Virus record (IMG/VR): IMGVR_UViG_3300046665_000305
Span: 55,576 to 119,575 of that record
Strand: one strand, 5' to 3'
DNA: 64,000 nt
Origin: a virus
In this document: positions 1 to 64,000 of the stretch, one piece after another
Numbering within the stretch: the first letter of the stretch is position 1
Layout of the letters: every line of letters starts with the position of its first letter
Notes under the pieces: generated by a model
What the model saw: the letters and a program-made list of their open reading frames with translations, nothing else
Told to the model about the DNA's origin: nothing
The model's database searches: none
Translations under genes and position numbers: made by a program

Positions 1-113
1 TCGATGACGAAAGTGGTAGCGCCTTCACCACGCTTGGATATGAATCCAAGGAACAACTAATTAATGATCTTATCGCTGCTGGTATTGGCCATCGTCAAAT
101 TGACGAAATTTAA
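1..113 (+). CDS. 3' end of a truncated hypothetical gene
   Basis: The window opens inside this frame (first full codon at base 3), which runs 36 codons to a TAA. The visible C-terminus is acidic, then helical, and ends in RQIDEI. The start lies outside the window and no family is recognised. Confidence 0.7.
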   Translation, partial: DDESGSAFTTLGYESKEQLINDLIAAGIGHRQIDEI

Positions 114-178
114 TACTTGACTTGCGTTGAAGAATCATGTGTAGTGTCCTTCTAGTATATAACATAGGAGGACTTGCC

Positions 179-460
179 ATGAATAGAAAGATTGTAATGC
201 CGTTTGTCGTATTAGCCATCCCTTTACTAGGTTCGATGGCTTATGTCTACCGAGACAGTTTAGGCCTGCCGCAGACCGAAGAGGGTAGGACGCAGCAGAT
301 TGCGAAAAACATTTTCGACAACTGCGTCACCGAAATGCCTAAATATATGAAACAACTCCCGGTCTATAAGATCAACGAGGCGTGCTCCATCACTGCGATG
401 GATGAGGCAAAGAAGCAGTACGCCATCGAGAAGCTGACCGGCAAAAAAGGCCTGCTATAA
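179..460 (+). CDS. Small membrane-anchored hypothetical protein
   Basis: A 93-residue protein starting MNRKIV. This start is preferred over an ATG 42 bases upstream because AGGAGG sits about 7 nt before it. After a basic start, residues 5-22 are hydrophobic, so a signal anchor or signal peptide is likely. The soluble remainder has two Cys residues. The next gene begins at the base after its stop. Confidence 0.75.
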   Translation: MNRKIVMPFVVLAIPLLGSMAYVYRDSLGLPQTEEGRTQQIAKNIFDNCVTEMPKYMKQLPVYKINEACSITAMDEAKKQYAIEKLTGKKGLL

Positions 461-676
461 ATGGCGTTCAAGAAGATGTACCACGGCACGATGCTTGCCG
501 TGGGAAACGGGAAGCGAATAGTTATCAAGCATGACGGCACGATCAATCGCCAAGACTTGGATAAGCTGACGATGGAAGAATTATACATCGTGATGCGGGC
601 GTATTGCAGCGGTCGGATAAAGGAAGACATGATCGATCTTATCATGAAAGAAGTTGAAGCTCATGCCGAGTCTTGA
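461..676 (+). CDS. Hypothetical protein, 71 aa
   Basis: A small mixed-charge protein starting MAFKKMYHG. Its ATG follows the previous stop directly and its 3' end overlaps the next gene by 14 bases, an arrangement typical of translational coupling. No family recognised. Confidence 0.75.
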   Translation: MAFKKMYHGTMLAVGNGKRIVIKHDGTINRQDLDKLTMEELYIVMRAYCSGRIKEDMIDLIMKEVEAHAES

Positions 677-920
677 GGAAGACAGGGAGCTTATGGCCTT
701 CTTCCTTGGCGGTACGTGTCAGACCATAGTTATGGCATGCGAGGCTTTGGACCTAGACGAAAGTCTGGATTGGGAAGACGAGCTTTTAAACGCTCGCCCT
801 AGCATTGAGTGCTGCTCCGATTGCGGGTGGTGGATGGAAAGCGCCGTTCTCGAATTTATCGAGGATGGTAATGGAAAAGTTTTATGTGAAGAGTGTTTTA
901 AAGATTTTTATGAAGAATGA
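663..920 (+). CDS. Zinc-ribbon-like hypothetical protein
   Basis: An 85-residue acidic protein with a CCxDC group (Cys50, 51, 54) followed by CxxC (Cys75, 78). This spacing would bind one zinc ion in a small zinc ribbon. ATG at 663 is preferred over a TTG at 654; neither has a strong ribosome site, so coupling to the upstream gene is likely. Function unknown. Confidence 0.7.
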   Translation: MPSLEEDRELMAFFLGGTCQTIVMACEALDLDESLDWEDELLNARPSIECCSDCGWWMESAVLEFIEDGNGKVLCEECFKDFYEE

Positions 921-1098
921 ATTATTTGAATTAATTAAAGAATCTTGGGAAAATGCCTGCCGTAACGGTTATGGGCCTGAACTTACGGCGCTTCCTCTTG
1001 ATCGCAGAGTTGACGATATGATGGACTGTGACGCCTTAGTGGCTGAGTATCCAAGAGAAAATATTTTAAAAATTATGGAACAAATATTTAATGTCTAA
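910..1098 (+). CDS. Hypothetical protein, 62 aa
   Basis: Starts MKNELFELI at an ATG overlapping the end of the zinc-ribbon gene and runs into the next gene. A longer overlapping frame from 805 is rejected because its extra residues are only the upstream gene read out of frame. Predicted mostly helical; no family recognised. Confidence 0.7.
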   Translation: MKNELFELIKESWENACRNGYGPELTALPLDRRVDDMMDCDALVAEYPRENILKIMEQIFNV

Positions 1099-1378
1099 AG
1101 CAGAAATTGAAAAACTACTAGAACAAGCCCTGTCTCTTATTACTGAGGCAGAAGAAATTGCAAACAGTACCGGCGAAACCTTTCATTTCGATTTAGCCTA
1201 CGGCATGGGCGGTACATATTATCCAGAGCGTATGTCTAAGGATGACGCACTGGCACTTCTAAGGTCGGGCAAGGACCTTAGCGCGGAACAGCGTAAAAAT
1301 ATTGCCAAAATAATTGACGAAGATGACAACAATTATTACAACCGAAGCGGTTGGGTATCTTCATCATCCATGTGCTAA
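1091..1378 (+). CDS. Hypothetical protein, paralogue of the next gene
   Basis: A 95-residue protein with a helical N-terminus. The C-terminal half has the pattern ALxLLRSGxxLxxEQRxxIAxxI followed by a Gly-Trp and a Ser-rich tail ending in Cys. The 45-residue protein downstream repeats this half, so the pair looks like a duplication. Molecular role unknown. Confidence 0.75.
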   Translation: MSKAEIEKLLEQALSLITEAEEIANSTGETFHFDLAYGMGGTYYPERMSKDDALALLRSGKDLSAEQRKNIAKIIDEDDNNYYNRSGWVSSSSMC

Positions 1379-1405
1379 CATTAACTTTTAAAAAGGAAAT
1401 ATATT

Positions 1406-1543
1406 ATGACAAAGACTGAAGCCCTTGAACTACTTCGTTCCGGCGTAGAGCTTACCGAAGAGCAGCGCACCACTATCGCGGAAGCAATCGAAGACGCTGA
1501 ACTTTATGACGATTGGACTTCTTGGGAAGGCTCTAGCTGCTAA
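1406..1543 (+). CDS. Short paralogue of the upstream C-terminal domain
   Basis: A 45-residue protein (MTKTEALELLRSG...GSSC) preceded by AAAAGGAAA. It aligns with the C-terminal half of the gene at 1091 (LLRSG, LxxEQRxxIAxAI, Trp, terminal SSC). A stand-alone copy of that domain; function unknown. Confidence 0.75.
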   Translation: MTKTEALELLRSGVELTEEQRTTIAEAIEDAELYDDWTSWEGSSC

Positions 1544-1573
1544 AACCTTCCTCAAATTAATTTAAAGAAGGTT
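1544..1573 (+). promoter_or_regulatory. Intergenic hairpin of the CTTCCTCAAAT family
   Basis: Arms AACCTTC and GAAGGTT close an A/T-rich inner stem with internal mismatches. It follows the stop codon at 1543 and precedes the ribosome site of the next gene. Similar hairpins lie at 4785, 5443, 14719, 22134, 42531 and 50600. Possibly a processing or stability element. Confidence 0.5.
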
Positions 1574-1590
1574 ATTAAAGGAGTAATGTT

Positions 1591-2469
1591 ATGCTTTTAG
1601 TCGGTTCTCAAGCATTTGATTTCGGTCGGGTCCCTAGTGATATCGACTATATCGCAACTCCCGGTGAGTTAGAACTTTTTAAAGAAGTAAATAGTGATAA
1701 AATCGTTCTCGTCAAGCCTACAAAATTTGGCGAGACGATTTTCATGCAAGGGTCTGATCCGGTGGAATTTGACACGTCGGAAACGGGTCAAGAATTAATG
1801 TTTATAAGCGATAAGGATTACGATTTAGCTCGTCTTCAACACGATGGGCATTTGATCGCTGAGCCTAATCTGCTTCTGACACTTAAAATGTCGCATAGGT
1901 TTCTTAAAAATAGCCCTCATTTTCTTAAAACTATGAAAGATATCTGGTACTTGAGAATGCTTGGAGCTACAGTTCCTGAAAGTCTGACAGATTGGCTCAA
2001 GCGCCGATCCAAAGTGACTTACGATTACGGTCATCCTAGTTTAAAGAGAAATAAAGAAAACTTTTTCAGTAATGATGAAGTTCCTTATATCTACGATCAT
2101 GATACGATTCATGAATCTGTAAAAACATTCTCGACGCCTGCATTCGAACTTATTAAAGATGATGCAGCGGAAGTGTTTTGCTCGAAAGAGAAATTCATGG
2201 CTCAGCCTGAAGAGATTAAGCTAGCTACTGTTTTAGAGGAAAGCCTGACGCTCGCGCTAGAACGTAGCCAAATTCCGTTTAATTTTGAGCCTGATCGGTA
2301 TAAGTCATTTACTACAGCGCTTGAAAAAGTGTGCACCAGCATTGCCTCTGGTTGGTGGCGGACCTACGCATGGGAAAATTACTTTACCGTGTTAGAAATG
2401 TATAACGAAAATTATGTTGACCGCTTTAAAACAGCACTCTCAGAAGGTATTATTAAACCTTATGCGTAA
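1591..2469 (+). CDS. Nucleotidyltransferase-fold phage protein
   Basis: A 292-residue protein whose N-terminus has a nucleotidyltransferase-like signature: GSQAF, then SDIDY (residues ~6-22), the hG[GS]xAxxx...DhDh pattern, with an Asp further on in the VEFDT region. The middle has a conserved-looking stretch around DYGHPSLKRNKENFF. I recall similar nucleotidyltransferase/AbiEii-like proteins in large phages. Substrate unknown. AAAGGAG precedes the ATG. Confidence 0.75.
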   Translation: MLLVGSQAFDFGRVPSDIDYIATPGELELFKEVNSDKIVLVKPTKFGETIFMQGSDPVEFDTSETGQELMFISDKDYDLARLQHDGHLIAEPNLLLTLKMSHRFLKNSPHFLKTMKDIWYLRMLGATVPESLTDWLKRRSKVTYDYGHPSLKRNKENFFSNDEVPYIYDHDTIHESVKTFSTPAFELIKDDAAEVFCSKEKFMAQPEEIKLATVLEESLTLALERSQIPFNFEPDRYKSFTTALEKVCTSIASGWWRTYAWENYFTVLEMYNENYVDRFKTALSEGIIKPYA

Positions 2470-2626
2470 TATTTTACCTGTTGTTGGAATTACTATATTC
2501 ATTATTCTCGCCGGTTTCGGTCTCTATGCCAAAGGCGTAGCGAGTTACCACTGCGGACTAGGTAATTCTATTCTCTTTGGAAAGAACGTTGTTTGGGCCT
2601 ATTACATGGGATATTGTGATAAGTGA
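2462..2626 (+). CDS. Single-pass membrane protein, 54 aa
   Basis: The ATG overlaps the last codons of the nucleotidyltransferase gene. Residues 3-22 (ILPVVGITIFIILAGFGL) form a clear membrane helix, followed by a short tail with two Cys. Small phage membrane proteins of this kind are often host-directed; no family recognised. Confidence 0.7.
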   Translation: MRNILPVVGITIFIILAGFGLYAKGVASYHCGLGNSILFGKNVVWAYYMGYCDK

Positions 2627-2874
2627 CTAAAATCATTCATGTCAACAGACATTTCATCGCAGCAAATGCAAAAGATGGTGGAAATAGGCCTGTCTATACC
2701 ATTAAGGACCGAGGCAAGACGAGATACGCCAGAGAAGTCATTATCGATGGCCCATCTAAACTAGTTTATGATGGCTCACAGCTTAATTGTGGCGCTAGGG
2801 CGTGGATCGAAACTGATTCAAATCTAATTCTTGTAGACGAGATGAGCTTCGCGGAAGCCAAACTAAATGACTAA
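2623..2874 (+). CDS. Hypothetical protein, 83 aa (GTG start)
   Basis: The GTG start overlaps the preceding stop in a GTGA arrangement. The protein looks beta-rich and moderately basic. It ends 8 bases inside the next gene. No family recognised. Confidence 0.7.
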   Translation: MTKIIHVNRHFIAANAKDGGNRPVYTIKDRGKTRYAREVIIDGPSKLVYDGSQLNCGARAWIETDSNLILVDEMSFAEAKLND

Positions 2875-3208
2875 ACAAGAAATCTTCGACACTATCTACC
2901 TCGGAATGAAATCTCAAGGCTTTCGTCAAAGCACTATAGGCTACGATTGTCGTTACAGAAATAAACGAAGAAAGTTAAAGTGCGTCGGAGGTTGGTTAAT
3001 TCCAGATGAAGTGTATTCGGCTCGAAAAATGGAAGGTTTAACCATTAGGGAACTTGACTTTTTTATGGGAATGGAGCATTTAGATTTCATTGAAGAAGCT
3101 CAAGAGATTCACGATGAATCAATGATGATTGAGGAAATGCGTTGGAGGCTTCAAAAGTTAGCTCAGCGCCACAAATTGGAGATTCCAGATGACACAATTT
3201 TCGAATGA
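2867..3208 (+). CDS. Hypothetical protein, first of a tandem pair
   Basis: A 113-residue protein. N-terminus QEIFDTIYLGMKSQGF, then CRYR, a basic stretch with a Cys, GGWLIPDEVY, and a helical C-terminus. The next gene repeats this order, so the two arose by tandem duplication. Overlaps its copy by 20 bases. Function unknown. Confidence 0.75.
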   Translation: MTKQEIFDTIYLGMKSQGFRQSTIGYDCRYRNKRRKLKCVGGWLIPDEVYSARKMEGLTIRELDFFMGMEHLDFIEEAQEIHDESMMIEEMRWRLQKLAQRHKLEIPDDTIFE

Positions 3209-3569
3209 ACAAGAACTTTTTGACGCGGTGTTTACCGCTCTTGAGAAGCAGGGTTTTATCAAGTCTGTCGTGCCTGAGCAGGTAGATGAGATGTGGGACA
3301 TTGATCCAAGTTTTGTTCAGTGCAGGTATCGAGGCGCTAATGGCTGCCGCTGCGCTGCGGGGCATATCCTTCCAGATGCTGATTACAAAGAAGAATTTGA
3401 AAGGATATCTGTTAATGGCGTGAAGTACTTTGTGAATAATCTTTCCGACCAACAACTCACACTTATTCGTGAGCTACAGCAGGCTCATGATTTTGCCAAA
3501 AGCCCCGAAGATATGAAACAACGCCTCATTGGGGCAGCGCGGTATGCAGGCTTGGCTGTACCAGCTTAA
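3189..3569 (+). CDS. Hypothetical protein, second of a tandem pair
   Basis: A 126-residue protein parallel to the previous one: QELFDAVFTALEKQGF, CRYRGANGCRCAAGHILPDADY. It has one more Cys, and the shared Cys positions could bind metal. Last gene before a 196-base intergenic region. Confidence 0.75.
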   Translation: MTQFSNEQELFDAVFTALEKQGFIKSVVPEQVDEMWDIDPSFVQCRYRGANGCRCAAGHILPDADYKEEFERISVNGVKYFVNNLSDQQLTLIRELQQAHDFAKSPEDMKQRLIGAARYAGLAVPA

Positions 3570-3765
3570 GACGACGTGACGAAAGAAACTGTTACAACTC
3601 TCGTCACGTCGCCCCGCTCGCTTCTCCCTTAGATACTCCTCTCAAAGTAGTAACTGACCTAAAACTACTACTTTGATTACTGAGAAATACTAAGGAAGCC
3701 CTCAAATTGTCATGTATCAAGATGTGTAACACACCATTAATAATTGATCAAGGCGGTATTTATAT
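3570..3765 (+). other. Intergenic region with two perfect hairpins
   Basis: Two 11-bp stems: 3572-3582 with 3601-3611 (CGACGTGACGA, 18-nt loop) and 3642-3652 with 3666-3676 (TCAAAGTAGTA, 13-nt loop). Neither has a U-run, so they are not classic terminators. Further on, TTGTCA and ATGTGTAACA could be a weak promoter for the next gene. No coding potential seen. Confidence 0.6.
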
Positions 3766-4164
3766 ATGACTATTCCTATTAGTAAAAGATTTCCTTCAGA
3801 CCAGCATTTTGCCGTCGTTCTGTTTGACACGAATATTGGTTGTGATGGCGAGGGATGGTGGAACGGTGATAATGCTGTGAATTATCTTGTCATGACATAT
3901 GAAGAGATCGTTCAGTGGGTAGCAAAAAACAAAGATAGAAAATTTAAAGTTGTCGAAGTTTACCCTATGACGGTTGAGATTCCTGAGCCTGTTGTTATTA
4001 GTACTAAGCCTTATGAAATGCCTCCTCATTTAGTAGAAATGAAGAACGAAGTTCTGGACCAAGCAAGAGAATATGCTAAGTTGCAACGCGAAAGATTGGA
4101 TAGCATTCAAGACCCTGTCATGAAGGCTGCGTTGATCAAAGATTTAAAAAAAGAGGGTTGGTGA
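3766..4164 (+). CDS. Hypothetical protein, 132 aa
   Basis: N-terminal half beta-rich (FAVVLFDTNIG, GEGWWNGDNAVNY), C-terminal half a long charged helix. The stop overlaps the next start by one base. First gene after the double-hairpin intergenic region. No family recognised. Confidence 0.75.
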   Translation: MTIPISKRFPSDQHFAVVLFDTNIGCDGEGWWNGDNAVNYLVMTYEEIVQWVAKNKDRKFKVVEVYPMTVEIPEPVVISTKPYEMPPHLVEMKNEVLDQAREYAKLQRERLDSIQDPVMKAALIKDLKKEGW

Positions 4165-4745
4165 TGGATTTTAGAGTAGGTGATAGAGTTAAATTGGTTC
4201 AGCGGCGCGATCTTTACGGTGAAACTATTCCTGATATAGCTAATGAATGGAAGCTCGATACGCCTTACATCATTTCGGCGATTAATAATCGTAACACTTG
4301 GTTAGGCCCTAATTATGCCTTTCAAGGCACATGGGATTGCGTGAACTTTGAGGGTCTTGAAGGTTACTGGTTCAGGAGCGACGATCTTGAGTACGCGGCT
4401 GAGCCGGGAACTTATTGCTCACTAGGCGGTGAGAAAGTCTATTTCGTTGGCGTCGATCCTAATAATTCTGAGCTTGCTGTGATCATTGATCATGAGCGCG
4501 ATGTGACGCGGTGCTATATCCACAACTTCATGCCGTGGCGCGAGCCGCCTAAGAAGGTCGTAGGTTACGCTGTTGTGGTGCGAGGCGCAATCAAGACCAA
4601 AGAATTATTTTTCTTGGAAAATATTCAAGATACAGAAAAAGAAGCGCATGAAGTTTTTGAGCGTGAAAATGATGGCTCAATTGAATTAGTTGAAATTTTA
4701 AAAATTGAATATGAAGAAAAATCTGAAAAACCTGTTGACATTTGA
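4164..4745 (+). CDS. Hypothetical protein, 193 aa
   Basis: Starts MDFRVGDRVKLVQ, reminiscent of a small beta-barrel start (VGDxV) but not diagnostic. ATG at 4164 overlaps the previous TGA and is preferred to an upstream TTG. The C-terminus is acidic and overlaps the promoter of the RNA cluster. No family recognised. Confidence 0.75.
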   Translation: MDFRVGDRVKLVQRRDLYGETIPDIANEWKLDTPYIISAINNRNTWLGPNYAFQGTWDCVNFEGLEGYWFRSDDLEYAAEPGTYCSLGGEKVYFVGVDPNNSELAVIIDHERDVTRCYIHNFMPWREPPKKVVGYAVVVRGAIKTKELFFLENIQDTEKEAHEVFERENDGSIELVEILKIEYEEKSEKPVDI

Positions 4746-4763
4746 TACGGAATGTCTTAGATA
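4735..4763 (+). promoter_or_regulatory. Promoter of the insertion-bearing tRNA cluster
   Basis: TTGACA, 17 bp, TAGATA. The -35 lies in the end of the upstream gene and the -10 about 50 bp before the first tRNA acceptor stem. It gives the cluster its own transcript. Confidence 0.7.
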
Positions 4764-4784
4764 GGAATAACAAGATAACTAAAT

Positions 4785-4808
4785 CTTCCTCAACTGTTGT
4801 TGAAGAAG
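4785..4808 (+). promoter_or_regulatory. Leader hairpin with C-A mismatch
   Basis: CTTC-C-TCAAC pairs with GTTGA-A-GAAG around a TGTT loop, with one internal C-A mismatch. It lies between the promoter and the tRNA cluster and belongs to the hairpin family noted at 1544. Confidence 0.55.
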
Positions 4809-4813
4809 TTTAA

Positions 4814-5063
4814 CCAAGAGTAGCTCCAAAGTATGCCTTGTGTCAAAAGGTAGCAGGTAGAGCACCACGACCTGATTTAGTGTAACGATGTGGCAAATCG
4901 TGTTACGACACTAAATAGAATTGGATAGGATACTGCCGCAGAACAGGATTAAGTAGTGGGTCAGATCAACTCATGAAAAAGACTTAGTACCGCGTCAGTA
5001 AAATTGAAAAGGATTGGGTAGAAAACGTGGGGGCTGGTGGTTCGAATCCATTCTCTTGGACCA
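4814..5063 (+). tRNA. tRNA-shaped gene with D-loop and anticodon-loop insertions
   Basis: All stems of a tRNA pair: acceptor CCAAGAG/CTCTTGG, D stem GCTC/GAGC, anticodon stem CCACG (4865-4869)/CGTGG (5026-5030), 5-nt variable loop, T stem GGTGG/CCATT with loop TTCGAAT, then A and an encoded CCA. The anticodon loop is 156 nt instead of 7, and the D loop 33 nt instead of about 8. The insertion starts ACCTGATT, which can pair (with wobbles) with GATTGGGT near its end. It also holds a long hairpin (TTTAGTGT...ACACTAAA). I see no group I intron core. The anticodon cannot be assigned safely; if the loop is the seven 3'-most residues it would read GAA without U33. Confidence 0.75.
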
Positions 5064-5218
5064 GTTTGCCGAAAGGCTACGAGTAACGCCGGTTCAATTC
5101 CGGCTCGCTAATCGAGGTTTGGTAAGGAAAAGTAGGGTTCAAGTCCCTACCGAAGCGGCACATGCCGCAGGACCGGACGGTTCCGGGGATTTGGCAGTCT
5201 GGAAAGACAGACACATTG
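5064..5218 (+). ncRNA. Multi-hairpin spacer RNA with two T-arm-like hairpins
   Basis: Six consecutive stem-loops: GCC-GAAA-GGC (5068-5077), GCCGG-TTCAATT-CCGGC (5088-5104), GTAGGG-TTCAAGT-CCCTAC (5132-5150), GCGGC-ACAT-GCCGC (5155-5168), CCGGA-CGGT-TCCGG (5073+100 to 5086+100, i.e. 5173-5186) and GTCTG-GAAAGA-CAGAC (5197-5212). The second and third have 7-nt TTCRANT-like loops as in tRNA T arms. I find no matching 5' acceptor strands or CCA. They may be parts of further rearranged tRNAs, or a separate structured RNA. Confidence 0.5.
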
Positions 5219-5442
5219 CCGGGGTTAGCTCAGCTGGTAGAGCACTGTGAGCCTGATTCATTTCGACTGGCTTGATCACCGATAGAAGTGAATTGAACCT
5301 GAGATGAGTCGATAACATGAAAGGAATGAAGTAATGAGAGTAATTAACTCAAGAACCGGCCCAAGTAATGTTGGAGATGATTTGAAGGGGATAAGGGGTG
5401 AAACTACAGGTGTCGGGGGTTCGAATCCTTCACCTCGGACCA
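5219..5442 (+). tRNA. tRNA-shaped gene with ~148-nt anticodon-loop insertion
   Basis: Acceptor CCGGGGT/ACCTCGG, D arm GCTC-AGCTGGTA-GAGC (normal), anticodon stem CTGTG (5245-5249)/TACAG (5405-5409), variable GTGTC, T stem GGGGG/CCTTC with loop TTCGAAT, then A and CCA. Between the anticodon stem halves are 155 nt instead of 7. The insertion shares its ends with that of the first gene: CCTGATT at the 5' side and a GAA-GGGGAT-GGGT-GAAA-like 3' side. If the seven 3'-most residues (GTGAAAC) form the loop, the anticodon is GAA (Phe) with U33 and A37 in place. Confidence 0.78.
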
Positions 5443-5469
5443 TTCTTCCTCCATTAATGGAGGGAAGAA
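5443..5469 (+). promoter_or_regulatory. Hairpin over the methyltransferase start
   Basis: TTCTTCC-TCCAT pairs with ATGGA-GGGAAGAA, beginning one base after the CCA of the second tRNA. The proposed ATG (5457) and a GGAGGG stretch lie inside the stem, so it could end or process the tRNA transcript and also mask the start codon. Confidence 0.55.
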
Positions 5470-5951
5470 CTAATTTACAAGCAACGAACACGCCGTCATG
5501 GCTCGCCGCCGATATGGCAGCGCTTGCGGATATCATAATTCATGACAGGGTACTTGAACCTAGCGCTGGAACTGGCGCTATCGTGGAAGCTGTTAGTGTC
5601 TACGCTCAAAACATCACGGCGATAGAGCTTAACAAGCCTATGTTCGCTGAATTGGTGGAATCATATCCGTCTGTGGAATGTCTGAACACCAATTTCCTGA
5701 GATATAGTTTTGACAATCTGTTCGACCGCGTCGTCATGAATCCGCCGCACAAGAATTGTGTCGAGCATGTCAGACATGCGGCGGACCAACTTGCAGAAGG
5801 TGGCCGTCTCGTCGCCCTGCTCCATGCAACTTACTGTGACGAAATTTGTAAGATTCTCCCTGATGTAAGATTTTATCATTTACCTCGCGAAACGTTTGTG
5901 ATAGGAGATAACTACATCGAAGCAGTTATCGCGGTTTGGGACAAAATTTAA
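5457..5951 (+). CDS. SAM-dependent N6-adenine-type methyltransferase
   Basis: A 164-residue Rossmann methyltransferase. Motif I is VLEPSAGTGAI (residues 32-42), an acidic residue ends the next strand (AIELN), and motif IV is NPPH (95-98), the NPP[YFH] loop that holds the target amino group. The N-terminal TPSWLAADMA helix matches small phage adenine methyltransferases. Target (DNA or RNA) cannot be told. Upstream in-frame codons overlap the tRNA and are excluded. No clear Shine-Dalgarno; the start lies in a hairpin. Confidence 0.8.
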   Translation: MEGRTNLQATNTPSWLAADMAALADIIIHDRVLEPSAGTGAIVEAVSVYAQNITAIELNKPMFAELVESYPSVECLNTNFLRYSFDNLFDRVVMNPPHKNCVEHVRHAADQLAEGGRLVALLHATYCDEICKILPDVRFYHLPRETFVIGDNYIEAVIAVWDKI

Positions 5952-5962
5952 AGGAGGTTGAT

Positions 5963-6139
5963 ATGACGATGATTTCGTTCAAGTGCTATCTTAATGATGG
6001 CAATTCTTTCTCAGTTGCATTACCTGTTGTTCCTCAGACAGGAAACACTTTCTTTAAAAACAATGTTCGATATAAGGTCGTTGATGTTGTTTTTGAGCAC
6101 GACGATCCCGAAATTCAGCTATATGTCGAACTATCATGA
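5963..6139 (+). CDS. Hypothetical protein, 58 aa
   Basis: Start chosen at MTMISFK because AAAGGAGG lies just upstream; a longer frame from 5936 lacks this. Probably an all-beta fold. Overlaps the cupin gene by 4 bases (ATGA). No family recognised. Confidence 0.7.
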   Translation: MTMISFKCYLNDGNSFSVALPVVPQTGNTFFKNNVRYKVVDVVFEHDDPEIQLYVELS

Positions 6140-6609
6140 AAATCATCTGGAACCGTGCCGGTGGCCTTCCCGAATGTCCATATTTCCGGCTATGGGCCGT
6201 CCTGTTCAAGAAGTGGAGCGTTAGGCTTCACCAATGGCTCGGAGATGACGATCACCGTCATCCACACAATCATCCTTATTGGTTCGTTACTGTCGTGCTA
6301 CGAGGCGGCTATGACGATGTGACATACGAAACGATTGACAACGCTGTTCTGGTAAAAGACGTTGAACGGATGCGGGCCGGAATGATTCGGTTTAGGCCAG
6401 CCGATCACATGCATTCGGTTCAAAACGTCAGACCTAATACGTGGACCTTTCTCATCACTGGTGCTCCAATGTTTCGTTGGGGATTCCTTGTCAAGGGGAA
6501 AATCATTAAGAGAGATAAATATTTCGCGGTGCACGGTCATCATCCTTGCGATGGAACGGGCGAGGGAGTTAGGCTGAAGCCGGATGGGACAAGGATTAGT
6601 GATGCTTAA
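6136..6609 (+). CDS. Cupin-like metal-binding protein
   Basis: A 157-residue protein with a His-rich motif HRHPHNHPYW (residues ~39-48), an expected first cupin metal site, and HMHSV further on as the second. Beta-rich throughout with a late HGHHP. Cupins bind a metal in a beta-barrel and include isomerases, dioxygenases and pure binding proteins; substrate unknown here. Confidence 0.7.
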   Translation: MKIIWNRAGGLPECPYFRLWAVLFKKWSVRLHQWLGDDDHRHPHNHPYWFVTVVLRGGYDDVTYETIDNAVLVKDVERMRAGMIRFRPADHMHSVQNVRPNTWTFLITGAPMFRWGFLVKGKIIKRDKYFAVHGHHPCDGTGEGVRLKPDGTRISDA

Positions 6610-6814
6610 CACCAAAAATGTCAGGAAATTCATCGCGATTCGCAACAAGGCGAGGCTACATTCGAATCTCCAATTCAGCATTGATCTGAGAGCGGCGGGG
6701 CTAGAGATGGCCGACCTAGGCAAACCAGTCGTGACAGGGATAGGCAACTATGAATGGAACCTTGGTAGGATAGGAACGTTGGTTGAGTGTAACGGTCACA
6801 TGAGCTTGGAGTAG
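6602..6814 (+). CDS. Hypothetical protein, 70 aa
   Basis: Starts MLNTKNVRKFIAIRN, basic. ATG at 6602 lies within the end of the cupin gene; the longer start at 6584 only extends over that gene. No family recognised. Confidence 0.65.
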   Translation: MLNTKNVRKFIAIRNKARLHSNLQFSIDLRAAGLEMADLGKPVVTGIGNYEWNLGRIGTLVECNGHMSLE

Positions 6815-6830
6815 CAGAAGGAGACACGCT

Positions 6831-7079
6831 ATGGATGAATATGTCACCGTACCTGAGATGGTTGAGGCCGTCTACGAGGAGGGACGCGACAACTCATTCG
6901 GGAGCTTTACTCGTATCGAAGTTGTGAACGGTTGTATAATTGAGCTTCATGAGGATCGCGGCGAGTTCGTGATTTGGGAAGAAGTGGATCAATTCGTGGT
7001 CACTGCTAAGCATATTAACAGGCTTGGTATTGGTGATACATTGGTCGAAGCGGTGCGAGACGCGTTAAGCAAAGCATGA
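6831..7079 (+). CDS. Hypothetical acidic protein, 82 aa
   Basis: Starts MDEYVTVPEM with AGAAGGAGA upstream. Acidic, mixed alpha/beta. Last gene of its transcription unit; a palindromic promoter follows. No family recognised. Confidence 0.75.
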   Translation: MDEYVTVPEMVEAVYEEGRDNSFGSFTRIEVVNGCIIELHEDRGEFVIWEEVDQFVVTAKHINRLGIGDTLVEAVRDALSKA

Positions 7080-7089
7080 CAGAAAGTGA

Positions 7090-7128
7090 TTGACTTGGAC
7101 TCTAAATCGCGTCATAGTGATTTAGAGT
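7090..7128 (+). promoter_or_regulatory. Promoter with operator-like palindrome
   Basis: TTGACT, 17 bp, CATAGT. A perfect 10-bp inverted repeat (ACTCTAAATC 7099-7108, GATTTAGAGT 7119-7128) brackets the -10. A dimeric repressor bound here would block initiation; equally, the arms could form an RNA hairpin. Confidence 0.65.
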
Positions 7129-7153
7129 TCATTTAGTTTAAAGGAAAAATTTA

Positions 7154-7321
7154 ATGTTTAGAGAGCTTGGTTTTGATATTTTGACTGTGGCGCTAACAAT
7201 TTTATCTCTGTGGATATTCTCTTGGGTTCACAAAAATTATGCGCCAGAAATCAGTGTTACCGATTTTGCGGCGATAAGTGCGCTAATTTTTGGCATCAGA
7301 AATTTGTTTGAGAGGTCTTAA
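7154..7321 (+). CDS. Small membrane protein, 55 aa
   Basis: MFRELGFDILTVALTILSLW: a membrane helix near residues 8-24 and a second hydrophobic stretch near 40-50. Preceded by AAAGGAAAAA. First gene behind the palindromic promoter. Confidence 0.7.
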   Translation: MFRELGFDILTVALTILSLWIFSWVHKNYAPEISVTDFAAISALIFGIRNLFERS

Positions 7322-7325
7322 TTAC

Positions 7326-7532
7326 ATGACAGTTACAATTCTCCAATTCATCGCTCTGGCCTGTCTCGCCACGAAATACTTCCTGTTTTACAGCGTTGCT
7401 AGGACTAGAAACGACTTACTGGCGCAAGGTCGAGACATAACTGCGGCAGAGAAATTTTATTTTATCACAGCGTTTCTTGGCCTAACCGTGACATGGCTGG
7501 CTGTCATGACGTATATTATTTGGGGGATGTGA
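7326..7532 (+). CDS. Two-helix membrane protein, 68 aa
   Basis: Two predicted membrane helices (residues ~3-22 and ~46-66) around a charged loop. The start is 4 bases after the previous stop; an upstream in-frame start overlaps that gene and is rejected. Possibly a membrane partner of the preceding protein. Confidence 0.7.
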   Translation: MTVTILQFIALACLATKYFLFYSVARTRNDLLAQGRDITAAEKFYFITAFLGLTVTWLAVMTYIIWGM

Positions 7533-7534
7533 CT

Positions 7535-7939
7535 ATGGAAATGCACGTCTCAGATTTAAAAACTGACGGCTTCGCCATGACAGGGGAGCGCTACCTAGGC
7601 ATGACGGTTATTGCTTATTACGCCGTGGAGGACATTGAGGGCGTGGGTGAAACATATCGTTTCGCCTCGCATTGGAGCACGCTACCAGAACATCGTAATC
7701 CTGTCAGGCTTTTTGATGAGTACCAAATCAAAGATATCAGGAACTTGCGACACATTCTTAACGAGATGGGCTATGCCATTGTCCCGCTTGAGCCGAGTGA
7801 AACAAAAATTAATAAAATGAATGATGCGTATTGGCGGAAGCGGAGCGATATCATGTCTCAGTCTCCGACAGAAGAGCCGAGCGCGGGAGGCGGACCAATG
7901 GGTTATGCCTATAGAGCTATGATCAGTGAAGGAGAATAA
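7535..7939 (+). CDS. Hypothetical protein, 134 aa
   Basis: Begins MEMHVSDLKTDGF two bases after the previous stop. Alpha/beta with an acidic middle and a Gly/Ser-rich C-terminal stretch. No family recognised. Confidence 0.7.
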   Translation: MEMHVSDLKTDGFAMTGERYLGMTVIAYYAVEDIEGVGETYRFASHWSTLPEHRNPVRLFDEYQIKDIRNLRHILNEMGYAIVPLEPSETKINKMNDAYWRKRSDIMSQSPTEEPSAGGGPMGYAYRAMISEGE

Positions 7940-7941
7940 TA

Positions 7942-8238
7942 GTGTATAAATTTCCAGTGTTTGTTGATGAGAAGGGGAATCGTTTCATCTTTCCCGGATT
8001 GTATACCTCTGACATAGATGGACGTAGCGCGACATGGAGCTACTGTCTCCAACTCGAAATCGCTCTGAAAGTTAAAAAGGAAGAAGAAACTTTTGATGTG
8101 GTTCCCGGTATCGGCTATTCCTATGTCCGATCAGAAGCCACGAGCCCTAGCTTCGCGCATGGCGGTGACATAGTCCATCTCATCGGCGGGCCGCTGTTTG
8201 ACGAAGTCTCTAGGGAGTGCGACGCGAGTGAACAGTAA
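7942..8238 (+). CDS. Hypothetical protein, 98 aa (GTG start)
   Basis: GTG start two bases after the previous TAA with AAGGAGAA upstream. N-terminus KFPVFVDEKGNRF suggests a beta fold. Overlaps the next GTG start. No family recognised. Confidence 0.7.
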   Translation: MYKFPVFVDEKGNRFIFPGLYTSDIDGRSATWSYCLQLEIALKVKKEEETFDVVPGIGYSYVRSEATSPSFAHGGDIVHLIGGPLFDEVSRECDASEQ

Positions 8239-8506
8239 TTTTGGTTATTATCCCGGTAGCGTGGCACAAAAATTTAATGGTTTAAAAATTTACTATACCG
8301 AAGCAGCGCAGCAACCAACTTGGGTGAGAAATTTTCCATATTCTAAACACCGAAGTAAGCGTATTTTTAAAAAATTAATAAAGAGATATGGCTCTGAATT
8401 TGTTATGGAGGCTTGCATTTTCTATACTCCTAATGGTATATATGTACATCCGAGTATGAAAAGGAGATTCGAAGATGCGCTATCACAAAAATCTTACGCC
8501 TATTGA
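8228..8506 (+). CDS. Conserved-looking phage protein, 92 aa
   Basis: GTG at 8228 overlaps the end of the previous gene. The middle has FPYSKHRSKRIFKKLIKRYG and the end FYTPNGIYVHPSMKRRF, a pattern I recall from small phage proteins of unknown role. Strongly basic, so nucleic-acid contact is possible. Confidence 0.7.
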   Translation: MNSNFGYYPGSVAQKFNGLKIYYTEAAQQPTWVRNFPYSKHRSKRIFKKLIKRYGSEFVMEACIFYTPNGIYVHPSMKRRFEDALSQKSYAY

Positions 8507-8774
8507 CTTGCTCTGCAAAGCAAATGCGGATGAAGATGGTCATGCCGAAGTTACCTCTCCTTTCACAGGTTTTGTCATAGCTTGTGACGTTGATTTCGAT
8601 ACTGGCGACTATGTTTTCACTGAAAACGGTGTGAACGTGTCTCAGGATTATGTTCAATATAAATTCGAGACGTGGGACGAGCGCTTAGCTTCGGCGGGGA
8701 AGATGCTGGCGTACCATATTCAAGCGCGGCGAGGCGAGGGAAGAATTGAACAGACTAGCAGATATTGCGGATGA
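8475..8774 (+). CDS. Hypothetical protein, 99 aa
   Basis: AGGAGATTCGAAG precedes the ATG, which lies within the preceding gene's last 32 bases. N-terminal helix, then a beta-rich middle. No family recognised. Confidence 0.7.
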   Translation: MRYHKNLTPIDLLCKANADEDGHAEVTSPFTGFVIACDVDFDTGDYVFTENGVNVSQDYVQYKFETWDERLASAGKMLAYHIQARRGEGRIEQTSRYCG

Positions 8775-8834
8775 ATTGAATAAGAAAGATAAGATTAAAG
8801 AATAAAACGATTATAGTTGGTTATAATTCGTGAC

Positions 8835-8864
8835 TTGACACCTATCACATCTTCGATGTAATAA
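8835..8864 (+). promoter_or_regulatory. Early-type promoter
   Basis: TTGACA, 18 bp, TAATAA with ATG before the -10: the first of a recurring promoter design in this window (also 9435, 14253, 14668, 16508, 19274, 19794). Confidence 0.7.
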
Positions 8865-8903
8865 AATGTATTGGCAAATAGTTTGAGAGGGAGGGCGCAC
8901 GTC

Positions 8904-9098
8904 ATGGTTTTCAAAGTATATTATCAATATCGAGACGAACCGGTTAGGGTCGCAGATTTTCATTTCAAAATCTTGGCTGACCATTTCATGGTACAGAAGA
9001 AGGCTATGGGTCACGACGTTTACGTCAAAGAAGGTGAACCGGAACCGGGGCGGGCCGATAAGAAATCAAATAGATATGGAGATAATTTAAATGGCTAA
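8904..9098 (+). CDS. Hypothetical protein, 64 aa
   Basis: MVFKVYYQYRDEPVRV, beta-rich N-terminus and polar C-terminus. Start set by GAGAGGGAGGG upstream. First gene behind the early promoter; overlaps the next by 8 bases. Confidence 0.7.
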   Translation: MVFKVYYQYRDEPVRVADFHFKILADHFMVQKKAMGHDVYVKEGEPEPGRADKKSNRYGDNLNG

Positions 9099-9267
9099 AC
9101 TAAAGATTGAACTAAACGAAACAGAGATAAAGGAAGCACTGCTCGCCGCGATGAAAGTGAAATACCCAAATGTGAAGACTGCTACGCTGAACGCAAGCCC
9201 TACCTATGACTACAGCGGAAGGCATCAGACCGGTATTTATGACATTTCAGCAGTGATTTCTGAATAA
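9091..9267 (+). CDS. Hypothetical protein, 58 aa
   Basis: Complete frame MAKLKIELNETEIKEALL...AVISE, with GGAGATAATTTAA before the ATG. One helix followed by strands. No family recognised. Confidence 0.65.
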   Translation: MAKLKIELNETEIKEALLAAMKVKYPNVKTATLNASPTYDYSGRHQTGIYDISAVISE

Positions 9268-9279
9268 AGGAACCTAATA

Positions 9280-9414
9280 ATGAACGTGTTGAATCAATTC
9301 ACATGGCGTAGTATGCAGATGTACATCTGCGACGATGGCTTGATGTTCACATCCTATTGGATGGACCATTACTATGTCAAGCTGTCCAAGGGGCAACGCA
9401 CATTAGGTCTTTGA
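9280..9414 (+). CDS. Hypothetical protein, 44 aa
   Basis: MNVLNQFTWRSMQMYICDDG: short aromatic- and Met-rich frame with AAAGGAACCTA upstream. Size and spacing fit the neighbours, but no family is recognised. Confidence 0.5.
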   Translation: MNVLNQFTWRSMQMYICDDGLMFTSYWMDHYYVKLSKGQRTLGL

Positions 9415-9434
9415 CCTTGTTTGAAAAATACTAA

Positions 9435-9463
9435 TTGACTGACACTTTGTCATGATGTAATAA
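9435..9463 (+). promoter_or_regulatory. Early-type promoter
   Basis: TTGACT, 17 bp, TAATAA, with ATG just before the -10. It drives the broken MSYCRF gene and the zinc-ribbon gene behind it. Confidence 0.7.
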
Positions 9464-9497
9464 AAAGTTGTCAAGCATTTTTAGAGGGAGAAAATTT

Positions 9498-9610
9498 ATG
9501 GCTAACATGTCTTATTGCCGATTCCGCAACAAATGATCGATGTGCTCAACGATCTAGGCGTGACAATTAATGAAGAAGAGCTTGATCCGGACCTTATGAA
9601 GGTTCTGTGA
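9498..9610 (+). pseudogene. Truncated MSYCRF-family phage gene
   Basis: The frame opens MANMSYCRFRNK, the hallmark start of a widespread small phage family, then stops at TGA (9534). A second short frame starts at the overlapping ATG (9533) and gives MIDVLNDLGVTINEEELDP to 9610. Promoter and ribosome site (AGAGGGAG) are intact. Internal loss or frameshift probably joined the two pieces out of frame; a two-peptide remnant is also possible. Confidence 0.6.
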
Positions 9611-9807
9611 TGAAAGAGTTTATGGAAAGCGCTGAAGGTGTCCATCTCATGATGGGAGAATTCACGCTATGCGGCGATTCCTTCGACATAGGTGAGACAG
9701 AGGCTGATCCTGAGAGCGCACTCATCGATACCAAGAAGAAGGTAGTGACTTGTCCGCGCTGCATCAGCGTTATCCGACACGTCAGAGGTGTAAAAATCCG
9801 CGAGTAG
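9610..9807 (+). CDS. Zinc-ribbon phage protein
   Basis: A 65-residue protein: HLMMGEFTLCGDSFD near the start and VTCPRCISVIRHVRG at the end. One Cys in the first and a CxxC in the second resemble a phage zinc-ribbon family I have seen, of unknown function. The ATG overlaps the previous stop. Confidence 0.75.
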   Translation: MKEFMESAEGVHLMMGEFTLCGDSFDIGETEADPESALIDTKKKVVTCPRCISVIRHVRGVKIRE

Positions 9808-9875
9808 GGATTGCATCTGCCTAACTCCTGCTGTACTCCTAGAGTCGTTGTCCAAGTCTTAGGAGTTAGAGGCCA

Positions 9876-10232
9876 ATGGGAAAAGCTACTCTGCCTATGG
9901 AAGAGCGTATGCGCCACGCCAAGGCGCAGATCGAATCAGGTGTTAGCCAAGAGAAATATGCCGAGAGTGTGGGTCTTAAGCCAAGCACTATAGCATATTG
10001 GGTGAAGCAGTATCACGACATGTATGGCGGCGGCACAAAGAGGAAAAAGAGTGAAACGCCTACCATCACCACAGCTATCACACATGACGCTCTAGGAGAT
10101 GCTAGGCAAGAAATCATGTCCTTGATCCATGTCAGGGACGATTTACTGGCCCGTTTGGAAGACGCGCACATCAAGATCAAGTCGCTGCAAAACGTCGTGA
10201 TCGTGTTGGGTCACCAAGCAGGAGACGAATAA
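9876..10232 (+). CDS. HTH protein, transposase-helix-like
   Basis: A 118-residue protein. Residues ~19-45 (SGVSQEKYAESVGLKPSTIAYWVKQY) form a helix-turn-helix like those of transposase orfA or phage regulators. The C-terminal half (from ~70) is a long helix, likely dimerising. AGGAGTTAGAGGCC precedes the ATG. It overlaps a second HTH gene, so the pair may regulate the nearby early promoters. Confidence 0.7.
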   Translation: MGKATLPMEERMRHAKAQIESGVSQEKYAESVGLKPSTIAYWVKQYHDMYGGGTKRKKSETPTITTAITHDALGDARQEIMSLIHVRDDLLARLEDAHIKIKSLQNVVIVLGHQAGDE

Positions 10233-10492
10233 TGGCGGCTCCTAGAAAGGTGAAGTGGTCCAAGGATAGGCCGGTGAAGCCAGACATTGATCCCTTGCTG
10301 ACCAAGCTGCGCACCGAGCTTGCCATGGATCGTAGATCGTTCTACGCCAAGGCGAATACGTCTGGATTAGCGCCTGCCACGATCAAGAATATTCAAGACG
10401 GCACGACACGAAGGCCGATGGGTGTGACGATCCAGATGGCATACCGAATGTTGGGATATGAGTTGAAACCGGTACGATCTAAAACAAGATAA
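10232..10492 (+). CDS. Cro/CI-like HTH protein
   Basis: An 86-residue basic protein. LRTELAMDRRSFYAKANTSG then ATIKNIQDG match the helix-turn-helix of lambda-repressor-like proteins. Starts within the stop of the previous gene and is followed by a strong terminator. Probably a DNA-binding regulator. Confidence 0.7.
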   Translation: MAAPRKVKWSKDRPVKPDIDPLLTKLRTELAMDRRSFYAKANTSGLAPATIKNIQDGTTRRPMGVTIQMAYRMLGYELKPVRSKTR

Positions 10493-10505
10493 AGTCACTT
10501 AAAGC

Positions 10506-10538
10506 GCCAGTTAGTCATTGACTAGCTGGCCTTTTTTT
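10506..10538 (+). terminator. Rho-independent terminator
   Basis: GCCAGTTAGT/ACTAGCTGGC, fully paired with one G-U, 5-nt loop, then seven U. It ends the HTH gene pair. Confidence 0.9.
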
Positions 10539-10581
10539 GTCATAACGGTCTCAACTTAATCTAGTATAAGAGGCCTTTGAC

Positions 10582-10761
10582 GTGATAGAAATGATTGATG
10601 AAGACGATAATGTTTTTCAAGCAGAACCTTTGGGTAAAGGGTATTGGTACATCACGTGGCCCATTGGTGGCATGAGATTTTATGGCACAGTGACGAAGGT
10701 CAGGACCGAGATGAGGTTCTTGATGATCAATCATAAGAGCCGGTCTAGGTGCGCCGCGTAA
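10582..10761 (+). CDS. Hypothetical protein, 59 aa (GTG start)
   Basis: GTG start with AGAGG 9 nt upstream; an ATG three codons in is the alternative. Beta-rich with GKGYWYITWPIGG. First gene after the terminator. A minus-strand frame over the same bases lacks a ribosome site. Confidence 0.6.
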   Translation: MIEMIDEDDNVFQAEPLGKGYWYITWPIGGMRFYGTVTKVRTEMRFLMINHKSRSRCAA

Positions 10762-10773
10762 GGAGGGAAGAAA

Positions 10774-11406
10774 ATGTCGGAACTGATTAAGAAAATCGCG
10801 GTTGAACATGGTGTTAGTCACTCGGTTGACATGCTGATCGCGCTATACAACGAGCCGCATCGCAAGTATCATAACCTTGATCATATCATTGAGTTGATCC
10901 ACATGGCTCGAAACATTAGATATCATGACGATGATCCTATCATGGCGGCTATCCTGTATCACGATATTATCTATTATCCATGCTGTGCCTATAACGAAGC
11001 ATTAAGCGCCGATGTGTATTGGAGCCACAAGACAGGGTTCGAGTGCACCACGCAGGCTCAGATTGAAGAGGCTATTAGGGCTTCCAAGGATCACACCAAT
11101 CCTAATAATGTGTCCCTGCCGTCATGGGCCAAGGATTTTCTCGACTATGATCTAAGAGGGCTAGCTAGAGATCGTGAAACGTATCGCGGAAGCGGGGTTA
11201 AGATTTGGCACGAATATTGGTCTTTTTATTCCGTTACTGAATTCGCAACAGGTAGGATCAAGTTTTTGAAACATATGCTCGACAGTCCCAAGATATATTG
11301 GAATCACCCTGAGTGGGAAGGGCCTGCTAGGGTTAACATGAGCACTGAGTTGGAAGAGTTGGAACGTGGTGTTCTTAATTTTGCGACATGGGAAAGGTGG
11401 GACTGA
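10774..11406 (+). CDS. HD-superfamily metal-dependent hydrolase
   Basis: A 210-residue helical protein. PHRKYHNLDHI (residues ~28-39) and AAILYHDIIYY (~60-70) are the metal-binding His/HD motifs of the COG4339-type HD family, followed by KDHT. This family is assigned predicted phosphohydrolase activity; a nucleotide substrate is plausible for a phage. AAGGAGGGAAGAAA precedes the ATG. Confidence 0.8.
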   Translation: MSELIKKIAVEHGVSHSVDMLIALYNEPHRKYHNLDHIIELIHMARNIRYHDDDPIMAAILYHDIIYYPCCAYNEALSADVYWSHKTGFECTTQAQIEEAIRASKDHTNPNNVSLPSWAKDFLDYDLRGLARDRETYRGSGVKIWHEYWSFYSVTEFATGRIKFLKHMLDSPKIYWNHPEWEGPARVNMSTELEELERGVLNFATWERWD

Positions 11407-11408
11407 AG

Positions 11409-11585
11409 ATGAGTGAACTATTTGACATGTCGTATCTCAATGACGCGGCGGAACAAATTGATGCCGCCATGTTTAGTGGCGATGACTTTACGTTTCGTCA
11501 AAATCGTGACGCGTTGTGCTACTATATCTTGAGATGGCAGCGGGAGATGGTAAGATTGGAACAGGAGACGAACAATGAGCAGTGA
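11409..11585 (+). CDS. Hypothetical acidic protein, 58 aa
   Basis: MSELFDMSYLNDAAEQIDAA, helical and acidic. ATG at 11409 follows the HD gene's stop by two bases. Overlaps the next gene by 11 bases. No family recognised. Confidence 0.65.
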   Translation: MSELFDMSYLNDAAEQIDAAMFSGDDFTFRQNRDALCYYILRWQREMVRLEQETNNEQ

Positions 11586-12051
11586 TGTTGTATTCTACGT
11601 CGGCGCTTTTATTAAATTTAACGAGCCTGTAGAAGTGGTTAAGGTCACGGAACGGAGGATTTGCCCCGTTTGTAACACGGAGCGTTTCGGTGGTAAATAT
11701 TGCATCACTTGTGGCACAGCAATTATCAGAAAGGTTGAAGAGAAAAAATCACGTGTGACAAATCCTGATGCCATCATGGCTCATGTCGGGTATAAAATTT
11801 TTGAGGATGGCGAAAAATTCATGACGTTTCCTTATGGAGATGAAGTCATTGTTCCTAATTATAGGTCTTCATATAACACGCATATCAGCGGTGAGGATGT
11901 TGGTAAAACACTTCTATTCGTTGAAGTTGATCGGGTGAAAGAGAATGCCATCACTGAGTTACGCGCCAATGCGTGGGAGTTGATTCGCCTGCTCGATAAT
12001 CATGGCGTTGATTATTCAATTGTTTTTGGCATAACGGTGGGACAATATTGA
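11575..12051 (+). CDS. Zinc-ribbon hypothetical protein, 158 aa
   Basis: CPVC at residues ~30-33 and CITC at ~43-46 form a rubredoxin-like zinc ribbon within an otherwise beta-rich protein. Function unknown; such ribbons often mediate nucleic-acid or protein contact. Confidence 0.7.
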   Translation: MSSDVVFYVGAFIKFNEPVEVVKVTERRICPVCNTERFGGKYCITCGTAIIRKVEEKKSRVTNPDAIMAHVGYKIFEDGEKFMTFPYGDEVIVPNYRSSYNTHISGEDVGKTLLFVEVDRVKENAITELRANAWELIRLLDNHGVDYSIVFGITVGQY

Positions 12052-12052
12052 C

Positions 12053-12451
12053 ATGACAGAATCATCTTATCTTCAGCTTGAAGGCTATTACCGAGACAGA
12101 CATAAAGGTGGCCATTCGTGGCAAGTGTGGGGCGATAGCACTGAAAGGCTATCTTCCGTCATTTCTAGCGATCTTGAACAGGCTAAGAAGTGGGCCGTGG
12201 AGCTAGCCGACAGCGCTAGGGCTTGGGAAGGTATGAAATTCAAGGTACGCATTCTGCGCATAACCGGCACTACCAAAGAGGTTGTGTTCAAGTATAGCGA
12301 AAAATCTTGTTACGAAGTCAGTTTCGGCAAGAAAAATTCCAAAGAGGCTTTGGATAGGCTTCGATATGATTTTGATGGTGATGCGGATGACGCTGTTAAG
12401 AGCTTGAAAGATTTGGGTTATTGGGTCAAGACTAAGAAAGTTAAACTTTGA
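12053..12451 (+). CDS. Hypothetical protein, 132 aa
   Basis: N-terminal strand-helix unit (HSWQVWGDSTERLSS...AKKWAVELADS) and a second one near 95-130. The start is one base after the previous stop. No family recognised. Confidence 0.7.
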   Translation: MTESSYLQLEGYYRDRHKGGHSWQVWGDSTERLSSVISSDLEQAKKWAVELADSARAWEGMKFKVRILRITGTTKEVVFKYSEKSCYEVSFGKKNSKEALDRLRYDFDGDADDAVKSLKDLGYWVKTKKVKL

Positions 12452-12452
12452 A

Positions 12453-12605
12453 ATGGTCCAGTTAGAATACTGGAACGGCACGGCTTGGGTATTGAAGCCG
12501 TTTGAAATTTTTGATGTACGAAGAACTTCAAACGGTGAATGGTTGTATTGTCGCAACGTCGAGCTTCAACGTTTTGTAAAGATAAAGAGGGAGAATGTGA
12601 AGTGA
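12453..12605 (+). CDS. Hypothetical protein, 50 aa
   Basis: MVQLEYWNGTAWVLKPF...ENVK: a short beta-rich, C-terminally basic frame tightly placed between two genes and overlapping the next start (AAGTGA). No family recognised. Confidence 0.65.
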   Translation: MVQLEYWNGTAWVLKPFEIFDVRRTSNGEWLYCRNVELQRFVKIKRENVK

Positions 12606-12808
12606 GAACATGTGACTGTTTCAGCTGCGGCACGCGGCTTAAAGATATTGGAGAAGAAGGGAAATATCTTCAGCCCATTGATGGACTTGAATTTACTACC
12701 TCTGGCCATTACGGTTCTACTTATTTCGATCCATGTGACGGGACAAAGTTGGCCATCGTGATTTGCGACACCTGTTTGAGAGAGTATTTTGGCGATGCTG
12801 AGACTTGA
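12602..12808 (+). CDS. Two-CxxC zinc-binding phage protein
   Basis: A 68-residue protein from a GTG with AAAGAGGGAGAA upstream. CDCFSCG at the start and CDTCL near the end give the four Cys of a zinc ribbon around a YGSxxFD segment. I recall this small family from phages; role unknown. Confidence 0.7.
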   Translation: MRTCDCFSCGTRLKDIGEEGKYLQPIDGLEFTTSGHYGSTYFDPCDGTKLAIVICDTCLREYFGDAET

Positions 12809-12977
12809 ACTTCAATGGGAGAGGCGAGGGATATGGTATGGCGTAATTGAAGGAACCGGGTTCAGAGGAATGTCTGCGTATCACCAAAAAGCTATGGACC
12901 ACTTACGAGATACGCCGGAACGGTATTATTATGTGAATGAGAAAATTAGATTTTGTTTAGCCGACAGGAGGTGGTGA
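12795..12977 (+). CDS. Hypothetical protein, 60 aa
   Basis: MLRLELQWERRGIWYGVIEG, basic and aromatic. The start overlaps the zinc-ribbon gene and the stop overlaps the next ATG by one base. No family recognised. Confidence 0.65.
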   Translation: MLRLELQWERRGIWYGVIEGTGFRGMSAYHQKAMDHLRDTPERYYYVNEKIRFCLADRRW

Positions 12978-13294
12978 TGCAGAAGCTGACGTTTGAAAAA
13001 TTTCTGGTCAGCCCTTTGAATAATTCTTGGATCAAGGAACCGGGACTTGAAATATATGTCCGCAAAACTAAGAGGCTAGATGGAATACAAGAGACTATCG
13101 ATCTAGCTAACATGAATGCGGCACGTCCCGGCAAGGGGGCTTTGACCAGATTTTTGGATCGGTACGAGCCGGATCACATCTTCTATCTCGAAAATGTATT
13201 TGAAACTAGGTTGAAAGAATATTATGAGCGGCGCGGCTATGTCACAATTAATGATATGTATCCGTGGTGCATGCTAAAAGGGAGAGGTGATTGA
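12977..13294 (+). CDS. Possible GNAT-like acetyltransferase, 105 aa
   Basis: GGAGGTGGTG precedes the ATG. The segment IDLANMNAARPGKGALTRFLDRYEP followed by ENVFETRLKEYYERRGYV resembles the acetyl-CoA-binding half of small phage GNAT proteins (PGKGxL loop, then YYERRGY). Short for a full GNAT fold, so this is tentative. Confidence 0.55.
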   Translation: MQKLTFEKFLVSPLNNSWIKEPGLEIYVRKTKRLDGIQETIDLANMNAARPGKGALTRFLDRYEPDHIFYLENVFETRLKEYYERRGYVTINDMYPWCMLKGRGD

Positions 13295-13458
13295 TGGGAA
13301 GTGTTAGGATGGAATTCGAGGCGTTTGCCAAAGGTCTCGGTTATGATCTAACCATGACGCCGGATCGAACGTTTAAGAATATGATCTATCTAAATCCATA
13401 CCTTGAATCAATGTGGAAAGGGTGGAGCGCGGCGCATGATCGATTTAACAAAAATTAA
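13294..13458 (+). CDS. Conserved small phage protein, 54 aa
   Basis: MGSVRMEFEAFAKGLGYDL...YLNPYLESMWKGWSAAHD. The FExFA...MWxGWxAA pattern recurs in many phage early genes. ATG overlaps the previous TGA. It was too short for a routine length cut-off but is convincing. Function unknown. Confidence 0.75.
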   Translation: MGSVRMEFEAFAKGLGYDLTMTPDRTFKNMIYLNPYLESMWKGWSAAHDRFNKN

Positions 13459-13708
13459 ACGTCATCTATTCACTATGCCTGAGCCTATCCCGGAACGGGA
13501 GTGGAGCGGACCACTGAGAGATTGGGCCATGGTTTATCTGTTTCAAGACTATGTGAAACAACGTAAGCTCTTGAATTATAACAGATTTTTCAATGAAAAA
13601 GAATGGCCTAGAATGAAAGAAATAAAACTTCGCCGGATCGCGGATTTTGAAACTAATTGGCCATTATTCAGAGAGACATATGAGGAGCATTACGAGAAAA
13701 GGTCTTGA
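13436..13708 (+). CDS. Hypothetical protein, 90 aa
   Basis: MIDLTKIKRHLFTMPEPIPEREW: helical and basic. ATG at 13436 overlaps the previous gene by 23 bases; an earlier start only reads that gene out of frame. Its stop lies inside the next promoter. Confidence 0.65.
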   Translation: MIDLTKIKRHLFTMPEPIPEREWSGPLRDWAMVYLFQDYVKQRKLLNYNRFFNEKEWPRMKEIKLRRIADFETNWPLFRETYEEHYEKRS

Positions 13709-13733
13709 CTTCATTTCGAGTCGGATGTAAGAA
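13705..13733 (+). promoter_or_regulatory. Early promoter, identical cassette to 23376
   Basis: TTGACT, 17 bp, TAAGAA. The stretch from the -35 through the -10 is identical to the promoter at 23376, which argues for selection or recent copying. Confidence 0.75.
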
Positions 13734-13776
13734 TAAGTCAACGAAACAATTTAATCACAATAAAGGAGATTTCAAG

Positions 13777-14256
13777 ATGACAGACTATAGCGCAGACCGT
13801 AGCGATGCTCCTGCTCCAAAGGGTTCTATCAAGTTCCGCGCCGAAATCCTGCATCTCATTGACGAAGCAAAGGAAGAAGGTCAGGTTCGGATCTGGATCG
13901 TGACGCAGAGCGGTTGTTTGTCATCCTTCCTTATCACGTCTCGGTCCTATCTGGTGGCTCCTGAAGCGATGGAGGAAGACCCTGCCGTGCTTTGTTCCGG
14001 TCCAGCTTACTATTCTATCAGCAATACGATGAGTGAAGGCAGCTGTGGACCTTTTGAAAATAAAGATGGTGAGCTTCTTGGTTCTTATAACATCGAAAGT
14101 TCAGCCATGGCTTGCCATTACGCCTTCACCAACAAAATGATGGCTCAAAGGTATAGCGAAGAATTGAAGAACGATGAGCGCTACATGGCGAGCGTTAAGG
14201 ATTGGCACGCTCGGTGCGACGAAATGTTTAGCGATTGGGATGATTATCTCGATTGA
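13777..14256 (+). CDS. Hypothetical acidic protein, 159 aa
   Basis: Starts MTDYSADRSDAPAPKG behind AAAGGAGATTTCAAG; an in-frame extension to 13705 would read through the promoter and is rejected. N-terminal half alpha/beta (EGQVRIWIVTQSGCLSSF), C-terminal half helical and acidic. No family recognised. Confidence 0.75.
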   Translation: MTDYSADRSDAPAPKGSIKFRAEILHLIDEAKEEGQVRIWIVTQSGCLSSFLITSRSYLVAPEAMEEDPAVLCSGPAYYSISNTMSEGSCGPFENKDGELLGSYNIESSAMACHYAFTNKMMAQRYSEELKNDERYMASVKDWHARCDEMFSDWDDYLD

Positions 14257-14280
14257 CATCTGATCTTTAAAATGTAATAA
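14253..14280 (+). promoter_or_regulatory. Early-type promoter
   Basis: TTGACA, 16 bp, TAATAA. The -35 overlaps the stop codon of the preceding gene. Confidence 0.7.
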
Positions 14281-14311
14281 AAAGACAACGAAATCACTGA
14301 GGAGATTTGAC

Positions 14312-14671
14312 ATGATGGAAGTTGTTGAACCGAACCGAGACCTTTCGCGCTGGAAGGAGACAGAAGTTGCTAAGATTACGCCAGCCGACATTTACCGAAT
14401 CTTGAAGCAGTGGAAAGATCGGGGCAGCTTCGATGATGCACATATCGCAGCGATTAGCCGTGACGTGGCTCGTACCCTCTCAGACCTTCTTGAAACTCCT
14501 GAAGGTGGTACTATTGTGTACCACAATTATACCGAAACGAGCTATATCGATGCTGATAAAATCTTGGAAATGTACGGCGACAGAATTGAATTGTTCGAAG
14601 AAATGCGCGACGGACGAGGTTATTTGCAGCAGTACAGAATTATTCTGAAGCCTATTAAAGAAAGCGATTGA
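14312..14671 (+). CDS. Hypothetical protein, 119 aa
   Basis: Two adjacent ATGs (14312, 14315) follow GAGGAGATTTGAC. Helical N-terminus with ITPADIYRILKQWKD, then a beta-rich part. Alone in its transcription unit. No family recognised. Confidence 0.75.
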   Translation: MMEVVEPNRDLSRWKETEVAKITPADIYRILKQWKDRGSFDDAHIAAISRDVARTLSDLLETPEGGTIVYHNYTETSYIDADKILEMYGDRIELFEEMRDGRGYLQQYRIILKPIKESD

Positions 14672-14696
14672 CTTGGTTATAAAATAATTGTAATAA
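14668..14696 (+). promoter_or_regulatory. Early-type promoter
   Basis: TTGACT, 17 bp, TAATAA, again overlapping the preceding stop codon. Confidence 0.7.
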
Positions 14697-14718
14697 AAAG
14701 TTAACGCAGGGAGACAAC

Positions 14719-14742
14719 CTCCCTCAAATAAATTTGAAGGAG
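14719..14742 (+). promoter_or_regulatory. Leader hairpin masking a Shine-Dalgarno
   Basis: CTCC-C-TCAAAT pairs with ATTTGA-A-GGAG with one C-A mismatch. The 3' arm is the GAAGGAG ribosome site of the next gene, so folding would hide it: a likely translational switch or brake. Confidence 0.6.
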
Positions 14743-14745
14743 CTT

Positions 14746-15450
14746 ATGATGTACGCCAAGCCAAAAGCTAACGAAGTTATGCCTGAGACACGTGAAAGCT
14801 TGTGGAACGAAGGCACTGTTACGTCTCATCCCGCGTTCGCCATGATTGGCGCTAGCCGTGTCTCTGGTCATACCAATCTGTTCGGCAGTGACTTTCATCA
14901 CAATAACTATATGGTGGTGCGGATCAAGGGAGCGGAATTTCATCGCAGCTTGAACCGAGACTGGCACATGGGCCGTGAGAGCTACATCGAAGTCGCAATG
15001 ACTGAGTCTCAATGGGCCACGTTTGTTAGTGCTCCCAATATTGGCGACGGTACGCCTTGCACGTTGCAGCGTTTGAACAATAAATCTGTCCCCGGCATTC
15101 CTTCACTGGAACGGTCCAAGCTTGTCAAGATGGAAGTCGATCAAGACTTGGCCGAAACGGTTCGCTTCCTTGATGAAGCTCTTGCTGCTGTGGATGGGCT
15201 TGGTTTGTCCAAGAAAAAGGCAGATGAAGTTTCATCAAAGATCAGGTCGGCTCGGAAGAGACTCGATGATCACATTCCTTTCGCGGCTCAGCAGTTCGGT
15301 GAATACGTGGAGGGCACGATAGAGAAGGGCAAGCAAGAGATTCACGGCTACATGATGAATATCATCACTAGGGCCGGGATTAACACGTTGCAAGGCCCTG
15401 AAAATAGTGCAACGCCGTTGCAAATTAAGGAGGATACTGACGATGAATGA
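14746..15450 (+). CDS. Hypothetical protein, 234 aa
   Basis: MMYAKPKANEVMPETRESL start set by GAAGGAG (14736-14742); a second ATG is at 14749. N-terminal half is beta-rich with FGSDFHHNNYMVVRI and a conserved-looking SQWATFVSAPNIGDGTPCTL. C-terminal half is a long coiled coil. The first half resembles a single-domain phage protein of unknown role that I have seen elsewhere. Confidence 0.75.
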   Translation: MMYAKPKANEVMPETRESLWNEGTVTSHPAFAMIGASRVSGHTNLFGSDFHHNNYMVVRIKGAEFHRSLNRDWHMGRESYIEVAMTESQWATFVSAPNIGDGTPCTLQRLNNKSVPGIPSLERSKLVKMEVDQDLAETVRFLDEALAAVDGLGLSKKKADEVSSKIRSARKRLDDHIPFAAQQFGEYVEGTIEKGKQEIHGYMMNIITRAGINTLQGPENSATPLQIKEDTDDE

Positions 15451-15598
15451 AAAGCAAATCGTAATGCTGCGCCAGTATCACAACATGGGTTGGAGTTTCG
15501 AAAATTCTGTGGATGCTATGCGTATCTTCATTGACTCTTTCAATTATGAAGAGGCTTGGAGCCGGTGGCTCGATATGGACACGGAGGCTTATAAATGA
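15443..15598 (+). CDS. Hypothetical protein, 51 aa
   Basis: MNEKQIVMLRQYHNMGWSF, helical, with TAAGGAGGATACT upstream. Overlaps both neighbours by a few bases (ATGA to the next gene). No family recognised. Confidence 0.7.
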   Translation: MNEKQIVMLRQYHNMGWSFENSVDAMRIFIDSFNYEEAWSRWLDMDTEAYK

Positions 15599-15801
15599 GC
15601 CGAGATATCTACCAAGCCATCATGATAGCTGCGGCAAGTGGAGAAGGTCTGAGGATCACGCCGGAAGAGGCTCACGACCTAGCCATGGATATCTGGATAC
15701 AAACGGCGGCGAGTGGACTTCTTTCGGCTGAAGATTTCGCTGCATTGGAAAATATGAATCATTGGGACTTTTGGCGCAGATTCGCAAATAGGAGAAAATA
15801 G
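15595..15801 (+). CDS. Hypothetical protein, 68 aa
   Basis: MSRDIYQAIMIAAASGEGLRI: all-helical, aromatic C-terminus (NHWDFWRRFANRRK). Coupled to the preceding gene by ATGA. No family recognised. Confidence 0.7.
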   Translation: MSRDIYQAIMIAAASGEGLRITPEEAHDLAMDIWIQTAASGLLSAEDFAALENMNHWDFWRRFANRRK

Positions 15802-15802
15802 A

Positions 15803-16192
15803 ATGAGCAGAGCAGCGACACAAGAATCCACAATCCTCTTCGCTCTAGTGAGCCATTGCGGCAAGGTCTTGACGCCTGATACGATTGATAAGATCGTGGC
15901 TGACTTGGTAAAAGAAATGAGGGATGGACCTACGGCTTGGGCTTTTTCTCCTCAGAACGATTCTGAGGAGAAAATCTTATCTCTTCAAGAAGGCTGGCGT
16001 GACATGGAAACCGCTCCGCTCGATGGAACACATTGCATCCTCGCCGTGAAACAGGGCGCATTCATTTACTCCTTGCAAGGCGCGTATCAATATGGTCAGT
16101 GGAACGTTGTCAACAAAGATAATGTCGAGCCGCTGTGCTGGATGCCGAATATTCGGTTGCCGGATCACGTCAAGGAAAAGTGGGGATTGTGA
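15803..16192 (+). CDS. DUF551-like protein
   Basis: A 129-residue protein whose second half holds GWRDMETAPLDGTHCILAV and later EPLCWMPNIRLPD. This is the WxxMxTAPxDGTxxL...W pattern of DUF551, a common short phage domain of unknown biochemical role. The N-terminal helical part (~50 aa) is additional. Confidence 0.7.
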   Translation: MSRAATQESTILFALVSHCGKVLTPDTIDKIVADLVKEMRDGPTAWAFSPQNDSEEKILSLQEGWRDMETAPLDGTHCILAVKQGAFIYSLQGAYQYGQWNVVNKDNVEPLCWMPNIRLPDHVKEKWGL

Positions 16193-16193
16193 G

Positions 16194-16511
16194 ATGCAAA
16201 TCGGTCAACACGTTGTTTTAATTGATGATACCGGTTATCATACTTCTCCATTATTTGAAAAAATAAAATCCAGAGGAGTGATATTCCCCGTCAAGGGAAT
16301 TGTTTACACTGTCATGGAAACTCTGATGTGGTGGGACGATAGTATCAAAATGGAGACCAATAGCATACGGTTGGTTGAAATTAAAAATAAACCGATAGAC
16401 TACAAAATTATCGGCATGAGCGTACAGGCGTTCCGCGCCTCTAGGTTTAAGCCGCTTCAAAAATTGGATGTGACACAGTTTCAGAAGGAATTTGTGACAC
16501 TTGATGCTTGA
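16194..16511 (+). CDS. Conserved phage beta-protein, 105 aa
   Basis: MQIGQHVVLIDDTGYHT...KGIVYTVMETL...ASRFKPLQKLD. This order (GxxVxxIDD, KGxVYTV, RFxPL) is common in small phage proteins that look like SH3-type barrels. ATG chosen one base after the upstream stop; the longer frame from 16092 is a shadow of that gene. Confidence 0.7.
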   Translation: MQIGQHVVLIDDTGYHTSPLFEKIKSRGVIFPVKGIVYTVMETLMWWDDSIKMETNSIRLVEIKNKPIDYKIIGMSVQAFRASRFKPLQKLDVTQFQKEFVTLDA

Positions 16512-16536
16512 CACTGCCTTAGATAAGATGTAATAA
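16508..16536 (+). promoter_or_regulatory. Early-type promoter
   Basis: TTGACA, 17 bp, TAATAA. The leader downstream holds a small CCCG-CAAG-CGGG hairpin (16564-16575). Confidence 0.7.
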
Positions 16537-16595
16537 AATATACATCGAAACGATAATTTCCCTCCCGCAAGCGGGATGAAAATAGGAGACCAGTC

Positions 16596-16787
16596 ATGAC
16601 TGATCGAGAAGCTTTCAATTTTATTTGGGAATGGCGTCGGCACTGGTTCGACACGGACCAATATGTGAAAAGATTTTGGCGCAACGGTTGGGACATTGAG
16701 GCTATCAAATCGGCGGCTGAAAGAACCGGAATCACTTTTTCTGAGAGCATGGAACAACATCTCTTGGATTTCAAGAAGGAGGATTGA
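16596..16787 (+). CDS. Hypothetical protein, 63 aa
   Basis: MTDREAFNFIWEWRRHWFD, helical and Trp-rich, with ATAGGAGACCAGTC upstream. Next start one base after its stop. No family recognised. Confidence 0.75.
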   Translation: MTDREAFNFIWEWRRHWFDTDQYVKRFWRNGWDIEAIKSAAERTGITFSESMEQHLLDFKKED

Positions 16788-16788
16788 C

Positions 16789-16992
16789 ATGTCAGAAGAT
16801 CATCATGCAATAGTTTCAGTCACTGGCGTTACCAAAGGTCATGGCAAACGAGCCGTGATCCACCTTCGCCGTAGGAGTCTCATAGCGTTCTATAACGATC
16901 AGGACAAGAGCCTGAACGCTTTCGAATTCCGAGAGGGTAAGGACTGGACCGACCGAGTCCTGAGAATGGCGCTGGCGGCGACAAGCAGATGA
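16789..16992 (+). CDS. Hypothetical protein, 67 aa
   Basis: MSEDHHAIVSVTGVTKGHGKRAV, beta-rich N-terminus, basic. Start set by AAGGAGGATTGAC; the longer frame from 16696 is out-of-frame noise over the previous gene. Confidence 0.7.
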   Translation: MSEDHHAIVSVTGVTKGHGKRAVIHLRRRSLIAFYNDQDKSLNAFEFREGKDWTDRVLRMALAATSR

Positions 16993-17189
16993 AACACAGA
17001 TTGGAACAGCCTTATTGGGGCGGGAGTTGCGGGATAGATAAGGCGGGTGTTAAGACCAACCTCTGTAACGCAACACTGAATGATAAGCGTGTTTGGGTCG
17101 TTCGCAAACCCGGAACAGAGACAAAAGTGTTTGATGATCCTGAGCAGGCGGAACAGTATTTTAACATGATTAGGAGGCAGGTTAAATGA
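16989..17189 (+). CDS. Hypothetical protein, 66 aa
   Basis: MKHRLEQPYWGGSCGIDKAG, small basic protein coupled by ATGA to both neighbours. C-terminal helix (DPEQAEQYFNMIRRQVK). No family recognised. Confidence 0.7.
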   Translation: MKHRLEQPYWGGSCGIDKAGVKTNLCNATLNDKRVWVVRKPGTETKVFDDPEQAEQYFNMIRRQVK

Positions 17190-17371
17190 CAACAGTCTCT
17201 GTCATGTATTGGGTCAAGCTTGATCAAACTCTTTATGTCAGATATCACCCCAAAGTGGATCGGATCAGCATTGATAATGAAGAAGGTTATGATCCGATGG
17301 GCCATAGCCCTTCATTTTGCTGCTGGATCATACCTCCTCGAATGGGTACAGTTGAGCCTGTCGAAGATTAA
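17186..17371 (+). CDS. Hypothetical protein, 61 aa
   Basis: MTTVSVMYWVKLDQTLYVRY, beta-rich with a CC pair near residue 46. Last gene before an early promoter. No family recognised. Confidence 0.7.
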   Translation: MTTVSVMYWVKLDQTLYVRYHPKVDRISIDNEEGYDPMGHSPSFCCWIIPPRMGTVEPVED

Positions 17372-17383
17372 AAAATTTAGTTA

Positions 17384-17412
17384 TTGACTCAGGCGCGGCT
17401 CGGATGTAAGAA
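17384..17412 (+). promoter_or_regulatory. Early-type promoter (TAAGAA)
   Basis: TTGACT, 17 bp, TAAGAA, followed by AAAAGGAGACAGAGCC and a GTG start. Confidence 0.7.
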
Positions 17413-17438
17413 TAAGTTATTGAAAAGGAGACAGAGCC

Positions 17439-17681
17439 GTGACCAACAAATCCAAAACAATGGCTGAATTCTTTGCCGAAGAGGAAGAGAAACGCCTCAA
17501 TGAATGGAACGCTGAGCAAGATAAGGAACGGGAACGTTTCGAAGCTCTGACACCGGAACAACGTGAAGAAGAGCGCGCCGCAGCTGCTGCGAAGTGGGAC
17601 AAATGGTCCGACATATTCGATGCCCAAGAGGCTGAAGAAGTCGAAGATTCAGAAGATGAGGAGGAAAACGAAGATGAGTGA
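17439..17681 (+). CDS. Highly charged coiled-coil protein with acidic tail
   Basis: An 80-residue GTG-started protein, almost entirely Glu/Lys/Arg/Ala helix, ending in an acidic tail of about 20 residues. An acidic tail of this kind can mimic DNA or occupy basic host proteins, but that is only a suggestion. Confidence 0.75.
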   Translation: MTNKSKTMAEFFAEEEEKRLNEWNAEQDKERERFEALTPEQREEERAAAAAKWDKWSDIFDAQEAEEVEDSEDEEENEDE

Positions 17682-17937
17682 TATGCGGAACGAACTTCAT
17701 ATCAAATTTGGCGAAGAATTAAAAATTCAAGCCTTCAGACTTCATTGTCTCGAAAATGGGATTAGTGACGGCGTGGTCTATGAAGATGGCGTTGCGTTCC
17801 CGATGAATGAGTATGCCAACTTTGGAAAGCATTATCCTGAAACTTTGAATGAGAATGTCAGGCTGATCGGGGCAATTATAAAGTTGCAATCCGCGAAACG
17901 GAAGAGGGAGATTAACAATGACCGATCCAGAGATTGA
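17674..17937 (+). CDS. Hypothetical protein, 87 aa
   Basis: MSDMRNELHIKFGEELKIQAF, mixed charge, basic C-terminus. ATG overlaps the acidic-tail gene by 8 bases and its 3' end overlaps the next gene by 20. No family recognised. Confidence 0.7.
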   Translation: MSDMRNELHIKFGEELKIQAFRLHCLENGISDGVVYEDGVAFPMNEYANFGKHYPETLNENVRLIGAIIKLQSAKRKREINNDRSRD

Positions 17938-18166
17938 ACTTTTCAGGGCAAGGGTGAAGCGGAAAGACCTTCCTTCGTTTTATTGGCGCAGCCCGTTCGA
18001 TTATAACATGACATTAAGGGTTGCGGGTATCAAAACGAATTACGTTGAGCCGGGAACGGTCGGCTCTGAGCCTGTCGCGGTGCTAAAAAATGGCACGGTA
18101 GTCTCGTTATACAATTCAGAACTGGCAGACTTTGTCGAGATTTCAATCAGTCCAGCGTTTTATTGA
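17918..18166 (+). CDS. Hypothetical protein, 82 aa
   Basis: MTDPEIELFRARVKRKDLPSF; the second half looks like a small barrel (VGSEPVAVLKNGTVVSLYN). Start lies inside the preceding gene behind a GAGGGAG. No family recognised. Confidence 0.7.
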   Translation: MTDPEIELFRARVKRKDLPSFYWRSPFDYNMTLRVAGIKTNYVEPGTVGSEPVAVLKNGTVVSLYNSELADFVEISISPAFY

Positions 18167-18208
18167 TTGACAATGGAGTCGAACTTTCCTAACGTTGTTG
18201 TAAGGAAA
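18167..18208 (+). promoter_or_regulatory. Promoter with TAAGGAAA inverted repeat
   Basis: TTGACA followed 17 bp later by TAACGT. A TTTCCTAAC...GTAAGGAAA imperfect inverted repeat (18185-18208) overlaps the -10. The GTAAGGAAA half recurs in the promoters at 46293, 46999 and 49114. Confidence 0.5.
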
Positions 18209-18228
18209 TATTAGAGGAGTTTGAACCG

Positions 18229-18462
18229 GTGCCAATCAATAAAACATTTATCGTTGTGGCGGACTTTGATAGTCATTTTGAGGATATTGCAACGTTTGAG
18301 GATAATTTGGGCAATGTCAAACGTCTCAGGATGTACGTGGATCACCATAACATTGTTATCACTTATCAAGTGCTCTATAATAATGTCGTGGTGCATACCG
18401 GGTTGATTTACACCCTGTTTGAGGCTACGATTCTTTATAACGGCGCGAGGGAGAGGGGCTAA
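18229..18462 (+). CDS. Hypothetical protein, 77 aa (GTG start)
   Basis: MPINKTFIVVADFDSHFEDI, beta-rich. GTG start with AGAGGAG 10 nt upstream. Two overlapping frames on either strand lack ribosome sites. No family recognised. Confidence 0.7.
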   Translation: MPINKTFIVVADFDSHFEDIATFEDNLGNVKRLRMYVDHHNIVITYQVLYNNVVVHTGLIYTLFEATILYNGARERG

Positions 18463-18465
18463 GAT

Positions 18466-18687
18466 ATGACTGATGTTCAAGTCTCACTCACGGAACGCGA
18501 CGGCTCGGTTAAGAAAATAACTATGTCAGGCATGGCGTTTGAATCAGCTGGCTTCATTGAGTATGACGGGCTGTATTATGTCAGGAGTCATATCGATGAC
18601 GTTCGGACGTACTACCGCGTCAGCGGTATCGCTATAATGACTGATGCATCTGGTGATACGGCTCAGTTCTATCGCCATCTAGGTTAA
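18466..18687 (+). CDS. Hypothetical protein, 73 aa
   Basis: MTDVQVSLTERDGSVKKITM, all-beta. GAGGGAGAGGGGC precedes the ATG. No family recognised. Confidence 0.7.
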   Translation: MTDVQVSLTERDGSVKKITMSGMAFESAGFIEYDGLYYVRSHIDDVRTYYRVSGIAIMTDASGDTAQFYRHLG

Positions 18688-18699
18688 TAGGAGGAAGTC

Positions 18700-18936
18700 A
18701 TGGCAGTAATTTATAAGACTGGATCGAAGAAAATGCTCGCCCTAGGCGATCCGAGTTTCGGGATATGTGACTATGCCGTGCCGGGACTGCTTCAGAACAA
18801 GCATTTCAGCATCACTATTCCTATTCCTAATGAAGATGAAAATGCGCGTTCGAACAAGGTCATCATTGTTCGGCTCAGTATGGAAGAGGTTGACCGATTG
18901 ATCTCGGCGAGGCAGAATCTTTCTCTGTATTTTTAA
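18700..18936 (+). CDS. Hypothetical protein, 78 aa
   Basis: MAVIYKTGSKKMLALGDPSF, alpha/beta. TAGGAGGAAGTC upstream. No family recognised. Confidence 0.7.
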   Translation: MAVIYKTGSKKMLALGDPSFGICDYAVPGLLQNKHFSITIPIPNEDENARSNKVIIVRLSMEEVDRLISARQNLSLYF

Positions 18937-18964
18937 TAGTCTTATCATAAATAGGAGAATTGAT

Positions 18965-19270
18965 ATGATTGAACACGACTTTGAACGACTCAGGAATGAA
19001 TGGGCACTGAAAGCGGTTATTTCGAAAGAGACGGTTGATTATGAGTGTGAGGCAGATAGACTCGCAAATCCTCACAACGAGCCATATCACAACAAGCGGC
19101 CACGTAGGGAGCGAGCAGCAATCGTGAGCGACTGTTCCTACATATTTGCCGATGGCGTGCTGGTGAGGCAGTATGGCAGGACCTATGTGGATTGGCGCGA
19201 TGTTAATTTCCAAGCCGATCCTTTTATCCATGGTTTGTATCGGACAATTCGTCGTAGGTATCGTGACTAA
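18965..19270 (+). CDS. Hypothetical basic protein, 101 aa
   Basis: MIEHDFERLRNEWALKAVIS, then NKRPRRERAA and an Arg-rich C-terminus (RTIRRRYRD). The basic patches suggest nucleic-acid contact, but no fold is recognised. Confidence 0.7.
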   Translation: MIEHDFERLRNEWALKAVISKETVDYECEADRLANPHNEPYHNKRPRRERAAIVSDCSYIFADGVLVRQYGRTYVDWRDVNFQADPFIHGLYRTIRRRYRD

Positions 19271-19273
19271 GGC

Positions 19274-19302
19274 TTGACATTGATTCGAACCAGATGTAAT
19301 AA
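19274..19302 (+). promoter_or_regulatory. Early-type promoter
   Basis: TTGACA, 17 bp, TAATAA. Confidence 0.7.
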
Positions 19303-19343
19303 AAAGTCATAATGTTTTCAAACTCACTTAAGGGGAGATTGTC

Positions 19344-19586
19344 ATGGCTAAGGGTTTTACGATTTACACCATCGAAACGGCTGACGGAACTGATTATGCC
19401 GCTACGCTGCGTGAGGCACGTGTCATGGCCCGTAATACTTTGAAAGAAGTGGACTGGCTCGATGAAGTTGCCATTGATAGGTGCGTCACGGTCGATATGA
19501 CTAGGGAGAACCTGATCGACATACTGAGGACTTGTGGTGGGTCGTGGTGCGCCAGTTCTGAAACTATCGAAACGGTTCGTAGGTAG
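19344..19586 (+). CDS. Hypothetical protein, 80 aa
   Basis: MAKGFTIYTIETADGTDYAA; AAGGGGAGATTGTC upstream. Strand-helix-strand arrangement, two Cys near the end (CGGSWC). No family recognised. Confidence 0.75.
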   Translation: MAKGFTIYTIETADGTDYAATLREARVMARNTLKEVDWLDEVAIDRCVTVDMTRENLIDILRTCGGSWCASSETIETVRR

Positions 19587-19618
19587 AATAGTGATTACGA
19601 ATCAGAAAGGGGAATATA

Positions 19619-19819
19619 ATGATTGACGTGATGTTTACCTTCGTTGACAGAGAAGATATCGGCAGGTTCATTGATGCGCGGGTCGCGGTTCTACCCCGTC
19701 AGGGGGATCGGGTAAAAATTGAAAGGATTATGGGTACGGTTGAGACTGTGACGCATGAAATTGGCTTTATTCACGTCATTGAAATTAATTTAGTTGACAT
19801 AATTTATACCGAGATGTAA
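19619..19819 (+). CDS. Hypothetical protein, 66 aa
   Basis: MIDVMFTFVDREDIGRFIDA; small beta protein with PRQGDRVKIERIMGTVETV, a barrel-like segment. Its stop codon is part of the next promoter's -10. Confidence 0.7.
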   Translation: MIDVMFTFVDREDIGRFIDARVAVLPRQGDRVKIERIMGTVETVTHEIGFIHVIEINLVDIIYTEM

Positions 19820-19822
19820 TAA
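19794..19822 (+). promoter_or_regulatory. Early-type promoter inside a gene end
   Basis: TTGACA, 17 bp, TAATAA, with the whole promoter inside the last codons and stop (TAA 19817) of the upstream gene. Confidence 0.7.
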
Positions 19823-19866
19823 AAGACCATCAAACGACGCCGCTTTCACTTAAGGAGATTTAAACA

Positions 19867-20145
19867 ATGACCGCATCTAAAAAACATCTCGACGCCGTGT
19901 TTGACAATGTCAGTCATATGAATGACGTGGTACGTCGTTTGGAACGCTTGGCTCACTCCTTTCATGTCACAGGCAATGACAAGGTTGCGGACCGGCTGTA
20001 TAATATCTGTGACGAAATCGTGACAGCGGCATGTCGTGTCAGAGACAGTTTTAGTGAGTCGCAATCGGAGCAGCTTCGCGAAACTCAGGCCAATACCGGT
20101 GCCATTCTTTCCATGCTGCTTAACCCTGTAACAGGAGAAGAATGA
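19867..20145 (+). CDS. Hypothetical helical protein, 92 aa
   Basis: MTASKKHLDAVFDNVSHMND, all-helical, with TTAAGGAGATTTAAACA upstream. Coupled to the next gene by ATGA. No family recognised. Confidence 0.7.
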   Translation: MTASKKHLDAVFDNVSHMNDVVRRLERLAHSFHVTGNDKVADRLYNICDEIVTAACRVRDSFSESQSEQLRETQANTGAILSMLLNPVTGEE

Positions 20146-20483
20146 AGATGGCTAATAATAGAGATTTCATTGATAAGCTCCTCAATTCAGATGACGACAC
20201 GCAGTGGCGGGCCGGGAAGATGCTGGAAGAGAGTGACAAGCGGGCCGAAGCTGACAGAATGCTGAGACATAACATTTGGACCGCGCTTCGCGGCTTAAGC
20301 CCTCTCTTTGTCAATCTTCCTTTCGACGCGGAGGAATGGGTCAGCCATATCGGCTTCACTAAGCAGAAAACGGCTAACATCTTTAAAGAAATCGATACCT
20401 ATATCGATAAGGAAGAAGTCACGGCTGAAGATGTTATTAAACAGATAAAGCATTATCTCAAGATGATTCGGGGAGATAGGTGA
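20142..20483 (+). CDS. Hypothetical helical protein, 113 aa
   Basis: Start at 20142 or, with better spacing from AGGAGA, at 20148 (MANNRDF). All-helical; the C-terminal part after residue 85 is a regular amphipathic helix. No family recognised. Confidence 0.7.
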   Translation: MKMANNRDFIDKLLNSDDDTQWRAGKMLEESDKRAEADRMLRHNIWTALRGLSPLFVNLPFDAEEWVSHIGFTKQKTANIFKEIDTYIDKEEVTAEDVIKQIKHYLKMIRGDR

Positions 20484-20491
20484 TTCTGTAA

Positions 20492-20545
20492 TTGACGCCT
20501 AAATCATTTCGTGGCACATTGAATCATCTTGAGATAATGATTTAG
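20492..20545 (+). promoter_or_regulatory. Promoter with long inverted repeat reaching the Shine-Dalgarno
   Basis: TTGACG, 17 bp, CACATT. CTAAATCATT (20499-20508) and AATGATTTAG (20536-20545) are perfect complements; the right arm touches GAGGAGG. The core CTAAATC is shared with the palindrome at 7099, which hints at a common binding protein. Confidence 0.55.
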
Positions 20546-20557
20546 AGGAGGTTCTAC

Positions 20558-20812
20558 ATGTCCTATATCGTTGAAAAAGTCACACTAGATAATGGTATTG
20601 TGTATGTCGGGTCGTGGGCCGATAAGGGCATTGCCACTTCTTATGCGAAGCGTATCAAGGAAAATGATGACAACATTATCAAGACAATGATATGGAGCGC
20701 AAGGGGTCAGGCGTGGCGGAATGAGCGATTGAGGCGGGCCATGGCAGAATTGAAAGTGGCGACGGATAAAATTCTAAATATTGTAGGGGATGCAGATGCT
20801 AAAAATAGGTGA
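20558..20812 (+). CDS. Hypothetical protein, 84 aa
   Basis: MSYIVEKVTLDNGIVYVGSW, beta then a long basic helix. AGAGGAGGTTCTAC upstream. No family recognised. Confidence 0.7.
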   Translation: MSYIVEKVTLDNGIVYVGSWADKGIATSYAKRIKENDDNIIKTMIWSARGQAWRNERLRRAMAELKVATDKILNIVGDADAKNR

Positions 20813-21002
20813 GAAGCACGTAAGACGCTATACCGTCTATGTCGAAATCACCGACAGGATGAGCGATATAGGCGTTTCTGGTCCTTATCCGTGTCTCAGA
20901 ACTGATGACGCCGCAACAGCGTTCGATGAATGCGCGCTCCAAAATTGTAGTGCTTATGTCAAGGCATGGGTCAGAGATGAAGTAGAAGGGGTTAATTGGT
21001 AA
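20796..21002 (+). CDS. Hypothetical protein, 68 aa
   Basis: Start at 20796 preferred over 20790 because AGGGG lies 6 nt upstream. Alternating strands and helix with four Cys, no metal pattern. Stop overlaps the next ATG. Confidence 0.65.
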   Translation: MLKIGEKHVRRYTVYVEITDRMSDIGVSGPYPCLRTDDAATAFDECALQNCSAYVKAWVRDEVEGVNW

Positions 21003-21289
21003 TGGAATGCAAATTCGTTATGGGGCAGAAGGTGGTTTGTGTCAAAGAATTTGAAATGGTTAATGATAGGACACCAGTTGTGAATAAAATTTATACCATA
21101 ACTTCAATAAGATATGGTGTGGAGCCTCAAAATAAGAAAGAAATATTTCTAACTTTTGATGAAGTAGGTATTTATATCGGCGGCATTAAATCTGGCTATA
21201 GCTATAAATATTTCAAACCGCTTGATGAAATTCGCGGCGAGATGTTTTCTAAGCTTTTAAATAATAAGAAGGTACATGAGAATGTATGA
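21002..21289 (+). CDS. Hypothetical beta-protein, 95 aa
   Basis: MECKFVMGQKVVCVKEFEMV...KIYTITSIRYG...YFKPL. The GQKVVCVK...IYTI...FKPL order resembles small phage SH3-barrel-like proteins, as at 16194. Overlaps the HNH gene. Confidence 0.65.
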   Translation: MECKFVMGQKVVCVKEFEMVNDRTPVVNKIYTITSIRYGVEPQNKKEIFLTFDEVGIYIGGIKSGYSYKYFKPLDEIRGEMFSKLLNNKKVHENV

Positions 21290-21683
21290 GCGGCGTGGCA
21301 CATATAGTGTTGAACATATCACATCGTTGATCGACTATGACAATCCTGATAAAAAGGTTGTGTTGGATGGAGAATTGGTGAAAACCGGCAGTGACAGATA
21401 TAAGCTTTTTGCCAAGAATCGGTGTTGTGTCACGTGCGGAACAGTGGGTCTTTATTACGCCATGGAGCGCACCGTAAAGCTTCGACCAGATGGGAGTATC
21501 ACTCCTATGTCGCAAGGGTTTCACTTTAATCTTTACGGCAAGAATTTGGACGGCGAGGAAGTAATGATCACGAAGGATCATATCGTTCCTAAGTCTAAGG
21601 GCGGGGCTAATCATCCCAATAATTATCAAACCATGTGCTTCACCTGTAACGTGGAGAAGGGGAACCGGCATGAAAACAGTTGA
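21276..21683 (+). CDS. HNH endonuclease
   Basis: A 135-residue protein. CVTC near residues 51-54, then DHIVPKSKGGANHPNN (100-115) with the catalytic His, and CFTCNVEKGN, the second Cys pair. This is the classic Cys4-HNH site. It could be a free-standing homing endonuclease or a phage nicking/repair enzyme. Start at 21276 or 21282. Confidence 0.85.
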   Translation: MRMYERRGTYSVEHITSLIDYDNPDKKVVLDGELVKTGSDRYKLFAKNRCCVTCGTVGLYYAMERTVKLRPDGSITPMSQGFHFNLYGKNLDGEEVMITKDHIVPKSKGGANHPNNYQTMCFTCNVEKGNRHENS

Positions 21684-21876
21684 CGAGATCGGTAAAGAAT
21701 TTGACGAAGTGTTTGTTCCCAAAATGAATGCCTTGTTAGGTCGTGACATGTTGAAACAGCTTGAGTTGTGTTGCGGGCCAGAAGATGCTGCTGTCATTTT
21801 TGGACGATATAGAGCGTGTTACATCGGTGGCTTTCTAGCTGGTCATAAAGAAATTTATGACACGCTGTTAAAGTGA
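21670..21876 (+). CDS. Hypothetical protein, 68 aa
   Basis: MKTVDEIGKEFDEVFVPKMN, helical with a CC pair. AAGGGGAACCGGC upstream, overlapping the HNH gene's end. No family recognised. Confidence 0.7.
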   Translation: MKTVDEIGKEFDEVFVPKMNALLGRDMLKQLELCCGPEDAAVIFGRYRACYIGGFLAGHKEIYDTLLK

Positions 21877-21904
21877 TTGATATGTTGATGGTGGAGGTGC
21901 TGTA

Positions 21905-22135
21905 ATGGCATATGGTAGGGCTAGACGTGATTTTGAATATCTCGAAACTATCTGCGAACTAGATGATTGGGTCGAGATTGATGGTCAGGTTCGAGATTTG
22001 ATGGAAAAACCTACGAAAGAGAATGCCGAGGACATGTATTTGTCTTGTATTTCGTTATGGTTCGGTGAGGCTGATTTGGACAAGCGGGAACTATCAAGAC
22101 GGGCCAAAGCTATTCGTGACAGGTATGGATATTAA
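21905..22135 (+). CDS. Hypothetical protein, 76 aa
   Basis: MAYGRARRDFEYLETICELD, acidic helical core and a basic end. TGGAGGTGCTGTA upstream. No family recognised. Confidence 0.7.
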   Translation: MAYGRARRDFEYLETICELDDWVEIDGQVRDLMEKPTKENAEDMYLSCISLWFGEADLDKRELSRRAKAIRDRYGY

Positions 22136-22161
22136 CTTTTCAAATTTAATTTGAGGAAGTT
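22134..22161 (+). promoter_or_regulatory. Intergenic hairpin
   Basis: AACTTTTCAAAT pairs with ATTTGAGGAAGTT (one bulge), starting at the stop codon and ending at the next -35. Same design as the hairpins at 1544 and 14719, without a U-run. Confidence 0.55.
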
Positions 22162-22162
22162 A

Positions 22163-22191
22163 TTGACCTTGTTGCGATTCTGATGTAAGAA
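22163..22191 (+). promoter_or_regulatory. Early-type promoter (TAAGAA)
   Basis: TTGACC, 17 bp, TAAGAA. Confidence 0.7.
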
Positions 22192-22217
22192 TATATTTAT
22201 CAACAAAGGAGATCACA

Positions 22218-22451
22218 ATGAACATCGAATTCGTCCTACTCGCTTCCGGCAGTTCTGTTACGCCTCGCATCGCTCACGCCATCTTCGAAAAAACTGAAGC
22301 CATGGCGAAGGAAGAAGCGGTTCGCGTCGTTAAGCAGCTAAGTATGGCGGGGTATTTCATGTTCGACCTGTTCAACGTTTCTCAAGAGGTTCATGTCAGA
22401 GTCGAATCTTATCGGGTCGAAACTGCTGAACCTACGGTCAAAGTTATTTAA
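22218..22451 (+). CDS. Hypothetical protein, 77 aa
   Basis: MNIEFVLLASGSSVTPRIAH, strand-helix-strand. AAAGGAGATCACA upstream. No family recognised. Confidence 0.75.
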   Translation: MNIEFVLLASGSSVTPRIAHAIFEKTEAMAKEEAVRVVKQLSMAGYFMFDLFNVSQEVHVRVESYRVETAEPTVKVI

Positions 22452-22470
22452 ATTTTAAAGGAGAATTAAA

Positions 22471-22902
22471 ATGACATTTCTCACTGTTACGGAACAGAAG
22501 GCGCGATATGGCGAACTTGCACATGATTTGGGTAAGATGCTGGATAAATTTGATGCGAGTCATTGGGCCGCGCTAGAGGCGAGAAAGAAGCTTATCAATT
22601 TTCTCGAAATCTATCTCAGGCCTTCGCCGTTCCATGTCGGGATGATGAATATTCCTCTACTCAATGGTGAGCGCGTCACTTTCGTCAAGGTGCATCACGA
22701 AGGCACGACGTATGAGTCGATGGAAGACGAGCAGGGCGTGAATCGCTATACAACTAGGGACTTTGGCCGCGTCACTGGCACGAACCGAGGCGACGTGACG
22801 CGTAACGTTGATCTTTCACGTGTCTCACTAGCTGGTTATCACAAGCCTATTTGGTGGAACGAATATCTTGCTGATTCTGTACCGGCGAAGGAGGAAGTTT
22901 GA
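22471..22902 (+). CDS. Hypothetical protein, 143 aa
   Basis: Helical N-terminus (~1-50) and beta-rich C-terminus with RVTFVKVHHEGTTYE. AAAGGAGAATTAAA upstream. The stop overlaps the next ATG. No family recognised. Confidence 0.75.
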   Translation: MTFLTVTEQKARYGELAHDLGKMLDKFDASHWAALEARKKLINFLEIYLRPSPFHVGMMNIPLLNGERVTFVKVHHEGTTYESMEDEQGVNRYTTRDFGRVTGTNRGDVTRNVDLSRVSLAGYHKPIWWNEYLADSVPAKEEV

Positions 22903-23123
22903 TGTTCACAGCTGATATGGCCCGCAAGGGTAATGACGACGATCTTGATGAGCGAATCGCTTACGCGGTCAAGAACTTTCGCCAAGGCAATGGTGCTTAT
23001 ATGAGAATCTATCACGATGACAGTTTTAGACACAATATCGTGTCAGAGCTTATGAAGCGAGGATTTAAAAACATCGATGCGCCTAGCTTAGTGCTAAAGA
23101 CTGATGTTTATTTTGAATGGTAA
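22902..23123 (+). CDS. Hypothetical protein, 73 aa
   Basis: MFTADMARKGNDDDLDERIA, charged helix then strands. AAGGAGGAAGTTTG upstream of the ATG. No family recognised. Confidence 0.7.
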   Translation: MFTADMARKGNDDDLDERIAYAVKNFRQGNGAYMRIYHDDSFRHNIVSELMKRGFKNIDAPSLVLKTDVYFEW

Positions 23124-23134
23124 GGAGAAGTGAT

Positions 23135-23368
23135 ATGCTTAATCAGTCGGTCCAAACTTTCTATGCCACGCACTATTTTGCTAACCTGAAACGACACGCA
23201 AATTTTTATTTCATGTCGAATATCAATGAAGCAGGGACTGGATATAGGATTCACATCTTTGCGGATCATGTCGCCAGTGTTGATATCTATGATTCAACTG
23301 AGCCACTAGCCGATCTTGAAAAGCATTTCGAGGCGTGGAAAGATGCAGTGATAAGGTTATTTAGCTGA
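23135..23368 (+). CDS. Hypothetical protein, 77 aa
   Basis: MLNQSVQTFYATHYFANLKR, aromatic and basic. Start set by AAGGAGAAGTGAT. No family recognised. Confidence 0.7.
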   Translation: MLNQSVQTFYATHYFANLKRHANFYFMSNINEAGTGYRIHIFADHVASVDIYDSTEPLADLEKHFEAWKDAVIRLFS

Positions 23369-23375
23369 TTTCCGC

Positions 23376-23404
23376 TTGACTTCATTTCGAGTCGGATGTA
23401 AGAA
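23376..23404 (+). promoter_or_regulatory. Early promoter, identical cassette to 13705
   Basis: TTGACT, 17 bp, TAAGAA; same sequence from -35 to -10 as at 13705, about 9.7 kb apart. Confidence 0.75.
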
Positions 23405-23442
23405 TATGTCTAACGAAACATTGATGAAGGAGCACCAACGCC

Positions 23443-23769
23443 ATGAAACACACTGTTGCAGAACTCGTTACGATCTTTGAGACTTCTAAGGATCGCTGGC
23501 CCGTAGATGAATGGACGGTGGAAAAGGCACGTGCAAAAATCTTTGCCGGGATGAAGATGATCGAGGTGAGTGACAAAGCTCTGGAACACTGCGCCGTCAA
23601 AGCGGTTCACGTCATGGATATGACGATGGATGAAATTGAAATGCTGAATAACTGGTGCAACTGCCAGAGCACAGACCTTTGGGAAGGGTTGACGTTGCAG
23701 GAAATCCTCAACGTGTATCGCGCCTCGGCGGAATGGGACACGTGGGAGGGTTGGGCCGAGGAGGACTGA
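23443..23769 (+). CDS. Hypothetical protein, 108 aa, possibly truncated
   Basis: MKHTVAELVTIFETSKDRWP; helical, Trp-rich. After the TGA (23767) the same frame stays open for 20 more coding-like codons (DAAYDAWDRAVIDPGNEMQR) to TAG at 23830, so the stop could be a recent nonsense mutation. GATGAAGGAGCACC upstream. Confidence 0.7.
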   Translation: MKHTVAELVTIFETSKDRWPVDEWTVEKARAKIFAGMKMIEVSDKALEHCAVKAVHVMDMTMDEIEMLNNWCNCQSTDLWEGLTLQEILNVYRASAEWDTWEGWAEED

Positions 23770-23871
23770 GACGCTGCGTATGACGCGTGGGACCGTGCCG
23801 TAATTGATCCGGGTAATGAGATGCAACGTTAGTGCTCTTGCTAGCAAGAACAACAACAGGAGTCGTTAAAG

Positions 23872-24051
23872 ATGTTCAAAATAATTCGCGGTAAAAAGTC
23901 GGGTACTTTCATAGTAATGGAGCGTGTGCTATGGTTGTTTTGGGCCGTGGTGATGGAGCAGGATCGTTACGGAACGGAGATGGCGCGGCGGTTCAAAAAC
24001 TTCGATGCGGCGCGGACCTACGTGTTACAAAGGGAGGAATATTCATGCTGA
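23872..24051 (+). CDS. Hypothetical protein, first of a tandem pair
   Basis: A 59-residue protein (MFKIIRGKKSGTFIVMERVL) with ACAGGAGTCG upstream. It resembles the next protein: KIxR, GxFIVMxR, LFW, VM, then a Phe-rich helix. A longer overlapping frame is its shadow. Function unknown. Confidence 0.65.
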   Translation: MFKIIRGKKSGTFIVMERVLWLFWAVVMEQDRYGTEMARRFKNFDAARTYVLQREEYSC

Positions 24052-24242
24052 ATCGATATAAAATTTGCAGAACGATGTACGGTAATATCTTTGTTATGAA
24101 GCGGAAATTCCTGTTCTGGAAACAGGTCATGAATTATGACAATACTCCGCTCTATTTCGCGACCAAGGAATTTGCAGAGAGATGGATCGAAACGGATAAA
24201 ATTCTGTCTCAACTACCACGGATGGAGGAGATTCCTCAATGA
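24045..24242 (+). CDS. Hypothetical protein, second of a tandem pair
   Basis: A 65-residue basic protein (MLNRYKICRTMYGNIFVMKR) with GGGAGGAATATTC upstream. Shares the order KICR, GNIFVMKR, LFW, VM with the preceding gene; likely a duplication. Confidence 0.7.
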   Translation: MLNRYKICRTMYGNIFVMKRKFLFWKQVMNYDNTPLYFATKEFAERWIETDKILSQLPRMEEIPQ

Positions 24243-24559
24243 TCATCATAGATTTGAATGAGGTAGAGGAAGATAAGAGAGTCCTCTATATCGGCTCTAA
24301 GTTGCTCGACATGGAGCTTTACGTTACGGGCTGCATCATTGATCGGGGTGAAAAAATTAAACTAATAACATATAATGATTATCTAGACAGGACTGAAATT
24401 ATTGCTTTGATGACAATTGTCTTGCTTCACGGTGGGGAGCGCTTCACGTTCGATAGTATCGAGGTAGGCGTTGAAGAACGTTGGGACCGGGGCAGAGATG
24501 GCACGCCTGACATGTATCTCGTTAAACGGCTGGCCGGGGTGTTTAAAGTAGAATCTTAA
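24239..24559 (+). CDS. Hypothetical protein, 106 aa
   Basis: MIIIDLNEVEEDKRVLYIGS, alpha/beta. Coupled by ATGA to the preceding gene. It converges with the minus-strand pentapeptide gene, overlapping by 4 bases. No family recognised. Confidence 0.7.
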   Translation: MIIIDLNEVEEDKRVLYIGSKLLDMELYVTGCIIDRGEKIKLITYNDYLDRTEIIALMTIVLLHGGERFTFDSIEVGVEERWDRGRDGTPDMYLVKRLAGVFKVES

Positions 24560-25131
24560 GCGGCACTGTTAAACACAAAATAATCACCGTCAGACTTCTT
24601 TACCAAATTAGTTAAATCTTTTGGTATGCTAGTCTTTTTAAATATGACGTTTTTAAATCTTGCATGATCCAGCTTTAAGGCGTAAGTCTTGTCGCAGTGG
24701 AGGAATGAGACATTGACAAGATTGGTATGTCTTAGATCGAGAATGTCTATGTCACAATTGAGAAAAATCACGTCTTGAAGAGTGCTGCCGTGGAACGAAA
24801 CGTCGTTTAGATTACAATTATTATAAATTGTATCTCGGTATTTTTTGTCGGTCTTTTTCATCCGGGTCAAATCTTCACCGTCATAGGTGATATATTTCTT
24901 ACTATCAGATAGGAGAGGGGCAATGTCCCACTTGGCATAGAAGTGAGACAAACACTGTTTAACGGAATAAAGATCATCTCCGGGGCTCAGGAGGCGCAAG
25001 TGCCGCATCGTGACAATGATATCGCAATCATCGATGTACGCGCCACGGCTCGTTATATTGAACGGGATGACGACTTGACTCGTCTTAAGGTACTCATTGC
25101 CACACAGGACTTGATATCTGTCTTCATTCAT
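24556..25131 (-). CDS. Pentapeptide-repeat protein
   Basis: A 191-residue protein whose C-terminal ~90 residues repeat the A(D/N)LxF-like pentapeptide rhythm: CNLNDVSFHGSTLQDVIFLN, CDIDILDLRHTNLVNVSFLH. Pentapeptide repeats fold into a right-handed quadrilateral beta-helix; some members mimic DNA and bind gyrase. That role is only a possibility here. Second gene of a two-gene operon, overlapping the first by 8 bases. Confidence 0.75.
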   Translation of the reverse strand: MNEDRYQVLCGNEYLKTSQVVIPFNITSRGAYIDDCDIIVTMRHLRLLSPGDDLYSVKQCLSHFYAKWDIAPLLSDSKKYITYDGEDLTRMKKTDKKYRDTIYNNCNLNDVSFHGSTLQDVIFLNCDIDILDLRHTNLVNVSFLHCDKTYALKLDHARFKNVIFKKTSIPKDLTNLVKKSDGDYFVFNSAA

Positions 25132-26044
25132 AATAGCTAATTCTTCTCTTCTCTAATTTTTCGCAATGCATGGCCAGAACTTCTCGGCGCAGCATCTTAG
25201 ACACAATAGCGAGCCGAAGGTCAAGGACTTCTGTCACTAGGGCGGGGAACTTTGTGAACCTGATCATCGCGCCGTCAAAGGTGTTACGGCCTTCGAAGTC
25301 AGTATCGACCAGTTCGACACCATCAAAATACGTTTTGTTGAAGTCGCAATTATTGATGACGCAGCGAATAAATTTTGCCTTAGTCATGCTCTTGCCGGAA
25401 AAGTCAACATCGTTGAATTCGCACTCGATAAAAATTTCACCATCAAGCACGTCTTCGAAATAAGACTCTTCATCATAGGTGACATGTTTGTGGACCCACT
25501 CAGCCATTCTATCTTGTTTGTTAAACATGACGCGGCAACTGGTGGAACAAAATTGGGCCGTGGCGCGGCTAGCGCCAAACTCGTCTCCGCAATAATTGCA
25601 CATCTTATTATGATTAATTGTTTTAGCCGCATCTTCGGCAATAGGCAGATTTTTAATTCTTCTATGTTCGGCGGCGCAGTTCGGGCCGCAATAAATTTGC
25701 CTACCGTGATGCTTGATGAAGTTGGGAGTGTCGCATAACGGATTGAGACAGGTAGCGTTGCGCTCCGTGTCGGTCATGCCATACTTTTCGTTATAATTGT
25801 GACGATTGGCATGATCGGCGCAGCAAAATAATTTAGGCCTACCCTGTACCACTTTGGTAGAATAAGTGATAATCTCTTCACAATTTGGAAGGAGACACTT
25901 TTTCTGAGACGCGGGACGGAACCTGTACCGCTTCAATCTCATGTGACATTTAGGGCTACAAGTTTGTTTCTCGGCCTTGGAGGCGAGGAATGTTTTACCG
26001 CAATCCGGCGCTTTACATTGTAATTCGTGTTTAATATTGGTCAC
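25124..26044 (-). CDS. Multi-zinc-finger pentapeptide-repeat protein
   Basis: A 306-residue protein. The first ~185 residues hold four Cys/His clusters (CKAPDCG...CSPKC; CLLPNC...CCADH; CLNPLC...CGPNC; CNYCG...CSTSC), each like a treble-clef or zinc-ribbon finger. Residues ~200-270 are pentapeptide-like (FIECEFNDVDFSGKSMTKAK, CDFNKTYFDGVELVDTDFEG). A fusion of serial zinc fingers to a beta-helix is unusual. Driven by the consensus promoter at 26079. Confidence 0.75.
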   Translation of the reverse strand: MTNIKHELQCKAPDCGKTFLASKAEKQTCSPKCHMRLKRYRFRPASQKKCLLPNCEEIITYSTKVVQGRPKLFCCADHANRHNYNEKYGMTDTERNATCLNPLCDTPNFIKHHGRQIYCGPNCAAEHRRIKNLPIAEDAAKTINHNKMCNYCGDEFGASRATAQFCSTSCRVMFNKQDRMAEWVHKHVTYDEESYFEDVLDGEIFIECEFNDVDFSGKSMTKAKFIRCVINNCDFNKTYFDGVELVDTDFEGRNTFDGAMIRFTKFPALVTEVLDLRLAIVSKMLRREVLAMHCEKLEKRRISYYE

Positions 26045-26078
26045 TAATATTTACTCTTATTTGACGACTTAAAAACGG

Positions 26079-26107
26079 ATTATAGCATAACGAAATCGTT
26101 TTGTCAA
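26079..26107 (-). promoter_or_regulatory. Full-consensus sigma70 promoter
   Basis: On the minus strand: TTGACA, exactly 17 bp, TATAAT. The spacer contains the inverted repeat AACGA-TT-TCGTT, a possible operator. Drives the pentapeptide pair. Confidence 0.9.
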
Positions 26108-26139
26108 GTCCTAGAGTTTACGTTAGAGGGGTTTTTTCG

Positions 26140-26426
26140 ACCTTCAAAACTTCTTAGGAAACTGTTGTTGTTTACTCCTATCTATTTTAAATTAGTGAAA
26201 GATTTCAATGGCTTAATTTTTAAACCTCCGCTCTAATTCCAGTTATATGTTAAAATGATGATTAGGATTTGTTACGATTTCTGAAAAGCTGAGAGACGAT
26301 TTTTTGGACTTTTTAACAGTTATATGGAATTTGAGAGAGGGATATTTTATTATATTATTGATTTTATTAACTAATATAGAATAGATAGGAGTAAACAGTA
26401 ACGATTTGCTAAGAGTTTTCGAAGGT
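26140..26426. repeat. 287-bp imperfect palindrome
   Basis: The outer arms 26140-26186 and 26380-26426 are near-perfect 47-bp inverted repeats with an uninterrupted 18-bp match (26169-26186 with 26380-26397). Pairing continues inward with mismatches (AATTCC/GGAATT and GTTAAAA regions), leaving a central loop of about 50 bp near 26260-26310. No coding potential. Candidates: origin or cruciform, a miniature mobile element, or a long structured RNA. Confidence 0.75.
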
Positions 26427-26550
26427 ATTTTTAAGCTTTTTTGAAAATATTAAATCTGAATTCTATTTACGGAACAGGGGTTTCGATACGTCTGTCCCCA
26501 AAAACCGAGCGAGCCAGAAACCGCGTCACGTCAGCAGTATCAAAAGGCCT

Positions 26551-26674
26551 ATCAACCAATATCTAAAATCCACCAGCCTAATTTCTCCCATCGAGAACTT
26601 TGATGTCAAGGACATTTAACATCAACCAATATCTAATGTCTGCCAGCCTAAAATCCACCAGCCTAATTTCTCCC
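26551..26674. repeat. Interleaved direct repeats
   Basis: A 16-mer beginning ATCAACCAATATC occurs at 26551 and 26621. A 25-mer beginning AAAATCCACCAGCC occurs at 26565 and 26650. Between the second pair sits an extra partial copy (GCCAGCCTA). Non-coding; lies between the palindrome and the next promoter. Confidence 0.7.
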
Positions 26675-26695
26675 CCGTAGGGGGTTACAAACGGC

Positions 26696-26724
26696 TTGCA
26701 TTATTTTATGACATCTGGTATAAC
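26696..26724 (+). promoter_or_regulatory. Sigma70-like promoter
   Basis: TTGCAT, 17 bp, TATAAC; about 45 bp before the next gene. Confidence 0.75.
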
Positions 26725-26769
26725 TCGGCCAACTTAGAAAAATCAGAATCACTTAAGGAGGCACGTGCC

Positions 26770-26985
26770 ATGAACGGCAAGCATAAGAGGAAAGAGCCTT
26801 GGCAAGACATGGTGATCCGAGAAGCGGTTCATGGCGTTATGACAGAGGTGACGGCTGAGAGCCTTTATGCCATGTTGGTCGCGGGCGAAAGGGTGTTCAA
26901 ACAAGGTATCGGAATTGGTTGGCACCATGCCATGACGCAGGTTGTGAAGTCCATGGAAGAATTTAAAGAGGGAAAAGATAAATGA
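26770..26985 (+). CDS. Hypothetical protein, 71 aa
   Basis: MNGKHKRKEPWQDMVIREAV, helical with a basic start. TAAGGAGGCACGTGCC upstream. Coupled to the next gene by ATGA. No family recognised. Confidence 0.75.
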   Translation: MNGKHKRKEPWQDMVIREAVHGVMTEVTAESLYAMLVAGERVFKQGIGIGWHHAMTQVVKSMEEFKEGKDK

Positions 26986-27335
26986 CTATGACGCAGGAAG
27001 AAATTGTCGAAGGTGTTTATGTCCATTGGGTCGCGGAGCGCTACATGGGTGGATGGGATATTTACGGTAAGATCGTGAATATTGCTTCGTCCATAGATCA
27101 GGGTGGCAGAGGTGTGATCAAAGTTACTATTTTAGGCTTTGATAATCTACTGAAGACTCCAGTAAGTCTCCATACCGTGATGGAGGAATGCACCTTATCT
27201 ACTATTACCGAAGCCAAGCGATATCTGGCTGGCGTGGTTCTACGTAAGGAAAAGAAACTGCTTGACCTTCGCCACGAAGTAAGTAAATTAGAAGACGATA
27301 TCACGGAATGGAAAACGAAGGCTATAACGCTTTAG
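26982..27335 (+). CDS. Hypothetical protein, 117 aa
   Basis: N-terminal beta part (EGVYVHWVAERYMGG...GRGVIKVTILGF) and a C-terminal coiled coil (~85-115). Possibly a small barrel with an oligomerisation helix. No family recognised. Confidence 0.75.
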   Translation: MTMTQEEIVEGVYVHWVAERYMGGWDIYGKIVNIASSIDQGGRGVIKVTILGFDNLLKTPVSLHTVMEECTLSTITEAKRYLAGVVLRKEKKLLDLRHEVSKLEDDITEWKTKAITL

Positions 27336-27344
27336 GAGGTTTAA

Positions 27345-27560
27345 GTGAGCGAATTAGAATGTGACCCAAGAGTGGAGTCTCTTTTCTTCTCAGTGCAAGA
27401 CCCTGAAGCGTCTATTCCTAATTGTCCCGCCGTAACAACTTTACTGATCAAAGTGTGTGGCAGTGATCAGGACAAATTTGCAGAGGCTTGCAGATTGGTT
27501 AATCTGTTTATGGTAGCGGCTTATAAGCGTGCCGAATGGGAATTTAGTGGAGGATTTTGA
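27345..27560 (+). CDS. Hypothetical protein, 71 aa (GTG start)
   Basis: GTG start behind TTAGGAGGTTTAA. Helical, three Cys. Ends a base before the lipoprotein frame's leader. No family recognised. Confidence 0.7.
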   Translation: MSELECDPRVESLFFSVQDPEASIPNCPAVTTLLIKVCGSDQDKFAEACRLVNLFMVAAYKRAEWEFSGGF

Positions 27561-27561
27561 A

Positions 27562-27684
27562 TTGAAGATTGTTGTTTTACTTACCAGCGCTGCATTGATC
27601 CTCACCGGATGTACTGATGGTATTCCTGAATACAGAAAGGAGATTTTCAGTGATAGTTTATCTCACCCTCATTTGGCTCGTTAA
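27562..27684 (+). CDS. Putative small lipoprotein (o-spanin-like size)
   Basis: A TTG-started 40-residue frame with GTGGAGGATTT upstream. It begins KIVVLLTSAALILTGC, a type-II signal peptide with lipobox LTGC (Cys17). The mature part is about 24 residues. Size and embedding in an overlapping frame recall Rz1-type outer-membrane spanins, but no i-spanin partner is certain, so lysis is only one option. Confidence 0.6.
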   Translation: MKIVVLLTSAALILTGCTDGIPEYRKEIFSDSLSHPHLAR

Positions 27685-27844
27685 TGGTCAGATCGATCCT
27701 CACCACTCCGCTTCCCTGTCTCAATTCGAAACCATGACAGAGTGCTTGGATTTCGCTGAAGGTTACGCCAGAGATAATAACAAAACCATCGGCGTCGATC
27801 TAGATTATATCTGCGATCCATACATATCAAAATCTAAGGATTAA
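27650..27844 (+). CDS. Putative secreted protein, 64 aa
   Basis: GTG start with AAAGGAGATTTTCA upstream, overlapping the lipoprotein in another frame. Residues 1-13 (VIVYLTLIWLVNG) look like a short signal peptide; the rest has two Cys (TMTECL, DYICDPY). Architecture similar to the protein at 53529. No family recognised. Confidence 0.65.
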   Translation: MIVYLTLIWLVNGQIDPHHSASLSQFETMTECLDFAEGYARDNNKTIGVDLDYICDPYISKSKD

Positions 27845-27845
27845 A

Positions 27846-27989
27846 ATGTTTAAATACCTTTCAATGATTTTTCTTTTCGCCACTTGGGCCTTGGTATGCT
27901 CTCTGGCAAGCCAAATCCAAATAATCAAGGCTGAAGTAGAACACCACGCACATATTTTGGACGAAATCAATAAAAAACTTGACAAATGA
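27846..27989 (+). CDS. Small membrane protein, 47 aa
   Basis: MFKYLSMIFLFATWALVCSL is a membrane helix; the remaining ~25 residues are an amphipathic helix (EVEHHAHILDEINKK). Follows the secreted gene by one base. Topology like a miniature i-spanin, but far shorter than known ones. Confidence 0.65.
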   Translation: MFKYLSMIFLFATWALVCSLASQIQIIKAEVEHHAHILDEINKKLDK

Positions 27990-28007
27990 AAAAAGCTATG
28001 ATATCAT
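27979..28007 (+). promoter_or_regulatory. Sigma70-like promoter
   Basis: TTGACA, 17 bp, TATCAT, overlapping the end of the preceding gene. Confidence 0.7.
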
Positions 28008-28101
28008 GGCCTTTAAATTATGAAGTATGCACTTAAAAATCTCGTCCATCTAAGTGATGCGGCGGTCTCCGAACAGTCGGTGTGGATCAGGGATTAGAAG
28101 T
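28008..28101 (+). promoter_or_regulatory. Structured leader of the gene at 28102
   Basis: About 90 nt of leader with a CACTTA/TAAGTG hairpin (28030-28056) and a second G-rich part (GGCGGTCTCCGAACAGTCGG). It ends GAAGTATGAAC across the start codon, as does the leader at 28318. Confidence 0.4.
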
Positions 28102-28317
28102 ATGAACGAAGAAATTGGAACTATAACTGGCCGAATTACGAACTTAGAACCAGAAATGCAAGAACTATACCCAAGAAAAAGATTAACTAGCGAAATAGAA
28201 ATTTTAAACTTAGACCTATCAAATCTCGAACTAAGAATTATGGCATGGCTTAACCTAAAAAGTAAAGAACGTGAACGCGAAATGATGAATTATTTTACGG
28301 AATTTTATGAAGTATAA
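28102..28317 (+). CDS. Hypothetical coiled-coil protein, 71 aa
   Basis: MNEEIGTITGRITNLEPEMQ, almost entirely helical with heptad-like leucines. Start chosen because the frame upstream is leader RNA. No family recognised. Confidence 0.7.
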   Translation: MNEEIGTITGRITNLEPEMQELYPRKRLTSEIEILNLDLSNLELRIMAWLNLKSKEREREMMNYFTEFYEV

Positions 28318-28424
28318 AAGATCGGCAAGTAACATCGGCAATAATCCTGATCCAAACTCCTTAACTCGTTGAGACCATTAGTGTTTCCGAGATAATTGGA
28401 TCGGCAAAGTAGGAAGTAGAAAGT
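28318..28424 (+). promoter_or_regulatory. Structured leader of the gene at 28425
   Basis: 107 nt with GATCGG (28320) pairing CCTGATC (28346-28352), a CTC-GTT-GAG hairpin, and a second ATCGGCAA copy near 28400. TATAAA at 28314 may be a -10. Similar 3' end to the previous leader (GAAAGTATGAAC). Confidence 0.4.
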
Positions 28425-28889
28425 ATGAACTGGCTAAGTGAGAACGAAAAACGAGACGTATTGAAGTATCAAAACGAATTAATTAGGGAAATAGAACAAC
28501 TAAATAGTGTAAACTTTGCATTAAGAAGTGAAAACGATCAGCTTTACAAAATAATAAATGAATTAAATAGTGACGTAGTGAAAGCTAATAAAAGAATTAG
28601 TGAATTAGAAGATGAACAAAAGACTGAACGTGCTAAGATATTAAACGAGCATTATCGAGATAAAGAAAAACTATACTCCAAACTTTTGCATTATGAAGAT
28701 AGAGATAAAATTATTAACGGCGTCATGGAATTGGTTGATCAGGCTATCGGGGCTCAGCGTTTTGAGTGGACCATTGCTGAGAATCAAATGGCTTTAGTGC
28801 CAACCAGTGATGTGTGGACCGACGAACTACTAAACAAGATCGATGACCTTTTCGAGCCTTACACCAATGGCTATAGGAACTACAACTGA
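28425..28889 (+). CDS. Coiled-coil protein, 154 aa
   Basis: Residues ~10-90 form a long coiled coil (KYQNELIREIEQLNSVNFAL). The C-terminal ~60 residues are a compact mixed domain. The final base overlaps the next ATG. No family recognised. Confidence 0.75.
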   Translation: MNWLSENEKRDVLKYQNELIREIEQLNSVNFALRSENDQLYKIINELNSDVVKANKRISELEDEQKTERAKILNEHYRDKEKLYSKLLHYEDRDKIINGVMELVDQAIGAQRFEWTIAENQMALVPTSDVWTDELLNKIDDLFEPYTNGYRNYN

Positions 28890-29101
28890 TGGCTAGGTCG
28901 TCTTATATTTATATGATTCGCCGTCGTGAACATGGCCTCATAACTTATGGTGCATTCACGGTTAAACACGAAGCCATTTCATATTGGGAAGATCATTTGG
29001 ATAGCGACCCTGCTTATTGCTTGGTCCGCACCACGGATGGTCCCGTTTATGATGATGGCAATTATTCCTTCAAAGAATCCCATGTGGATTGGCCTAAATG
29101 A
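28889..29101 (+). CDS. Hypothetical protein, 70 aa
   Basis: MARSSYIYMIRRREHGLITY, strand-strand-helix. Coupled to both neighbours by overlapping ATG. The opening is faintly like a GIY-YIG start (YIYMIRR) but the catalytic residues are absent. Confidence 0.7.
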   Translation: MARSSYIYMIRRREHGLITYGAFTVKHEAISYWEDHLDSDPAYCLVRTTDGPVYDDGNYSFKESHVDWPK

Positions 29102-29292
29102 ACTACGACGAAGAAATTGAAAATTTAGAAAATAAAATTCGCATCGATAGAAACAATCTCGATACACTCAAGCAGTGTGTCGAAACTCTTTTCCTAAAAG
29201 TTGAATATTTAGAAAAATTAATTTTAGCCAATGGCAGCAAAGAAAATAAAAAGAGAAGTCGATCAGTATCTAAACCTTTATCCGAAGGTTGA
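29098..29292 (+). CDS. Small coiled-coil protein, 64 aa
   Basis: MNYDEEIENLENKIRIDRNN, a single heptad helix of about 45 residues with a basic tail. Its 3' 62 bases overlap the HNH-AP2 gene in another frame. Confidence 0.65.
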   Translation: MNYDEEIENLENKIRIDRNNLDTLKQCVETLFLKVEYLEKLILANGSKENKKRSRSVSKPLSEG

Positions 29293-29935
29293 TAAAAAGC
29301 TACTTAAGCAAAAGTTTAAGTATGATGAAGATACTGGCCGCGTCTATCGCCTCTTCCGAGATTCATGGAGGGTGACGAAGCGTGTCAACATGCATTACAA
29401 CAGCAGATACGTTTGCCAATTCCAAAAAGAACTTATGGAAGTTCAGAATATTGCTTGGCTGTTGATTTATGGTGATTGGCCTAAAGAACCTATAGCTGCC
29501 GTAGATGGAAACCTAATGAACACGCACAAGGACAATCTAGTCCTCAAGTCTTCATTACAGCCACAACTCGGTAATTATCTGATCAAGCCTTATACCGATG
29601 GCGTCTACCAAGTCAAGGTATGGCATCACCCCTATTTCTATCGCGGCAGTAGCTTCAAGAAAAAGCTCTCCGCTGAGAAGTGGGCCAGAGACCAACTCAA
29701 ACAATATAATCTTTATGCCAGCGCTACGCAAGCCGCAGCTGAAACAAATAGTAAAGATGATGTTAAAGAGACTCCTGTTCTAGGCGTCTACTATCACAAA
29801 CCACGTAACTTGTACATGGTTAAAGTAAGATTAAAAGATAAATTCACTCATTACAGTTATGAGAAGAATATTGAAGACGCCATTGAAGCTCAATTGCGTG
29901 GTCAGAAAGAAGTTGACGAGATATGGCAGGAATAA
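29231..29935 (+). CDS. Degenerate HNH-AP2 homing-endonuclease relative
   Basis: A 234-residue protein. FKYDEDTGRVYRL then IAWLLIYGDWPKEPIAAVDGNLMNTHKDNL follows the HNH_3 layout, but the usual IDHIDGN is AAVDGN, so the catalytic His is lost. The C-terminus (VLGVYYHKPRNLYMVKVRLK) is AP2-like DNA binding. Probably a DNA-binding protein that has lost cleavage. Compare the intact version at 44149. Confidence 0.7.
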   Translation: MAAKKIKREVDQYLNLYPKVDKKLLKQKFKYDEDTGRVYRLFRDSWRVTKRVNMHYNSRYVCQFQKELMEVQNIAWLLIYGDWPKEPIAAVDGNLMNTHKDNLVLKSSLQPQLGNYLIKPYTDGVYQVKVWHHPYFYRGSSFKKKLSAEKWARDQLKQYNLYASATQAAAETNSKDDVKETPVLGVYYHKPRNLYMVKVRLKDKFTHYSYEKNIEDAIEAQLRGQKEVDEIWQE

Positions 29936-30447
29936 TTGTAGGCGCTGATCCCGGCGCAAAAGGTGCATTCGCTAAGCTTGATCCTATCGAACACACTCTT
30001 GAGATTTTTGACATGCCGACGTTTACGATCAAGCCGGGAGCTAAGTCTAAAACGATTATGGATCACGTCGGTATTGGTAATATTCTAGCTGATGAACGCG
30101 TCATACATCTTTACATTGAAGAAGTAAATGCTCGTCCCGGTGAAGGTGTAGTCTCATCTTTTACCTTTGGTAGAGCATTTGGTACTATCCTAGGCGCATG
30201 CGGCGGATTACAAATTCCTGTCTCTCAGGTCCGCCCCGCCGTTTGGAAAGCCAATCTTAAAATACCGGCTGACAAAGACGCGGCACGCTATCGAGCCTCA
30301 CAGTATTTTCCAAAATGCGCCACGGCTTGGAAGCGTAAAATGGATGATGGCAGAGCCGAAGCCTGTTTGATCGCTCTCTATGGCATGTGCGCCATGGGTT
30401 ACAGGATCGAAAAGCCCTTCACTCTAGTAGGCGAGTTATCAGAATAA
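29923..30447 (+). CDS. RuvC-like Holliday-junction resolvase
   Basis: A 174-residue RNase H-fold protein. GADPGAKGAFA (residues ~7-17) carries the first Asp, IEEVNARPGEG (~63-73) the Glu, and DDGRAEACLIALYG (~146-159) the last acidic residues. This is the phage RuvC/resolvase pattern. It would cut branched DNA before or during packaging, fitting its place just upstream of terminase. Confidence 0.85.
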   Translation: MAGIIVGADPGAKGAFAKLDPIEHTLEIFDMPTFTIKPGAKSKTIMDHVGIGNILADERVIHLYIEEVNARPGEGVVSSFTFGRAFGTILGACGGLQIPVSQVRPAVWKANLKIPADKDAARYRASQYFPKCATAWKRKMDDGRAEACLIALYGMCAMGYRIEKPFTLVGELSE

Positions 30448-30716
30448 TGTATATTTACGATGTTACAGTATTTCCTAAAGAGCATCATGCTAAATTGAAA
30501 GAAATGGTAGCTGATGCCGCAGTAGCTTGGAATGAACACAACGAAGCTCATCAATTACTAGTTTCATACCATGTAAGACATCCAGAACTGATCAAGAATT
30601 TGGATGATCAAACATTTAAAGTAGTAGAACTATACCGCTGCCTCCTAGATTGCATGAATATCTACAGCAGCTACTTAGTAACAAACGATCTGGTTAAGTA
30701 TATAACAAATGGCTAG
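30447..30716 (+). CDS. Hypothetical protein, 89 aa
   Basis: MYIYDVTVFPKEHHAKLKEM, helical. ATG overlaps the resolvase stop; the final bases overlap terS. No family recognised. Confidence 0.7.
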   Translation: MYIYDVTVFPKEHHAKLKEMVADAAVAWNEHNEAHQLLVSYHVRHPELIKNLDDQTFKVVELYRCLLDCMNIYSSYLVTNDLVKYITNG

Positions 30717-31278
30717 ACTATCCTCAGAAAGACGAGAGAAGTTTGCTAACTACGTTGCAAACGGTTATACTCAAATAGCGGCATATAAAGAAGCAGGTTT
30801 TACTTGCAAGAACACTACAGCTGCCGCTAATGCATCAAAACTAGCCAGCACCCCCGAAGTCGCAGCAAGAATTGAAGAATTAAAACTTAAAGCAGCTGAA
30901 AAAGATATGCTTTCAGTCGCTCCACCCCTACCGCTACGTAAAGTAGACCACGAAGAAATTGATCTAGATTGGATCAATCGAGAGTATGTTAAACTATTAA
31001 ATAAAGCCATCTCATTAGATGACTTGAAGAATGGAGCAATAATTCTCAAGGACATGGCAGAACTCAATAGAGTCAGCCGCGAACCGCCGCAAAATAATAA
31101 TAACAATAAGATGCTGCTTTCAAATGATAAACTTAACATGGAACGACCGATTAATATACAGGTCATCAATAACGAATCTTCGCAAGATGGAGGAGGCTCT
31201 TCAAGACCATTTGCGATTGAAATCCCCGATCTCGACACACTTGTCATCAGCAATCGTGAGCCTGACGAAGACAGCTAA
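30709..31278 (+). CDS. terS: Terminase small subunit
   Basis: A 189-residue protein. KFANYVANGYTQIAAYKEAGF followed by TAAANASKLASTPEVAARIEEL is the DNA-binding helix-turn-helix of small terminases (Terminase_2-like). The middle is helical and the C-terminus polar, Asn- and Gly-rich. It would recognise the packaging site and load TerL, encoded next and overlapping by 23 bases. Confidence 0.85.
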   Translation: MARLSSERREKFANYVANGYTQIAAYKEAGFTCKNTTAAANASKLASTPEVAARIEELKLKAAEKDMLSVAPPLPLRKVDHEEIDLDWINREYVKLLNKAISLDDLKNGAIILKDMAELNRVSREPPQNNNNNKMLLSNDKLNMERPINIQVINNESSQDGGGSSRPFAIEIPDLDTLVISNREPDEDS

Positions 31279-32890
31279 TCCTGAAAATCAATTTGCAGCT
31301 GTTCAACAATATTTAGAACACTACGAGAACGAATACAAGGAAAAGCTTAGAAGTTCAGCATTTGATAGTTATTCATGCTTCGCTGAATATCTCAACATGG
31401 ATGAGCCACCCGCGCCTCACCACCATTTCATGTGTGAGAAACTTCAGCTTGTAGAATGTGGCGACATTCCTCGCCTAGCGTTAAGCGTCCCGGCTGGCGG
31501 CGGTAAGAGCGAATACTCTTCCCGTCGCTTTGCTGTATGGTGCATGGGTCGAAGAAAGACTAAATGGCTTCAGGCCAGCTATGCCGCCGCGTTCGCTACA
31601 AACGAACTTGGCAAGAAAACCAAAGCCTATGTCAATGGTGACGCATTCAAAGACGTGTTCGGAGATGTAGCACTTCAAGCCGACATGCGAGCCGGTGACA
31701 GATGGGCGCTGACGAACAAATCTGAATATGTCGCTAAAGGCGTTGGCGCTGGTATCATGGGTATCAGAGCGAACATTGGCTGCATCGATGACTTGTATGC
31801 AAGCTACTTAGAAGCTCAGAATCCTAAAGTCAGAGATGACGCCTATTCATGGTTCCTATCTGACTTTCAGACCCGACTCTTGCCCCGCGCTCCTATCGTT
31901 CTGGTCAACACTCGATATAATTCTGATGACATGATCGGCAGACTTGAGACTGAAGGTAAAAAAGGAAATATTATCCCTTATGAAATCATCAACCTCAAAG
32001 CTCTATCTGAGTTAGGTGATGAAGACGATCCTATGGGCCGCACAGAGCCCGACATGCCTCTTTGGGACTTTTACCATCAGGATTACCTAAATAAGAGAGC
32101 AACGCTCACAGGAGCCATGTGGGGCTCAATGATGCAGGGCGTACCCGTAGATGCTGAAGGCGTTCTCTTAAAGTCATCTTGGTTCAATCGCTATAAAGGC
32201 GATGTAAGGAAAAACCCTGAGATTAAAATCCGCAGAATTGTTATGTCTGTCGATACGGCGCAGAAAGCGCAAGAGCGTCACGACTACACAGTTTGTACAG
32301 TTTGGTTAGAGACTGAATTTGGCTTGCATTATCTCTTAGATTGCGTTAGAGATAAAGTTGAATTTCCAGAAATGTGCAAACTCATTGATGAGACGGCGCA
32401 GCGCTGGAACGTGTCATGCATTCTGATCGAAGATAAAGGCTCTGGCACTCAGTATATCCAAACACGCCAAGGCAAAACATCAGTTCCGATCATTGCTATC
32501 AGCACAAATAATAATTCTAAAGAATTTAGATTTGATGCCGTAGCCCCTACCATCGAAGCCGGTTTGGTTTACCTACCGGAATCCGCCAATTGGCTAGCCG
32601 AATACGAGCGCGAGCTAATGGCATTCCCGTATGGCAAGAATGACGATATGGTCGATAGCACCAGCCAATATTTAGAATGGGCCAGAGGAAGACAGAGAAA
32701 ATTAGGAACTAAAAAACTTCACGGTTCCGGCTCTACACCCTCTAGCGATGCTAAAAGAACTATGGTAGAGAAAGCAATCCAAGAAGAAATGGAACGCAAA
32801 CGTATAGAAAGGGAAAAACGTGAGCAAGCCGCAGCAGCAGCAGAAAGCCCCGCCTCGACGCAACCCGATGGCGAGAGAATTGGAACTTAA
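31256..32890 (+). CDS. terL: Terminase large subunit
   Basis: A 544-residue packaging motor. N-terminal ATPase: Walker A SVPAGGGKS (~residue 80), Walker B CIDDLY (~180), coupling motif NTRYNSDDM. C-terminal RNase H-like nuclease: SVDTAQ (~333), IEDKG (~392) and NDDMVDS (~470). The GTG at 31256 is chosen; upstream residues only overlap terS. C-terminus is Glu/Lys/Ala-rich. Confidence 0.92.
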   Translation: MSLTKTANPENQFAAVQQYLEHYENEYKEKLRSSAFDSYSCFAEYLNMDEPPAPHHHFMCEKLQLVECGDIPRLALSVPAGGGKSEYSSRRFAVWCMGRRKTKWLQASYAAAFATNELGKKTKAYVNGDAFKDVFGDVALQADMRAGDRWALTNKSEYVAKGVGAGIMGIRANIGCIDDLYASYLEAQNPKVRDDAYSWFLSDFQTRLLPRAPIVLVNTRYNSDDMIGRLETEGKKGNIIPYEIINLKALSELGDEDDPMGRTEPDMPLWDFYHQDYLNKRATLTGAMWGSMMQGVPVDAEGVLLKSSWFNRYKGDVRKNPEIKIRRIVMSVDTAQKAQERHDYTVCTVWLETEFGLHYLLDCVRDKVEFPEMCKLIDETAQRWNVSCILIEDKGSGTQYIQTRQGKTSVPIIAISTNNNSKEFRFDAVAPTIEAGLVYLPESANWLAEYERELMAFPYGKNDDMVDSTSQYLEWARGRQRKLGTKKLHGSGSTPSSDAKRTMVEKAIQEEMERKRIEREKREQAAAAAESPASTQPDGERIGT

Positions 32891-33011
32891 CCAATTCAGG
32901 CGCAAGATCATCAAATCTAAAAAGCTTTACAAAAGAAAAGACCTTCAGAAACCAAATCCTGAAGGTCTTTTTGATTCAATCTCTGATAACTTCAACGCCT
33001 TGGCGCTCTAA
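32820..33011 (+). CDS. Doubtful small basic frame
   Basis: A GTG-started 63-residue frame overlapping the end of terL, with AAGGGAAAAAC upstream. It is Gln- and Lys-rich. The frame crosses the terminator at 32936, which argues against it; a peptide ending near the terminator cannot be excluded. Confidence 0.25.
   Translation: MSKPQQQQKAPPRRNPMARELELNQFRRKIIKSKKLYKRKDLQKPNPEGLFDSISDNFNALAL
32936..32972. terminator. Bidirectional terminator after terL
   Basis: AAAAGACCTTCAG pairs with CTGAAGGTCTTTTT around a 10-nt loop, with U-runs readable in both directions. It separates terL from the converging minus-strand genes. Confidence 0.9.
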
Positions 33012-33395
33012 CTCTTGCAATTTCAGTTCTTTCAGGTATCTCAATTCTTCTGGTGTTCCGAAGAATAGTTGTACCTCCTGATCGTACTTCATTACTAACT
33101 GCGACAAGTCTTTCCAATCTTTGGCCTTCTCCGAACCTCGACCGAATAATGATTCCCAAACGTTGTCGTAAACCAGTGAGTTATCTTCTTGCATTATATT
33201 AATCCTTCCAGTGCTATCCGCCTCAAGCGGTAGTACCTCACTATGAGATACTAGATCGGAAGAATGTTTTTTCGCAATTGTCTGGCACTCGGCCCTCCTC
33301 ATCCTGTCAATCTCATAAGCCACACAAACAAGAAATCCGAGGGCTACAGCGCCCCCGGAAATCATGTAAACCGCTATCTCTGAATTGGTAATCAA
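32976..33395 (-). CDS. Membrane-anchored protein, 139 aa
   Basis: N-terminal membrane helix (residues ~5-28, EIAVYMISGGAVALGFLVCV), then an acidic helical domain. Overlaps the upstream gene by 4 bases. Third gene of the conserved-looking minus-strand trio. Function unknown. Confidence 0.75.
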   Translation of the reverse strand: MITNSEIAVYMISGGAVALGFLVCVAYEIDRMRRAECQTIAKKHSSDLVSHSEVLPLEADSTGRINIMQEDNSLVYDNVWESLFGRGSEKAKDWKDLSQLVMKYDQEVQLFFGTPEELRYLKELKLQELERQGVEVIRD

Positions 33396-33799
33396 AGCTC
33401 TGCGATCATCTTCTTAAGTTCAGCTGGCGTAAGCTCTTCCAGCGCAGAATCTTCCTTGCGAGCCAAGGCTTCCTGCAACTTAGCCTTCCTGACCTTCTTC
33501 TCATCCTCTTCCTTCTTCATCGCTGCTTCTTCCTGCTTCACAGCAATGATGTGCTTCACGATATCAAGCTGAATCTGAAACACCTTCTGAGCATCGGTAG
33601 GAGCCGGATTGACCAGCGATTCCTCATTGACAGACTTCAGAGCCTTGACGAACTGGATACCAATGGTATTCAGGTTAGCCTTGGAACCAATCGAAGTAGG
33701 TGGTAGGTCCCAAAGCTGTTCCACCGTGAGCGAGCCAATTGAGGACTCGAAACGAAGTTTTTCACGTGTTGCGAATTCAAAAATGTTAATGTCAGTCAT
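33392..33799 (-). CDS. Conserved phage protein upstream partner (135 aa)
   Basis: MTDINIFEFATREKLRFESS, then SLTVEQLWDLP and a long charged coiled coil. I recall this NIFEFATREKLRF protein next to YfaP-like genes in several large phages. Biochemical role unknown. AAAGGAGAAAAC upstream. Confidence 0.75.
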   Translation of the reverse strand: MTDINIFEFATREKLRFESSIGSLTVEQLWDLPPTSIGSKANLNTIGIQFVKALKSVNEESLVNPAPTDAQKVFQIQLDIVKHIIAVKQEEAAMKKEEDEKKVRKAKLQEALARKEDSALEELTPAELKKMIAEL

Positions 33800-33818
33800 A
33801 TGTTTTCTCCTTTGTGAT

Positions 33819-33838
33819 TTTCAATCTGAGTTGAAAAC
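33819..33838 (-). promoter_or_regulatory. Intercistronic hairpin
   Basis: TTTTCAA/TTGAAAA, 6-nt loop, between the two conserved minus-strand genes. May tune relative expression. Confidence 0.45.
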
Positions 33839-33843
33839 GTGTG

Positions 33844-35835
33844 TTAAAAGTTGATGTTGTAAAGTTTCTGGCCCGTTGCGGTCTTGACCAAAACAGGTAG
33901 TTCGGTACGCTTCGTGGAACTGAAACCAATTCCGCTCAGCTGATCATCGGTAGGCTCGCACTTAGTCTTTGATCCAAGCACTTCGAAAACCTTCCGATGC
34001 TGTTCAAGTCCCGACTTGAGGAATTCGTTATAAATACCACGAGTCGGTTCTGGATTCAAGCAGTCCTTCAGAATAAAGAACCAATGCTTGTTACCTGTTG
34101 CATTATCATCCCAATAGTTAGGGCTGAGAATGATTGTGTTAACAGGAACGAAAGTTTCAGTCTTGATGCCCCATTTATCCTGCGGCATCATACCACCACT
34201 AACACCTTCGCCGGTAACGATAGCAGCAACAATACCATTCTTGACCGTGATCTTCAGCGCGCCAATCGTTCCAGCAACAGCCTTCGGATAGCTGAAATTA
34301 TGAACCGAACCATTGTTTTCCACTTCAAGTTCGAAACCATAATCAATGTTTTCACGTCTGGTATATTGATTGACCTTGACAATATAGACACCATCTACAA
34401 GATTAGATTTGGTATAGCTGATGTTCTCTACCGGCTCACGTGAGCGCGCTCCAAAAGCATTCATATCAACATCAAGCTTACCTCTAGGATTGCCGAAGTA
34501 GATATGAGTCTTATCTGGTTCAATAACATGGATATCCAAGTCATCATAGTTATGCCAAGCCAAGCTGATACGCAGTGCAGCGTTAGTTACGTTACCGCCA
34601 GCCTTAGCCACCTTTGCCTTGATATCAGAGTCAGCAACTTCTCCGTCATAGCTCCAACCGAAGTTGTTATTCCACTTGAAAAGTTGCTCAACATCATCGT
34701 GAACCGGAGCGGTAAGGCTCATGAAATTACCGGCAAAAGCATTCTTAACCAGAACGTCAATCGACTTAGCGCGCGGCACCACGTCAGCCATAAATGCCTC
34801 GATACCGATGTTTTCCGCCTTATCAACATTAGGCTTCTTTGTCACAGCAGCTTCCATGAGTAGTGACTCAATGCCACCCTTCATCTTACCTACAACTGAG
34901 TTATCTACCCAAAGTACATTGTTGACAGTAACGTCACCGATCCGAGCAAAACGCCGCTCCAATGCCGTTTCAAGGTTCAACTTCTCGATTGTCTTCATCG
35001 CGTCTTTAATCATGTTAGGCGTGATGAGAGTCTTTGAACGCTTGTAATTGTCGCCAGCCATCTTTGTCTCGAAAGAGCCAACTGCCTTTTCCAAATCCTT
35101 GCCTTCGGTCAAGTCCTGCACCAGCGTACCAATTACCGTGTTACGAAAACCAGTAACAAAGCTATCGATATTGGCCCAAATGAAGATGTTACGTGCTTCA
35201 TCTGAATTGAGCTTGTTGTACTCACGCTGAACCGTGGCGAATGCATCCACAGCCGCCTTGTGTTCCGTGCCTCGATACAGAAGATCGTCTTTGATCAAAT
35301 CCTGCACCGTGACAACTGCACCGCTATCAAGCTCTTCCAGCGCCCGACGGAAGACCTGAGCCGCCGTAGCCTTCTTACCCTTAAACTCAGCCACTTCGGC
35401 GCAAATGTGCTTTGTAGCAATCTTCGTGTTGAAGTGATTCCAATTGATATTGGATTCAAAATCACGCGTCATCTCGGCACCAAAAGAATTCTCCTTGGTA
35501 CGGAAGACGTTAGAGATTCCAAGGCCCTTAACCTTGTCGGAAAGAGCTTCGCAAACCACATTGAACGGATGACCCACATCAGCAACATCCCAAACTGAGA
35601 CAAGCTGATTGTCAACGATAGCAACAACGTTAGCAATGTTGCGCATGAAATTCTTGCAGCACGAGCAATCATACTCGCGGCGCTGACGAAACACTTCGTT
35701 TGTGCCAGCCGGAAACGAATCGAGATAGAAATCCCAAAGTTCGTCACCTGAAATATTCACGGTGTAAAGCTCTTGCTTCGAAAGCGTGTCGAAATTGGCA
35801 CGAATAGCCTTTGCGAATGGTCTAAAATCTGTCAT
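33844..35835 (-). CDS. YfaP-like large phage protein
   Basis: A 663-residue protein. The region ~415-510 (RISLAWHNYDDLDIHVIEPD, HIYFGNPRGKLDVDMNA, VENISY...GVYIVKVNQYTRR) matches YfaP/DUF2135-like beta domains. The N-terminal ~400 residues are a separate helical part with CSCC near residue 56. Widespread in large phages; function not established, possibly virion or host surface related. AAAAAGGAGAAAATTAC upstream. Confidence 0.75.
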   Translation of the reverse strand: MTDFRPFAKAIRANFDTLSKQELYTVNISGDELWDFYLDSFPAGTNEVFRQRREYDCSCCKNFMRNIANVVAIVDNQLVSVWDVADVGHPFNVVCEALSDKVKGLGISNVFRTKENSFGAEMTRDFESNINWNHFNTKIATKHICAEVAEFKGKKATAAQVFRRALEELDSGAVVTVQDLIKDDLLYRGTEHKAAVDAFATVQREYNKLNSDEARNIFIWANIDSFVTGFRNTVIGTLVQDLTEGKDLEKAVGSFETKMAGDNYKRSKTLITPNMIKDAMKTIEKLNLETALERRFARIGDVTVNNVLWVDNSVVGKMKGGIESLLMEAAVTKKPNVDKAENIGIEAFMADVVPRAKSIDVLVKNAFAGNFMSLTAPVHDDVEQLFKWNNNFGWSYDGEVADSDIKAKVAKAGGNVTNAALRISLAWHNYDDLDIHVIEPDKTHIYFGNPRGKLDVDMNAFGARSREPVENISYTKSNLVDGVYIVKVNQYTRRENIDYGFELEVENNGSVHNFSYPKAVAGTIGALKITVKNGIVAAIVTGEGVSGGMMPQDKWGIKTETFVPVNTIILSPNYWDDNATGNKHWFFILKDCLNPEPTRGIYNEFLKSGLEQHRKVFEVLGSKTKCEPTDDQLSGIGFSSTKRTELPVLVKTATGQKLYNINF

Positions 35836-35879
35836 GTAATTTTCTCCTTTTTATTACAATATTGACCTAGATAAACGAA

Positions 35880-36077
35880 TTAATAATCCGTGTCAAATCT
35901 TTTTAGCGCTGATTTCACAAATTCTCCGCATGATTCATTCCCTCTGGTGCAAGCATCACGACGTACCATTTTATAATTGCCATCGATCCAGAGTTTTAGG
36001 CCTGATTGCTGGCAATGTCCAAGGGCATACCCGACAACCGGGAACCAGAACCGACAATTAAAACAGCACTTACTCAT
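35880..36077 (-). CDS. Cys-rich metal-binding protein, 65 aa
   Basis: MSKCCFNCRFWF...GHCQQSG...RDACTRGNESC: seven Cys with a CxxC start, typical of small phage zinc-finger proteins. The ATG overlaps the upstream stop (ATGA). Confidence 0.7.
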   Translation of the reverse strand: MSKCCFNCRFWFPVVGYALGHCQQSGLKLWIDGNYKMVRRDACTRGNESCGEFVKSALKRFDTDY

Positions 36078-36304
36078 CGCCATCCGCACCCTTGCTTAAC
36101 CCATTTAGGAACGCCATAACCTTCACCGATGAAGTATAATTTAACATATCCAAGAGATTCAGGGAACCAAAAGTAGTCATCCCTACCGGCATGAGCTTTT
36201 ATGTCGTACCAAAAATTATCACCGTCCTCGTTATAAAAAACGATTCTTAGCTGATTGTCATGGCCAAGATCATGAACGAATAAATCTACAGCTTTCTCAT
36301 GCAT
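36074..36304 (-). CDS. Hypothetical protein, 76 aa
   Basis: MHEKAVDLFVHDLGHDNQLR, beta-rich and aromatic. First gene of the minus-strand unit reading toward terL. No family recognised. Confidence 0.7.
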   Translation of the reverse strand: MHEKAVDLFVHDLGHDNQLRIVFYNEDGDNFWYDIKAHAGRDDYFWFPESLGYVKLYFIGEGYGVPKWVKQGCGWR

Positions 36305-36325
36305 GAGACTTCCCTAATTATTAAC

Positions 36326-36353
36326 TTGACTTTTAATTTAAATATGATATACT
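36326..36353 (+). promoter_or_regulatory. Late-type promoter of the GIY-YIG gene
   Basis: TTGACT, 16 bp, TATACT; the TTGACTTTTAATTTAAATATG stretch resembles the late promoters at 54747 and 56014. Confidence 0.7.
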
Positions 36354-36392
36354 AAAGCCATTAAAAATATAATAAAAACAAAGATACGTTAA

Positions 36393-36902
36393 ATGGATAA
36401 AGTATACACTGTTTATAAAATAACTAATAACATCAATAACAAATACTACATTGGAGTGCATCTAACTAATAATCCTTACGATGGATATTATGGCTCTGGC
36501 GTAGCCATTAAACAAGCAATAAAAGCACACGGTAAACATAATTTTAGAAAAGAAATACTATTCATAACTTCTTCTAAAGAAGAAGCTTATTTAAAAGAAA
36601 TTGAATTAACTAATGATTACGATAAAAATTTCACCTACAATATGCGCTTAGGCGGTGTAGGTGGATTCACTTCAGAAGCAGCAAAAGCTGGCGCTGAGAA
36701 ACGATTAGAGTTACACGGCCCGCTTAAAGGACGTAGCCCTGCATTGTTTTTGACCAAAGAAGAGCTTAGAGAAAATGGCAGGAAGGGTGGTTTAAAATTA
36801 AAAGGTAAACCAAAGTCGCCTGCTCATGTTGAGGCTATGAAAGAATCTTATAAAAGGCGAAAACAAGTTTTGGTAGAGGATGCTGGAATCGAACCAACGT
36901 AG
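36393..36902 (+). CDS. GIY-YIG homing-type endonuclease
   Basis: A 169-residue protein. VYKITNNINNKYYIGVHL (residues ~7-24) is the GIY-YIG strand pair, followed by YYGSG and KHNFRKEIL with the conserved Arg/Glu region. The C-terminal half has two NUMOD3-like GxxKSP/GRSP turns for DNA contact. Lone plus-strand gene among minus-strand ones; its last 32 bases run antisense into the CAT tRNA. Confidence 0.8.
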   Translation: MDKVYTVYKITNNINNKYYIGVHLTNNPYDGYYGSGVAIKQAIKAHGKHNFRKEILFITSSKEEAYLKEIELTNDYDKNFTYNMRLGGVGGFTSEAAKAGAEKRLELHGPLKGRSPALFLTKEELRENGRKGGLKLKGKPKSPAHVEAMKESYKRRKQVLVEDAGIEPT

Positions 36903-36945
36903 AAACGGTTATGAGCCGCAGGCACTACCATTGTGCTAATCCTCC
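36871..36945 (-). tRNA. tRNA with CAT anticodon (Met or Ile2)
   Basis: Acceptor GGAGGAT/ATCCTCT, D stem GCA/TGC, anticodon stem TGCGG/CCGTT around CTCATAA, T stem GTTGG/CCAGC with TTCGATT, then ACCA encoded. It lacks obvious initiator features. Elongator Met and lysidine-modified Ile cannot be told apart by eye. Confidence 0.85.
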
Positions 36946-36955
36946 TTCTTAAAAA

Positions 36956-37045
36956 TGGCCTACACGGAGGGACTCGAACCCCCATTGATGTTATCGCCTC
37001 CAATTACGGTTACTAAGGGGTAGAAACCCTGACCGGTACGTGTAG
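36956..37045 (-). tRNA. Aberrant tRNA, possibly Arg (TCT)
   Basis: Perfect acceptor CTACACG/CGTGTAG, T arm GGGGG-TTCGAGT-CCCTC and encoded GCCA. A canonical loop TTTCTAC (anticodon TCT) is closed by AGGG/CCCT, but it begins only about 7 nt after the acceptor stem, leaving almost no room for a D arm. Some 28 nt, including ATTG...CAAT, lie where the variable loop should be. At 90 nt it matches a class-II length with an odd layout. Confidence 0.5.
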
Positions 37046-37050
37046 ATAGT

Positions 37051-37377
37051 TTAACTAATTAAAGCCGTGCCGAAATTAGCGCCACGCTTAACGAAAGTGA
37101 ATGTACCTGTTACAGTACCATTAATAACGTGAGGCATCATGTCGCACAAATCTTTCATAAAGACAACAAGTTTTTCACCTGTGGATCGCTTAAAATAGAA
37201 GTAAGCAGCACTGCGACCCCGCTCCATAGAATCAAAAACTATCGTGTCTTCAAAGGCGTGATTATCACGCATCTCACATTCGACACGCCCATTGCCGCTC
37301 CAATAACTCTCAGGATAATGCAGCTGATTCCCGTTACGATCAAACGGAATTTTATAATTTCCAACTTTTTTAGCCAT
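37051..37377 (-). CDS. Hypothetical protein, 108 aa
   Basis: MAKKVGNYKIPFDRNGNQLH, beta-rich. ATG at 37377 overlaps the upstream gene's end; a TTG two codons earlier is possible. Lies directly before the aberrant tRNA. No family recognised. Confidence 0.7.
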   Translation of the reverse strand: MAKKVGNYKIPFDRNGNQLHYPESYWSGNGRVECEMRDNHAFEDTIVFDSMERGRSAAYFYFKRSTGEKLVVFMKDLCDMMPHVINGTVTGTFTFVKRGANFGTALIS

Positions 37378-37576
37378 TGACAAACTCTTTCAGTTTATCA
37401 ATGAAATCTTCAGGGAAGGTTTCTTCCACAATATTACCACCCATGGGAAGACAAAGATCACCATCCCATTCGGCTTTACGCCTAACCGTCACACGATAAC
37501 CGCAGTCAACTTTAGTAATATTAAAGTAAGGCGGATAGCTTCCCGTATTGGGAGTATAACCAAACTGATCTTTCAT
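37370..37576 (-). CDS. Hypothetical protein, 68 aa
   Basis: MKDQFGYTPNTGSYPPYFNI, beta-rich with an acidic C-terminal helix. Follows the upstream gene closely. No family recognised. Confidence 0.7.
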   Translation of the reverse strand: MKDQFGYTPNTGSYPPYFNITKVDCGYRVTVRRKAEWDGDLCLPMGGNIVEETFPEDFIDKLKEFVNG

Positions 37577-37577
37577 A

Positions 37578-37778
37578 TTAATCCGATCTAAATCTTTTTC
37601 CGTGATGAATACAATTCTTAGGAACGAAGGTATCGCGATACACGCATAGATGCTCGCCTATCCCGTAACGAACCAGCGTTTCTTTCGCGGTCCAATCCTC
37701 TGGCACGTTCCTGAAAGAGCCAATAAATCTTGGCCCACTTTCGTAACGTTCATCATATATAAGAATGGTCTCGCCCAT
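37578..37778 (-). CDS. Hypothetical protein, 66 aa
   Basis: MGETILIYDERYESGPRFIG, alpha/beta. GGAGGGAGACTAGC-like leader upstream. No family recognised. Confidence 0.7.
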   Translation of the reverse strand: MGETILIYDERYESGPRFIGSFRNVPEDWTAKETLVRYGIGEHLCVYRDTFVPKNCIHHGKRFRSD

Positions 37779-37782
37779 GATG

Positions 37783-38046
37783 CTAGTCTCCCTCCACGAT
37801 CTTGAAATCCGGCTCTGGACCCCACTTGAGGTATCCCGGCGTGTTCAAGGATTCGAATAGCATCTTTCCATCTCTTACGTCAACCAATTTCCAGCACGCG
37901 CCGTGCTCATTGATCCTGTTCTTGCCCTTGCGTGTAATCCCCTCAAGGATGAAGTTTTTAGACATGTGAGCCTCCATCCGTTTCTCGGCTTCTACACCGA
38001 TTTGTAGTATTTTATCCCAATTTTCTTGAAGTAGTTTGATAATCAT
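37783..38046 (-). CDS. Hypothetical protein, 87 aa
   Basis: Two starts are possible. The full frame begins MIIKLLQENWDKILQIG behind AGGTG. An internal ATG at 37965 (MSKNFILEG) has a better GGAGG six bases upstream. C-terminal part beta-rich. No family recognised. Confidence 0.65.
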   Translation of the reverse strand: MIIKLLQENWDKILQIGVEAEKRMEAHMSKNFILEGITRKGKNRINEHGACWKLVDVRDGKMLFESLNTPGYLKWGPEPDFKIVEGD

Positions 38047-38103
38047 GACTACACCTATTAGAATTTCGTATTAGCAATCGGTCTCTCACCCATCCCTCAT
38101 ATC

Positions 38104-38250
38104 GTGGTAGCTAGCTCACGTATATAAGTGCAACTCTCACGTTGCGCTAAACTTTGTACTCACCGCAAGCATCATCCGATTCAGAGTCGGAGCCTACATC
38201 GCAAGATACCGGTGAATTACTTGGCCAGCGCTAGCTAAGTAATCTCGCAT
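38104..38250 (-). tRNA. tRNA-Gln(CTG)-like remnant with D-loop insertion
   Basis: Contains a canonical anticodon arm TCCGA-CTCTGAA-TCGGA (CTG) preceded by a GCC...GGC D stem whose loop is about 28 nt long. Flanking AGCTAGC and GCTAGCT plus ACCA could be the acceptor, but no TTCRA T arm lies between. Either a decayed or an insertion-bearing gene; low confidence. Confidence 0.3.
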
Positions 38251-38287
38251 ATCTCAGCCCACGTCAATTCGTGGCATGAGTAATTCT

Positions 38288-38364
38288 TGGTAGGCGCTGA
38301 GGGACTTGAACCCTCGACCCTCTGCTTAAAAGGCAGATGCTCTAACCAACTGAGCTAAGCGCCC
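38288..38364 (-). tRNA. tRNA-Lys (TTT)
   Basis: Standard 77-nt tRNA: acceptor GGGCGCT/AGCGCCT, D stem GCTC/GAGC, anticodon arm TCTGC-CTTTTAA-GCAGA, T loop TTCAAGT, ACCA encoded. Normal in every part, unlike its neighbours. Confidence 0.92.
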
Positions 38365-38780
38365 GAAGAAAAAAGGCTGGATCGAAGCAATGTTATCTCC
38401 CGTCGAAACGGCTTGTTACATTTACTTTATCCATTCCGCTCGATCAAGGCTTTGCGCCTCTGTTCCAGCGGTTCAGTACCTGTCAATTCAGGTTGAGCCA
38501 AACTATTTAGGAAGGGAACTGAGGGGAATCGAACCAAGTATCCTTATGTTTCTCTGCCAGTCGCAACCGCCTTCGAAACTACTTCTTTCCTCATTAGACC
38601 TTGAAGGAACAAGGTCATCAGCATAACCAGCATTCCCCACCTAAACAGTTTCATTCAATTATAAAAACACAGCCCATAGTCTTCTCATAAGCAAGCCAAC
38701 GGCCTGTTCTGTACCTCTTACTATTTGTAACCCTCGTGGCGCGAACGCTTCTGAGGGACGCTGTATTTTCATAACTCAAT
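38365..38780 (-). other. Hairpin-rich spacer between tRNA-Lys and tRNA-Leu
   Basis: No coding potential in 416 bases. On the minus strand: GACCTTG-TTCCTT-CAAGGTC (38600-38619), CCCTC...GAGGG (38730-38758), ACCTG-AATTGA-CAGGT, AGGC-GCAAA-GCCT and CCGT-TTCG-ACGG. A T-arm-like GGTTCGATTCC (38525-38535) has no matching acceptor. Similar in style to 5064-5218; possibly decayed or rearranged tRNA genes. Confidence 0.4.
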
Positions 38781-38867
38781 TGGTACGGGCTACCGGACTC
38801 CAACCGGTACGACACAAAGGTCAACAGATTTTAAGTCTGTCGTGGCTAGCAATTACACCAAGCCCGC
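38781..38867 (-). tRNA. tRNA-Leu (TAA)
   Basis: 87-nt class-II tRNA: acceptor GCGGGCT/AGCCCGT, D stem GTG/CAC, anticodon arm ACAGA-CTTAAAA-TCTGT, long variable arm, T stem TACCGG/CCGGTA, ACCA encoded. The T loop reads TTGGAGT rather than TTCGAGT, an unusual change at the conserved C56. Confidence 0.88.
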
Positions 38868-38882
38868 TCTTTTGATGATTCT

Positions 38883-38911
38883 AACTTAACACCAACTATC
38901 TGAAATGTCAA
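38883..38911 (-). promoter_or_regulatory. Promoter of the minus-strand tRNA operon
   Basis: On the minus strand: TTGACA, 17 bp, TAAGTT, ending about 16 bp before the first base of tRNA-Leu. Confidence 0.8.
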
Positions 38912-39090
38912 GAAGATTTTTTATTTCTTTTTGTAGAAAAAACCTCTTTCGTTTCCAGAACAAGCACTTCATCGATTTCGTATTTCTTCGCGATACCCTT
39001 TGCCTTTTCGATCATTTCTTCCAGTGTTGAATTCTCACCACCAAATTCCATGACTGTTTGATGGGCACCTGCAACGATTTTGAAAGACAT
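38908..39090 (-). CDS. Hypothetical protein, 60 aa
   Basis: MSFKIVAGAHQTVMEFGGEN, strand-helix-strand, basic tail. GAGAGGAGGGTAAA upstream. Its 3' end overlaps the tRNA promoter. Confidence 0.75.
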   Translation of the reverse strand: MSFKIVAGAHQTVMEFGGENSTLEEMIEKAKGIAKKYEIDEVLVLETKEVFSTKRNKKSS

Positions 39091-39102
39091 TTTACCCTCC
39101 TC

Positions 39103-39303
39103 TCAACCAATCATATTAACTGAGCAAACCTCGTAACCATCCTTTTCGACACGCCGTGCGGCTTGGCTACGATTTGAAGCATGAACCTCAAAGATTTTCT
39201 CTTTGAAATTCTTAGTCACTCGGCACTGCTTATCCTCGTAGACATAGACTTCGTAAGCGTGACTGCCTTTAGTGTTGGTGTAAGTAGCACGATCCGTAGC
39301 CAT
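39103..39303 (-). CDS. Hypothetical basic protein, 66 aa
   Basis: MATDRATYTNTKGSHAYEVY, beta-helix mixture. AGGAGGTTGAC upstream. Behind the promoter/hairpin at 39315. No family recognised. Confidence 0.75.
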   Translation of the reverse strand: MATDRATYTNTKGSHAYEVYVYEDKQCRVTKNFKEKIFEVHASNRSQAARRVEKDGYEVCSVNMIG

Positions 39304-39314
39304 GTCAACCTCCT

Positions 39315-39373
39315 AAAACTTAATTTCTCTGCTTCGATGATTAAGTTTTAGAAGATTTAGATTGCCTTGTCAA
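39315..39373 (-). promoter_or_regulatory. Promoter with leader inverted repeat
   Basis: Minus strand: TTGACA, 17 bp, TAAAAC. A perfect 10-bp repeat (AAAACTTAAT/ATTAAGTTTT, 15-nt loop) starts at the -10 and ends at AGGAGG, so it could be an operator or hide the ribosome site. Confidence 0.7.
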
Positions 39374-39386
39374 CAGTTATTTTTAT

Positions 39387-39587
39387 TTAATTCTTTGTTT
39401 CCTGATAGACCAGCGTCACACCATTCATATAGCACAATTGCTCAAGAGACATTGCGCCATTCTGAATTATCGTACCTTCGAAGAAATACCAAATCGAATT
39501 AGATGCCAATTCGATTTTGAAATAATCTATCTCAGATACGAAACGTGTCCCGGCTGAGCCTTCAACTTCTTTTAAGATTCGCATCAT
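39387..39587 (-). CDS. Hypothetical protein, 66 aa
   Basis: MMRILKEVEGSAGTRFVSEI, beta-rich. Coupled to the upstream gene by a 4-base overlap. Last gene before an AT-rich gap. No family recognised. Confidence 0.7.
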   Translation of the reverse strand: MMRILKEVEGSAGTRFVSEIDYFKIELASNSIWYFFEGTIIQNGAMSLEQLCYMNGVTLVYQETKN

Positions 39588-39886
39588 TCACTACCCTGTA
39601 TAAACAAAGCGATTTTGTTGTCAACAGGTTCCTTGGCGATATCGGCTTTAAATCTTTTGATCAAATCAAAATATTCCTGCTGATCATCTTCGTCCCATTT
39701 GTCAACATCAGGGCCGTATAGATCAACTACCCAATGTCGCGGAGCACTTTCATCCTCCATCAGATAAAGAACGAAATTCCTTTCCGCAATAAGCCGCGCG
39801 AATTCTAAATCATGTGCCATGACAATGATATGGCCCCAACCGACTCGGCTCAATGCTTCGCAAGTGTTCCAATGAAACAGTTTCAT
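39584..39886 (-). CDS. Hypothetical protein, 100 aa
   Basis: MKLFHWNTCEALSRVGWGHI, alpha/beta, acidic C-terminal half. Overlaps neighbours by 4 bases at each end. No family recognised. Confidence 0.7.
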   Translation of the reverse strand: MKLFHWNTCEALSRVGWGHIIVMAHDLEFARLIAERNFVLYLMEDESAPRHWVVDLYGPDVDKWDEDDQQEYFDLIKRFKADIAKEPVDNKIALFIQGSE

Positions 39887-40110
39887 ACTACGCCTCCCAA
39901 TTTCTCATTCAGCATCTTGCGAGCCTGATCTACTGCTTGCCTCTTCGTGTCCAAAGGATCGGTATAGATATCGCTGGTCCAATCGGCTTTAGCGATCCAC
40001 ATAGGCTTAGTGTCACCGTATGCAGGATTAGGTTCAACCTCATACACCGAGACCGTGAAGCCACCAGCTGAATACTCATAGCTACCGGCGCAATGCTTTT
40101 TGGCTTTCAT
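39883..40110 (-). CDS. Hypothetical protein, 75 aa
   Basis: MKAKKHCAGSYEYSAGGFTV, strands then a C-terminal helix. Overlaps neighbours by 4 bases. No family recognised. Confidence 0.7.
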   Translation of the reverse strand: MKAKKHCAGSYEYSAGGFTVSVYEVEPNPAYGDTKPMWIAKADWTSDIYTDPLDTKRQAVDQARKMLNEKLGGVV

Positions 40111-40454
40111 CCCTCGTATCCTTCTTTTCCGATCCAGCCAAAACTAGAGGCGCAGAACCGTGTGTCAAGAGCGCAATACGCGTCACTGAATTTACTGGCT
40201 TCAAGCGCCACCTTAAGAAGTGTTCCTTTGTAATCTGATGGACTGTAATGATCCAGCTCTTCCCAATTTTCCTCATTCTTTTTTCGGTAACGAAAACTGC
40301 AAAGATCATGACAACCAATCTGAAACTCATAGCGAGGAAAGCGCTTATTCCAATCTTCCACCAACTCGACCGTCTCTGTAAGTACGAGAGTGTCTAAAGC
40401 GTCTTGAGCCTTTTGAAGCGCTTCTTCCATGAATTTAGTAGAGCGTTCGAGCAT
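40107..40454 (-). CDS. Hypothetical protein, 115 aa
   Basis: MLERSTKFMEEALQKAQDAL, N-terminal helix then a beta-rich half with three Cys. First gene of the operon behind the promoter at 40484; TAAGGAGGTTTTGTC upstream. No family recognised. Confidence 0.75.
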   Translation of the reverse strand: MLERSTKFMEEALQKAQDALDTLVLTETVELVEDWNKRFPRYEFQIGCHDLCSFRYRKKNEENWEELDHYSPSDYKGTLLKVALEASKFSDAYCALDTRFCASSFGWIGKEGYEG

Positions 40455-40483
40455 GACAAAACCTCCTTACAATTATTTCCTGC

Positions 40484-40512
40484 AATCTAAGTCATTATAA
40501 TATACGTGTCAA
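40484..40512 (-). promoter_or_regulatory. Promoter of the 40454-39387 operon
   Basis: Minus strand: TTGACA, 17 bp, TAGATT. Confidence 0.7.
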
Positions 40513-40523
40513 TCACTAAATTT

Positions 40524-40538
40524 TTGCACTCAGTGCAA
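40524..40538. promoter_or_regulatory. 15-bp operator-like palindrome
   Basis: TTGCACT-C-AGTGCAA, perfect, just upstream of the -35 at 40507. The position suits an activator or repressor site. The rest of 40513-40800 is AT-rich and non-coding, and I see no further motif in it. Confidence 0.55.
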
Positions 40539-40800
40539 ACTTTCACCAATTACAAAGATACATTTAATGTGATTTTACCTGCGCGATTTTAAATTTTTTA
40601 AAAGTTAAGCTTTAATTTTTATAAACAAAATCGCATTTTTTCCTCCGATTCTTAGGCTATCTTTTAAAAATCCCTAATTTTTGAAGGTTTGAAGCGCTCG
40701 ATCCATAGCCAACCAGCTATATGTTCCATTATTTGGAATTTTTTAAAAATTAAACTTCAATTTAAATCAAAAAATAATTGAAAATTGGCGCAACGAGGGC

Positions 40801-40829
40801 TTGACAAGGCTTTTACATTTTCTTACATT
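40801..40829 (+). promoter_or_regulatory. Promoter, TACATT type
   Basis: TTGACA, 17 bp, TACATT. Divergent from the minus-strand operon. Confidence 0.75.
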
Positions 40830-40880
40830 CAAATTATAAAGTTTAAACAATTGATTTCTTACTCGAAAAGGAGAATTTGT

Positions 40881-41093
40881 ATGGCACACACAGTTCACAT
40901 CAATAATTACGTTATGCACTTGGTGAAGCATCAGCTTGCCGGTTCTGAAAAAGATAATAAGACCCTCACACTCATCTTCTCTCCATACGATAATGACTTT
41001 ATGTATCGTGTCGAGCAGACCGGCACACACGGCTCTTACACTGGCGGATTCGCCACGCTCGATGAAGCCATCCAGCAGTACAATCAACTTTAA
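40881..41093 (+). CDS. Hypothetical protein, 70 aa
   Basis: MAHTVHINNYVMHLVKHQLA, beta-rich with a C-terminal helix. AAAAGGAGAATTTGT upstream; a longer frame from 40785 would cross the promoter. No family recognised. Confidence 0.75.
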   Translation: MAHTVHINNYVMHLVKHQLAGSEKDNKTLTLIFSPYDNDFMYRVEQTGTHGSYTGGFATLDEAIQQYNQL

Positions 41094-41148
41094 AAAATGT
41101 GAGCTTCCCACTTCACATCTCTCTAATATGAATAACGAAGGAGACAAA

Positions 41149-41349
41149 ATGGATCAGACAATCAAATTCAAATGGTGGGACAATACCGTTCATACCGAAA
41201 AAGATTTCACAATGCATTCACCTGTGATCCCGCCTATTGGATCAACAGTTTCTATCCCCGATAAAGTAGGCAGAGTTACGTCTATACATTTCATCCACTC
41301 GCCTTACGATGGATGGGACGTGGTAGTGATCGAACTTCTTGCCGTTTAA
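41149..41349 (+). CDS. Hypothetical beta-protein, 66 aa
   Basis: MDQTIKFKWWDNTVHTEKDF, with PPIGSTVSIPDKVGRVTSI typical of a small barrel. Start set by GAAGGAGACAAA. Followed by a terminator. Confidence 0.75.
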   Translation: MDQTIKFKWWDNTVHTEKDFTMHSPVIPPIGSTVSIPDKVGRVTSIHFIHSPYDGWDVVVIELLAV

Positions 41350-41372
41350 GGGACCCACTAAAAATTTAACCT

Positions 41373-41397
41373 AGGCCAGCCTACCGCTGGCCTTTTT
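41373..41397 (+). terminator. Rho-independent terminator
   Basis: AGGCCAGC/GCTGGCCT, 5-nt loop, then U-run. Confidence 0.9.
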
Positions 41398-41409
41398 CAT
41401 GTCATCAAT

Positions 41410-41528
41410 CTTGTAAGAAAATATTATCTGTCCTCAGTCCTAGGACAAAGGACACCTGAATGTTTTCCTATTCACATATAGCTAATATGCTAAGTATGTT
41501 GATTTTATTGAATTTATTTTCTTACAAG
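41410..41528. repeat. 14-bp inverted repeat around non-coding DNA
   Basis: CTTGTAAGAAAATA (41410-41423) and TATTTTCTTACAAG (41515-41528) are perfect complements 91 bp apart. Inside are a GTCCTAGGAC palindrome and AT-rich DNA. No gene in this gap. Confidence 0.6.
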
Positions 41529-41567
41529 TTTCGATGTAATATTCTCGCACTTTCCTTACAATTCCCC

Positions 41568-41596
41568 TTGACAGGGGACTCCGCTCGGCTTATTGT
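41568..41596 (+). promoter_or_regulatory. Promoter with -35 in a hairpin
   Basis: TTGACA, 17 bp, TATTGT; the -35 is in the loop of CCCCT-TGAC-AGGGG. Confidence 0.65.
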
Positions 41597-41638
41597 GAAT
41601 TTATTAAAGATTATGGACTACAAAAGCAGGAGGTTCTG

Positions 41639-41827
41639 ATGAGAAAGATTGGCGATTCAGTGAGCGTTAAGAATGCTCTTACCAAGGATTTTGAGAACGG
41701 CATCGTTGTCGATCATAAGACCAGCTTCGGAGAGACTTCATATTACGTTAGGCGTGAACGTGATGGTGTCAGGGGCTGGCACCATAGCAGCGAAACACGT
41801 GATCCGATTGGGGAGGATGCAGAATGA
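41639..41827 (+). CDS. Hypothetical protein, 62 aa
   Basis: MRKIGDSVSVKNALTKDFEN, a small barrel-like start (IGDSVSV). GCAGGAGGTTCTG upstream; coupled by ATGA to the next gene. Confidence 0.75.
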   Translation: MRKIGDSVSVKNALTKDFENGIVVDHKTSFGETSYYVRRERDGVRGWHHSSETRDPIGEDAE

Positions 41828-42036
41828 AAATATTTCTCGTAACTGCTCATTATACCCGCAATGAATATTGCGACACGACAAAAAATCATGGTGTATTCTC
41901 CTCCAATGAGAAGGCCGTCAAAGCTCTAAGGAAGGTCGAGGAGCATTATAAAGAAGATCGTCACACTCGTTACGAGTCCTTTGTCTACGCAGAGATAGAT
42001 GAGCGGGAACTGGACTCATTTGTTTTCGAAGACTGA
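41824..42036 (+). CDS. Hypothetical protein, 70 aa
   Basis: MKIFLVTAHYTRNEYCDTTK, strand-helix-strand with a charged C-terminus. No family recognised. Confidence 0.7.
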   Translation: MKIFLVTAHYTRNEYCDTTKNHGVFSSNEKAVKALRKVEEHYKEDRHTRYESFVYAEIDERELDSFVFED

Positions 42037-42066
42037 AAAATAATCTACAAAACTTAAAAATACCGC

Positions 42067-42095
42067 TTGACGAAGTAAGAAAAGAATACTAGATT
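42067..42095 (+). promoter_or_regulatory. Promoter
   Basis: TTGACG, 17 bp, TAGATT. Confidence 0.65.
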
Positions 42096-42151
42096 AAGGT
42101 CATTGAAACGGACAAGAAAGTCCATCAACCAACTGAAAAGGAGATTACATC

Positions 42152-42403
42152 ATGGCTCGCAAGGAACTTCGCACCAACCCCGGCATCGTGGCTCAGCTTA
42201 AGGCCCTCCTGACCAATCAGGATGTTGTGCCTTACGCGGTTAAACAGGAACTGATCGACCTCGGCTACATCGCTGAAAAGGAACGCGTTACCACGGAAGC
42301 TATTAAGGCCGCGACTCGGGGCCGCAAGAAGATCGTCTATGGCGCAACGGCTCGCGGCAAGCAGCTGATCAACCTGAGCAAGTCTTGGAAGTCTGTTGCT
42401 TGA
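42152..42403 (+). CDS. Basic hypothetical protein, 83 aa
   Basis: MARKELRTNPGIVAQLKALL, helical and strongly basic (RGRKKIVYGATARGK), with a winged-helix-like order; DNA binding is plausible. AAAAGGAGATTACATC upstream; sits alone between a promoter and a terminator. Confidence 0.75.
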   Translation: MARKELRTNPGIVAQLKALLTNQDVVPYAVKQELIDLGYIAEKERVTTEAIKAATRGRKKIVYGATARGKQLINLSKSWKSVA

Positions 42404-42442
42404 ATCACTCAGGCGCTGCGTTAATCAATATAATAAGTCAAG

Positions 42443-42470
42443 GTCCGGTAGAGTAATCCACCGGACTTTT
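42443..42470 (+). terminator. Rho-independent terminator
   Basis: GTCCGGT/ACCGGAC, 10-nt loop, then five U. Confidence 0.9.
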
Positions 42471-42530
42471 TCTATGATTTTCACTTTACCTTACATCTAA
42501 CATATGTTAAAACGACTCATAGTGGCATTG

Positions 42531-42552
42531 TTCCTCCAATTAATTGGAAGAA
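42531..42552 (+). promoter_or_regulatory. Leader hairpin with C-A mismatch
   Basis: TTC-C-TCCAAT pairs with ATTGGA-A-GAA; same design and mismatch as at 4785 and 14719. A TTTACC, 17 bp, TAAAAC promoter may lie just upstream (42486-42514). Confidence 0.5.
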
Positions 42553-42574
42553 CAGTATTTGGGGGAGTTGACCA

Positions 42575-42787
42575 ATGTATTCAGTGAGGGACAGCGATAA
42601 TAATACTATCATCAAAACGGCAGACCTTGATCTGGCTGAGCTTGTCGTGCTGGCATGCTCGCTCGCTAGGGGTAGGTTCCATAAGGTCATGGACGAGGCA
42701 GGGACCCATGAAAAATTTCGTCAGGGTCAGGGACCCTCAGAAAATTTGGAAAGGGCCTACTTGTCACACAGAAAAATCACGATTTAG
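42575..42787 (+). CDS. Hypothetical protein, 70 aa
   Basis: MYSVRDSDNNTIIKTADLDL, helical middle with a basic end. GGGGGAGTTGACC upstream. No family recognised. Confidence 0.7.
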   Translation: MYSVRDSDNNTIIKTADLDLAELVVLACSLARGRFHKVMDEAGTHEKFRQGQGPSENLERAYLSHRKITI

Positions 42788-42815
42788 GATTTGCTAATCT
42801 ATGGGAGAACAAAAG

Positions 42816-43031
42816 ATGATTTACAACAAATATGTCGCGTTTGGCATTACTGGTGGCGCAATCAGAGTAACTAAGCCGTACCGGGAGATCAAACAGGCAA
42901 CACGAGACTTCTTCAAGGAGTATCCCGGCGCTGAACACTGCACCGTGCGTCGTGTCGCGGTTCGGCTCAGTGGCGAGACGGTAAACGATCCTGAATTCGA
43001 AGCGAGACGCGTTTCGAAAATTAACGCTTGA
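42816..43031 (+). CDS. Hypothetical protein, 71 aa
   Basis: MIYNKYVAFGITGGAIRVTK, alpha/beta, basic. ATG 42816 preferred to 42801 because GGGAG lies 8 nt upstream. Its stop overlaps a TTGACA. Confidence 0.65.
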   Translation: MIYNKYVAFGITGGAIRVTKPYREIKQATRDFFKEYPGAEHCTVRRVAVRLSGETVNDPEFEARRVSKINA

Positions 43032-43316
43032 CAGAATCATTTAGGTCAAGTACACAAGTGGCATGATTGGAACGAACCTCTAACTAATGTTTGCAGCATT
43101 AGTGATTGTAACGAGTCATAGAGGCATCGTATGAGATGATGATGGTTCAATTTCTAGGAAGCCGTGAACTGCAACAAGCGGCTTGACGGTGGCGAACCTA
43201 ACAGACTTTCAATCATAATTGGTGCGCAGGTTAAAGCCCTGCTATGTTGGATTTGTAACCTCTTTCTCTTCATACACCTAGAACGTGGCATCATTTTTAA
43301 TCTTTATCGCAGAAAC
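43032..43316 (+). ncRNA. Structured non-coding region with anticodon-like hairpin
   Basis: A TTGACA (43029) could start a transcript. Hairpins: AATCAT/ATGATT (43036-43068), CTAATG-TTTGCAG-CATTAG (43085-43103; the 7-nt loop has U33 and a TGC anticodon), AAGCCG/CGGCTT (43158-43183) and GCAGG-TTAAAGC-CCTGC (43226-43242). A TTCAATT at 43146 resembles a T loop, but acceptor strands do not match. Possibly a further rearranged tRNA. Confidence 0.4.
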
Positions 43317-43348
43317 AGCATTTGGTTTCAACCTCTTTACCAAATGCT
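43317..43348 (+). promoter_or_regulatory. Perfect 10-bp hairpin
   Basis: AGCATTTGGT/ACCAAATGCT with a 12-nt loop, a few bases before the terminator below. Confidence 0.6.
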
Positions 43349-43354
43349 GCTAAG

Positions 43355-43424
43355 AACCGGCTCATCTCTCCCATGACGCGATCCTCCTTATCGCATCACG
43401 CGGATCGAGAGAGCCGGTTTTTTC
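43355..43424 (+). terminator. Long terminator with nested hairpin
   Basis: AACCGGCTC (43355) pairs with GAGCCGGTT (43411), enclosing GCGAT/ATCGC, followed by a U-run of six. Ends the structured RNA region. Confidence 0.8.
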
Positions 43425-43573
43425 ATTCATCACAGACTCGTAATTTTTTTATCACGAGAGTCCATTTTTCCCTCATCACAATGTCCCATTTTTTCTGGCG
43501 CGAACCGGCGATTTTTGGCACGCCAGCGTTTCAATTTTATTTAAAATTATTTCAAAAATTTCTATGAATCGAG

Positions 43574-43723
43574 GGGAACAAAACCAGAACATTTGGCACG
43601 TTCTTGGTTTGTTCACGATTTGTTTCACCGTTCCCTTTTTGTTACAGTTTTGTTCCCTAAATGTTATATCTTTGTTCCCGTTTTGTTTCAGTTCATGGTT
43701 CGTTCCCTCTATGTTCCGTTCTT
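43574..43723. repeat. 11-nt periodic GTTC array (iteron-like)
   Basis: GAAC at 43576 and 43587, then GTT(C) at 43600, 43611, 43622; 43630, 43641, 43652, 43663, 43674, 43685; and 43691, 43702, 43713. Within each group the spacing is exactly 11 bases. The unit is roughly GTTCCCNNTTT. The GAAC pair and first GTTC pair form an imperfect inverted repeat. No convincing gene here. The period fits protein sites on one DNA face, as in iteron origins or regulatory arrays. Confidence 0.7.
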
Positions 43724-43871
43724 TGAAGCGGGCAGGTTCGCCGTTCCCATCCTCGGCCCCGCCCTTCGGGCTTTTGCGGCGTCTTTGAATTGTTTTTAGA
43801 ATATGATGATTCTGACATGTAGTCAATAGAAAAATAGCACGAAATAAAATTATTTTTATAAAGATTTCCGC

Positions 43872-43900
43872 TTGACTCCGTTTCCTTACATGTCATTATG
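43872..43900 (+). promoter_or_regulatory. Promoter
   Basis: TTGACT, 17 bp, ATTATG; the spacer contains TTTCCTTACAT, the same core as the palindromic promoters at 49114. Confidence 0.6.
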
Positions 43901-43927
43901 TATGCATCAACAAGAGGAGCAAACGGC

Positions 43928-44146
43928 ATGACACTTTTGGTAACTGGCTACAAGAGCAAGAAAGAGCTTAAAGAGGCGACGGGCAAGCCGCTTAAGTATC
44001 GCGAAACATCTATGTTTGGCGAAGAATTCAAAGCCAATGGCTCTTTCGTTGTGGCGCATAGACCGGCAATCAATCCGCATATCGGCGGCAGGGAATTTTT
44101 CGCAAAGGTCACGATGCGCGACGGCTTGATTGCAAAGGTCGAATAA
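43928..44146 (+). CDS. Conserved small protein, 72 aa
   Basis: MTLLVTGYKSKKELKEATGK, then YRETSMFGEEFK and AKVTMRDGLIAKV. I recall this family from alphaproteobacterial genomes and phages; function unknown. CAAGAGGAGCAAACGGC upstream. First gene of the accessory stretch. Confidence 0.8.
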   Translation: MTLLVTGYKSKKELKEATGKPLKYRETSMFGEEFKANGSFVVAHRPAINPHIGGREFFAKVTMRDGLIAKVE

Positions 44147-44148
44147 CC

Positions 44149-44706
44149 TTACCTGCCATGATTGACATGAAAGCCGTTGATAATCTCAGCGGCTTTTCTT
44201 GCTGCAATAGCCTCTTCTTTAGAAGAAAAATATCCAATAGTTTTAGATTTACCATCAATACCAATAACGGCGCGCCAAGGCTTTGAAATTAAATCTTTCC
44301 TTAATGAAACCCCCATGACTTTACTAGGATTTTCTCGTTTAATTTTTTGGTTTTTCATATTTTCACTAAACGTTACATCCCTCAAATTGTCTATATGATT
44401 GTTTAAAGGATTTCCGTCTATATGGTCAATATATTGAGGATCGTAACCATGAATCATTTTCCAGATAATTCTATGCGTTAAGTATTGCTCTTTAAATATA
44501 TGACCGTGCAAATAACCTTTCGAGCTTATAGTATCAAATGCGGGCTTTCCTGCATCTCTGCTATTGTAGCGCTTCGCGGCTAACTCTGGATTGTTTCCAG
44601 CAAAATATTTTACAGGTCTTACTTTCCAATATAAAGTAAAATCCTCTTTCAATTCTAACAAGTCGTACAAAGTTTCAATGTTTGGTAAAGGCTTAGGTAA
44701 ATTCAT
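44149..44706 (-). CDS. HNH-AP2 homing endonuclease
   Basis: 185 residues from MNLPKPLPN. An intact HNH_3 site: LTHRIIWKMIHGYDP then IDHIDGNPLNNHIDNL (His-Asn-His). The C-terminus VMGVSLRKDLISKPWRAVIG...KTIGYFSSKEEAIAARKAA is an AP2 DNA-binding domain. The start follows its own promoter. Inserted against the direction of the accessory genes, as expected for a mobile homing gene. Confidence 0.88.
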   Translation of the reverse strand: MNLPKPLPNIETLYDLLELKEDFTLYWKVRPVKYFAGNNPELAAKRYNSRDAGKPAFDTISSKGYLHGHIFKEQYLTHRIIWKMIHGYDPQYIDHIDGNPLNNHIDNLRDVTFSENMKNQKIKRENPSKVMGVSLRKDLISKPWRAVIGIDGKSKTIGYFSSKEEAIAARKAAEIINGFHVNHGR

Positions 44707-44734
44707 AACATTTCTCAAATTTGACAAAAAATAA

Positions 44735-44763
44735 AGTGTACCATACATTTTATATAAAGTCAA
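44735..44763 (-). promoter_or_regulatory. Promoter of the homing endonuclease
   Basis: Minus strand: TTGACT, 17 bp, TACACT. Its position excludes an upstream start codon at 44763 and supports ATG at 44706. Confidence 0.75.
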
Positions 44764-44787
44764 TATATAAAAAATTAAAATTCACTC

Positions 44788-44816
44788 TTGACCATACTTT
44801 TTATTACATCTAAGTT
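44788..44816 (+). promoter_or_regulatory. Promoter, TAAGTT type
   Basis: TTGACC, 17 bp, TAAGTT, the same boxes as the palindromic promoters at 49114 and 49976 but without the palindrome. Confidence 0.7.
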
Positions 44817-44854
44817 GACTGCAATGGAGCACGTTTCACATAGGAGCTAAGGCA

Positions 44855-45448
44855 ATGCCGGAAACAATCGAGACAACGGTTTTCACATACAATGAATTAA
44901 GCGAGTCGGCAAAGAACAGGGCAAGAGATTGGTTTTATCAGGCTGGCGCGCTACATGATGATTGGTTTGATGCAGTCTATGAAGACGCCAAAACCGTTGG
45001 CGCTCTTATGGGAATCACAATCGACAAAATCTATTTTACAGGCTTTAGCTCGCAAGGCGATGGAGCTTGCTTTGAAGGTAGTTACGAATATGCAAAAGGC
45101 GCTGTTAAGGCCGTAGCCGACTATGCGCCGCAAGATGAAACATTGCCGCGCATTGCTAGGGCTTTGCAGGAAACGCAACGTAAGGCGTTCTATCGCCTTT
45201 CTGCTAAGGTGACACATAGCGGCCATTACTATCATTCCCGTTGCACTTCGATTCACGTCTTCAATCAAAGCGATTGGGCTGAATCAGATATCGATGAATC
45301 AATCTCCGAAACGTTGCGGGATTTCATGGACTGGATTTACAATCAACTGGAACGCGACCACGATTATTTGACAAGTCAAGAGGTAGTGGAAGAATCTATA
45401 ATCGCTAATGGCTATACGTTTACGGCAGATGGAACGCGATTCGGGTAA
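44855..45448 (+). CDS. Conserved phage/plasmid protein, 197 aa
   Basis: TTVFTYNELSESAKNRARDW...WFDAVYEDAKTVGALMGITI, IYFTGFSSQGDGACFEGSY, then a helical C-terminus. I know close relatives in proteobacterial phages and mobile elements, sometimes labelled antitoxin-like; no function is established. ATAGGAGCTAAGGC upstream. Confidence 0.8.
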   Translation: MPETIETTVFTYNELSESAKNRARDWFYQAGALHDDWFDAVYEDAKTVGALMGITIDKIYFTGFSSQGDGACFEGSYEYAKGAVKAVADYAPQDETLPRIARALQETQRKAFYRLSAKVTHSGHYYHSRCTSIHVFNQSDWAESDIDESISETLRDFMDWIYNQLERDHDYLTSQEVVEESIIANGYTFTADGTRFG

Positions 45449-45472
45449 AATAAAAAAATTCAAAAAAGCCTC

Positions 45473-45501
45473 TTGACGTTTCCCGAATGTAAGAATATGT
45501 T
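45473..45501 (+). promoter_or_regulatory. Promoter with GTAAGAATA core
   Basis: TTGACG, 17 bp, TATGTT; ATGTAAGAA lies between. Confidence 0.65.
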
Positions 45502-45539
45502 TAGGTCACAGTCAATCAACGCCTTAAGGAGTTTGGGCC

Positions 45540-45782
45540 ATGGCTTTCGCGTCTAGCACAATGTCGCCTGAAGAATTGGATTTTCTTTATCAGCAATCTT
45601 TAGATGCGGAGAAGTTTGACGCGGCTATTGATTGGGCGTCGGATGAATACGACATTGAATGTTTGGACGATTGGCAGGAATTCGACATTCCAGAACCGGA
45701 ATGGACATATGAAGATGAAGCGGCGTTAGAAGATTGGGAGGAAAAACGCCGCGTCAAAATAGCGGAGCGGAATGAATATTAA
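45540..45782 (+). CDS. Acidic hypothetical protein, 80 aa
   Basis: MAFASSTMSPEELDFLYQQS, very acidic and Trp-rich. TTAAGGAGTTTGGGCC upstream. An acidic DNA-mimic role is conceivable but unsupported. Confidence 0.75.
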   Translation: MAFASSTMSPEELDFLYQQSLDAEKFDAAIDWASDEYDIECLDDWQEFDIPEPEWTYEDEAALEDWEEKRRVKIAERNEY

Positions 45783-45794
45783 GCCTTAAAATTT

Positions 45795-45813
45795 CCTGCC
45801 CTATAGGGGCAGG
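45795..45813 (+). promoter_or_regulatory. Intercistronic hairpin
   Basis: CCTGCCC/GGGCAGG with a 5-nt loop, followed by ATTCTTTAACGCTTAAGGAG, a spacer-plus-ribosome site repeated after other hairpins here (49404, 51574). Confidence 0.6.
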
Positions 45814-45841
45814 ATTCTTTAACGCTTAAGGAGCGCAAACC

Positions 45842-46036
45842 ATGCCTGATACGTCAGTACACTACGAAATGACCTATGAAGAATATCGCGCCAATGTAGG
45901 CTATAAATGCCATAGCGATTGGCTGGCATGTCCTGAAAAGCTTTGCAGGACTGGCAATTTCCACGCCAAGGGAACGCTACTTGTTGAACGCGTTACTTGC
46001 GAGGAATGCAGCAAACGTTTGAAGCTTAGGAGCTAA
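45842..46036 (+). CDS. Zinc-binding small protein, 64 aa
   Basis: CHSDWLACPEKLC and later CEEC, four well-spaced Cys that could bind zinc. TTAAGGAGCGCAAACC upstream. Function unknown. Confidence 0.7.
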   Translation: MPDTSVHYEMTYEEYRANVGYKCHSDWLACPEKLCRTGNFHAKGTLLVERVTCEECSKRLKLRS

Positions 46037-46040
46037 GACC

Positions 46041-46289
46041 ATGTTCATTTCGATCTATCACAATCAAAGCGGGACTCAGGAATTGTTGCGCCGCCTTGCG
46101 CCAAACGAGTCAATTGATCCTGAATTCCATTGCAGGAAATGGGCCATGGCAAACGACGTAACGATTGCAACGCCTAATGGCTATATTTATCGCGGTTGCG
46201 CTGAATATTACGCTGAGACGCGCCACACTAAAGAGGCGACCGGTTCTTGCTGGAAATCGTTTGATTTTTATCTAGAAAGTGAAGAATAG
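46041..46289 (+). CDS. Hypothetical protein, 82 aa
   Basis: MFISIYHNQSGTQELLRRLA, mixed fold with three Cys. TAGGAGCTAAGACC upstream. No family recognised. Confidence 0.75.
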   Translation: MFISIYHNQSGTQELLRRLAPNESIDPEFHCRKWAMANDVTIATPNGYIYRGCAEYYAETRHTKEATGSCWKSFDFYLESEE

Positions 46290-46292
46290 CGC

Positions 46293-46329
46293 TTGACTTG
46301 AATCTTTAATAGGTTCAATGTAAGGAAAG
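46293..46329 (+). promoter_or_regulatory. Promoter cassette, copy 1
   Basis: 37 bases from CTTGACTTGAATC to GTAAGGAAA, repeated exactly at 46999. Either TTGAAT, 17 bp, TAAGGA or TTGACT, 17 bp, CAATGT can be read. TTGAA...TTCAA forms an inverted repeat in the middle. Confidence 0.7.
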
Positions 46330-46349
46330 ATTAAACAGGAGCTAAGGCC

Positions 46350-46769
46350 ATGACAAAACATCGCTGGAATTATTTGGGTGATACTGACTTGCGTTACGGC
46401 GGGTATTTCTGGAAAGAAGACGATGCAGAGGATTATGTTCTTTGTGTTGATGTTATCCCTTGTAGTGATGCAGGCGGCGCGGATAACAAATTCGTCATTG
46501 AATGGGGCAATATCTATTTGCCTATCGATGACGCGGCAAAGCTCAAGAGTGCGCTTGCGTCTTGCGGCTTGACGCCCGAAACCGCAACGCGCGCTGATAT
46601 TGTTGACGCGTTCAAATTCTATCATGGCTTGGATGATAGAATGTCGCGTTGTGTCCAAATCGGCAAAGCCGAAGATGAAAATCCTAACGGGTGGAATCCC
46701 GAAACTGATATACAGTTGCGCTCCAATGCAAAGTTGAAAAACTTTGTGAAGCGGGAATTTTTGTCATGA
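46350..46769 (+). CDS. Conserved alphaproteobacterial-type protein, 139 aa
   Basis: HRWNYLGDTDLRYGGYFWKE, YVLCVDVIPCSDAGGADNKF and a helical middle. I recall this opening from alphaproteobacterial phages and plasmids; unknown function. CAGGAGCTAAGGCC upstream; overlaps the next gene by 4 bases. Confidence 0.8.
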   Translation: MTKHRWNYLGDTDLRYGGYFWKEDDAEDYVLCVDVIPCSDAGGADNKFVIEWGNIYLPIDDAAKLKSALASCGLTPETATRADIVDAFKFYHGLDDRMSRCVQIGKAEDENPNGWNPETDIQLRSNAKLKNFVKREFLS

Positions 46770-46963
46770 TATATTATATAATCTTCGGAATTGATAAAAA
46801 CGGCTTGGCATACACATTTGCCAATGAAACGATTAGTTGGACTTTAAGAGGAGTCCGGCGCGAAACGCAATGTTTCGGTTTGTGTGAAGTAAGAGCATGG
46901 GACGGTGAATTAGACTATACCGTTACATATTCTTGGAATCCGGTTGATGGTTATGTTTTTTGA
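46766..46963 (+). CDS. Hypothetical protein, 65 aa
   Basis: MIYYIIFGIDKNGLAYTFAN, beta-rich, coupled to the preceding gene by ATGA. No family recognised. Confidence 0.7.
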   Translation: MIYYIIFGIDKNGLAYTFANETISWTLRGVRRETQCFGLCEVRAWDGELDYTVTYSWNPVDGYVF

Positions 46964-46998
46964 TCCTACTGGATCAATCGCAGAAAGTTATAAAAAGA

Positions 46999-47035
46999 CT
47001 TGACTTGAATCTTTAATAGGTTCAATGTAAGGAAA
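46999..47035 (+). promoter_or_regulatory. Promoter cassette, copy 2
   Basis: Exact 37-base copy of the cassette at 46293. Confidence 0.7.
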
Positions 47036-47091
47036 TGTTGTTCAAACAAGTTTGAGCAACATTAATCGAAACGCCTAAAGGAGTTAGGCCA

Positions 47092-47322
47092 ATGAGAGTC
47101 CTGCACATTCCGACTGCCAAGCCAATCAATGCTTGCGTCAAGTTTGATTACAAAGGCTATGAAATAAGCCTTTCGACTGACTCTAATCCACAAAGGCCAT
47201 GGCTTGCCGTCTTCAATGGTGAAAGCAATTCGCCTCTTTTCATCTGCGAACAAGCCGATATGCTTGATGCAATCGATCAAGCAAAAGCTTTCATCGATGC
47301 AGCGATTAAGGAGCAAAGCTAA
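47092..47322 (+). CDS. Hypothetical protein, 76 aa
   Basis: MRVLHIPTAKPINACVKFDY, beta sheet then helix. AAAGGAGTTAGGCC upstream; overlaps the next ATG by one base. Confidence 0.7.
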   Translation: MRVLHIPTAKPINACVKFDYKGYEISLSTDSNPQRPWLAVFNGESNSPLFICEQADMLDAIDQAKAFIDAAIKEQS

Positions 47323-47678
47323 TGGACGTAACTTGCACTCGACTCGCCAATGGCGATTTGAATATTACTCTTTCGGACAATGATAGCCGCGAAGAATTGA
47401 TTGACGCCATGGAAGGCGCAAGGGAATTTTGGAGCATTCTTTGCGACTTGTTCGAATCCTACTCCTGCAACGGCTCTTACACGCCTTTCGACGCTGGCGA
47501 CGGGAATCCATTCGTCGGATTGACAAACGCGCCATGCATAGCCGAGTGCATGGATTATGAAGACGATGGGACGCAAACAATTGAAGGCGATTTTTGGTAT
47601 TACGCGGATTATCAAATCCGTTGCCCATTGGAAGAATTGCTGGCGAACGATTCCGTTGTCTTCACTCTTGCACGTTAA
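47322..47678 (+). CDS. Conserved hypothetical protein, 118 aa
   Basis: LANGDLNITLSDNDSREELI, NGSYTPFDAGDGNPFVGLTN, APCIAECMDY, then YYADYQIRCPLEELL. It resembles a conserved small phage family I have seen; role unknown. Confidence 0.75.
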   Translation: MDVTCTRLANGDLNITLSDNDSREELIDAMEGAREFWSILCDLFESYSCNGSYTPFDAGDGNPFVGLTNAPCIAECMDYEDDGTQTIEGDFWYYADYQIRCPLEELLANDSVVFTLAR

Positions 47679-47706
47679 CCTTTCCTTCATACCTTGCCGC
47701 TATATT

Positions 47707-47736
47707 ATCCCTCATAGCAATCACGCTATGAGGGAT
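47707..47736 (+). promoter_or_regulatory. Perfect 12-bp hairpin at a ribosome site
   Basis: ATCCCTCATAGC/GCTATGAGGGAT with a 6-nt loop. The 3' arm contains GAGGG, the only Shine-Dalgarno-like run before ATG 47743, so the hairpin should restrain translation of that gene. Confidence 0.65.
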
Positions 47737-47742
47737 AAAGCC

Positions 47743-47952
47743 ATGACAAACCGTCGCAATAACGTTTCTCAAATTAATTCGAAAAACGTTGTCAAGGAAA
47801 TCAATCTTGACGCGTTCGAATTCATCGCGAAACGTAACGCCGAAATAATGATGTGCTATTGCTTAATTTTTATAACTTTGATTTTCTCTATTGCAAGCCT
47901 TGCCGGTCTTTGCTATAGATATGAAGCAATCAAATCAGCACTAGGGCTTTAA
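47743..47952 (+). CDS. Membrane-anchored protein, 69 aa
   Basis: Start at 47743 (MTNRRNN) because the earlier ATG at 47728 lies inside the hairpin. N-terminal soluble part and a membrane helix at residues ~38-58 (CYCLIFITLIFSIASLAGLC). Confidence 0.7.
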   Translation: MTNRRNNVSQINSKNVVKEINLDAFEFIAKRNAEIMMCYCLIFITLIFSIASLAGLCYRYEAIKSALGL

Positions 47953-47964
47953 GGAGCTAAGCAG

Positions 47965-48159
47965 ATGACAAGGCGGGAGTTTTTTAAAGACGTAAAGACT
48001 TGGAAAGGAGCGGAATTGCGTTGTGCTGTAATTGGCAACAAGCGTGCCGTTTCCTATCGGGAATTCACCCGTAACGTGATGATTAACGCACAAACCATGT
48101 TTGTGAAATCCGCTCTTATGGCAACGCGTCATAATCGTTCGATAACAGTAGAGCTTTGA
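47965..48159 (+). CDS. Hypothetical basic protein, 64 aa
   Basis: MTRREFFKDVKTWKGAELRC, basic with mixed structure. AAGGAGCTAAGCAG upstream. No family recognised. Confidence 0.7.
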   Translation: MTRREFFKDVKTWKGAELRCAVIGNKRAVSYREFTRNVMINAQTMFVKSALMATRHNRSITVEL

Positions 48160-48170
48160 GGAGCTAGGTA

Positions 48171-48320
48171 ATGAATCCGCATATCTTGGAAAATGCTGCT
48201 ATCTATGTCAATGCATATCGTAACAGGATAGGCGTTATGGATAGCGCAGCTAGAGCAACGTTACGCAATCATGTGACGCGTTTGTTTGGCGCGACATATG
48301 CCGCTATTTTGGTTAATTGA
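48171..48320 (+). CDS. Hypothetical protein, 49 aa
   Basis: MNPHILENAAIYVNAYRNRI, helical, with TGAGGAGCTAGGTA upstream and a strong terminator after it. No family recognised. Confidence 0.65.
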   Translation: MNPHILENAAIYVNAYRNRIGVMDSAARATLRNHVTRLFGATYAAILVN

Positions 48321-48332
48321 AAAATTTAATTT

Positions 48333-48366
48333 GACTAGCGCGACGAATCGCGCTAGTCTTTTTTCA
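48333..48366 (+). terminator. Rho-independent terminator
   Basis: GACTAGCGCG/CGCGCTAGTC, 6-nt loop, then six U. Confidence 0.92.
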
Positions 48367-48379
48367 ATCCGTGGGATGG

Positions 48380-48432
48380 GAACGGCGAACCTGCAATATT
48401 TTTAAAACGGAACATATGTGGAACAAAAAGCG
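48380..48432. repeat. Small GAAC cluster
   Basis: GAAC at 48380, 48387, 48410 and 48421; the last two, GGAACATATGT and GGAACAAAAAG, are 11 bases apart as in the array at 43574. Possibly a weaker site for the same protein. Confidence 0.4.
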
Positions 48433-48455
48433 GCAAATTATTTTAAAAATTACAG

Positions 48456-48484
48456 TTGACTAGCGTTTTGTTTTTCCTTACATT
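48456..48484 (+). promoter_or_regulatory. Promoter, TACATT type
   Basis: TTGACT, 17 bp, TACATT, followed by ATTATCGAAACAAGG, a leader shared with 49682 and 52651. Confidence 0.75.
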
Positions 48485-48512
48485 GTGATTATCGAAACAA
48501 GGAGTCGAGCTA

Positions 48513-48788
48513 ATGGCGAAATTTGATCCATTCAAAAATCTCAATTGCCGCTATGGTGCGCCAATGGGGCGGCATGGCCATAACGCTGACTCGTGGGATG
48601 GCTACGGGAAATTGTATGCCAGACATTGCGGCGGCGATGGCTATTACGACAAAGGCGGCGCATATTGGGGACATAGCAGAGTGTTTGCGGTTTGGACTCG
48701 CGGCGGCGTATGGTGCGCCTATGTTGAGGCTAGCAGCAAAGAATCAGCGATTAACAAAGTCAAAACACTTTGTGCAACTGAGGAATAA
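48513..48788 (+). CDS. Gly-rich hypothetical protein, 91 aa
   Basis: RYGAPMGRHGHNADSWDGYG...GGDGYYDKGGAYWG: Gly-, Tyr- and Trp-rich with three His. AAGGAGTCGAGCTA upstream. A second frame over the same bases is its shadow. I recall relatives in phage accessory regions; role unknown. Confidence 0.75.
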   Translation: MAKFDPFKNLNCRYGAPMGRHGHNADSWDGYGKLYARHCGGDGYYDKGGAYWGHSRVFAVWTRGGVWCAYVEASSKESAINKVKTLCATEE

Positions 48789-48793
48789 AGACA

Positions 48794-49099
48794 ATGGCAA
48801 GAGTCCATAGCAGAACGGATTTTCAGTTTGAAGTTGTCAAAGGATATCCGCGTTTTTGTCGCGCCGCCTATGCCGTGATTATCACACAATCAACGGCTTA
48901 TCCCGATGAACGTTGCTTGTACCATATCGAGACCTTCTATGGTGACAATGGCGTCAAGTTGCGTGCCGAGGCGCGGCGCTACGGTCGCGCCATTGTAACA
49001 GGCAAACGCGGCGTAGAACGCTACCGCGACCAATATTTGCCTACCATATTCCCTTACAAGGATTTGCCGAAACGAGAAAATGAGGTAGAAATCCGTTAA
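48794..49099 (+). CDS. Hypothetical basic protein, 101 aa
   Basis: MARVHSRTDFQFEVVKGYPR, alpha/beta, strongly basic middle (KLRAEARRYGRAIVTGKRGVERYR). No family recognised. Confidence 0.75.
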   Translation: MARVHSRTDFQFEVVKGYPRFCRAAYAVIITQSTAYPDERCLYHIETFYGDNGVKLRAEARRYGRAIVTGKRGVERYRDQYLPTIFPYKDLPKRENEVEIR

Positions 49100-49113
49100 A
49101 TTAAAAAAGCCTA

Positions 49114-49156
49114 TTGACCATGTAAGGAAAAGCGTTTAAGTTCCTTACATGGTCAA
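49114..49156 (+). promoter_or_regulatory. Palindromic promoter, copy 1
   Basis: TTGACCATGTAAGGAA (49114-49129) and its exact complement (49141-49156) flank an 11-base centre. Within it TTGACC, 17 bp, TAAGTT forms the promoter. The same 16-bp arms recur at 49976, 50796 and 51223. Repressor binding across the arms, or a 5' RNA hairpin, would control the downstream gene. Confidence 0.8.
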
Positions 49157-49172
49157 CAAAGGAAATACGGAA

Positions 49173-49391
49173 ATGGCAACGCCTTCTCACATTGTGGAAA
49201 TTCATCTTCCTGAAACGCACGGAGGCGGAATGAAGACACAATTCATTTACGGCGGATTGGAAAACGCAAAGTCGTTTATCCGTTCCAAGCTTTCGCTTTC
49301 GGAAGATGTAGCGCTTAAGCACAAGCATATTTACCACGTGCTCGTTTATGGCGGCCATCCTCATGAATTCGTTTACAGTGCAGCCGGTTAA
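49173..49391 (+). CDS. Hypothetical protein, 72 aa
   Basis: MATPSHIVEIHLPETHGGGM; ATG 49173 behind AAAGGAAATACGG. The ATG at 49149 lies in the palindrome and is rejected. Mixed fold with several His. No family recognised. Confidence 0.7.
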   Translation: MATPSHIVEIHLPETHGGGMKTQFIYGGLENAKSFIRSKLSLSEDVALKHKHIYHVLVYGGHPHEFVYSAAG

Positions 49392-49403
49392 GCCTTTAAA
49401 TTT

Positions 49404-49421
49404 GGCGCTCAATGGAGCGCC
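49404..49421 (+). promoter_or_regulatory. Intercistronic hairpin
   Basis: GGCGCTC-AATG-GAGCGCC, then ATTCTTAAACGCTTGAAAG before the next ribosome site. Confidence 0.6.
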
Positions 49422-49451
49422 ATTCTTAAACGCTTGAAAGAGGAAAGCGCT

Positions 49452-49673
49452 ATGTGTGACACTCTCATTAAAAACGAAATCAGCGACATTGTAAGCCGTC
49501 TGCGCTGGCAGGAAAGCCGAGATGGTACGGTTTGCCATGAAACGCGTTACAACGCGATGTGCAAGGCTCTAGGCCTTCTTAATCGCGTATCGGTTCCGGC
49601 AAGCTTTACCAGAACGCGCCGCGCGCTTTTCAGTGTCATGAATGAAGCCAAAAATAATTTGGCTGGCATGTAA
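49452..49673 (+). CDS. Hypothetical basic protein, 73 aa
   Basis: MCDTLIKNEISDIVSRLRWQ, all-helical. Start set by GAGGAAAGCGCT. No family recognised. Confidence 0.7.
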   Translation: MCDTLIKNEISDIVSRLRWQESRDGTVCHETRYNAMCKALGLLNRVSVPASFTRTRRALFSVMNEAKNNLAGM

Positions 49674-49681
49674 GAAAACGT

Positions 49682-49710
49682 TTGCAAGTCGCTTAGAATC
49701 GTGACATTGT
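49682..49710 (+). promoter_or_regulatory. Promoter, CATTGT type
   Basis: TTGCAA, 17 bp, CATTGT, then AATTATCGAAACAAGAGG. Confidence 0.6.
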
Positions 49711-49737
49711 GAATTATCGAAACAAGAGGAAACGGAA

Positions 49738-49971
49738 ATGCGGCCTTACAAAATGACTGAGAATCGCGGTTTGCAGCCCGACATGTCGGCAGTGCTTTAT
49801 GTGAAGCGCGACACTATGACAGACCTTTGGCGTTTGGCTTGGATGACTCCAAACTCTGATTCCTACTGCTATGCAGAAGGCGAATGCAGCGCAAAGCTTT
49901 TCAAGCGTCGTTATGAAGCCGTTGCCTATGGCAAAAAGGCATATGGCGAAACTGCAAAAAATTGGAAGTAA
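49738..49971 (+). CDS. Hypothetical protein, 77 aa
   Basis: MRPYKMTENRGLQPDMSAVL, alpha/beta; C-terminal basic helix. CAAGAGGAAACGGAA upstream. No family recognised. Confidence 0.75.
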   Translation: MRPYKMTENRGLQPDMSAVLYVKRDTMTDLWRLAWMTPNSDSYCYAEGECSAKLFKRRYEAVAYGKKAYGETAKNWK

Positions 49972-49975
49972 GCTA

Positions 49976-50018
49976 TTGACCATGTAAGGAAAAGCGTTTA
50001 AGTTCCTTACATGGTCAA
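49976..50018 (+). promoter_or_regulatory. Palindromic promoter, copy 2
   Basis: Same arms and centre as copy 1 (49976-49991 and 50003-50018). Confidence 0.8.
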
Positions 50019-50033
50019 CAAGGGAATACGGAA

Positions 50034-50255
50034 ATGGCTCGCAAGATTAAAAACGACAAAATCGAAATTGGCGATTATGTCATGATCGTAAAAGGCGTTG
50101 ATAATGGTTGGCCAAAAAATGAAGGTTGGGTAGGCATTCTTGACAACGAATTTGTTAAGGATGGAATTACTCAATATGCCGTCGTTTCTGAGAACTACGA
50201 AAACGACGACATTTTCTATTATGCAGCGGAAATTAAATTGTTCCAAAAGGCTTAA
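50034..50255 (+). CDS. Hypothetical beta-protein, 73 aa
   Basis: MARKIKNDKIEIGDYVMIVK...GWPKNEGWVGIL: a KOW/SH3-like small barrel pattern. AAGGGAATACGG upstream. Function unknown. Confidence 0.75.
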   Translation: MARKIKNDKIEIGDYVMIVKGVDNGWPKNEGWVGILDNEFVKDGITQYAVVSENYENDDIFYYAAEIKLFQKA

Positions 50256-50267
50256 GGAGCTAGGGCA

Positions 50268-50588
50268 ATGGCAAAGTATTTTACCGTAATGCAAGGCTTG
50301 CGTGGCTGTTACATGCCAGATAGCGTTAATGTTATCAAGTGCGACACAAGGCGCGAATTGAAAAACGCGATTGAATGGGAAGCGCGCGATATTCGTGAGG
50401 CTGGATTCATTGGCGCAAACAAGAAAGGCGTTGCTGCGCTTGCCGCTCATATGTGGCGCGAGGCAAAGAAGGAAAAACCGTCTTTCTATCCTAATGTTCT
50501 GCCCTATGGAACAAAGGGAAACTATCACTCCGCAATTCATGTTTCCGTGGCAACACGGCGCGAATATCTGGAACAACAAAACGACTAA
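50268..50588 (+). CDS. Hypothetical protein, 106 aa
   Basis: MAKYFTVMQGLRGCYMPDSV; RRELKNAIEWEARDIREAGF then a basic helix. I recall this opening from alphaproteobacterial phages; unknown function. TTAAGGAGCTAGGGC upstream. Confidence 0.75.
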   Translation: MAKYFTVMQGLRGCYMPDSVNVIKCDTRRELKNAIEWEARDIREAGFIGANKKGVAALAAHMWREAKKEKPSFYPNVLPYGTKGNYHSAIHVSVATRREYLEQQND

Positions 50589-50599
50589 ACCGCAACATT

Positions 50600-50621
50600 G
50601 CCGCTCCAATGGTGGAACGGC
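50600..50621 (+). promoter_or_regulatory. Intercistronic hairpin with C-A mismatch
   Basis: GCCG-C-TCC pairs with GGA-A-CGGC around a 6-nt loop, again with a C-A mismatch. Confidence 0.55.
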
Positions 50622-50650
50622 GATAGCTCTACAACAAAGGAGTTAAGAGC

Positions 50651-50776
50651 ATGTCGCAGAACAAAATGAACAAGAAGGCAATTCAGGACGCGCGCCGGAA
50701 CAAGACAGCTAGACGCAACGTTTTCGCCTTTGTCGCGGCTGATAAGCGGGAAGGCGTTGAAAAGCGCTATTATTAA
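50651..50776 (+). CDS. Basic hypothetical protein, 41 aa
   Basis: MSQNKMNKKAIQDARRNKTA, very basic helix. AAAGGAGTTAAGAGC upstream. Plausible RNA- or DNA-binding peptide; no family recognised. Confidence 0.65.
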   Translation: MSQNKMNKKAIQDARRNKTARRNVFAFVAADKREGVEKRYY

Positions 50777-50795
50777 AAATTCCGCTTTATGCCTA

Positions 50796-50838
50796 TTGAC
50801 CATGTAAGGAAAAGATTCTATCTTCCTTACATGGTCAA
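50796..50838 (+). promoter_or_regulatory. Palindromic promoter, copy 3
   Basis: Same 16-bp arms; the centre differs (AAGATTCTATC-like), giving TATCTT as -10. Confidence 0.8.
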
Positions 50839-50860
50839 CCGCATTAAAGGGAATACGGAA

Positions 50861-51208
50861 ATGGAACGCAAATTTTTCTGCAACTATTTGGGCGGTCGTG
50901 AATATACCTTTGCCGAAGCTAAGGCCGAATCTGGCGAGCTTGCGCTGCAAATTCATGACCTATGTTGCTGGCCTATCGAAGCTGGAAAGCTTCGCAAGGA
51001 AAAGAATGATCTTGACCATGGAATCGTGACTCATATGGTTACGCTCCTTTCTGAGCAAATGCAGGAATGCGGCAAATACACGAAAGAGGAATGCGCCGCA
51101 AATTGGACTTGGTTCATGGCAAAGAACATTGAAGGCAAAGACAATTTGCCGCTCCTTAAGGCATTCCGTGAAAGCCTGAAAAATCGCGAAATTCAGCCTT
51201 GCATTTAA
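50861..51208 (+). CDS. Hypothetical protein, 115 aa
   Basis: MERKFFCNYLGGREYTFAEA, all-helical after a short strand, five Cys. AAAGGGAATACGG upstream. No family recognised. Confidence 0.75.
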   Translation: MERKFFCNYLGGREYTFAEAKAESGELALQIHDLCCWPIEAGKLRKEKNDLDHGIVTHMVTLLSEQMQECGKYTKEECAANWTWFMAKNIEGKDNLPLLKAFRESLKNREIQPCI

Positions 51209-51222
51209 TTTTAAAAAACCGC

Positions 51223-51265
51223 TTGACCATGTAAGGAAAAGAATTTAAGTTCCTTACATGGTCAA
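51223..51265 (+). promoter_or_regulatory. Palindromic promoter, copy 4
   Basis: Same 16-bp arms (51223-51238 and 51250-51265), -10 TAAGTT. Confidence 0.8.
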
Positions 51266-51281
51266 CAAAGGAAATACGGAA

Positions 51282-51560
51282 ATGGCACATATCTTTACCG
51301 CTCCAAAAGGTCAGAAAATCACTCTTGACGATATCGCTGAAAAGCGTCCTAACGCCAAGTTTCTTGACAAGGCCATTGTTTTCCATCGTGGCGCATATTT
51401 CATCGCAGAATTCATCTGCACTCAGTCTCATGATTATTCGTGGGCCATTCGCCACGAATATGGCTTTAAGAGCGCTTTTGAAGCTCTTATTGAGTGTGAA
51501 GGCGTTACCATGACAAATGGGACTTGGCTTAGGGCAAATCACTGCATCGCAGTCTATTAA
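51282..51560 (+). CDS. Hypothetical protein, 92 aa
   Basis: MAHIFTAPKGQKITLDDIAE, alpha/beta. AAAGGAAATACGG upstream. No family recognised. Confidence 0.75.
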   Translation: MAHIFTAPKGQKITLDDIAEKRPNAKFLDKAIVFHRGAYFIAEFICTQSHDYSWAIRHEYGFKSAFEALIECEGVTMTNGTWLRANHCIAVY

Positions 51561-51573
51561 GCCTTTATATTGA

Positions 51574-51591
51574 CGCCTTGCCAGCAAGGCG
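51574..51591 (+). promoter_or_regulatory. Intercistronic hairpin
   Basis: CGCCTTG-CCAG-CAAGGCG, followed by a short U-run and ACAAAGGAG. Confidence 0.6.
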
Positions 51592-51622
51592 TTTAATAAA
51601 TGCTTACAAAGGAGTTTTGAGC

Positions 51623-52210
51623 ATGGTTATGTCTTATGCAACGGCTTATGCGAATTTCGCGATGATAGCGGCTGAAATTCCATCCGACGATGAAATTATG
51701 CTGCGCGAAGAATGGAACAACTATACCGATATGCTTTGCAAGGAAGGCGACATGACAGACCTTCAATATCATCATTGCCCTGCCTATGATGAAAACTGTG
51801 ATATGAACGATGAGGAAACGCTTGATTTCATCTTGGAATCAATGGGATTCACGTTCTCGCATGGCCCGTTGCGTTCCAAGCGCAGCGATGATAACATGTC
51901 GGATATGCCGCGCCATTTCCTTTGCTGCATATCGCGGAATTCCCGCTCTCATGAGTTTTGGTTTTCGCAAGGCGCGGGCCATACGGAATCACCAACTCTT
52001 ACTGACACGCTTTCATGCCTCATTATGGACGCGTCTAACGCGGATGAAAGCTTTGAGTCATGGTGCGAAGAATATGGCTATGACGACGATAGCCGCAAGG
52101 CGGAACGGATTTACAACGCGGTAAAGGAAACGCGCGCCGCTCTTTTCACACTCATGAGCAAATCGGAAATGGACGATTTGCAAGAACACTTTTCGGAATG
52201 CGGTCTTTGA
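51623..52210 (+). CDS. Conserved phage/plasmid protein, 195 aa
   Basis: LREEWNNYTDMLCKEGDMTD, MPRHFLCCISRNSRSHEFWF, SQGAGHTESPTLTDTLSCLI, SWCEEYGYDDDSRKAERIYN. I recognise this order from a conserved family in proteobacterial mobile elements; function unknown. Confidence 0.8.
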   Translation: MVMSYATAYANFAMIAAEIPSDDEIMLREEWNNYTDMLCKEGDMTDLQYHHCPAYDENCDMNDEETLDFILESMGFTFSHGPLRSKRSDDNMSDMPRHFLCCISRNSRSHEFWFSQGAGHTESPTLTDTLSCLIMDASNADESFESWCEEYGYDDDSRKAERIYNAVKETRAALFTLMSKSEMDDLQEHFSECGL

Positions 52211-52213
52211 TGC

Positions 52214-52453
52214 ATGGAAAAGCTAATCCTTGTTCTCATCCTCAATTCACCCGATCAAACCGCGACTCTGTCGCGGTTTGACATTGGCCCGCAAGACTCC
52301 TGCTTTGCCATGGCTGAGAAGGTCAACAATAGCCCCTCCAATAGAATCGTCTATTCAGATGAACTAGACGACGTTAAGGAGCGTTTCGCGTTCTGTGAAT
52401 ACGCTAACGGGCAAAGAATCGCCATTCCCGCAACGAAACCGAAAAGGAGCTAG
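52214..52453 (+). CDS. Putative secreted protein, 79 aa
   Basis: MEKLILVLILNSPDQTATLS: a short hydrophobic start that may be a signal peptide, then a mixed domain with two Cys. No family recognised. Confidence 0.65.
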   Translation: MEKLILVLILNSPDQTATLSRFDIGPQDSCFAMAEKVNNSPSNRIVYSDELDDVKERFAFCEYANGQRIAIPATKPKRS

Positions 52454-52460
52454 AATCGGC

Positions 52461-52523
52461 TTGTTCGCACTATATGGATTCATTGGTTCATGTCTTATTC
52501 TTTACGTGATTTGGCCGCTATAG
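52461..52523 (+). CDS. Possible 20-residue membrane peptide
   Basis: TTG-started frame LFALYGFIGSCLILYVIWPL, entirely hydrophobic, with AAAGGAGCTAG upstream. Too short to be sure; similar hydrophobic mini-proteins occur in phages. Confidence 0.3.
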   Translation: MFALYGFIGSCLILYVIWPL

Positions 52524-52535
52524 CAGCCCTAGGAA

Positions 52536-52556
52536 CGGCTTAACCGGCTTAACCGG
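52536..52556. repeat. Short tandem repeat
   Basis: CGGCTTAAC twice in a row followed by CGGT. The remainder of 52524-52650 shows no gene. Confidence 0.5.
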
Positions 52557-52650
52557 TATTGCCCTAGCCAAAACACTGAATCGCGTTCTGTGAAGCTCTA
52601 AAAGGCTTTGCAGGACGCTCGATTATTTTTGAGATTTTTAAAGATTCCGC

Positions 52651-52678
52651 TTGCCAAGATGTAAGGAAATGTTATTGT
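52651..52678 (+). promoter_or_regulatory. Promoter with ATGTAAGGAAA core
   Basis: TTGCCA, 16 bp, TATTGT; the spacer carries ATGTAAGGAAA, and ATATCGAAACAAGAGG follows. Confidence 0.6.
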
Positions 52679-52706
52679 GTAGATATCGAAACAAGAGGAA
52701 ATGCAA

Positions 52707-53093
52707 ATGTCTGAATTCACGAAATACATCAATGAAGCTCGCGCAAAAGGCGATTTAGCTACGGCGCGCCGGATCAAAATGGAACGTGCTATTTGTAGCG
52801 CTCTTGTCAAAGCTGCGCTGGAACGCGGCCTAGTTTGCAGCGTTTACGATGGCGGCGCATGGCCGGTCAAAAAATCGGCCAAATATTCCGAAATCATGAA
52901 CGCTCTTTTCACAACCGATTCCGATGTGTTGCAACTCCGCAATGCGGAAGGCGTTTCTATGGGCCGCTTTGACCTGATCTACGGTAACGATGGCTATGAC
53001 GTGGTTGCTGATTATACCGTGACTGAGACCACGGAATCGCTCTGGCAAGAGGTTATAAACCCCCTTTCTGAGAAGCTAGAACGGCAGGGTTAG
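52707..53093 (+). CDS. Hypothetical protein, 128 aa
   Basis: MSEFTKYINEARAKGDLATA, helical start; RIKMERAICSALVKAALERG, then YDGGAWPVKKS and a beta C-terminus. ATG 52707 preferred over 52701 for spacing from AGAGG. No family recognised. Confidence 0.75.
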   Translation: MSEFTKYINEARAKGDLATARRIKMERAICSALVKAALERGLVCSVYDGGAWPVKKSAKYSEIMNALFTTDSDVLQLRNAEGVSMGRFDLIYGNDGYDVVADYTVTETTESLWQEVINPLSEKLERQG

Positions 53094-53101
53094 CAGCCCC
53101 G

Positions 53102-53133
53102 CTAGGCCATGCTCCATATGGGCCATGGCCTAG
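53102..53133. repeat. 9-bp inverted repeat
   Basis: CTAGGCCAT/ATGGCCTAG, 14-nt loop, followed by short ATGCATAT tandem repeats (53155-53185). No U-run. Confidence 0.5.
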
Positions 53134-53210
53134 CCTACCTAGTGCATGGTATGGCATGCATATATGCATATATGATATGCACTATGTATCATATATGAAT
53201 ATATAATAGA

Positions 53211-53269
53211 TTGAATAGATGTAAGATAATGTATTGCGTTATCTTACATTGTTCTATATAGTCTATTCA
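53211..53269 (+). promoter_or_regulatory. Promoter within nested palindrome
   Basis: TGAATAGA/TCTATTCA (8 bp) encloses GTAAGATAA/TTATCTTAC (9 bp). TTGCGT (53234), 17 bp, TATAGT is the likely promoter, lying across the right half. Confidence 0.6.
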
Positions 53270-53295
53270 TACACAACACATAAGGAGTAAGGCGC

Positions 53296-53469
53296 ATGCG
53301 TAAACAGATTGGTTATTTCTTCTCCGATATCAGCAACTGCTTTGCTACTGCTATGGCTTGCGGGCTGGCATACATGATGACTACTGATCACGTTGCGCCT
53401 TACATCATACGTGAACTAGCTAAGCTAGCAGCGCATGCCGCATACACTGCAATCATTAATATGTTCTAA
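53296..53469 (+). CDS. Hypothetical protein, 57 aa
   Basis: MRKQIGYFFSDISNCFATAM, two weakly hydrophobic helices, possibly membrane-associated. TAAGGAGTAAGGCGC upstream. No family recognised. Confidence 0.65.
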   Translation: MRKQIGYFFSDISNCFATAMACGLAYMMTTDHVAPYIIRELAKLAAHAAYTAIINMF

Positions 53470-53528
53470 TACATGGTGCATGCATAGGCGCATGGCCTAG
53501 CAGGCTAGGGATAGAAAGGGAAACGATT

Positions 53529-53723
53529 ATGATTAAGTTGCTTACTCTCTTCGTGCTAGTGCACAACACTGCAACCGATGTTGATTCGTTGCATGTGTAT
53601 GGTCAATACACATATGAGCAATGCATAATGAAAGAGAATGAAATAAATAAAAAGGATTCTGAATTAAATAAATCATTAAAACAATTTAAACTTGAGCTTG
53701 TCGAGACGAGATGCGATGATTAG
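53529..53723 (+). CDS. Putative secreted protein, 64 aa
   Basis: MIKLLTLFVLVHNTATDVDS: signal-peptide-like start, then a Cys, a charged helix and a final Cys (YEQCI...VETRC). Same outline as the protein at 27650. GAAAGGGAAACG upstream. Confidence 0.7.
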   Translation: MIKLLTLFVLVHNTATDVDSLHVYGQYTYEQCIMKENEINKKDSELNKSLKQFKLELVETRCDD

Positions 53724-53745
53724 AGTCGATTGTTGTTGACTCTAA
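53722..53745 (+). promoter_or_regulatory. Hairpin at the end of the accessory region
   Basis: TTAGAGTC/GACTCTAA; no U-run directly after. A ten-base C tract follows at 53846-53855. The rest of 53746-53957 shows no gene. Confidence 0.5.
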
Positions 53746-53957
53746 TCTATTATTGATTTAAAATCGAGAGGGACCCAAGGCGGGTATACCCCTACCCCCT
53801 CGAATCCGGCCCAACAGGCGTCAAAAATATACAACCCAACTTGTACCCCCCCCCCGGCCCAAGGATACCCTTACCCTCAAAAAAATTTTGCACTACAAGT
53901 TAGTGTTCAAAAATTTCAACACCTTACCATTTTAATTTTTGGATCAAAATTTAAATC

Positions 53958-53986
53958 TTGACATTTCGTTAATTATATGAGATGAT
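53958..53986 (+). promoter_or_regulatory. Promoter of the protease gene
   Basis: TTGACA, 17 bp, GATGAT. It overlaps an upstream in-frame ATG (53982), so translation must begin later, at 54012. Confidence 0.65.
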
Positions 53987-54011
53987 AAATGAAATAAATG
54001 GGAACAGAAAC

Positions 54012-54749
54012 ATGATTAAAATTGCATTAATTGCGGCGACTGCTATTATTGGTCTTTCGAGCTTCACTTACTTCAATAGTGCCCCTAAATCACCAGATTA
54101 TGATCAAATGATGGCCTCTGTGGTGAAAATTGAGGCTCTTAATGATAAAAATAATGAAATCGGCCACGGAAGCGGCGTTTTTATCGAAAATGGGCTAATT
54201 TTATCGGTAAATCACGTTTTTGCAGGCGAAAATGGGGCAAAATCCCCCAAATTCATCGCAAAAACAGAAGATGGAACGATTTTAGACCTCAAAATCGTTA
54301 AATTAATCCCCGAAAAGGACATGGCCTTCCTCGAACCAGTGAATAACAAGACCAATCTACAAAAATCAAAGCTGTCTTGCAAGCCCGTTAAATTAGGCCA
54401 AGACATTATCTCGATGGGCAATCCAACCATCTTAGAGTTCATCACAACATTTGGCAAGGTTGCTGGCCATAAAGTTTCAAGTGAATTTACTAGTTACGAT
54501 ATTATCCCTACCGATCTAACAGTTGCCCCCGGCATGAGTGGCGGTCCAGTCTTCAATGTAGACGGTGAAGTGATCGGCCTGAACGATGCAATTCTTAACG
54601 GCCCTGCTGGTTATGCCCTTGCCCCCAATGATCCAGACGACCCTAGCAAAGGTGTTGAACCTCGTCAAATGAGTTCATATACCGGCATTTCAATGCTTAT
54701 CCCCGGCGATGATATCTGCGAAGAAATGGCAAAACTCGATATTTCTTGA
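54012..54749 (+). CDS. Secreted trypsin-like serine protease
   Basis: A 245-residue protein. Residues 1-21 are a signal peptide or anchor (IALIAATAIIGLSSF). The catalytic triad is visible: His68 (LSVNHVF), Asp103 (EKDMAFL), Ser176 (PGMSGGPVF), as in S1/HtrA-like proteases without a PDZ domain. It may act in the periplasm on host or virion proteins. Its stop overlaps the next promoter. Confidence 0.85.
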   Translation: MIKIALIAATAIIGLSSFTYFNSAPKSPDYDQMMASVVKIEALNDKNNEIGHGSGVFIENGLILSVNHVFAGENGAKSPKFIAKTEDGTILDLKIVKLIPEKDMAFLEPVNNKTNLQKSKLSCKPVKLGQDIISMGNPTILEFITTFGKVAGHKVSSEFTSYDIIPTDLTVAPGMSGGPVFNVDGEVIGLNDAILNGPAGYALAPNDPDDPSKGVEPRQMSSYTGISMLIPGDDICEEMAKLDIS

Positions 54750-54800
54750 CTTTTTAAAAATTTAATGCTAATATACCCTCAAAATTGGGATTTTGGGGGT
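54747..54800 (+). promoter_or_regulatory. Late promoter with leader hairpin
   Basis: TTGACT, 17 bp, TAATAT with the late-type TTTTTAAAAATTTAATG spacer. Immediately after, ATACCC...GGGTAT with AAAA/TTTT forms a hairpin followed by ATTTTTG and the ATG at 54812, so the leader is little more than the hairpin. Confidence 0.75.
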
Positions 54801-54811
54801 ATTTTTGTATC

Positions 54812-55987
54812 ATGGCACTAGGTAAAAGTAAGAAAAGAGCAATTGTAGGCTCTGGCGCAACACTTGTGCCGGGGCTTTATAATTTTTCTTCGACGCAGTT
54901 TCGCAAAACACGTGATGCATTGGCTCGCGTCACGAGCGGAACGGGGCGCGGTAAGATCGTTTGCATCGGAGACAGTACCACTTTTGGTGAAGGTTCCGGC
55001 TCAGGCGGAAGTCGCGTTGGCTGCATGCCCAAAGGTTGGCCCGCTAAACTTGCGGCTTCTTTTACCGCGATTGGAGTTCCAGCCGTTAATGAAAATAAAA
55101 TTGGAAGTTCTGGCGTAGGAACCTCAGTCGTCACCATTGCGGAAAATAGAAACTCGATTAAGCCGGGGTTTAATCCAGCGTCAGCCGGTTGGGTCTTGTC
55201 AGGCTCTACCACGGCTGGTGGTTGCCTCTTTACCAACACAGCTGATACCACCAGTGTTTTTAGTTATACCCCACCAATTTCTGTTTCTAAATTCGAACTG
55301 ATCGATATTATCATCACGACTGGCGGCGCGATTGCTTACAACGTTGACGGTGGCTCAGACACAGTTGTTTCTCAAAACGGAACAAATACCTTGAGAAGCA
55401 CTATTATCGACTGCGGATCGACAGGCTCACATACCCTCAATATCAAGAGAGATTCAGGTAACGCATTCGTAACAGGTGTTAGAGCTTGGGACGATACGGT
55501 AAAAGCTATTGATATTTGGAATATAGGAAATTGTACGTCGCAGACTTCAGATTGGACTTCGACAGCAAACCCTTGGTCAGCCCTTAACGCATTGACTACT
55601 TATTGTTCCGATGCTGATTTAGTTATAATTGATTTAACAATTAACAACGCCCTTCTTTCCCCCACAACTTATAACACGACTTATCCGACTCAAATGCAAT
55701 CCATTATCAACGCGGCGAAAGCTGGCGGGGCTGATGTACTGCTGATGACTGGTAATCCGTCACGTATTGATACCATTACTGATCAGGTTCAACAACAGTT
55801 CAGGGAAGCATTGAGGAAACTCGCCGCCACCAACAATTTACCTATGGTTGATCAGTACGGCAGATATGTAGATTGGGTCACATTGAACAGTCGTGGTTGG
55901 ATGTTTAACGCAAATCATCCTATGGAAGCACAATATACTGATCTTGGAAACTTCCTTGCCACAACCCTGAAGAAGTGGGCCGTGTAA
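54812..55987 (+). CDS. SGNH/GDSL hydrolase, tail-associated
   Basis: A 391-residue protein. Block I is CIGDSTTFGEG with the nucleophile Ser55; the C-terminal NANHPM (His369) supplies the catalytic His, though its usual Asp is Asn. A beta-rich domain (~130-230) is inserted. SGNH enzymes remove acyl groups from sugars, so it may deacetylate surface polysaccharide. No clear Shine-Dalgarno; the U-rich hairpin leader precedes the ATG. Confidence 0.8.
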   Translation: MALGKSKKRAIVGSGATLVPGLYNFSSTQFRKTRDALARVTSGTGRGKIVCIGDSTTFGEGSGSGGSRVGCMPKGWPAKLAASFTAIGVPAVNENKIGSSGVGTSVVTIAENRNSIKPGFNPASAGWVLSGSTTAGGCLFTNTADTTSVFSYTPPISVSKFELIDIIITTGGAIAYNVDGGSDTVVSQNGTNTLRSTIIDCGSTGSHTLNIKRDSGNAFVTGVRAWDDTVKAIDIWNIGNCTSQTSDWTSTANPWSALNALTTYCSDADLVIIDLTINNALLSPTTYNTTYPTQMQSIINAAKAGGADVLLMTGNPSRIDTITDQVQQQFREALRKLAATNNLPMVDQYGRYVDWVTLNSRGWMFNANHPMEAQYTDLGNFLATTLKKWAV

Positions 55988-56013
55988 GCAGTTTTGGACC
56001 AAGTAATAAATTC

Positions 56014-56042
56014 TTGACTTTTTAAAAATTTAATGTTATATT
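56014..56042 (+). promoter_or_regulatory. Late promoter
   Basis: TTGACT, 17 bp, TATATT. Directly followed by a hairpin (AATCTCCAAAAT/ATTTTAGGGATT, 56043-56071) ending before the ATG. Confidence 0.8.
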
Positions 56043-56077
56043 AATCTCCAAAATACATTATTTTAGGGATTATTATC

Positions 56078-56338
56078 ATGGCCGCTTCTAAGGCTTACAC
56101 CGTTTCGAATAGTTGGGTTCTTGTAGCTTTCAATACTACAGAAGTTTTCCTTTTTGCCAATAAGCAGTTCGATCTTGAACTTTTTATTGGCCCTGACACG
56201 CCTGCCGACAACACGCAGGATTTCGTGCAGATCGATGCTGACGACAATTTCAGCGCCTCCTCACTCACTGCCAATACCGATAAAATCTTCATTAGATGTC
56301 CCGCCCAAGAAGTTATTGTTAAAGTCTTGACGGTTTAA
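56078..56338 (+). CDS. Small beta virion-type protein, 86 aa
   Basis: MAASKAYTVSNSWVLVAFNT, an all-beta protein whose opening and outline resemble the protein at 61648. Both precede or follow fibre genes, so they may be fibre-associated or decoration proteins. Inference only. Confidence 0.7.
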   Translation: MAASKAYTVSNSWVLVAFNTTEVFLFANKQFDLELFIGPDTPADNTQDFVQIDADDNFSASSLTANTDKIFIRCPAQEVIVKVLTV

Positions 56339-56342
56339 TTCC

Positions 56343-56831
56343 ATGTCGATTCGTGGCTCTTCATTAAATAATAGATTACGACGCTCCTTTTTTATCAAGA
56401 AAAGTGGGCGTAAAATCCGTTGGTCTATTGGAAAGGTCCATTTTTACATCGGCAACCCTGAGATTGAAGACGAAGCAAAGAAGCTGGCGCAAAATCCCGG
56501 TGGCGGCACAGGCGGCGGTGGAAGTGATGGCGGCGGGCATCCAGACGATGGCGATAGTGGAGACGGTGGCAGCAATGGCGGTCCCGGTGGTGGAGTAACT
56601 TCACCTACCCCTACAGAAGAATTTTCCCTACTTCTTCTAGATGAATCTTTAAATAATGTTGGTTATTCCGGCGACAGAGAAGCCGATGATGTAGGTATCC
56701 ACACCCTACAAAATAAATTTTTAAATGAATTAAATTCCACAGCCACTATTTCTGGCTACACTTTCATTGTCACGGAAGATGGCTCTAGACGAGTTTCTTT
56801 CGCCACACTAGTAGACTTTTTGGAGCAATAA
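56343..56831 (+). CDS. Fibre-type protein with Gly-rich linker, 162 aa
   Basis: Basic N-terminus (RRSFFIKKSGRKIRW), a Gly/Asp-rich linker at ~55-85, then a C-terminal domain. The linker suggests a connector between virion parts. Follows the previous gene by 4 bases. Confidence 0.7.
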   Translation: MSIRGSSLNNRLRRSFFIKKSGRKIRWSIGKVHFYIGNPEIEDEAKKLAQNPGGGTGGGGSDGGGHPDDGDSGDGGSNGGPGGGVTSPTPTEEFSLLLLDESLNNVGYSGDREADDVGIHTLQNKFLNELNSTATISGYTFIVTEDGSRRVSFATLVDFLEQ

Positions 56832-56836
56832 TACTT

Positions 56837-59800
56837 ATGGCACGCGTTTCAGTAGAAACTTTACCACCAGCCCCGGTTGACGCTATCGCTACAGGATCAT
56901 TACTTCTTGTAGATGATAATGGTGTACCTTACAAAGTTCAAATCTCCGACATTAACAGCGGCGGCGGAACCGGCGCTAGTTTGCTCGTCAGAACAGATAC
57001 GACGCCAGTTGTTACAGGTCGTTTGCTTTCTCCCGGCAATCTTGTCGAAGGCCAGAACGTTTCCCTTTCACTCGATGGCGCTGCGGCTAAAACTGCCGTT
57101 ACTGATGCCAATGGTGACTTCACTTACGATTTCACAGCTTTCGGCACACGCGGTATCGACCACACCCTTAAAGTAACAGCTTCAGCTTTCCTAATTAAAA
57201 ACGTTACGGGTTGGCATTGGGACCTCCTTGCCGCCAATACTGTTGCCCCTGTCACAACTGGTTCAGCCATTGTCGGAAGCACTCTAACAGTTAATCCGGG
57301 AACTTGGGCCAATAACCCAACGACTTTCCTATATCGTTGGCTCAGAGGCTCGTACCTTATCCCCGGCGCGAACGCAAGCACTTATACACTTCAAGAAGAC
57401 GATGACTTTGACAATATTACGGCTCAAGTTGCAGCTGTTAATACTGCTGGCACATCGGCTTGGGTTAGTGCCAATGCTATCGGACCTATTGCTTATTTAG
57501 ACACGGCTGTAACCACAGCCCCTTCATTATCTGGAACTAACCTTATCGGCTCTGAAATTGCAGTCGTTCCGGGTGTTTACACTAATTTTGCTAAAGAGGC
57601 AGCTTGGGAATGGCAAGCTGATGGTATTAAAATTAACGACACTAGATCGCCAAAAAGATTTTATGCTCAGACCGTAGCAGCTTTCGGCACACTCCCTCAA
57701 GGTCAAAACTATACCAGAGGATTTTCGACATCTGCATATGGTGGTTCTAACACAAACGCTTCTTCTGTTTCACCTTTCACAACTGAAAGTGATTACTACT
57801 ACTTGCCCGGTACTACCGCCGCTGGTCAGAACGATGGGCCGCAGCTTTATTCTGCAACTATTAAAAGCTCAAGCCCTAACTCACAGATGAGCGTTAGAAT
57901 TTATGCGGCACGAGTCGACTCAGCCGGCACGGTTCAAGGCTCAGAAGTTCAACTAGTTCACGGCACATTGGGAACCGCAGCTATTCCTGCCACGACAGGT
58001 GTGATCACAACCTCTGTGACTGCCGATTTAGGCGCGTGGGCCAGTACTGATCTCCTTCGTATAAGACTTGCCATGACAAACATTGGGTCTGGTTCTAATA
58101 ACTTCACGGTTGATCCCACTGCTGGCCAGTCCTACATTGATGTTCCTTGGGGCGCTTACACAGGTCTTGCACTTGGTAAAAATAAATTTACGTCTCGCGC
58201 CGAACACGCCGGTAAAGCTATTACTGCCAAAGTTACCTATTCAAACACGAGCTTTACACACAATGTCACGACAGCTGGTATCACTCTAGAAGGCTCTACG
58301 GCTCAAACCCTTGCGCCTGCCAATCTAGTTATTCCGGCCATCACAGCGACTGAGACGCGAGTCGGTGTGGCTCACAACATCACACTTGGTTCGTGGAATC
58401 ACCAGCCAACCACTTTCGCGATGCAGGTTCAGTTAGAAGCTACGCTAAATGCTGGCGATTGGGCCAACGTCTCTGGCGCAACCACTTCTATCTATGTTCC
58501 CGCCACTGGCGATGTTGGTAAGAGAATTCGTGTCGGCGTAACAGCAACAAACGGCATTGGTTCAACCACGGCTTATTCTGCTCCACTAACTGTTTTAGGT
58601 CCAGCAACATATTACGATCTAGCCGGTGGTAATGATGGTTTCGATGGTCAAACTCCTGACACGGCAAAGCAGAATCTAACCGGAACTGGTTCAATCACTT
58701 CAAGTGGTTCCGCCCTCCTTAAGCGTGGTTCGTCTTGGGCCACTGCTCTAGTTGTTGGCGCGAGCCGCACCTATGATGCTTATGGCACTGGTGGTTATCC
58801 AACCATTGGCACTGGTGTTACTTTCGGTATCGACCAATACACAGACGGCACTCAAGGCCTAAGCAATGTTACGATTAAAAACCTGAACATTGCTGGCAAC
58901 CAGCGCGGCCTTCAGCAGCGTCAGGGTAGCAACTGGCTCATCGAAGATTGCTTCTTCGATCCTTGCGGCTATGTCGCGAAGAATGAAAACTCACAAGGCT
59001 TGTTCTTCCAAAACGGTAACGACATTACACTTCGTAGAGTTACACTAGATCGTGTTTGGTCCGATGGTATTTACCTAGATAACACAGATAGAGTAATTCT
59101 AGATACGGTTAACACCAAGCCAGTCTTCTCTCCCGAAGGTGACGCGGTTCAGTTACGTGAAGATCGTTTCACGACTAAAAACCGTGGTTTCATCGCACGC
59201 GGCTGTTTCCTCGACATGGCTAGCGTTAAAACTAGCTCAGGTAAGGGTTGCCTCGTTACGAACATGGCGAGCTATGTCTATAGTCATGACAATAAACTAG
59301 ACGGTAATAACTTCGTAAAGGGTACAGACGAAGGTGACTTCCACGTATTCTGCCGTAATAAATGTACTCATGCCAAAATGAATAGCTACTCATTTGGTTA
59401 CGGTATTGGTGGTTACGATAACCAAGGCGGCTCACTGAGTCACGAAATTTACGACAACACTTGGTACGACATTAACAGAGCCCACTCTTATTCTGGTATT
59501 TCTGTTTCTGGTTACGTTGGTAAGCCTTATCGTGCCGATATCGCGGTTCATGACGAATTGATTTGGAAGTGTGCCAACGGCATCAGCATTGACAGACCTA
59601 CTTCAGGTATTTTCAGAGGTATTGTGTTCCACAACGTCACAACCACTTTGAGACGTACTGATACTAATGTACCAACTGCTGGTACGATGCAGAGCTTCAC
59701 TTGGTCCGATCACTTTATCTACAAGGGCGTAGTTGTTGCTCCTCCTCCGATTGTTACGCGCGCCGTGGTCACTGGAACTCGCGCCGTTGGTCAATCACTT

Positions 59801-60409
59801 GACGGCACAGATACTGAGTTTGATACATCTGCGATCTTGGCTCAGTTTCCGGGTGCAACAATTACTCGCTCATATCAATGGCGTCGTCACCGTCCCGTTG
59901 TTCAGCTAGCTAATTGGTCCGAGCATTTGGGTTATGACTGCCGTTGGATCGATGGTGCAACGGGTCCTAGCTATGTTATCCAGACCGCCGACATGGGTTG
60001 TTTGATCAGCCGTGTAGATCGTATCCACATCGTTGTTACAGATGGCACAGTAACTAACCTTGCATATGATGATACTTATGCAACGTCTACTCCTATCGCC
60101 AGAACTGGTGACTTAGCAACTCCTATGTCAGTCTTAACGGCTACAGGAACTTTATCAGCTACCAGCACTGCGCTAGACGCCGTTATTGTTGATCAGCCCG
60201 CTCTCTTAAACAACGAGACTCGCGTTCTACTTAACTCAGCTACAGCGCCAACGGCTTATACTGGTGGAGCTATCTACGTCAACTCAAACGGCGATATCGC
60301 ACGTGGTTCGGCTGTAGTCACTAACGGTTCGACCGTTGGATGTATCCTTCGTCAAACTCGTGGCATCGATATTAAAGATTATTTTGTCTCACTTACGGTA
60401 ACAGCATAA
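56837..60409 (+). CDS. Tailspike with Ig-like and beta-helix domains
   Basis: A 1190-residue protein. The N-terminal ~590 residues hold several Ig-like repeats with the recurring NPGTWxxNPTTFLYRW and ADGIKI patterns. At ~590, YYDLAGGNDGFDGQTPDTAK opens a right-handed beta-helix (~600-960) with pectate-lyase-like repeats (VTIKNLNIAGNQRG, DITLRRVTLDRVWSDG). The C-terminus (~990-1190) is a further beta part. Probably a receptor-binding depolymerase. Confidence 0.85.
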   Translation: MARVSVETLPPAPVDAIATGSLLLVDDNGVPYKVQISDINSGGGTGASLLVRTDTTPVVTGRLLSPGNLVEGQNVSLSLDGAAAKTAVTDANGDFTYDFTAFGTRGIDHTLKVTASAFLIKNVTGWHWDLLAANTVAPVTTGSAIVGSTLTVNPGTWANNPTTFLYRWLRGSYLIPGANASTYTLQEDDDFDNITAQVAAVNTAGTSAWVSANAIGPIAYLDTAVTTAPSLSGTNLIGSEIAVVPGVYTNFAKEAAWEWQADGIKINDTRSPKRFYAQTVAAFGTLPQGQNYTRGFSTSAYGGSNTNASSVSPFTTESDYYYLPGTTAAGQNDGPQLYSATIKSSSPNSQMSVRIYAARVDSAGTVQGSEVQLVHGTLGTAAIPATTGVITTSVTADLGAWASTDLLRIRLAMTNIGSGSNNFTVDPTAGQSYIDVPWGAYTGLALGKNKFTSRAEHAGKAITAKVTYSNTSFTHNVTTAGITLEGSTAQTLAPANLVIPAITATETRVGVAHNITLGSWNHQPTTFAMQVQLEATLNAGDWANVSGATTSIYVPATGDVGKRIRVGVTATNGIGSTTAYSAPLTVLGPATYYDLAGGNDGFDGQTPDTAKQNLTGTGSITSSGSALLKRGSSWATALVVGASRTYDAYGTGGYPTIGTGVTFGIDQYTDGTQGLSNVTIKNLNIAGNQRGLQQRQGSNWLIEDCFFDPCGYVAKNENSQGLFFQNGNDITLRRVTLDRVWSDGIYLDNTDRVILDTVNTKPVFSPEGDAVQLREDRFTTKNRGFIARGCFLDMASVKTSSGKGCLVTNMASYVYSHDNKLDGNNFVKGTDEGDFHVFCRNKCTHAKMNSYSFGYGIGGYDNQGGSLSHEIYDNTWYDINRAHSYSGISVSGYVGKPYRADIAVHDELIWKCANGISIDRPTSGIFRGIVFHNVTTTLRRTDTNVPTAGTMQSFTWSDHFIYKGVVVAPPPIVTRAVVTGTRAVGQSLDGTDTEFDTSAILAQFPGATITRSYQWRRHRPVVQLANWSEHLGYDCRWIDGATGPSYVIQTADMGCLISRVDRIHIVVTDGTVTNLAYDDTYATSTPIARTGDLATPMSVLTATGTLSATSTALDAVIVDQPALLNNETRVLLNSATAPTAYTGGAIYVNSNGDIARGSAVVTNGSTVGCILRQTRGIDIKDYFVSLTVTA

Positions 60410-61623
60410 TGCCTATTTCAAAAAATAAAAAAAGAAACATTGCACCAGCTAACATTTCCGCGATCAGCGGAAAGGTTTACCCAAAGCCTGTCAATCACCA
60501 GTTGATTGCAGGTTTTACCGGCGTTCCTAATGGAAGCGCGGTGCAAAAAACTAGCTCTTATGCTGCCAACCAAGGTAGAAACGGGCACGACATTGGTAAT
60601 GCTAACTGTTCTAGAATTAAAATTGTAGATGTACAATTTAAAATTACTGCTGGCTCAGGAGTTGAATCAGGTGCTGCGGCAGCTACGTCCACTTGGCAAA
60701 GATCAGTAGAAAACGGGACTATTACGACGCGTGCAACATGGGATGGCGGTTCCACCACGGCTGACCTCGTAAATTCTGGCCTTATTATTAGCGATGAAAT
60801 CAATATAACGTGGGCCAAGAATTCTAGAAATTATACACGTTTTTATAGAACTGTACCAAGTGATACTGACAGCTTTAGTGCTATGACTTTGAACAGTATT
60901 GCCAGCCAAGGTTTTAGAACAGTATCTGGAAACCAGTTAATGAGCAACGGCTCGCTGAACAACAGCGGCACAGGCTCTGGTCCTGCGATTTGGCCCGCCC
61001 TTATTTTAGGTATTCCAGATGTGCCTATGCCTGCTATTTGTATTGTTGGTGATAGCATTGCAACTTACCTAAACGATACTAACACTTCCACGACTCAAGG
61101 CTTTCTAACCAGAGCGATGCAGAACGTTAATGGTGTTGTCTTTCCTTGGCATAAACAGACTATCGATGCCAACACATTAGGAAACCAGCAACTAGCTAGT
61201 GCTCCGTTGCAGAAGCAATTGTGGCCTTATTGCACAGACCTATTAATTCAATTAGGCACTAACGATATTGCCAACAGTGCTTCATTAGCGACGATGAAAA
61301 CCAGATTTACCGATCTGGCGAGTTATGCTCGCGGCCTGATCGGGCCTTACGGCAATCGCCTCAGAATTCATGCCACATCGATTATCCCGCGCGGAACTTA
61401 CGATAGTGCTAGAAATATTGTAAGGAATGATTACAACGCATGGCTAGCTGCTGGCGCTGATGGTCTAATCGATCAGTACCATGACATTAATGCTGCTGCT
61501 GGCGACTTTACGACTTATCCAAGTGATCAGATTCACCCCGGCGTAACAGATCATGCCAATATGGCTGCTGTCGTCGCAGCGAACATGGTTCCATACCTCG
61601 ATCCTTATTACAAATTTGTTTAA
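60409..61623 (+). CDS. Second SGNH/GDSL hydrolase
   Basis: A 404-residue protein with all blocks clear: CIVGDSIATY (Ser nucleophile), LGTNDI (block III Asn) and DQIHPG (Asp-x-x-His). A ~200-residue beta N-terminus precedes the hydrolase. Its start overlaps the tailspike stop by one base, tying it to host-surface attack. The more complete motifs suggest it is the active esterase of the two. Confidence 0.87.
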   Translation: MPISKNKKRNIAPANISAISGKVYPKPVNHQLIAGFTGVPNGSAVQKTSSYAANQGRNGHDIGNANCSRIKIVDVQFKITAGSGVESGAAAATSTWQRSVENGTITTRATWDGGSTTADLVNSGLIISDEINITWAKNSRNYTRFYRTVPSDTDSFSAMTLNSIASQGFRTVSGNQLMSNGSLNNSGTGSGPAIWPALILGIPDVPMPAICIVGDSIATYLNDTNTSTTQGFLTRAMQNVNGVVFPWHKQTIDANTLGNQQLASAPLQKQLWPYCTDLLIQLGTNDIANSASLATMKTRFTDLASYARGLIGPYGNRLRIHATSIIPRGTYDSARNIVRNDYNAWLAAGADGLIDQYHDINAAAGDFTTYPSDQIHPGVTDHANMAAVVAANMVPYLDPYYKFV

Positions 61624-61647
61624 TCTTTTAAAAAGTGAGACACCATT

Positions 61648-61914
61648 ATGGCTGCTTTAACAACTGACTTCACCCTAGCCGATTCAACTTGGACCGCAGT
61701 TTCGGCGGCAAAAGCTACCGTCATTATCTACAACCCTTCTACACTTCCTGTCTTTTGGGGCGTAGCTGCTGCTCCATCCGATTTGGCTAACGTTGTAGGT
61801 CATGAACTTAAAAGTCTTTGCACCATTAAATTAAATGACCTAGGTTCAAATAACGTTTACATTCGTTCCGGTAACGTAGGCGGTGGCGCTAAAGCAGCTG
61901 TCAGTGCTTACTAA
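61648..61914 (+). CDS. Small beta virion-type protein, 88 aa
   Basis: MAALTTDFTLADSTWTAVSA...VIIYNPSTLPVFWGVA...VYIRSGNVGGGAK. Similar outline to the 56078 protein. Its position between esterase and collar fibre fits a structural role. Confidence 0.7.
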   Translation: MAALTTDFTLADSTWTAVSAAKATVIIYNPSTLPVFWGVAAAPSDLANVVGHELKSLCTIKLNDLGSNNVYIRSGNVGGGAKAAVSAY

Positions 61915-61939
61915 AATTTTGGATTATTACATTTAAAAC

Positions 61940-61995
61940 TTGACTTTTTAAAAAAGTTATGTTATAGTCTCTCAGATATTATATAATCTCTGAGA
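61940..61995 (+). promoter_or_regulatory. Late promoter with leader hairpin
   Basis: TTGACT, 17 bp, TATAGT, then CTCTCAG/CTGAGAG enclosing an AT loop and followed by ATTTTTT. The hairpin looks like an attenuator placed at the transcript's 5' end. Confidence 0.8.
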
Positions 61996-62021
61996 GATTT
62001 TTTATTTAAGGCATAAACTTA

Positions 62022-62999
62022 ATGGCAGATAGTGCTACCGAAATCCAAGCAAAAGTTGACAAACTGAGTACCAATATGGTACGCCTTGACGCCATCGTTA
62101 ATGGCACCAGCACTCAAGATGTGGCAATTGATAGTGGCTCTGTTCCTAGCCTTGCCAAATTTTACGCTCAAATCGGCACCACGGCTGGCGGTTATGTCAC
62201 GATGGCGCAAGCCGCTGCAACAGCTGCAACAGCTTCCAAAGATAAATCAGCGCTTTGGGCCGAAAGTCCAGACGAAGTTGAACCGGGAAAACGTAGTGCG
62301 AAATATTGGGCCGGTGTTGCGACTGGTGCGGTAGCTGGTGTTTCGTCTTTCAACGGGAGGTCGGGTAGTGTTGTGCCCGTAAATAATGACTACAACACGG
62401 CTCAAATTCAACGCAGCAGTTCTACGCTTGAAACTTCGTTACAATCTATCGAAGCGAGTATTACAAACGTTTTCTCTGTTCAAGTCGGTAGCATTTTCAC
62501 TTTTGCCATGGCCACCTTGCCAACTGGTTATTTAGAGTGTAATGGTGCTGCGATCAGCAGAACCACTTATTCTGCACTCTATGCTAAAATTGGCACGGCG
62601 CACGGTTCTGGCGACGGTTCAACCACGTTCAATATTCCTGACCTTCGTGGCGTGTTCATTCGTGGTTGGGATCATGGAAGAGCCGTTGATAGCGGACGTG
62701 GTTTCGGTACGGTACAGGCTAACCAGAACGCATCTCACACCCACGGAGTTAGCGATCCGGGTCACGCCCACAGTGTTTCCGATCCGGGTCACGCGCACGG
62801 AGGCGGTGGTGCCAACGTTAGCGCGAACAGTTTTCAGGCCGGTACATCGCAGGGCACGCAATTTAGAAGTTCTAACACCGCTGCGGCCAGTTCTAACATT
62901 GGTATTTATGCTGCTTCTACCAATATTTCTATTCAAGCAAGTGGTGGCAATGAATCAAGACCTGTCAACGTTGCGCTGATGTTCGCGATTAAATACTAA
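62022..62999 (+). CDS. Tail-collar short fibre protein
   Basis: A 325-residue protein. The collar domain spans ~170-230: PTGYLECNGAAISRTTYSAL, IPDLRGVFIRGWDHG (PF07484 pattern). Then SHTHGVSDPGHAHSVSDPGH supplies HxH motifs like those holding metal in T4 gp12-type fibre tips. N-terminus helical. Likely short tail fibre or receptor-binding tip. Confidence 0.88.
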   Translation: MADSATEIQAKVDKLSTNMVRLDAIVNGTSTQDVAIDSGSVPSLAKFYAQIGTTAGGYVTMAQAAATAATASKDKSALWAESPDEVEPGKRSAKYWAGVATGAVAGVSSFNGRSGSVVPVNNDYNTAQIQRSSSTLETSLQSIEASITNVFSVQVGSIFTFAMATLPTGYLECNGAAISRTTYSALYAKIGTAHGSGDGSTTFNIPDLRGVFIRGWDHGRAVDSGRGFGTVQANQNASHTHGVSDPGHAHSVSDPGHAHGGGGANVSANSFQAGTSQGTQFRSSNTAAASSNIGIYAASTNISIQASGGNESRPVNVALMFAIKY

Positions 63000-63015
63000 A
63001 GGAAATTACCCCGAC

Positions 63016-63648
63016 ATGCGTTATATTCATAATTATGATCCAGCGACAGGTGAGTTTGTCTCCTCTAACATTGCTGTGCCTGACCCATTGGATAACCCTG
63101 ATGGCCTAGACTCAGGAGCTTTCCTTGTTCCAGCCTTCGCAACAATGATCACTCCACCTCCTGTAAAAAATAATAATATCAGAGTGTTCAGAGACGGCAA
63201 GTGGGGATATGTCGCAAATATTAACGATATCCCTAGCGAAGAACCAGTACCGCCAAGCTCTACCGTAATAGATATAGAGCGAGACAGGCGAATCGTAAAC
63301 GGCTTTTATTTTGAACACGTTCTTTATCAGGCTAGACCAGACGATAGAGAAAATATTGCTGGTGCGGTCCAAGCCGCTTCAAGTGCCGTTTTCCTTGGTG
63401 CTCAAGAAGGTGATTATGGATGGCAAAAGCTTCTATTACCTTCTGCACCTGATATGTTCGAGTGGATCGCAGCAGATAATACGCGCGTAGCTATGGATGC
63501 TCCAACTGTTATTCGTTTCGGCTTCACCGCGCTGGTTCACAAACAGGCGCACATCGCAGCTGGACGTGTCATAAAGGATATGGACCCAATTCCTGATAAC
63601 TTTGTCGATGATTCTTATTGGCCTGTCGTGATTGATCAAACGCCATAA
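63016..63648 (+). CDS. DUF4376-like tail fibre protein or chaperone
   Basis: A 210-residue protein. The second half has IDIERDRRIVNGFYFEHVLY, RPDDRENIAGAVQAA, FEWIAADNTRVAMDAPTVIR, the pattern of DUF4376 proteins found after tail-fibre genes. Probably a fibre assembly factor or small fibre component. Confidence 0.75.
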   Translation: MRYIHNYDPATGEFVSSNIAVPDPLDNPDGLDSGAFLVPAFATMITPPPVKNNNIRVFRDGKWGYVANINDIPSEEPVPPSSTVIDIERDRRIVNGFYFEHVLYQARPDDRENIAGAVQAASSAVFLGAQEGDYGWQKLLLPSAPDMFEWIAADNTRVAMDAPTVIRFGFTALVHKQAHIAAGRVIKDMDPIPDNFVDDSYWPVVIDQTP

Positions 63649-63663
63649 AATTAAATTTCCCTA

Positions 63664-63728
63664 TTGACTTTCTAAAATCGTTATGCTAAAGCTCTTCATA
63701 ATTAAATTTATGGAGAGTTTTTTAATTT
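63664..63728 (+). promoter_or_regulatory. Late promoter with leader hairpin
   Basis: TTGACT, 17 bp, TAAAGC (weak -10), then GCTCT-CATAA paired with TTATG-AGAG and a six-U run, 8 nt before the ATG. Confidence 0.7.
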
Positions 63729-63729
63729 C

Positions 63730-64000
63730 ATGACAACTAAATATAGACCCAAAAAATCAACGAAAGTCGAAGCGCTCAAATTTACTAAAGAGACTTTAGG
63801 CGACCTTTTAATTAAGTTGGAGCCTTATGCGAGGCGAGATACATTCGAGGTCAGCGTCCCAACTGACAACTTTCCCCATTTAGTCATTTCATTTGAAGTA
63901 AACGAATACACTATTGACACGATTAAGGAAGGTGATTATGTCGTATTCGGTGACAACGATTATGATGTTATGAGTGAAGCGCAATTTAACGAAATTTTCG
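63730..64000 (+). CDS. Hypothetical protein, 3' truncated by window
   Basis: 90 codons visible (MTTKYRPKKSTKVEALKFTK...), running off the window. The opening (KYRxKP...VEAxxF) resembles a common small phage protein of unknown function. Confidence 0.7.
   Translation, partial: MTTKYRPKKSTKVEALKFTKETLGDLLIKLEPYARRDTFEVSVPTDNFPHLVISFEVNEYTIDTIKEGDYVVFGDNDYDVMSEAQFNEIF

Follow-up and report, generated by a model that had tools for sequence, protein, structure and literature searches.

The DNA analysed here (the window, 64,000 nucleotides) comprises bases 55,576-119,575 of the 119,575-bp virus record IMGVR_UViG_3300046665_000305, from a phage whose large terminase is nearest to those of Sphingobium phage Lacusarx, Roseobacter phage DSS3P8 and the phiCbK-like Caulobacter phages. 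Two tRNA-like RNAs lie in tandem in the window, each with a long insertion between the halves of its anticodon stem, and the reading frame of a methyltransferase begins within the second (Table 1).

Table 1. Features of the two tRNA-like RNAs and the overlapping gene, in window positions.
Feature	Position	Strand	Remarks
tRNA-like RNA 1, whole	4814..5063	+	acceptor stem 4814-4820/5053-5059, 7/7 pairs; ACCA 5060-5063
RNA 1 D arm	4823..4863	+	33-nt loop holding an extra hairpin, outer stem GCTC...GAGC
RNA 1 insertion	4870..5025	+	156 nt between anticodon-stem halves
RNA 1 would-be anticodon loop	5019..5025		TAGAAAA, with GAA; last 7 nt of the insertion
Spacer between RNA 1 and RNA 2	5064..5218	+	two mini hairpins resembling an acceptor plus T arm, ~5080-5107 and ~5118-5154
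tRNA-like RNA 2, whole	5219..5442	+	acceptor stem 5219-5225/5432-5438; ACCA 5439-5442
RNA 2 insertion	5250..5404	+	155 nt between anticodon-stem halves
RNA 2 would-be anticodon loop	5398..5404		GTGAAAC, with GAA; last 7 nt of the insertion
Methyltransferase reading frame	5334..5951	+	start (ATG 5334, AAGGA upstream) within RNA 2 insertion; crosses tRNA 3' half

Both RNAs had been proposed in an earlier note on this DNA. The coordinates and insertion lengths it gave, with 7-bp acceptor and 5-bp anticodon stems, are as described; its 5-nt variable loops, TTCGAAT T loops, encoded CCA and enlarged RNA 1 D loop were borne out, and the common insertion ends, said to pair as an extension of the anticodon stem, do form a helix of ~4 bp. 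Neither RNA is called by plain ARAGORN or by Rfam. Once introns are allowed, a check that the note had proposed, ARAGORN calls RNA 2 as tRNA-Phe(gaa). The extra hairpin in the D loop of RNA 1 is identical in the L113 copy (L and G numbers are our own handles), while the D-loop sequence of the L236 copy differs but also forms a hairpin there (CACCAT/ATGGTG). The spacer holds a weak, sub-threshold match to mascRNA at 5116-5156. A similar mini hairpin lies between the RNA pair in L236/L095, and none was seen in L113.

The window RNAs belong to a previously unannotated RNA family, the architecture of which recurs in other phages and is not a product of chance. The family has 18 members from 11 different phages: CcrColossus, CcrPW, Bajun, Rhizobium phage RHph_Y1_11, the phage of the window and six from IMG/VR. 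Five of these phages carry two copies each, and 152-207 nt separate the anticodon-stem halves. The entry point to the family was a weak DNA match of the window T arm, which led to unannotated gaps of ~670-700 nt in CcrColossus, CcrPW and Brevundimonas phage Bajun; in each gap two copies stand in tandem. Members from IMG/VR phages were added by pattern scans combined with a filter on the acceptor and D arm, and the isolate RHph_Y1_11 by a protein search; the scans for RNA patterns were limited to tRNA-like 3' halves with GAAR, so that members with other anticodons would escape them. For L290, the 3' half was seen first, and the flank that was then fetched supplied the 5' half that had been predicted, its side of the acceptor stem pairing perfectly. 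Among 84,980 bacterial and archaeal genomes, scanned for insertions of ~142-172 nt only, the sole match was a false positive. We found no description of these RNAs in the literature, and according to the CcrColossus genome paper Rfam gave no functional RNAs besides tRNAs (PMC3556154). The presence of the family in other phages, its constant methyltransferase neighbor and the location of the RNA 2 3' half inside the methyltransferase frame are additions to the earlier note.

Other tRNA-like genes with insertions were also encountered. L112 (IMGVR 3300037249_000541) carries three on the minus strand (6466-6584, 4811-4926 and 3821-3945), with anticodon-arm insertions of ~46-56 nt that share a TTACTYACAARAAC-like stretch; these represent a different insertion family, and plain ARAGORN misses all three. 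The tRNA-like gene of L308 (plus strand, ~2921-3056) also has C1:G72; its insertion lies in the anticodon region, its acceptor is CAGCGAG/CTCGCTG, and no methyltransferase is nearby.

Pairing statistics were computed on 13 non-redundant RNAs. The acceptor stem is paired at 7/7 positions in all 13 (91/91 cells), and a single position shows as many as five pair types; a member's own 5' and 3' halves pair at 100%, vs 59% when halves are swapped between members, and 0/20,000 permutations did as well. The anticodon stem gives 95% for own halves vs 63% for swapped ones; for the basal helix of the insertion, the strands of which were assigned by eye, the values are 94% vs 57%. In tandem loci the best acceptor-stem partner of each 5' half is its own 3' half, so the halves do not come from different RNAs, a possibility that the earlier note had named as one that would refute its reading. 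No member departs from C1:G72, A73 and CCA. The insertion sits between tRNA positions 31 and 32, leaving a whole 7-nt loop of the form N-N-GAA-R-N on its 3' side; the covarying basal helix of ~4 bp, present in most members, is flanked by this 7-nt stretch on the 3' side and by 1-2 nt on the 5' side, i.e., by bulges of sizes other than 3 nt.

Within the insertion, compensatory changes are also found between close pairs of members. An AGTA-hairpin-GAA element, which in our reading of the sequence resembles a loop E motif, is common to the window-type members and L290. Building a covariance model from the window insertions had been suggested by the earlier note; the model of the window-type insertion (R1) did recover closely related members and, in L290, a piece of 36 nt, and reached nothing further, so we do not claim a single fold for all insertions. 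When folded as single sequences against shuffles, window RNA 2 (z 0.4) and CcrColossus RNA 1 (z 0.0) are not more stable, and window RNA 1 is modestly more stable (z -2.1).

The body of these RNAs derives from tRNA-Phe. In silico deletion of the insertion with its last 7 nt kept yields a tRNA-Phe(gaa) call by ARAGORN for 17 of the 18 members, whereas keeping the first 7 nt instead gives mostly unrelated anticodons. Several features of a functional tRNA-Phe are present, such as the acceptor, D and T arms, CCA and the GAA anticodon, and all 18 members keep the 7-nt loop, with its GAA and the purine at position 37; 10 of them were found without the GAA requirement. Other features fail: U33 is present in 12/18 and lost in 6/18, and the anticodon loop is interrupted in every member. 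Compared with ordinary phage tRNA-Phe(GAA), the family is alike in the D arm, the GTGTC-type variable loop, the T arm and the GAA loop, but differs by the insertion, the frequent loss of U33 and a C1:G72 pair in 18/18 members, vs G1:C72 in 6/6 ordinary tRNA-Phe examined from these phages and relatives; uninterrupted tRNA-Phe with C1:G72 do exist in other phages. Ordinary tRNA-Phe genes also occur in three carrier genomes (L095, L290 and L321), which together with the loss of U33 makes a plain decoding tRNA a poor fit. CcrColossus (28 tRNAs), Bajun (27) and the L298 phage (23) have no other tRNA-Phe.

Downstream of every locus lies a gene for a small N6-adenine-type methyltransferase, directly adjoining except in L089, where an HNH endonuclease sits between the RNA and the enzyme. 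The protein is of a small Rossmann type with a LEPSAG motif and without a target-recognition domain, and its structural neighbors are the TaqI catalytic domain, TrmN and KsgA/Erm. The RNA pattern alone led to L262/277/298, L321, L290 and the D-loop variant L231, and all of these still have the methyltransferase adjoining; ordinary tRNA-Phe genes that meet the same RNA pattern have this neighbor in 0/41 cases. Among 12 related alphaproteobacterial phages, enzyme and RNA occur together in 3/3 and are absent together in 9/9. In several phages the methyltransferase is unfused and has its own ribosome-binding site (the CcrColossus, Bajun and L290 genes), and L321 has a hairpin and T run right behind CCA, with separate promoter-like sites for RNA and enzyme. 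In the L119, L298, L321 and L089 enzymes motif IV reads CPP, not NPP; to judge from this motif, catalysis may differ or be lost in that branch. The L231 gene (reverse strand, ~5301-5449) is tRNA-Phe-like with an intact GAA loop and a ~78-nt D loop holding two hairpins; a related methyltransferase stands directly behind it, with an open frame through the tRNA 3' half.

A downstream frame crosses the tRNA 3' half in seven members, window RNA 2 among them. The frame is that of the methyltransferase in the window, L113, L095, L119, L298 and RHph_Y1_11; in the last, the annotated start lies just ahead of the tRNA, so that the entire RNA falls within the frame. In L089 (reverse strand, 12441-13183) it is the HNH endonuclease frame that starts inside the insertion. 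Between the window and L113, 7/10 differences in the overlap stretch are at third codon positions and 0 at first, which fits translation of the overlap, although the sample is small. The RNA-encoded tail of the methyltransferase is predicted by AlphaFold to be disordered, the folded domain of the window enzyme beginning near residue 45. Given this prediction, selection on the acceptor and T stems probably acts on the shape of the RNA rather than on the peptide; frames cross the RNA while the tail they encode is disordered, which protein function alone would leave unexplained.

These RNAs match no Rfam family, group I included. A search of 10 genomes with the group I core model (RF00028) gave none of the split RNAs a match at E<=1, while a group I-like element of the L095 genome (G002:C1:20203-20396), the positive control, scored 41.7 bits, below the Rfam cut-off; the earlier note's failure to recognize a group I core thus holds under a covariance-model search with a control from within these genomes. 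A group I intron was rejected on this ground and because a group I 5' exon ends in a U that pairs with G, whereas here its end would fall in the anticodon stem, where the last letter is usually G and there is no consistent U. Group I tRNA introns, such as those of Anabaena tRNA-Leu and Azoarcus tRNA-Ile, are alike in their anticodon-arm position and in the size of the larger members (~200 nt); the family differs in the lack of a model match, the insertion at 31/32 and smaller members of 145-149 nt. Similar to tmRNA, these RNAs have tRNA-like ends and a large domain replacing the anticodon loop, but they have a full D stem, no G3:U70 rule and no recognized tag frame, the open frame entering the methyltransferase instead; tmRNA was rejected, as its Rfam model reached no more than 10/84 bits, in L002, and matched nowhere else, and ARAGORN finds no tmRNA. 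YrlA and the tRNA-like Y RNAs (RF02553) share tRNA-like arms in a non-tRNA RNA. The single YrlA match (25.3/69 bits) straddles the point where two tandem RNAs meet, a result that any two tRNAs in tandem could produce, and a Y RNA was likewise rejected. The protein-spliced bulge-helix-bulge introns of archaea and eukaryotes resemble the family in having asymmetric bulges around a ~4-bp helix beside the anticodon stem; the family differs in the 7-nt 3' bulge, the position at 31/32, the length of 145-200 nt and its location in phages. Bacteria are not known to have a tRNA splicing endonuclease.

On the sequence evidence we tentatively favor, as the leading reading though at less than even odds, an unspliced RNA on a tRNA scaffold that would act with, or regulate, the adjoining methyltransferase, ahead of a new class of intron and of a purely cis-acting leader. 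Each gene would give rise to a composite RNA, with a tRNA-Phe-derived body (acceptor, D arm, T arm, CCA) and a structured domain of ~145-200 nt grafted onto the anticodon stem, and the unspliced RNA would be a partner or substrate of the enzyme encoded behind it. In members whose methyltransferase frame begins within the RNA, that RNA would in addition set the amount of enzyme, since tRNA-type folding or processing and translation through the 3' half would be mutually exclusive. We infer the absence of splicing, the contact between enzyme and RNA and the regulatory coupling from the covarying tRNA body, the methyltransferase in every member, the frames that cross the RNA, the paired copies in five phages, the L321 hairpin and promoter-like sites, the loss of U33, the C1:G72 pair and the ordinary tRNA-Phe in three carriers. 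That the enzyme, having no target-recognition domain, takes the tRNA-shaped RNA as its specificity subunit and is thereby RNA-directed seems improbable.

The main rival, rather unlikely in our estimate, is a new class of tRNA intron, in which a ribozyme or a protein-based process would remove the insertion, with the exons joined into tRNA-Phe(GAA). The insertion lies exactly at the 31/32 boundary, its deletion restores a recognizable tRNA-Phe, and the anticodon stems covary. Outward from the anticodon stem come a 3'-strand bulge and the ~4-bp helix, followed in several members by a bulge on the 5' strand, an order reminiscent of a relaxed bulge-helix-bulge site. Genes for RtcB or a ligase-family (PF09414) protein occur in many carriers (the genomes concerned are CcrColossus, Bajun, L290, Lacusarx, G000 and others), although RHph_Y1_11 has neither RtcB nor RNA_ligase. 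The intact GAA loop with its purine 37 is simpler to explain under an intron and weakens the unspliced reading, as do CcrColossus, Bajun and the L298 phage, which a spliced product could serve. Against an intron stand the lack of a match to group I or other Rfam models, the lost U33 and a first pair unlike that of these phages' ordinary tRNA-Phe, the presence of those ordinary genes in L095, L290 and L321, a reading frame that spans the supposed 3' splice site, and L231, where the extra sequence is found in the D loop and yet the adjoining gene is the same.

Less likely again is a tRNA-like leader that acts only in cis on the methyltransferase mRNA, for instance through cleavage by RNase P and a 3' tRNA nuclease or through binding of the enzyme. 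The promoter-proximal location, the start codon and ribosome-binding site within the insertion and the frame through the tRNA 3' half would suit it; the separate ribosome-binding sites in CcrColossus, Bajun and L290 do not, and the tandem copies in five phages, together with the L321 hairpin, T run and second promoter-like site between RNA and gene, suggest that the RNA has a role of its own. The unfused enzymes with their own ribosome-binding sites also weaken the unspliced scaffold reading. The linkage may reflect co-transcription, not physical partnership. Of the options raised in the earlier note, a new intron class and a tRNA mimic both stand, but its decoy for tRNA-cutting defense nucleases appears very improbable: the tRNA body with GAA is kept, yet the anticodon loop is broken open by the insertion, U33 is not conserved, and a decoy would not account for the link to the methyltransferase. 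Degraded tRNA genes, or tRNA pieces juxtaposed by chance, would account for the standard predictors missing these genes, but are refuted by the perfect covarying acceptor stems in 13/13 non-redundant members and by synteny across phages, leaving this reading a negligible probability.

The genes of this family escape standard annotation tools, and their carriers include the cultured phages CcrColossus, CcrPW, Bajun and RHph_Y1_11. If the insertion is an intron, bacterial viruses would hold a class of tRNA introns beyond those known. If it is not, a tRNA would have become a large structured RNA that is linked to a methyltransferase, with half a tRNA used as coding sequence.

Follow-up and report, generated by a model that had tools for sequence, protein, structure and literature searches.

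An uncultured bacterial virus carries a pair of overlapping genes, P1 and P2, of which the first appears to encode a new domain architecture built from known modules, a serial zinc-finger array fused to an acidic pentapeptide-repeat (PPR) beta-helix. P2 encodes a second pentapeptide protein whose helix is basic. The explanation that we favor, with a probability of roughly 35%, is that the locus is inherited vertically within a group of large tailed phages and probably encodes an early-expressed nucleoprotein regulator, in which P1 binds an adjacent inverted repeat and P2 is recruited through charge. Pentapeptide helices act as DNA mimics that control topoisomerases, and to our knowledge their role in phages is mostly undescribed. 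The fusion, the partner helix of opposite charge and the co-evolving hairpin together provide a compact, testable case for the role of phage PPR proteins and for their nucleic acid or enzyme targets. The window referred to throughout is the whole stretch of DNA analyzed, 64 kb, corresponding to bases 55576-119575 of a 119,575-bp IMG/VR virus record.

Domain architecture of P1 and P2

P1 (25124-26044, minus strand) is an open reading frame of 306 aa with a GTG start, for which Pfam and alignment predict four treble-clef-like zinc fingers, followed by a pentapeptide beta-helix of acidic character and a tail at the C-terminus. The putative finger array (residues 10-183; 25496-26017, minus strand) was delimited by Cys conservation and weak profile matches, and its Cys/His clusters lie at residues 10-34, 50-82, 99-127 and 149-170 (fingers 1-4, minus strand: 26017-25946, 25897-25799, 25750-25664 and 25600-25535). 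The spacing of the cysteines is unremarkable for the composition of the protein, as the 7 Cys pairs were equalled or exceeded in 768 of 20,000 shuffles. Instead, the fingers are credible because four lineages, at about 64% identity, share all 16 of their cysteines without change, and the four Cys-cluster units described in the initial annotation are thereby confirmed. Profile matches to the treble-clef families DUF2116, NinG and CGNR in Pfam were weak and sub-threshold (18.4 bits for DUF2116, cut-off 26.8), and the best PDB match to finger 4, a finger of Polyhomeotic-like 1, was also weak (E 0.03). P1 therefore resembles FCS/DUF2116/NinG-type treble-clef fingers in its Cys spacing and in these weak matches (to DUF2116 in 4/4 members), but it differs in that every match falls below the curated cut-off and in carrying a serial four-finger array fused to a PPR.

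The pentapeptide region of P1 (residues 204-267, about three coils; 25244-25435, minus strand) matched Pfam PF00805 (Pentapeptide) with an E of 3.8e-5, and its register score was attained by 0 of 20,000 shuffles, which bears out the earlier proposal of pentapeptide repeats following the fingers. The structural model of P1 had a pLDDT of 36, and both the predicted beta-helix and the predicted zinc sites rest on sequence. The helix is the most conserved part of P1, with a dN/dS of about 0.04-0.05 where estimable compared with 0.12-0.16 for P1 as a whole.

P2 (24556-25131, minus strand; 191 aa) overlaps the P1 reading frame by 8 nt. It consists of an N-terminal domain of about 78 residues, outside named families and highly conserved in the four lineages, followed by a basic pentapeptide beta-helix (residues 79-172; 24616-24897, minus strand) that was assigned from Pfam (PF13599, Pentapeptide_4, E 1.8e-11) and from an AF2 model with a pLDDT of 83. 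None of 20,000 shuffles attained its register score, and the A(D/N)LXX-type repeats of both proteins run in tandem in a single register. The best structural match to the model was MfpA, on which residues 80-179 superposed with a Z of 12.4 and an rmsd of 1.7-1.8 Å over 94 residues. The adjoining second pentapeptide protein of the initial annotation thus stands, and as far as a predicted structure can show it, its quadrilateral right-handed PPR beta-helix is confirmed. The model also superposes on HetL, SV2, AlbG and Qnr, and therefore the fold is confirmed while the function is not.

In 4/4 lineages the finger region of P1 is basic (pI 9.1-9.6), the P1 helix is acidic (pI 4.2-4.4) and the P2 helix, opposite in charge to that of P1, is basic (pI 8.8-9.6). 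As a sign of contact between P1 and P2, this opposite charge is only suggestive. In a profile comparison with hhalign, residues 169-250 of P1 aligned with residues 59-148 of P2 (E 4e-6), a likeness compatible with either a common origin of both helices or a generic resemblance between repeats.

Previous work has shown that gyrase is bound by both Qnr and MfpA, the latter mimicking DNA, and that YacG is a zinc-finger inhibitor of gyrase (PMC10886550). The pair could accordingly be directed at a host topoisomerase, as the initial annotation suggested. In that case the acidic helix of P1, by itself or together with P2, would fill the DNA site of gyrase or topo IV in the manner of Qnr and MfpA, and the fingers would add a YacG-like contact to gyrase. 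Consistent with this idea, the modelled P2 shares with MfpA and Qnr the right-handed quadrilateral fold, which is predicted from sequence for P1, MfpA was the best match, and the P1 helix is acidic with a pI of about 4.3. Furthermore, finger 4 is a CxxC...CxxxC finger like that of YacG, and the NCBIfam model of YacG, which like MfpA is a known gyrase binder, matched it weakly in 3/4 members (best E 0.024; about 14.3 bits, with 79 needed). In contrast to MfpA and Qnr, the P1 helix is fused to four zinc fingers and that of P2 to an unassigned N-terminal domain, the P2 helix is basic, and the PPR parts span only about 94 residues in P2 and 64 in P1. This is at most about half the length of the solved chains of Qnr and MfpA (approximately 180-215 aa), which dimerise through a C-terminal helix. 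The Qnr and MfpA family models matched over 50-80 residues at 13-28 bits, far below their cut-offs of 240-500. YacG appeared neither among the Pfam results at E 10 nor in the PDB search with finger 4, and it differs from P1, which carries four fingers and a PPR helix. The PPR fold is also common to many functions, since HetL, SV2 and secreted effectors match it as well. Because the family tests for Qnr/MfpA and YacG fail, we keep topoisomerase control as a rival rather than a verdict and consider it unlikely.

Local PPR similarity was also found to HalA of the Hailong defence system (NF051894, E 4e-4, 20 bits against a required 250) and to the SV2 luminal domain (E 1e-3). A link to Hailong HalA was rejected, as only the PPR stretch matches well, a generic likeness of fold.

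A conserved locus near the terminase gene

In the window, the pair lies in the neighbourhood of genes for HNH (29231), RuvC (29923) and TerL (31124), and it is oriented opposite to the surrounding gene direction. TerL is most like that of Sphingobium phage Lacusarx (43%), followed by those of a Microcystis phage and roseophages (40-42%), and a Rhizobium phage gene carrying the annotation 'polysaccharidase' shares 45% identity with the 1190-aa gene found at 56837. Since TerL and the 1190-aa gene resemble those of these phages, the host is probably an alphaproteobacterium. Lacusarx, the nearest isolate by TerL, has no PPR or zinc finger annotation around its own TerL.

The P1/P2 pair was found in five IMG/VR contigs (L002, L003, L004, L015 and L016). 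L002, L003 and L004 represent the same phage or nearly so, and therefore the pair is known from four lineages including the window. At 63-66% identity, these lineages have all kept the gene order, the 8-nt overlap and the orientation against the flow of the surrounding genes. Most neighbours of the pair in L003, L015 and L016 are shared with the window, defining a single syntenic locus near TerL, RuvC and HNH, and each of two long records searched held one copy of the pair. In distant comparisons, where it could be estimated, the dN/dS of the pair was approximately 0.12-0.17, with synonymous sites often saturated, which indicates that the pair is under purifying selection.

A more distant relative, L034 (TerL 79%), was found with TerL as bait. 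The corresponding locus of L034 encodes a P1 with 24% identity to that of the window (E 5e-15), in which three of the fingers are intact, the fourth is degenerate and a PPR helix is present. Its second ORF, of 109 aa, overlaps P1 but is not recognisably a PPR protein and has no sequence kinship to P2; thus P2 is not universal. The first finger of this P1 (L034:4370-5287) is similar to the third in P1 of the window (CxNPLCxxPNF), a sign that fingers may have been lost or shuffled. Long AARAAGDAARAA-type repeats rich in alanine occur in another ORF of this contig (L034:2295-3113).

Outside this group, tblastn against 50,697 phage records in INPHARED recovered no relatives of the pair, and plasmids yielded weak PPR-like matches only. 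Bacterial genome contigs held no relatives of four query sequences, and five queries returned two plain PPR proteins lacking fingers. A search for zinc-finger and pentapeptide fusions, by which the initial annotation could be checked, likewise found no further example among INPHARED phages, plasmids and GTDB genomes.

The pair is preceded by a sigma-70-type promoter (26079-26107, minus strand; motif scan) with the full consensus TTGACA-17-TATAAT and a TG before the -10 element. As the initial annotation stated, the consensus is complete and the promoter runs against the local gene direction; it is the sole full consensus in the 64-kb window, where 0.02 would be expected. At the matching position the relatives have TTGACA-17-TACAAC or TTGACA-17-TAAGCT. 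TTGAC...GATGTAAGAATA elements recur at 13704, 17383, 19273, 22162 and 23375, with a related pair at 46292/46999, and these look like the regular plus-strand promoters of the phage, unlike the consensus promoter of P1/P2.

The isolated orientation and the pair's own promoter had led to the suggestion of a mobile or toxin/immunity cassette. Against this suggestion, the neighbours are largely shared in all close relatives, the pair is under purifying selection, no integrase or transposase was recognised nearby, the PADLOC models gave no match, and the phage records and bacterial genomes searched contain no relatives, with weak PPR-like matches only in plasmids. We therefore regard a cassette of this kind as very improbable. 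Based on the syntenic position in three further independent phages and on purifying selection, we conclude that the pair occupies a stable locus in a group of uncultured bacterial viruses, and that a visibly mobile cassette is unsupported.

The strong, host-type promoter also agrees with an anti-defence function, in which P1 and P2, made early, would bind or mimic nucleic acid and so disarm a defence sensor, nuclease or restriction enzyme of the host. The predicted nucleic-acid-binding and mimic-like modules fit such a function, and no housekeeping homologue was found. However, neither protein matched the PADLOC models, which cover defence rather than anti-defence proteins, and purifying selection at a fixed position is less typical of accessory genes engaged in an arms race. 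An anti-defence role is thus doubtful in our estimation.

A long inverted repeat upstream of the pair

Directly upstream of the promoter, and before the next plus-strand gene, lies a long imperfect inverted repeat that was absent from the initial annotation (26140-26426, about 290 bp; repeat scan and folding). Its arms, of 116 nt each (26140-26255 and 26311-26426), are 72% complementary and separated by a 55-nt spacer. No inverted repeat in the 119.6-kb record is longer; the runner-up in the window has 46-nt arms, and the other 55 kb contain only a 28-nt pair. Each strand folds much more stably than its shuffles (z -7.0 and -9.5).

Inverted repeats occur at the corresponding position in L003, L015 and L016. 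In a four-way alignment of the repeats, 93% of cells were paired in the true register compared with 34-48% when slid, and pair changes on both sides numbered 11 compared with 1-5 when slid (shuffles mean 4.5, with 0 of 500 as high), although the 41-pair structure was derived from this same alignment, which favours the true register. Counting all columns in one register gave 186 Watson-Crick cells and 15 double-change columns, compared with 71-97 and 2-5, respectively, in twelve neighbouring registers. Additionally, L034 has a larger hairpin of unrelated sequence upstream of P1 at the matching position (z -15.3 and -13.0). A long inverted repeat upstream of P1 thus persists even where the sequence similarity of the repeat itself is lost.

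The hairpin may act as RNA or as DNA. The strand divergent from P1/P2 folds better in 5/5 lineages, but shuffles of the two strands differ too, so that composition explains much of the effect, and the operon strand in L003 shows no folding advantage over shuffles (z -0.9). Likewise, G-U over A-C counts in the repeat showed no significant bias, at 23:12 in one test (p 0.23) and 10:10 in another.

It is also conceivable that the inverted repeat has nothing to do with the proteins. It would then be a relic of mutation whose palindromic form is maintained by template switching, or else an origin or other replication element. Quasi-palindrome correction is a known mutational process and one that also yields compensatory changes (PMC3820800); it could keep the arms alike without any function, and the lack of significant G-U bias would be in keeping with this. 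Nevertheless, a long inverted repeat recurs in place in five lineages, in one of them with an unrelated sequence, and nothing comparable exists elsewhere in the 119.6 kb. GC skew, in which an origin of replication was sought, shows no clear switch at the repeat. We consider a repeat unrelated to the proteins unlikely.

With the AT-rich repeat core as a search pattern, the five pair-bearing contigs and L024 were recovered; the match in L024, which encodes neither P1 nor P2, was rejected as chance. Short direct repeats lie past the hairpin in the window (26551-26675), in L015 (L015:4300-4441) and in L034 (L034:6190-6500).

Proposed role of the pair

In the nucleoprotein regulator that we propose, host RNA polymerase would transcribe the pair early in infection, and P1 would grip nucleic acid with its fingers, most likely at the adjacent inverted repeat, in the form of DNA or of an RNA hairpin transcribed from it. 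Association of the acidic helix of P1 with the basic one of P2 would bring P2 to the P1-bound nucleic acid, with autoregulation or the diversion of a host nucleic-acid enzyme as the possible outcome. The proposal draws on the retention of the pair, its overlap, its orientation and most flanking genes in L003, L015 and L016, on the basic fingers, the weak Polyhomeotic-like match of finger 4, the opposite helix charges (4/4 lineages) and the P1/P2 profile likeness, and on the co-positioning of an inverted repeat in all five lineages, including the unrelated one in L034. Against it, P2 is missing in L034, and five lineages are a small sample.

A more specific version, in which a dedicated zinc-finger/PPR protein binds a co-evolving hairpin transcript of about 290-430 nt, P2 docks by charge, and the resulting new kind of phage ribonucleoprotein serves early on to decoy or switch a nucleic-acid machine of the host, is distinctly improbable.

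Elsewhere in the window, Rfam matched tRNAs only, and three tRNA genes lie on the minus strand (36874-36945, 38291-38364 and 38784-38867). The dyad TTGACCATGTAAGGAA...TTCCTTACATGGTCAA occurs four times in 49096-51287, interspersed with small genes, and is probably a phage operator or promoter family. In a 300-nt scan, the top fold residual on both strands was at 53001-53400.
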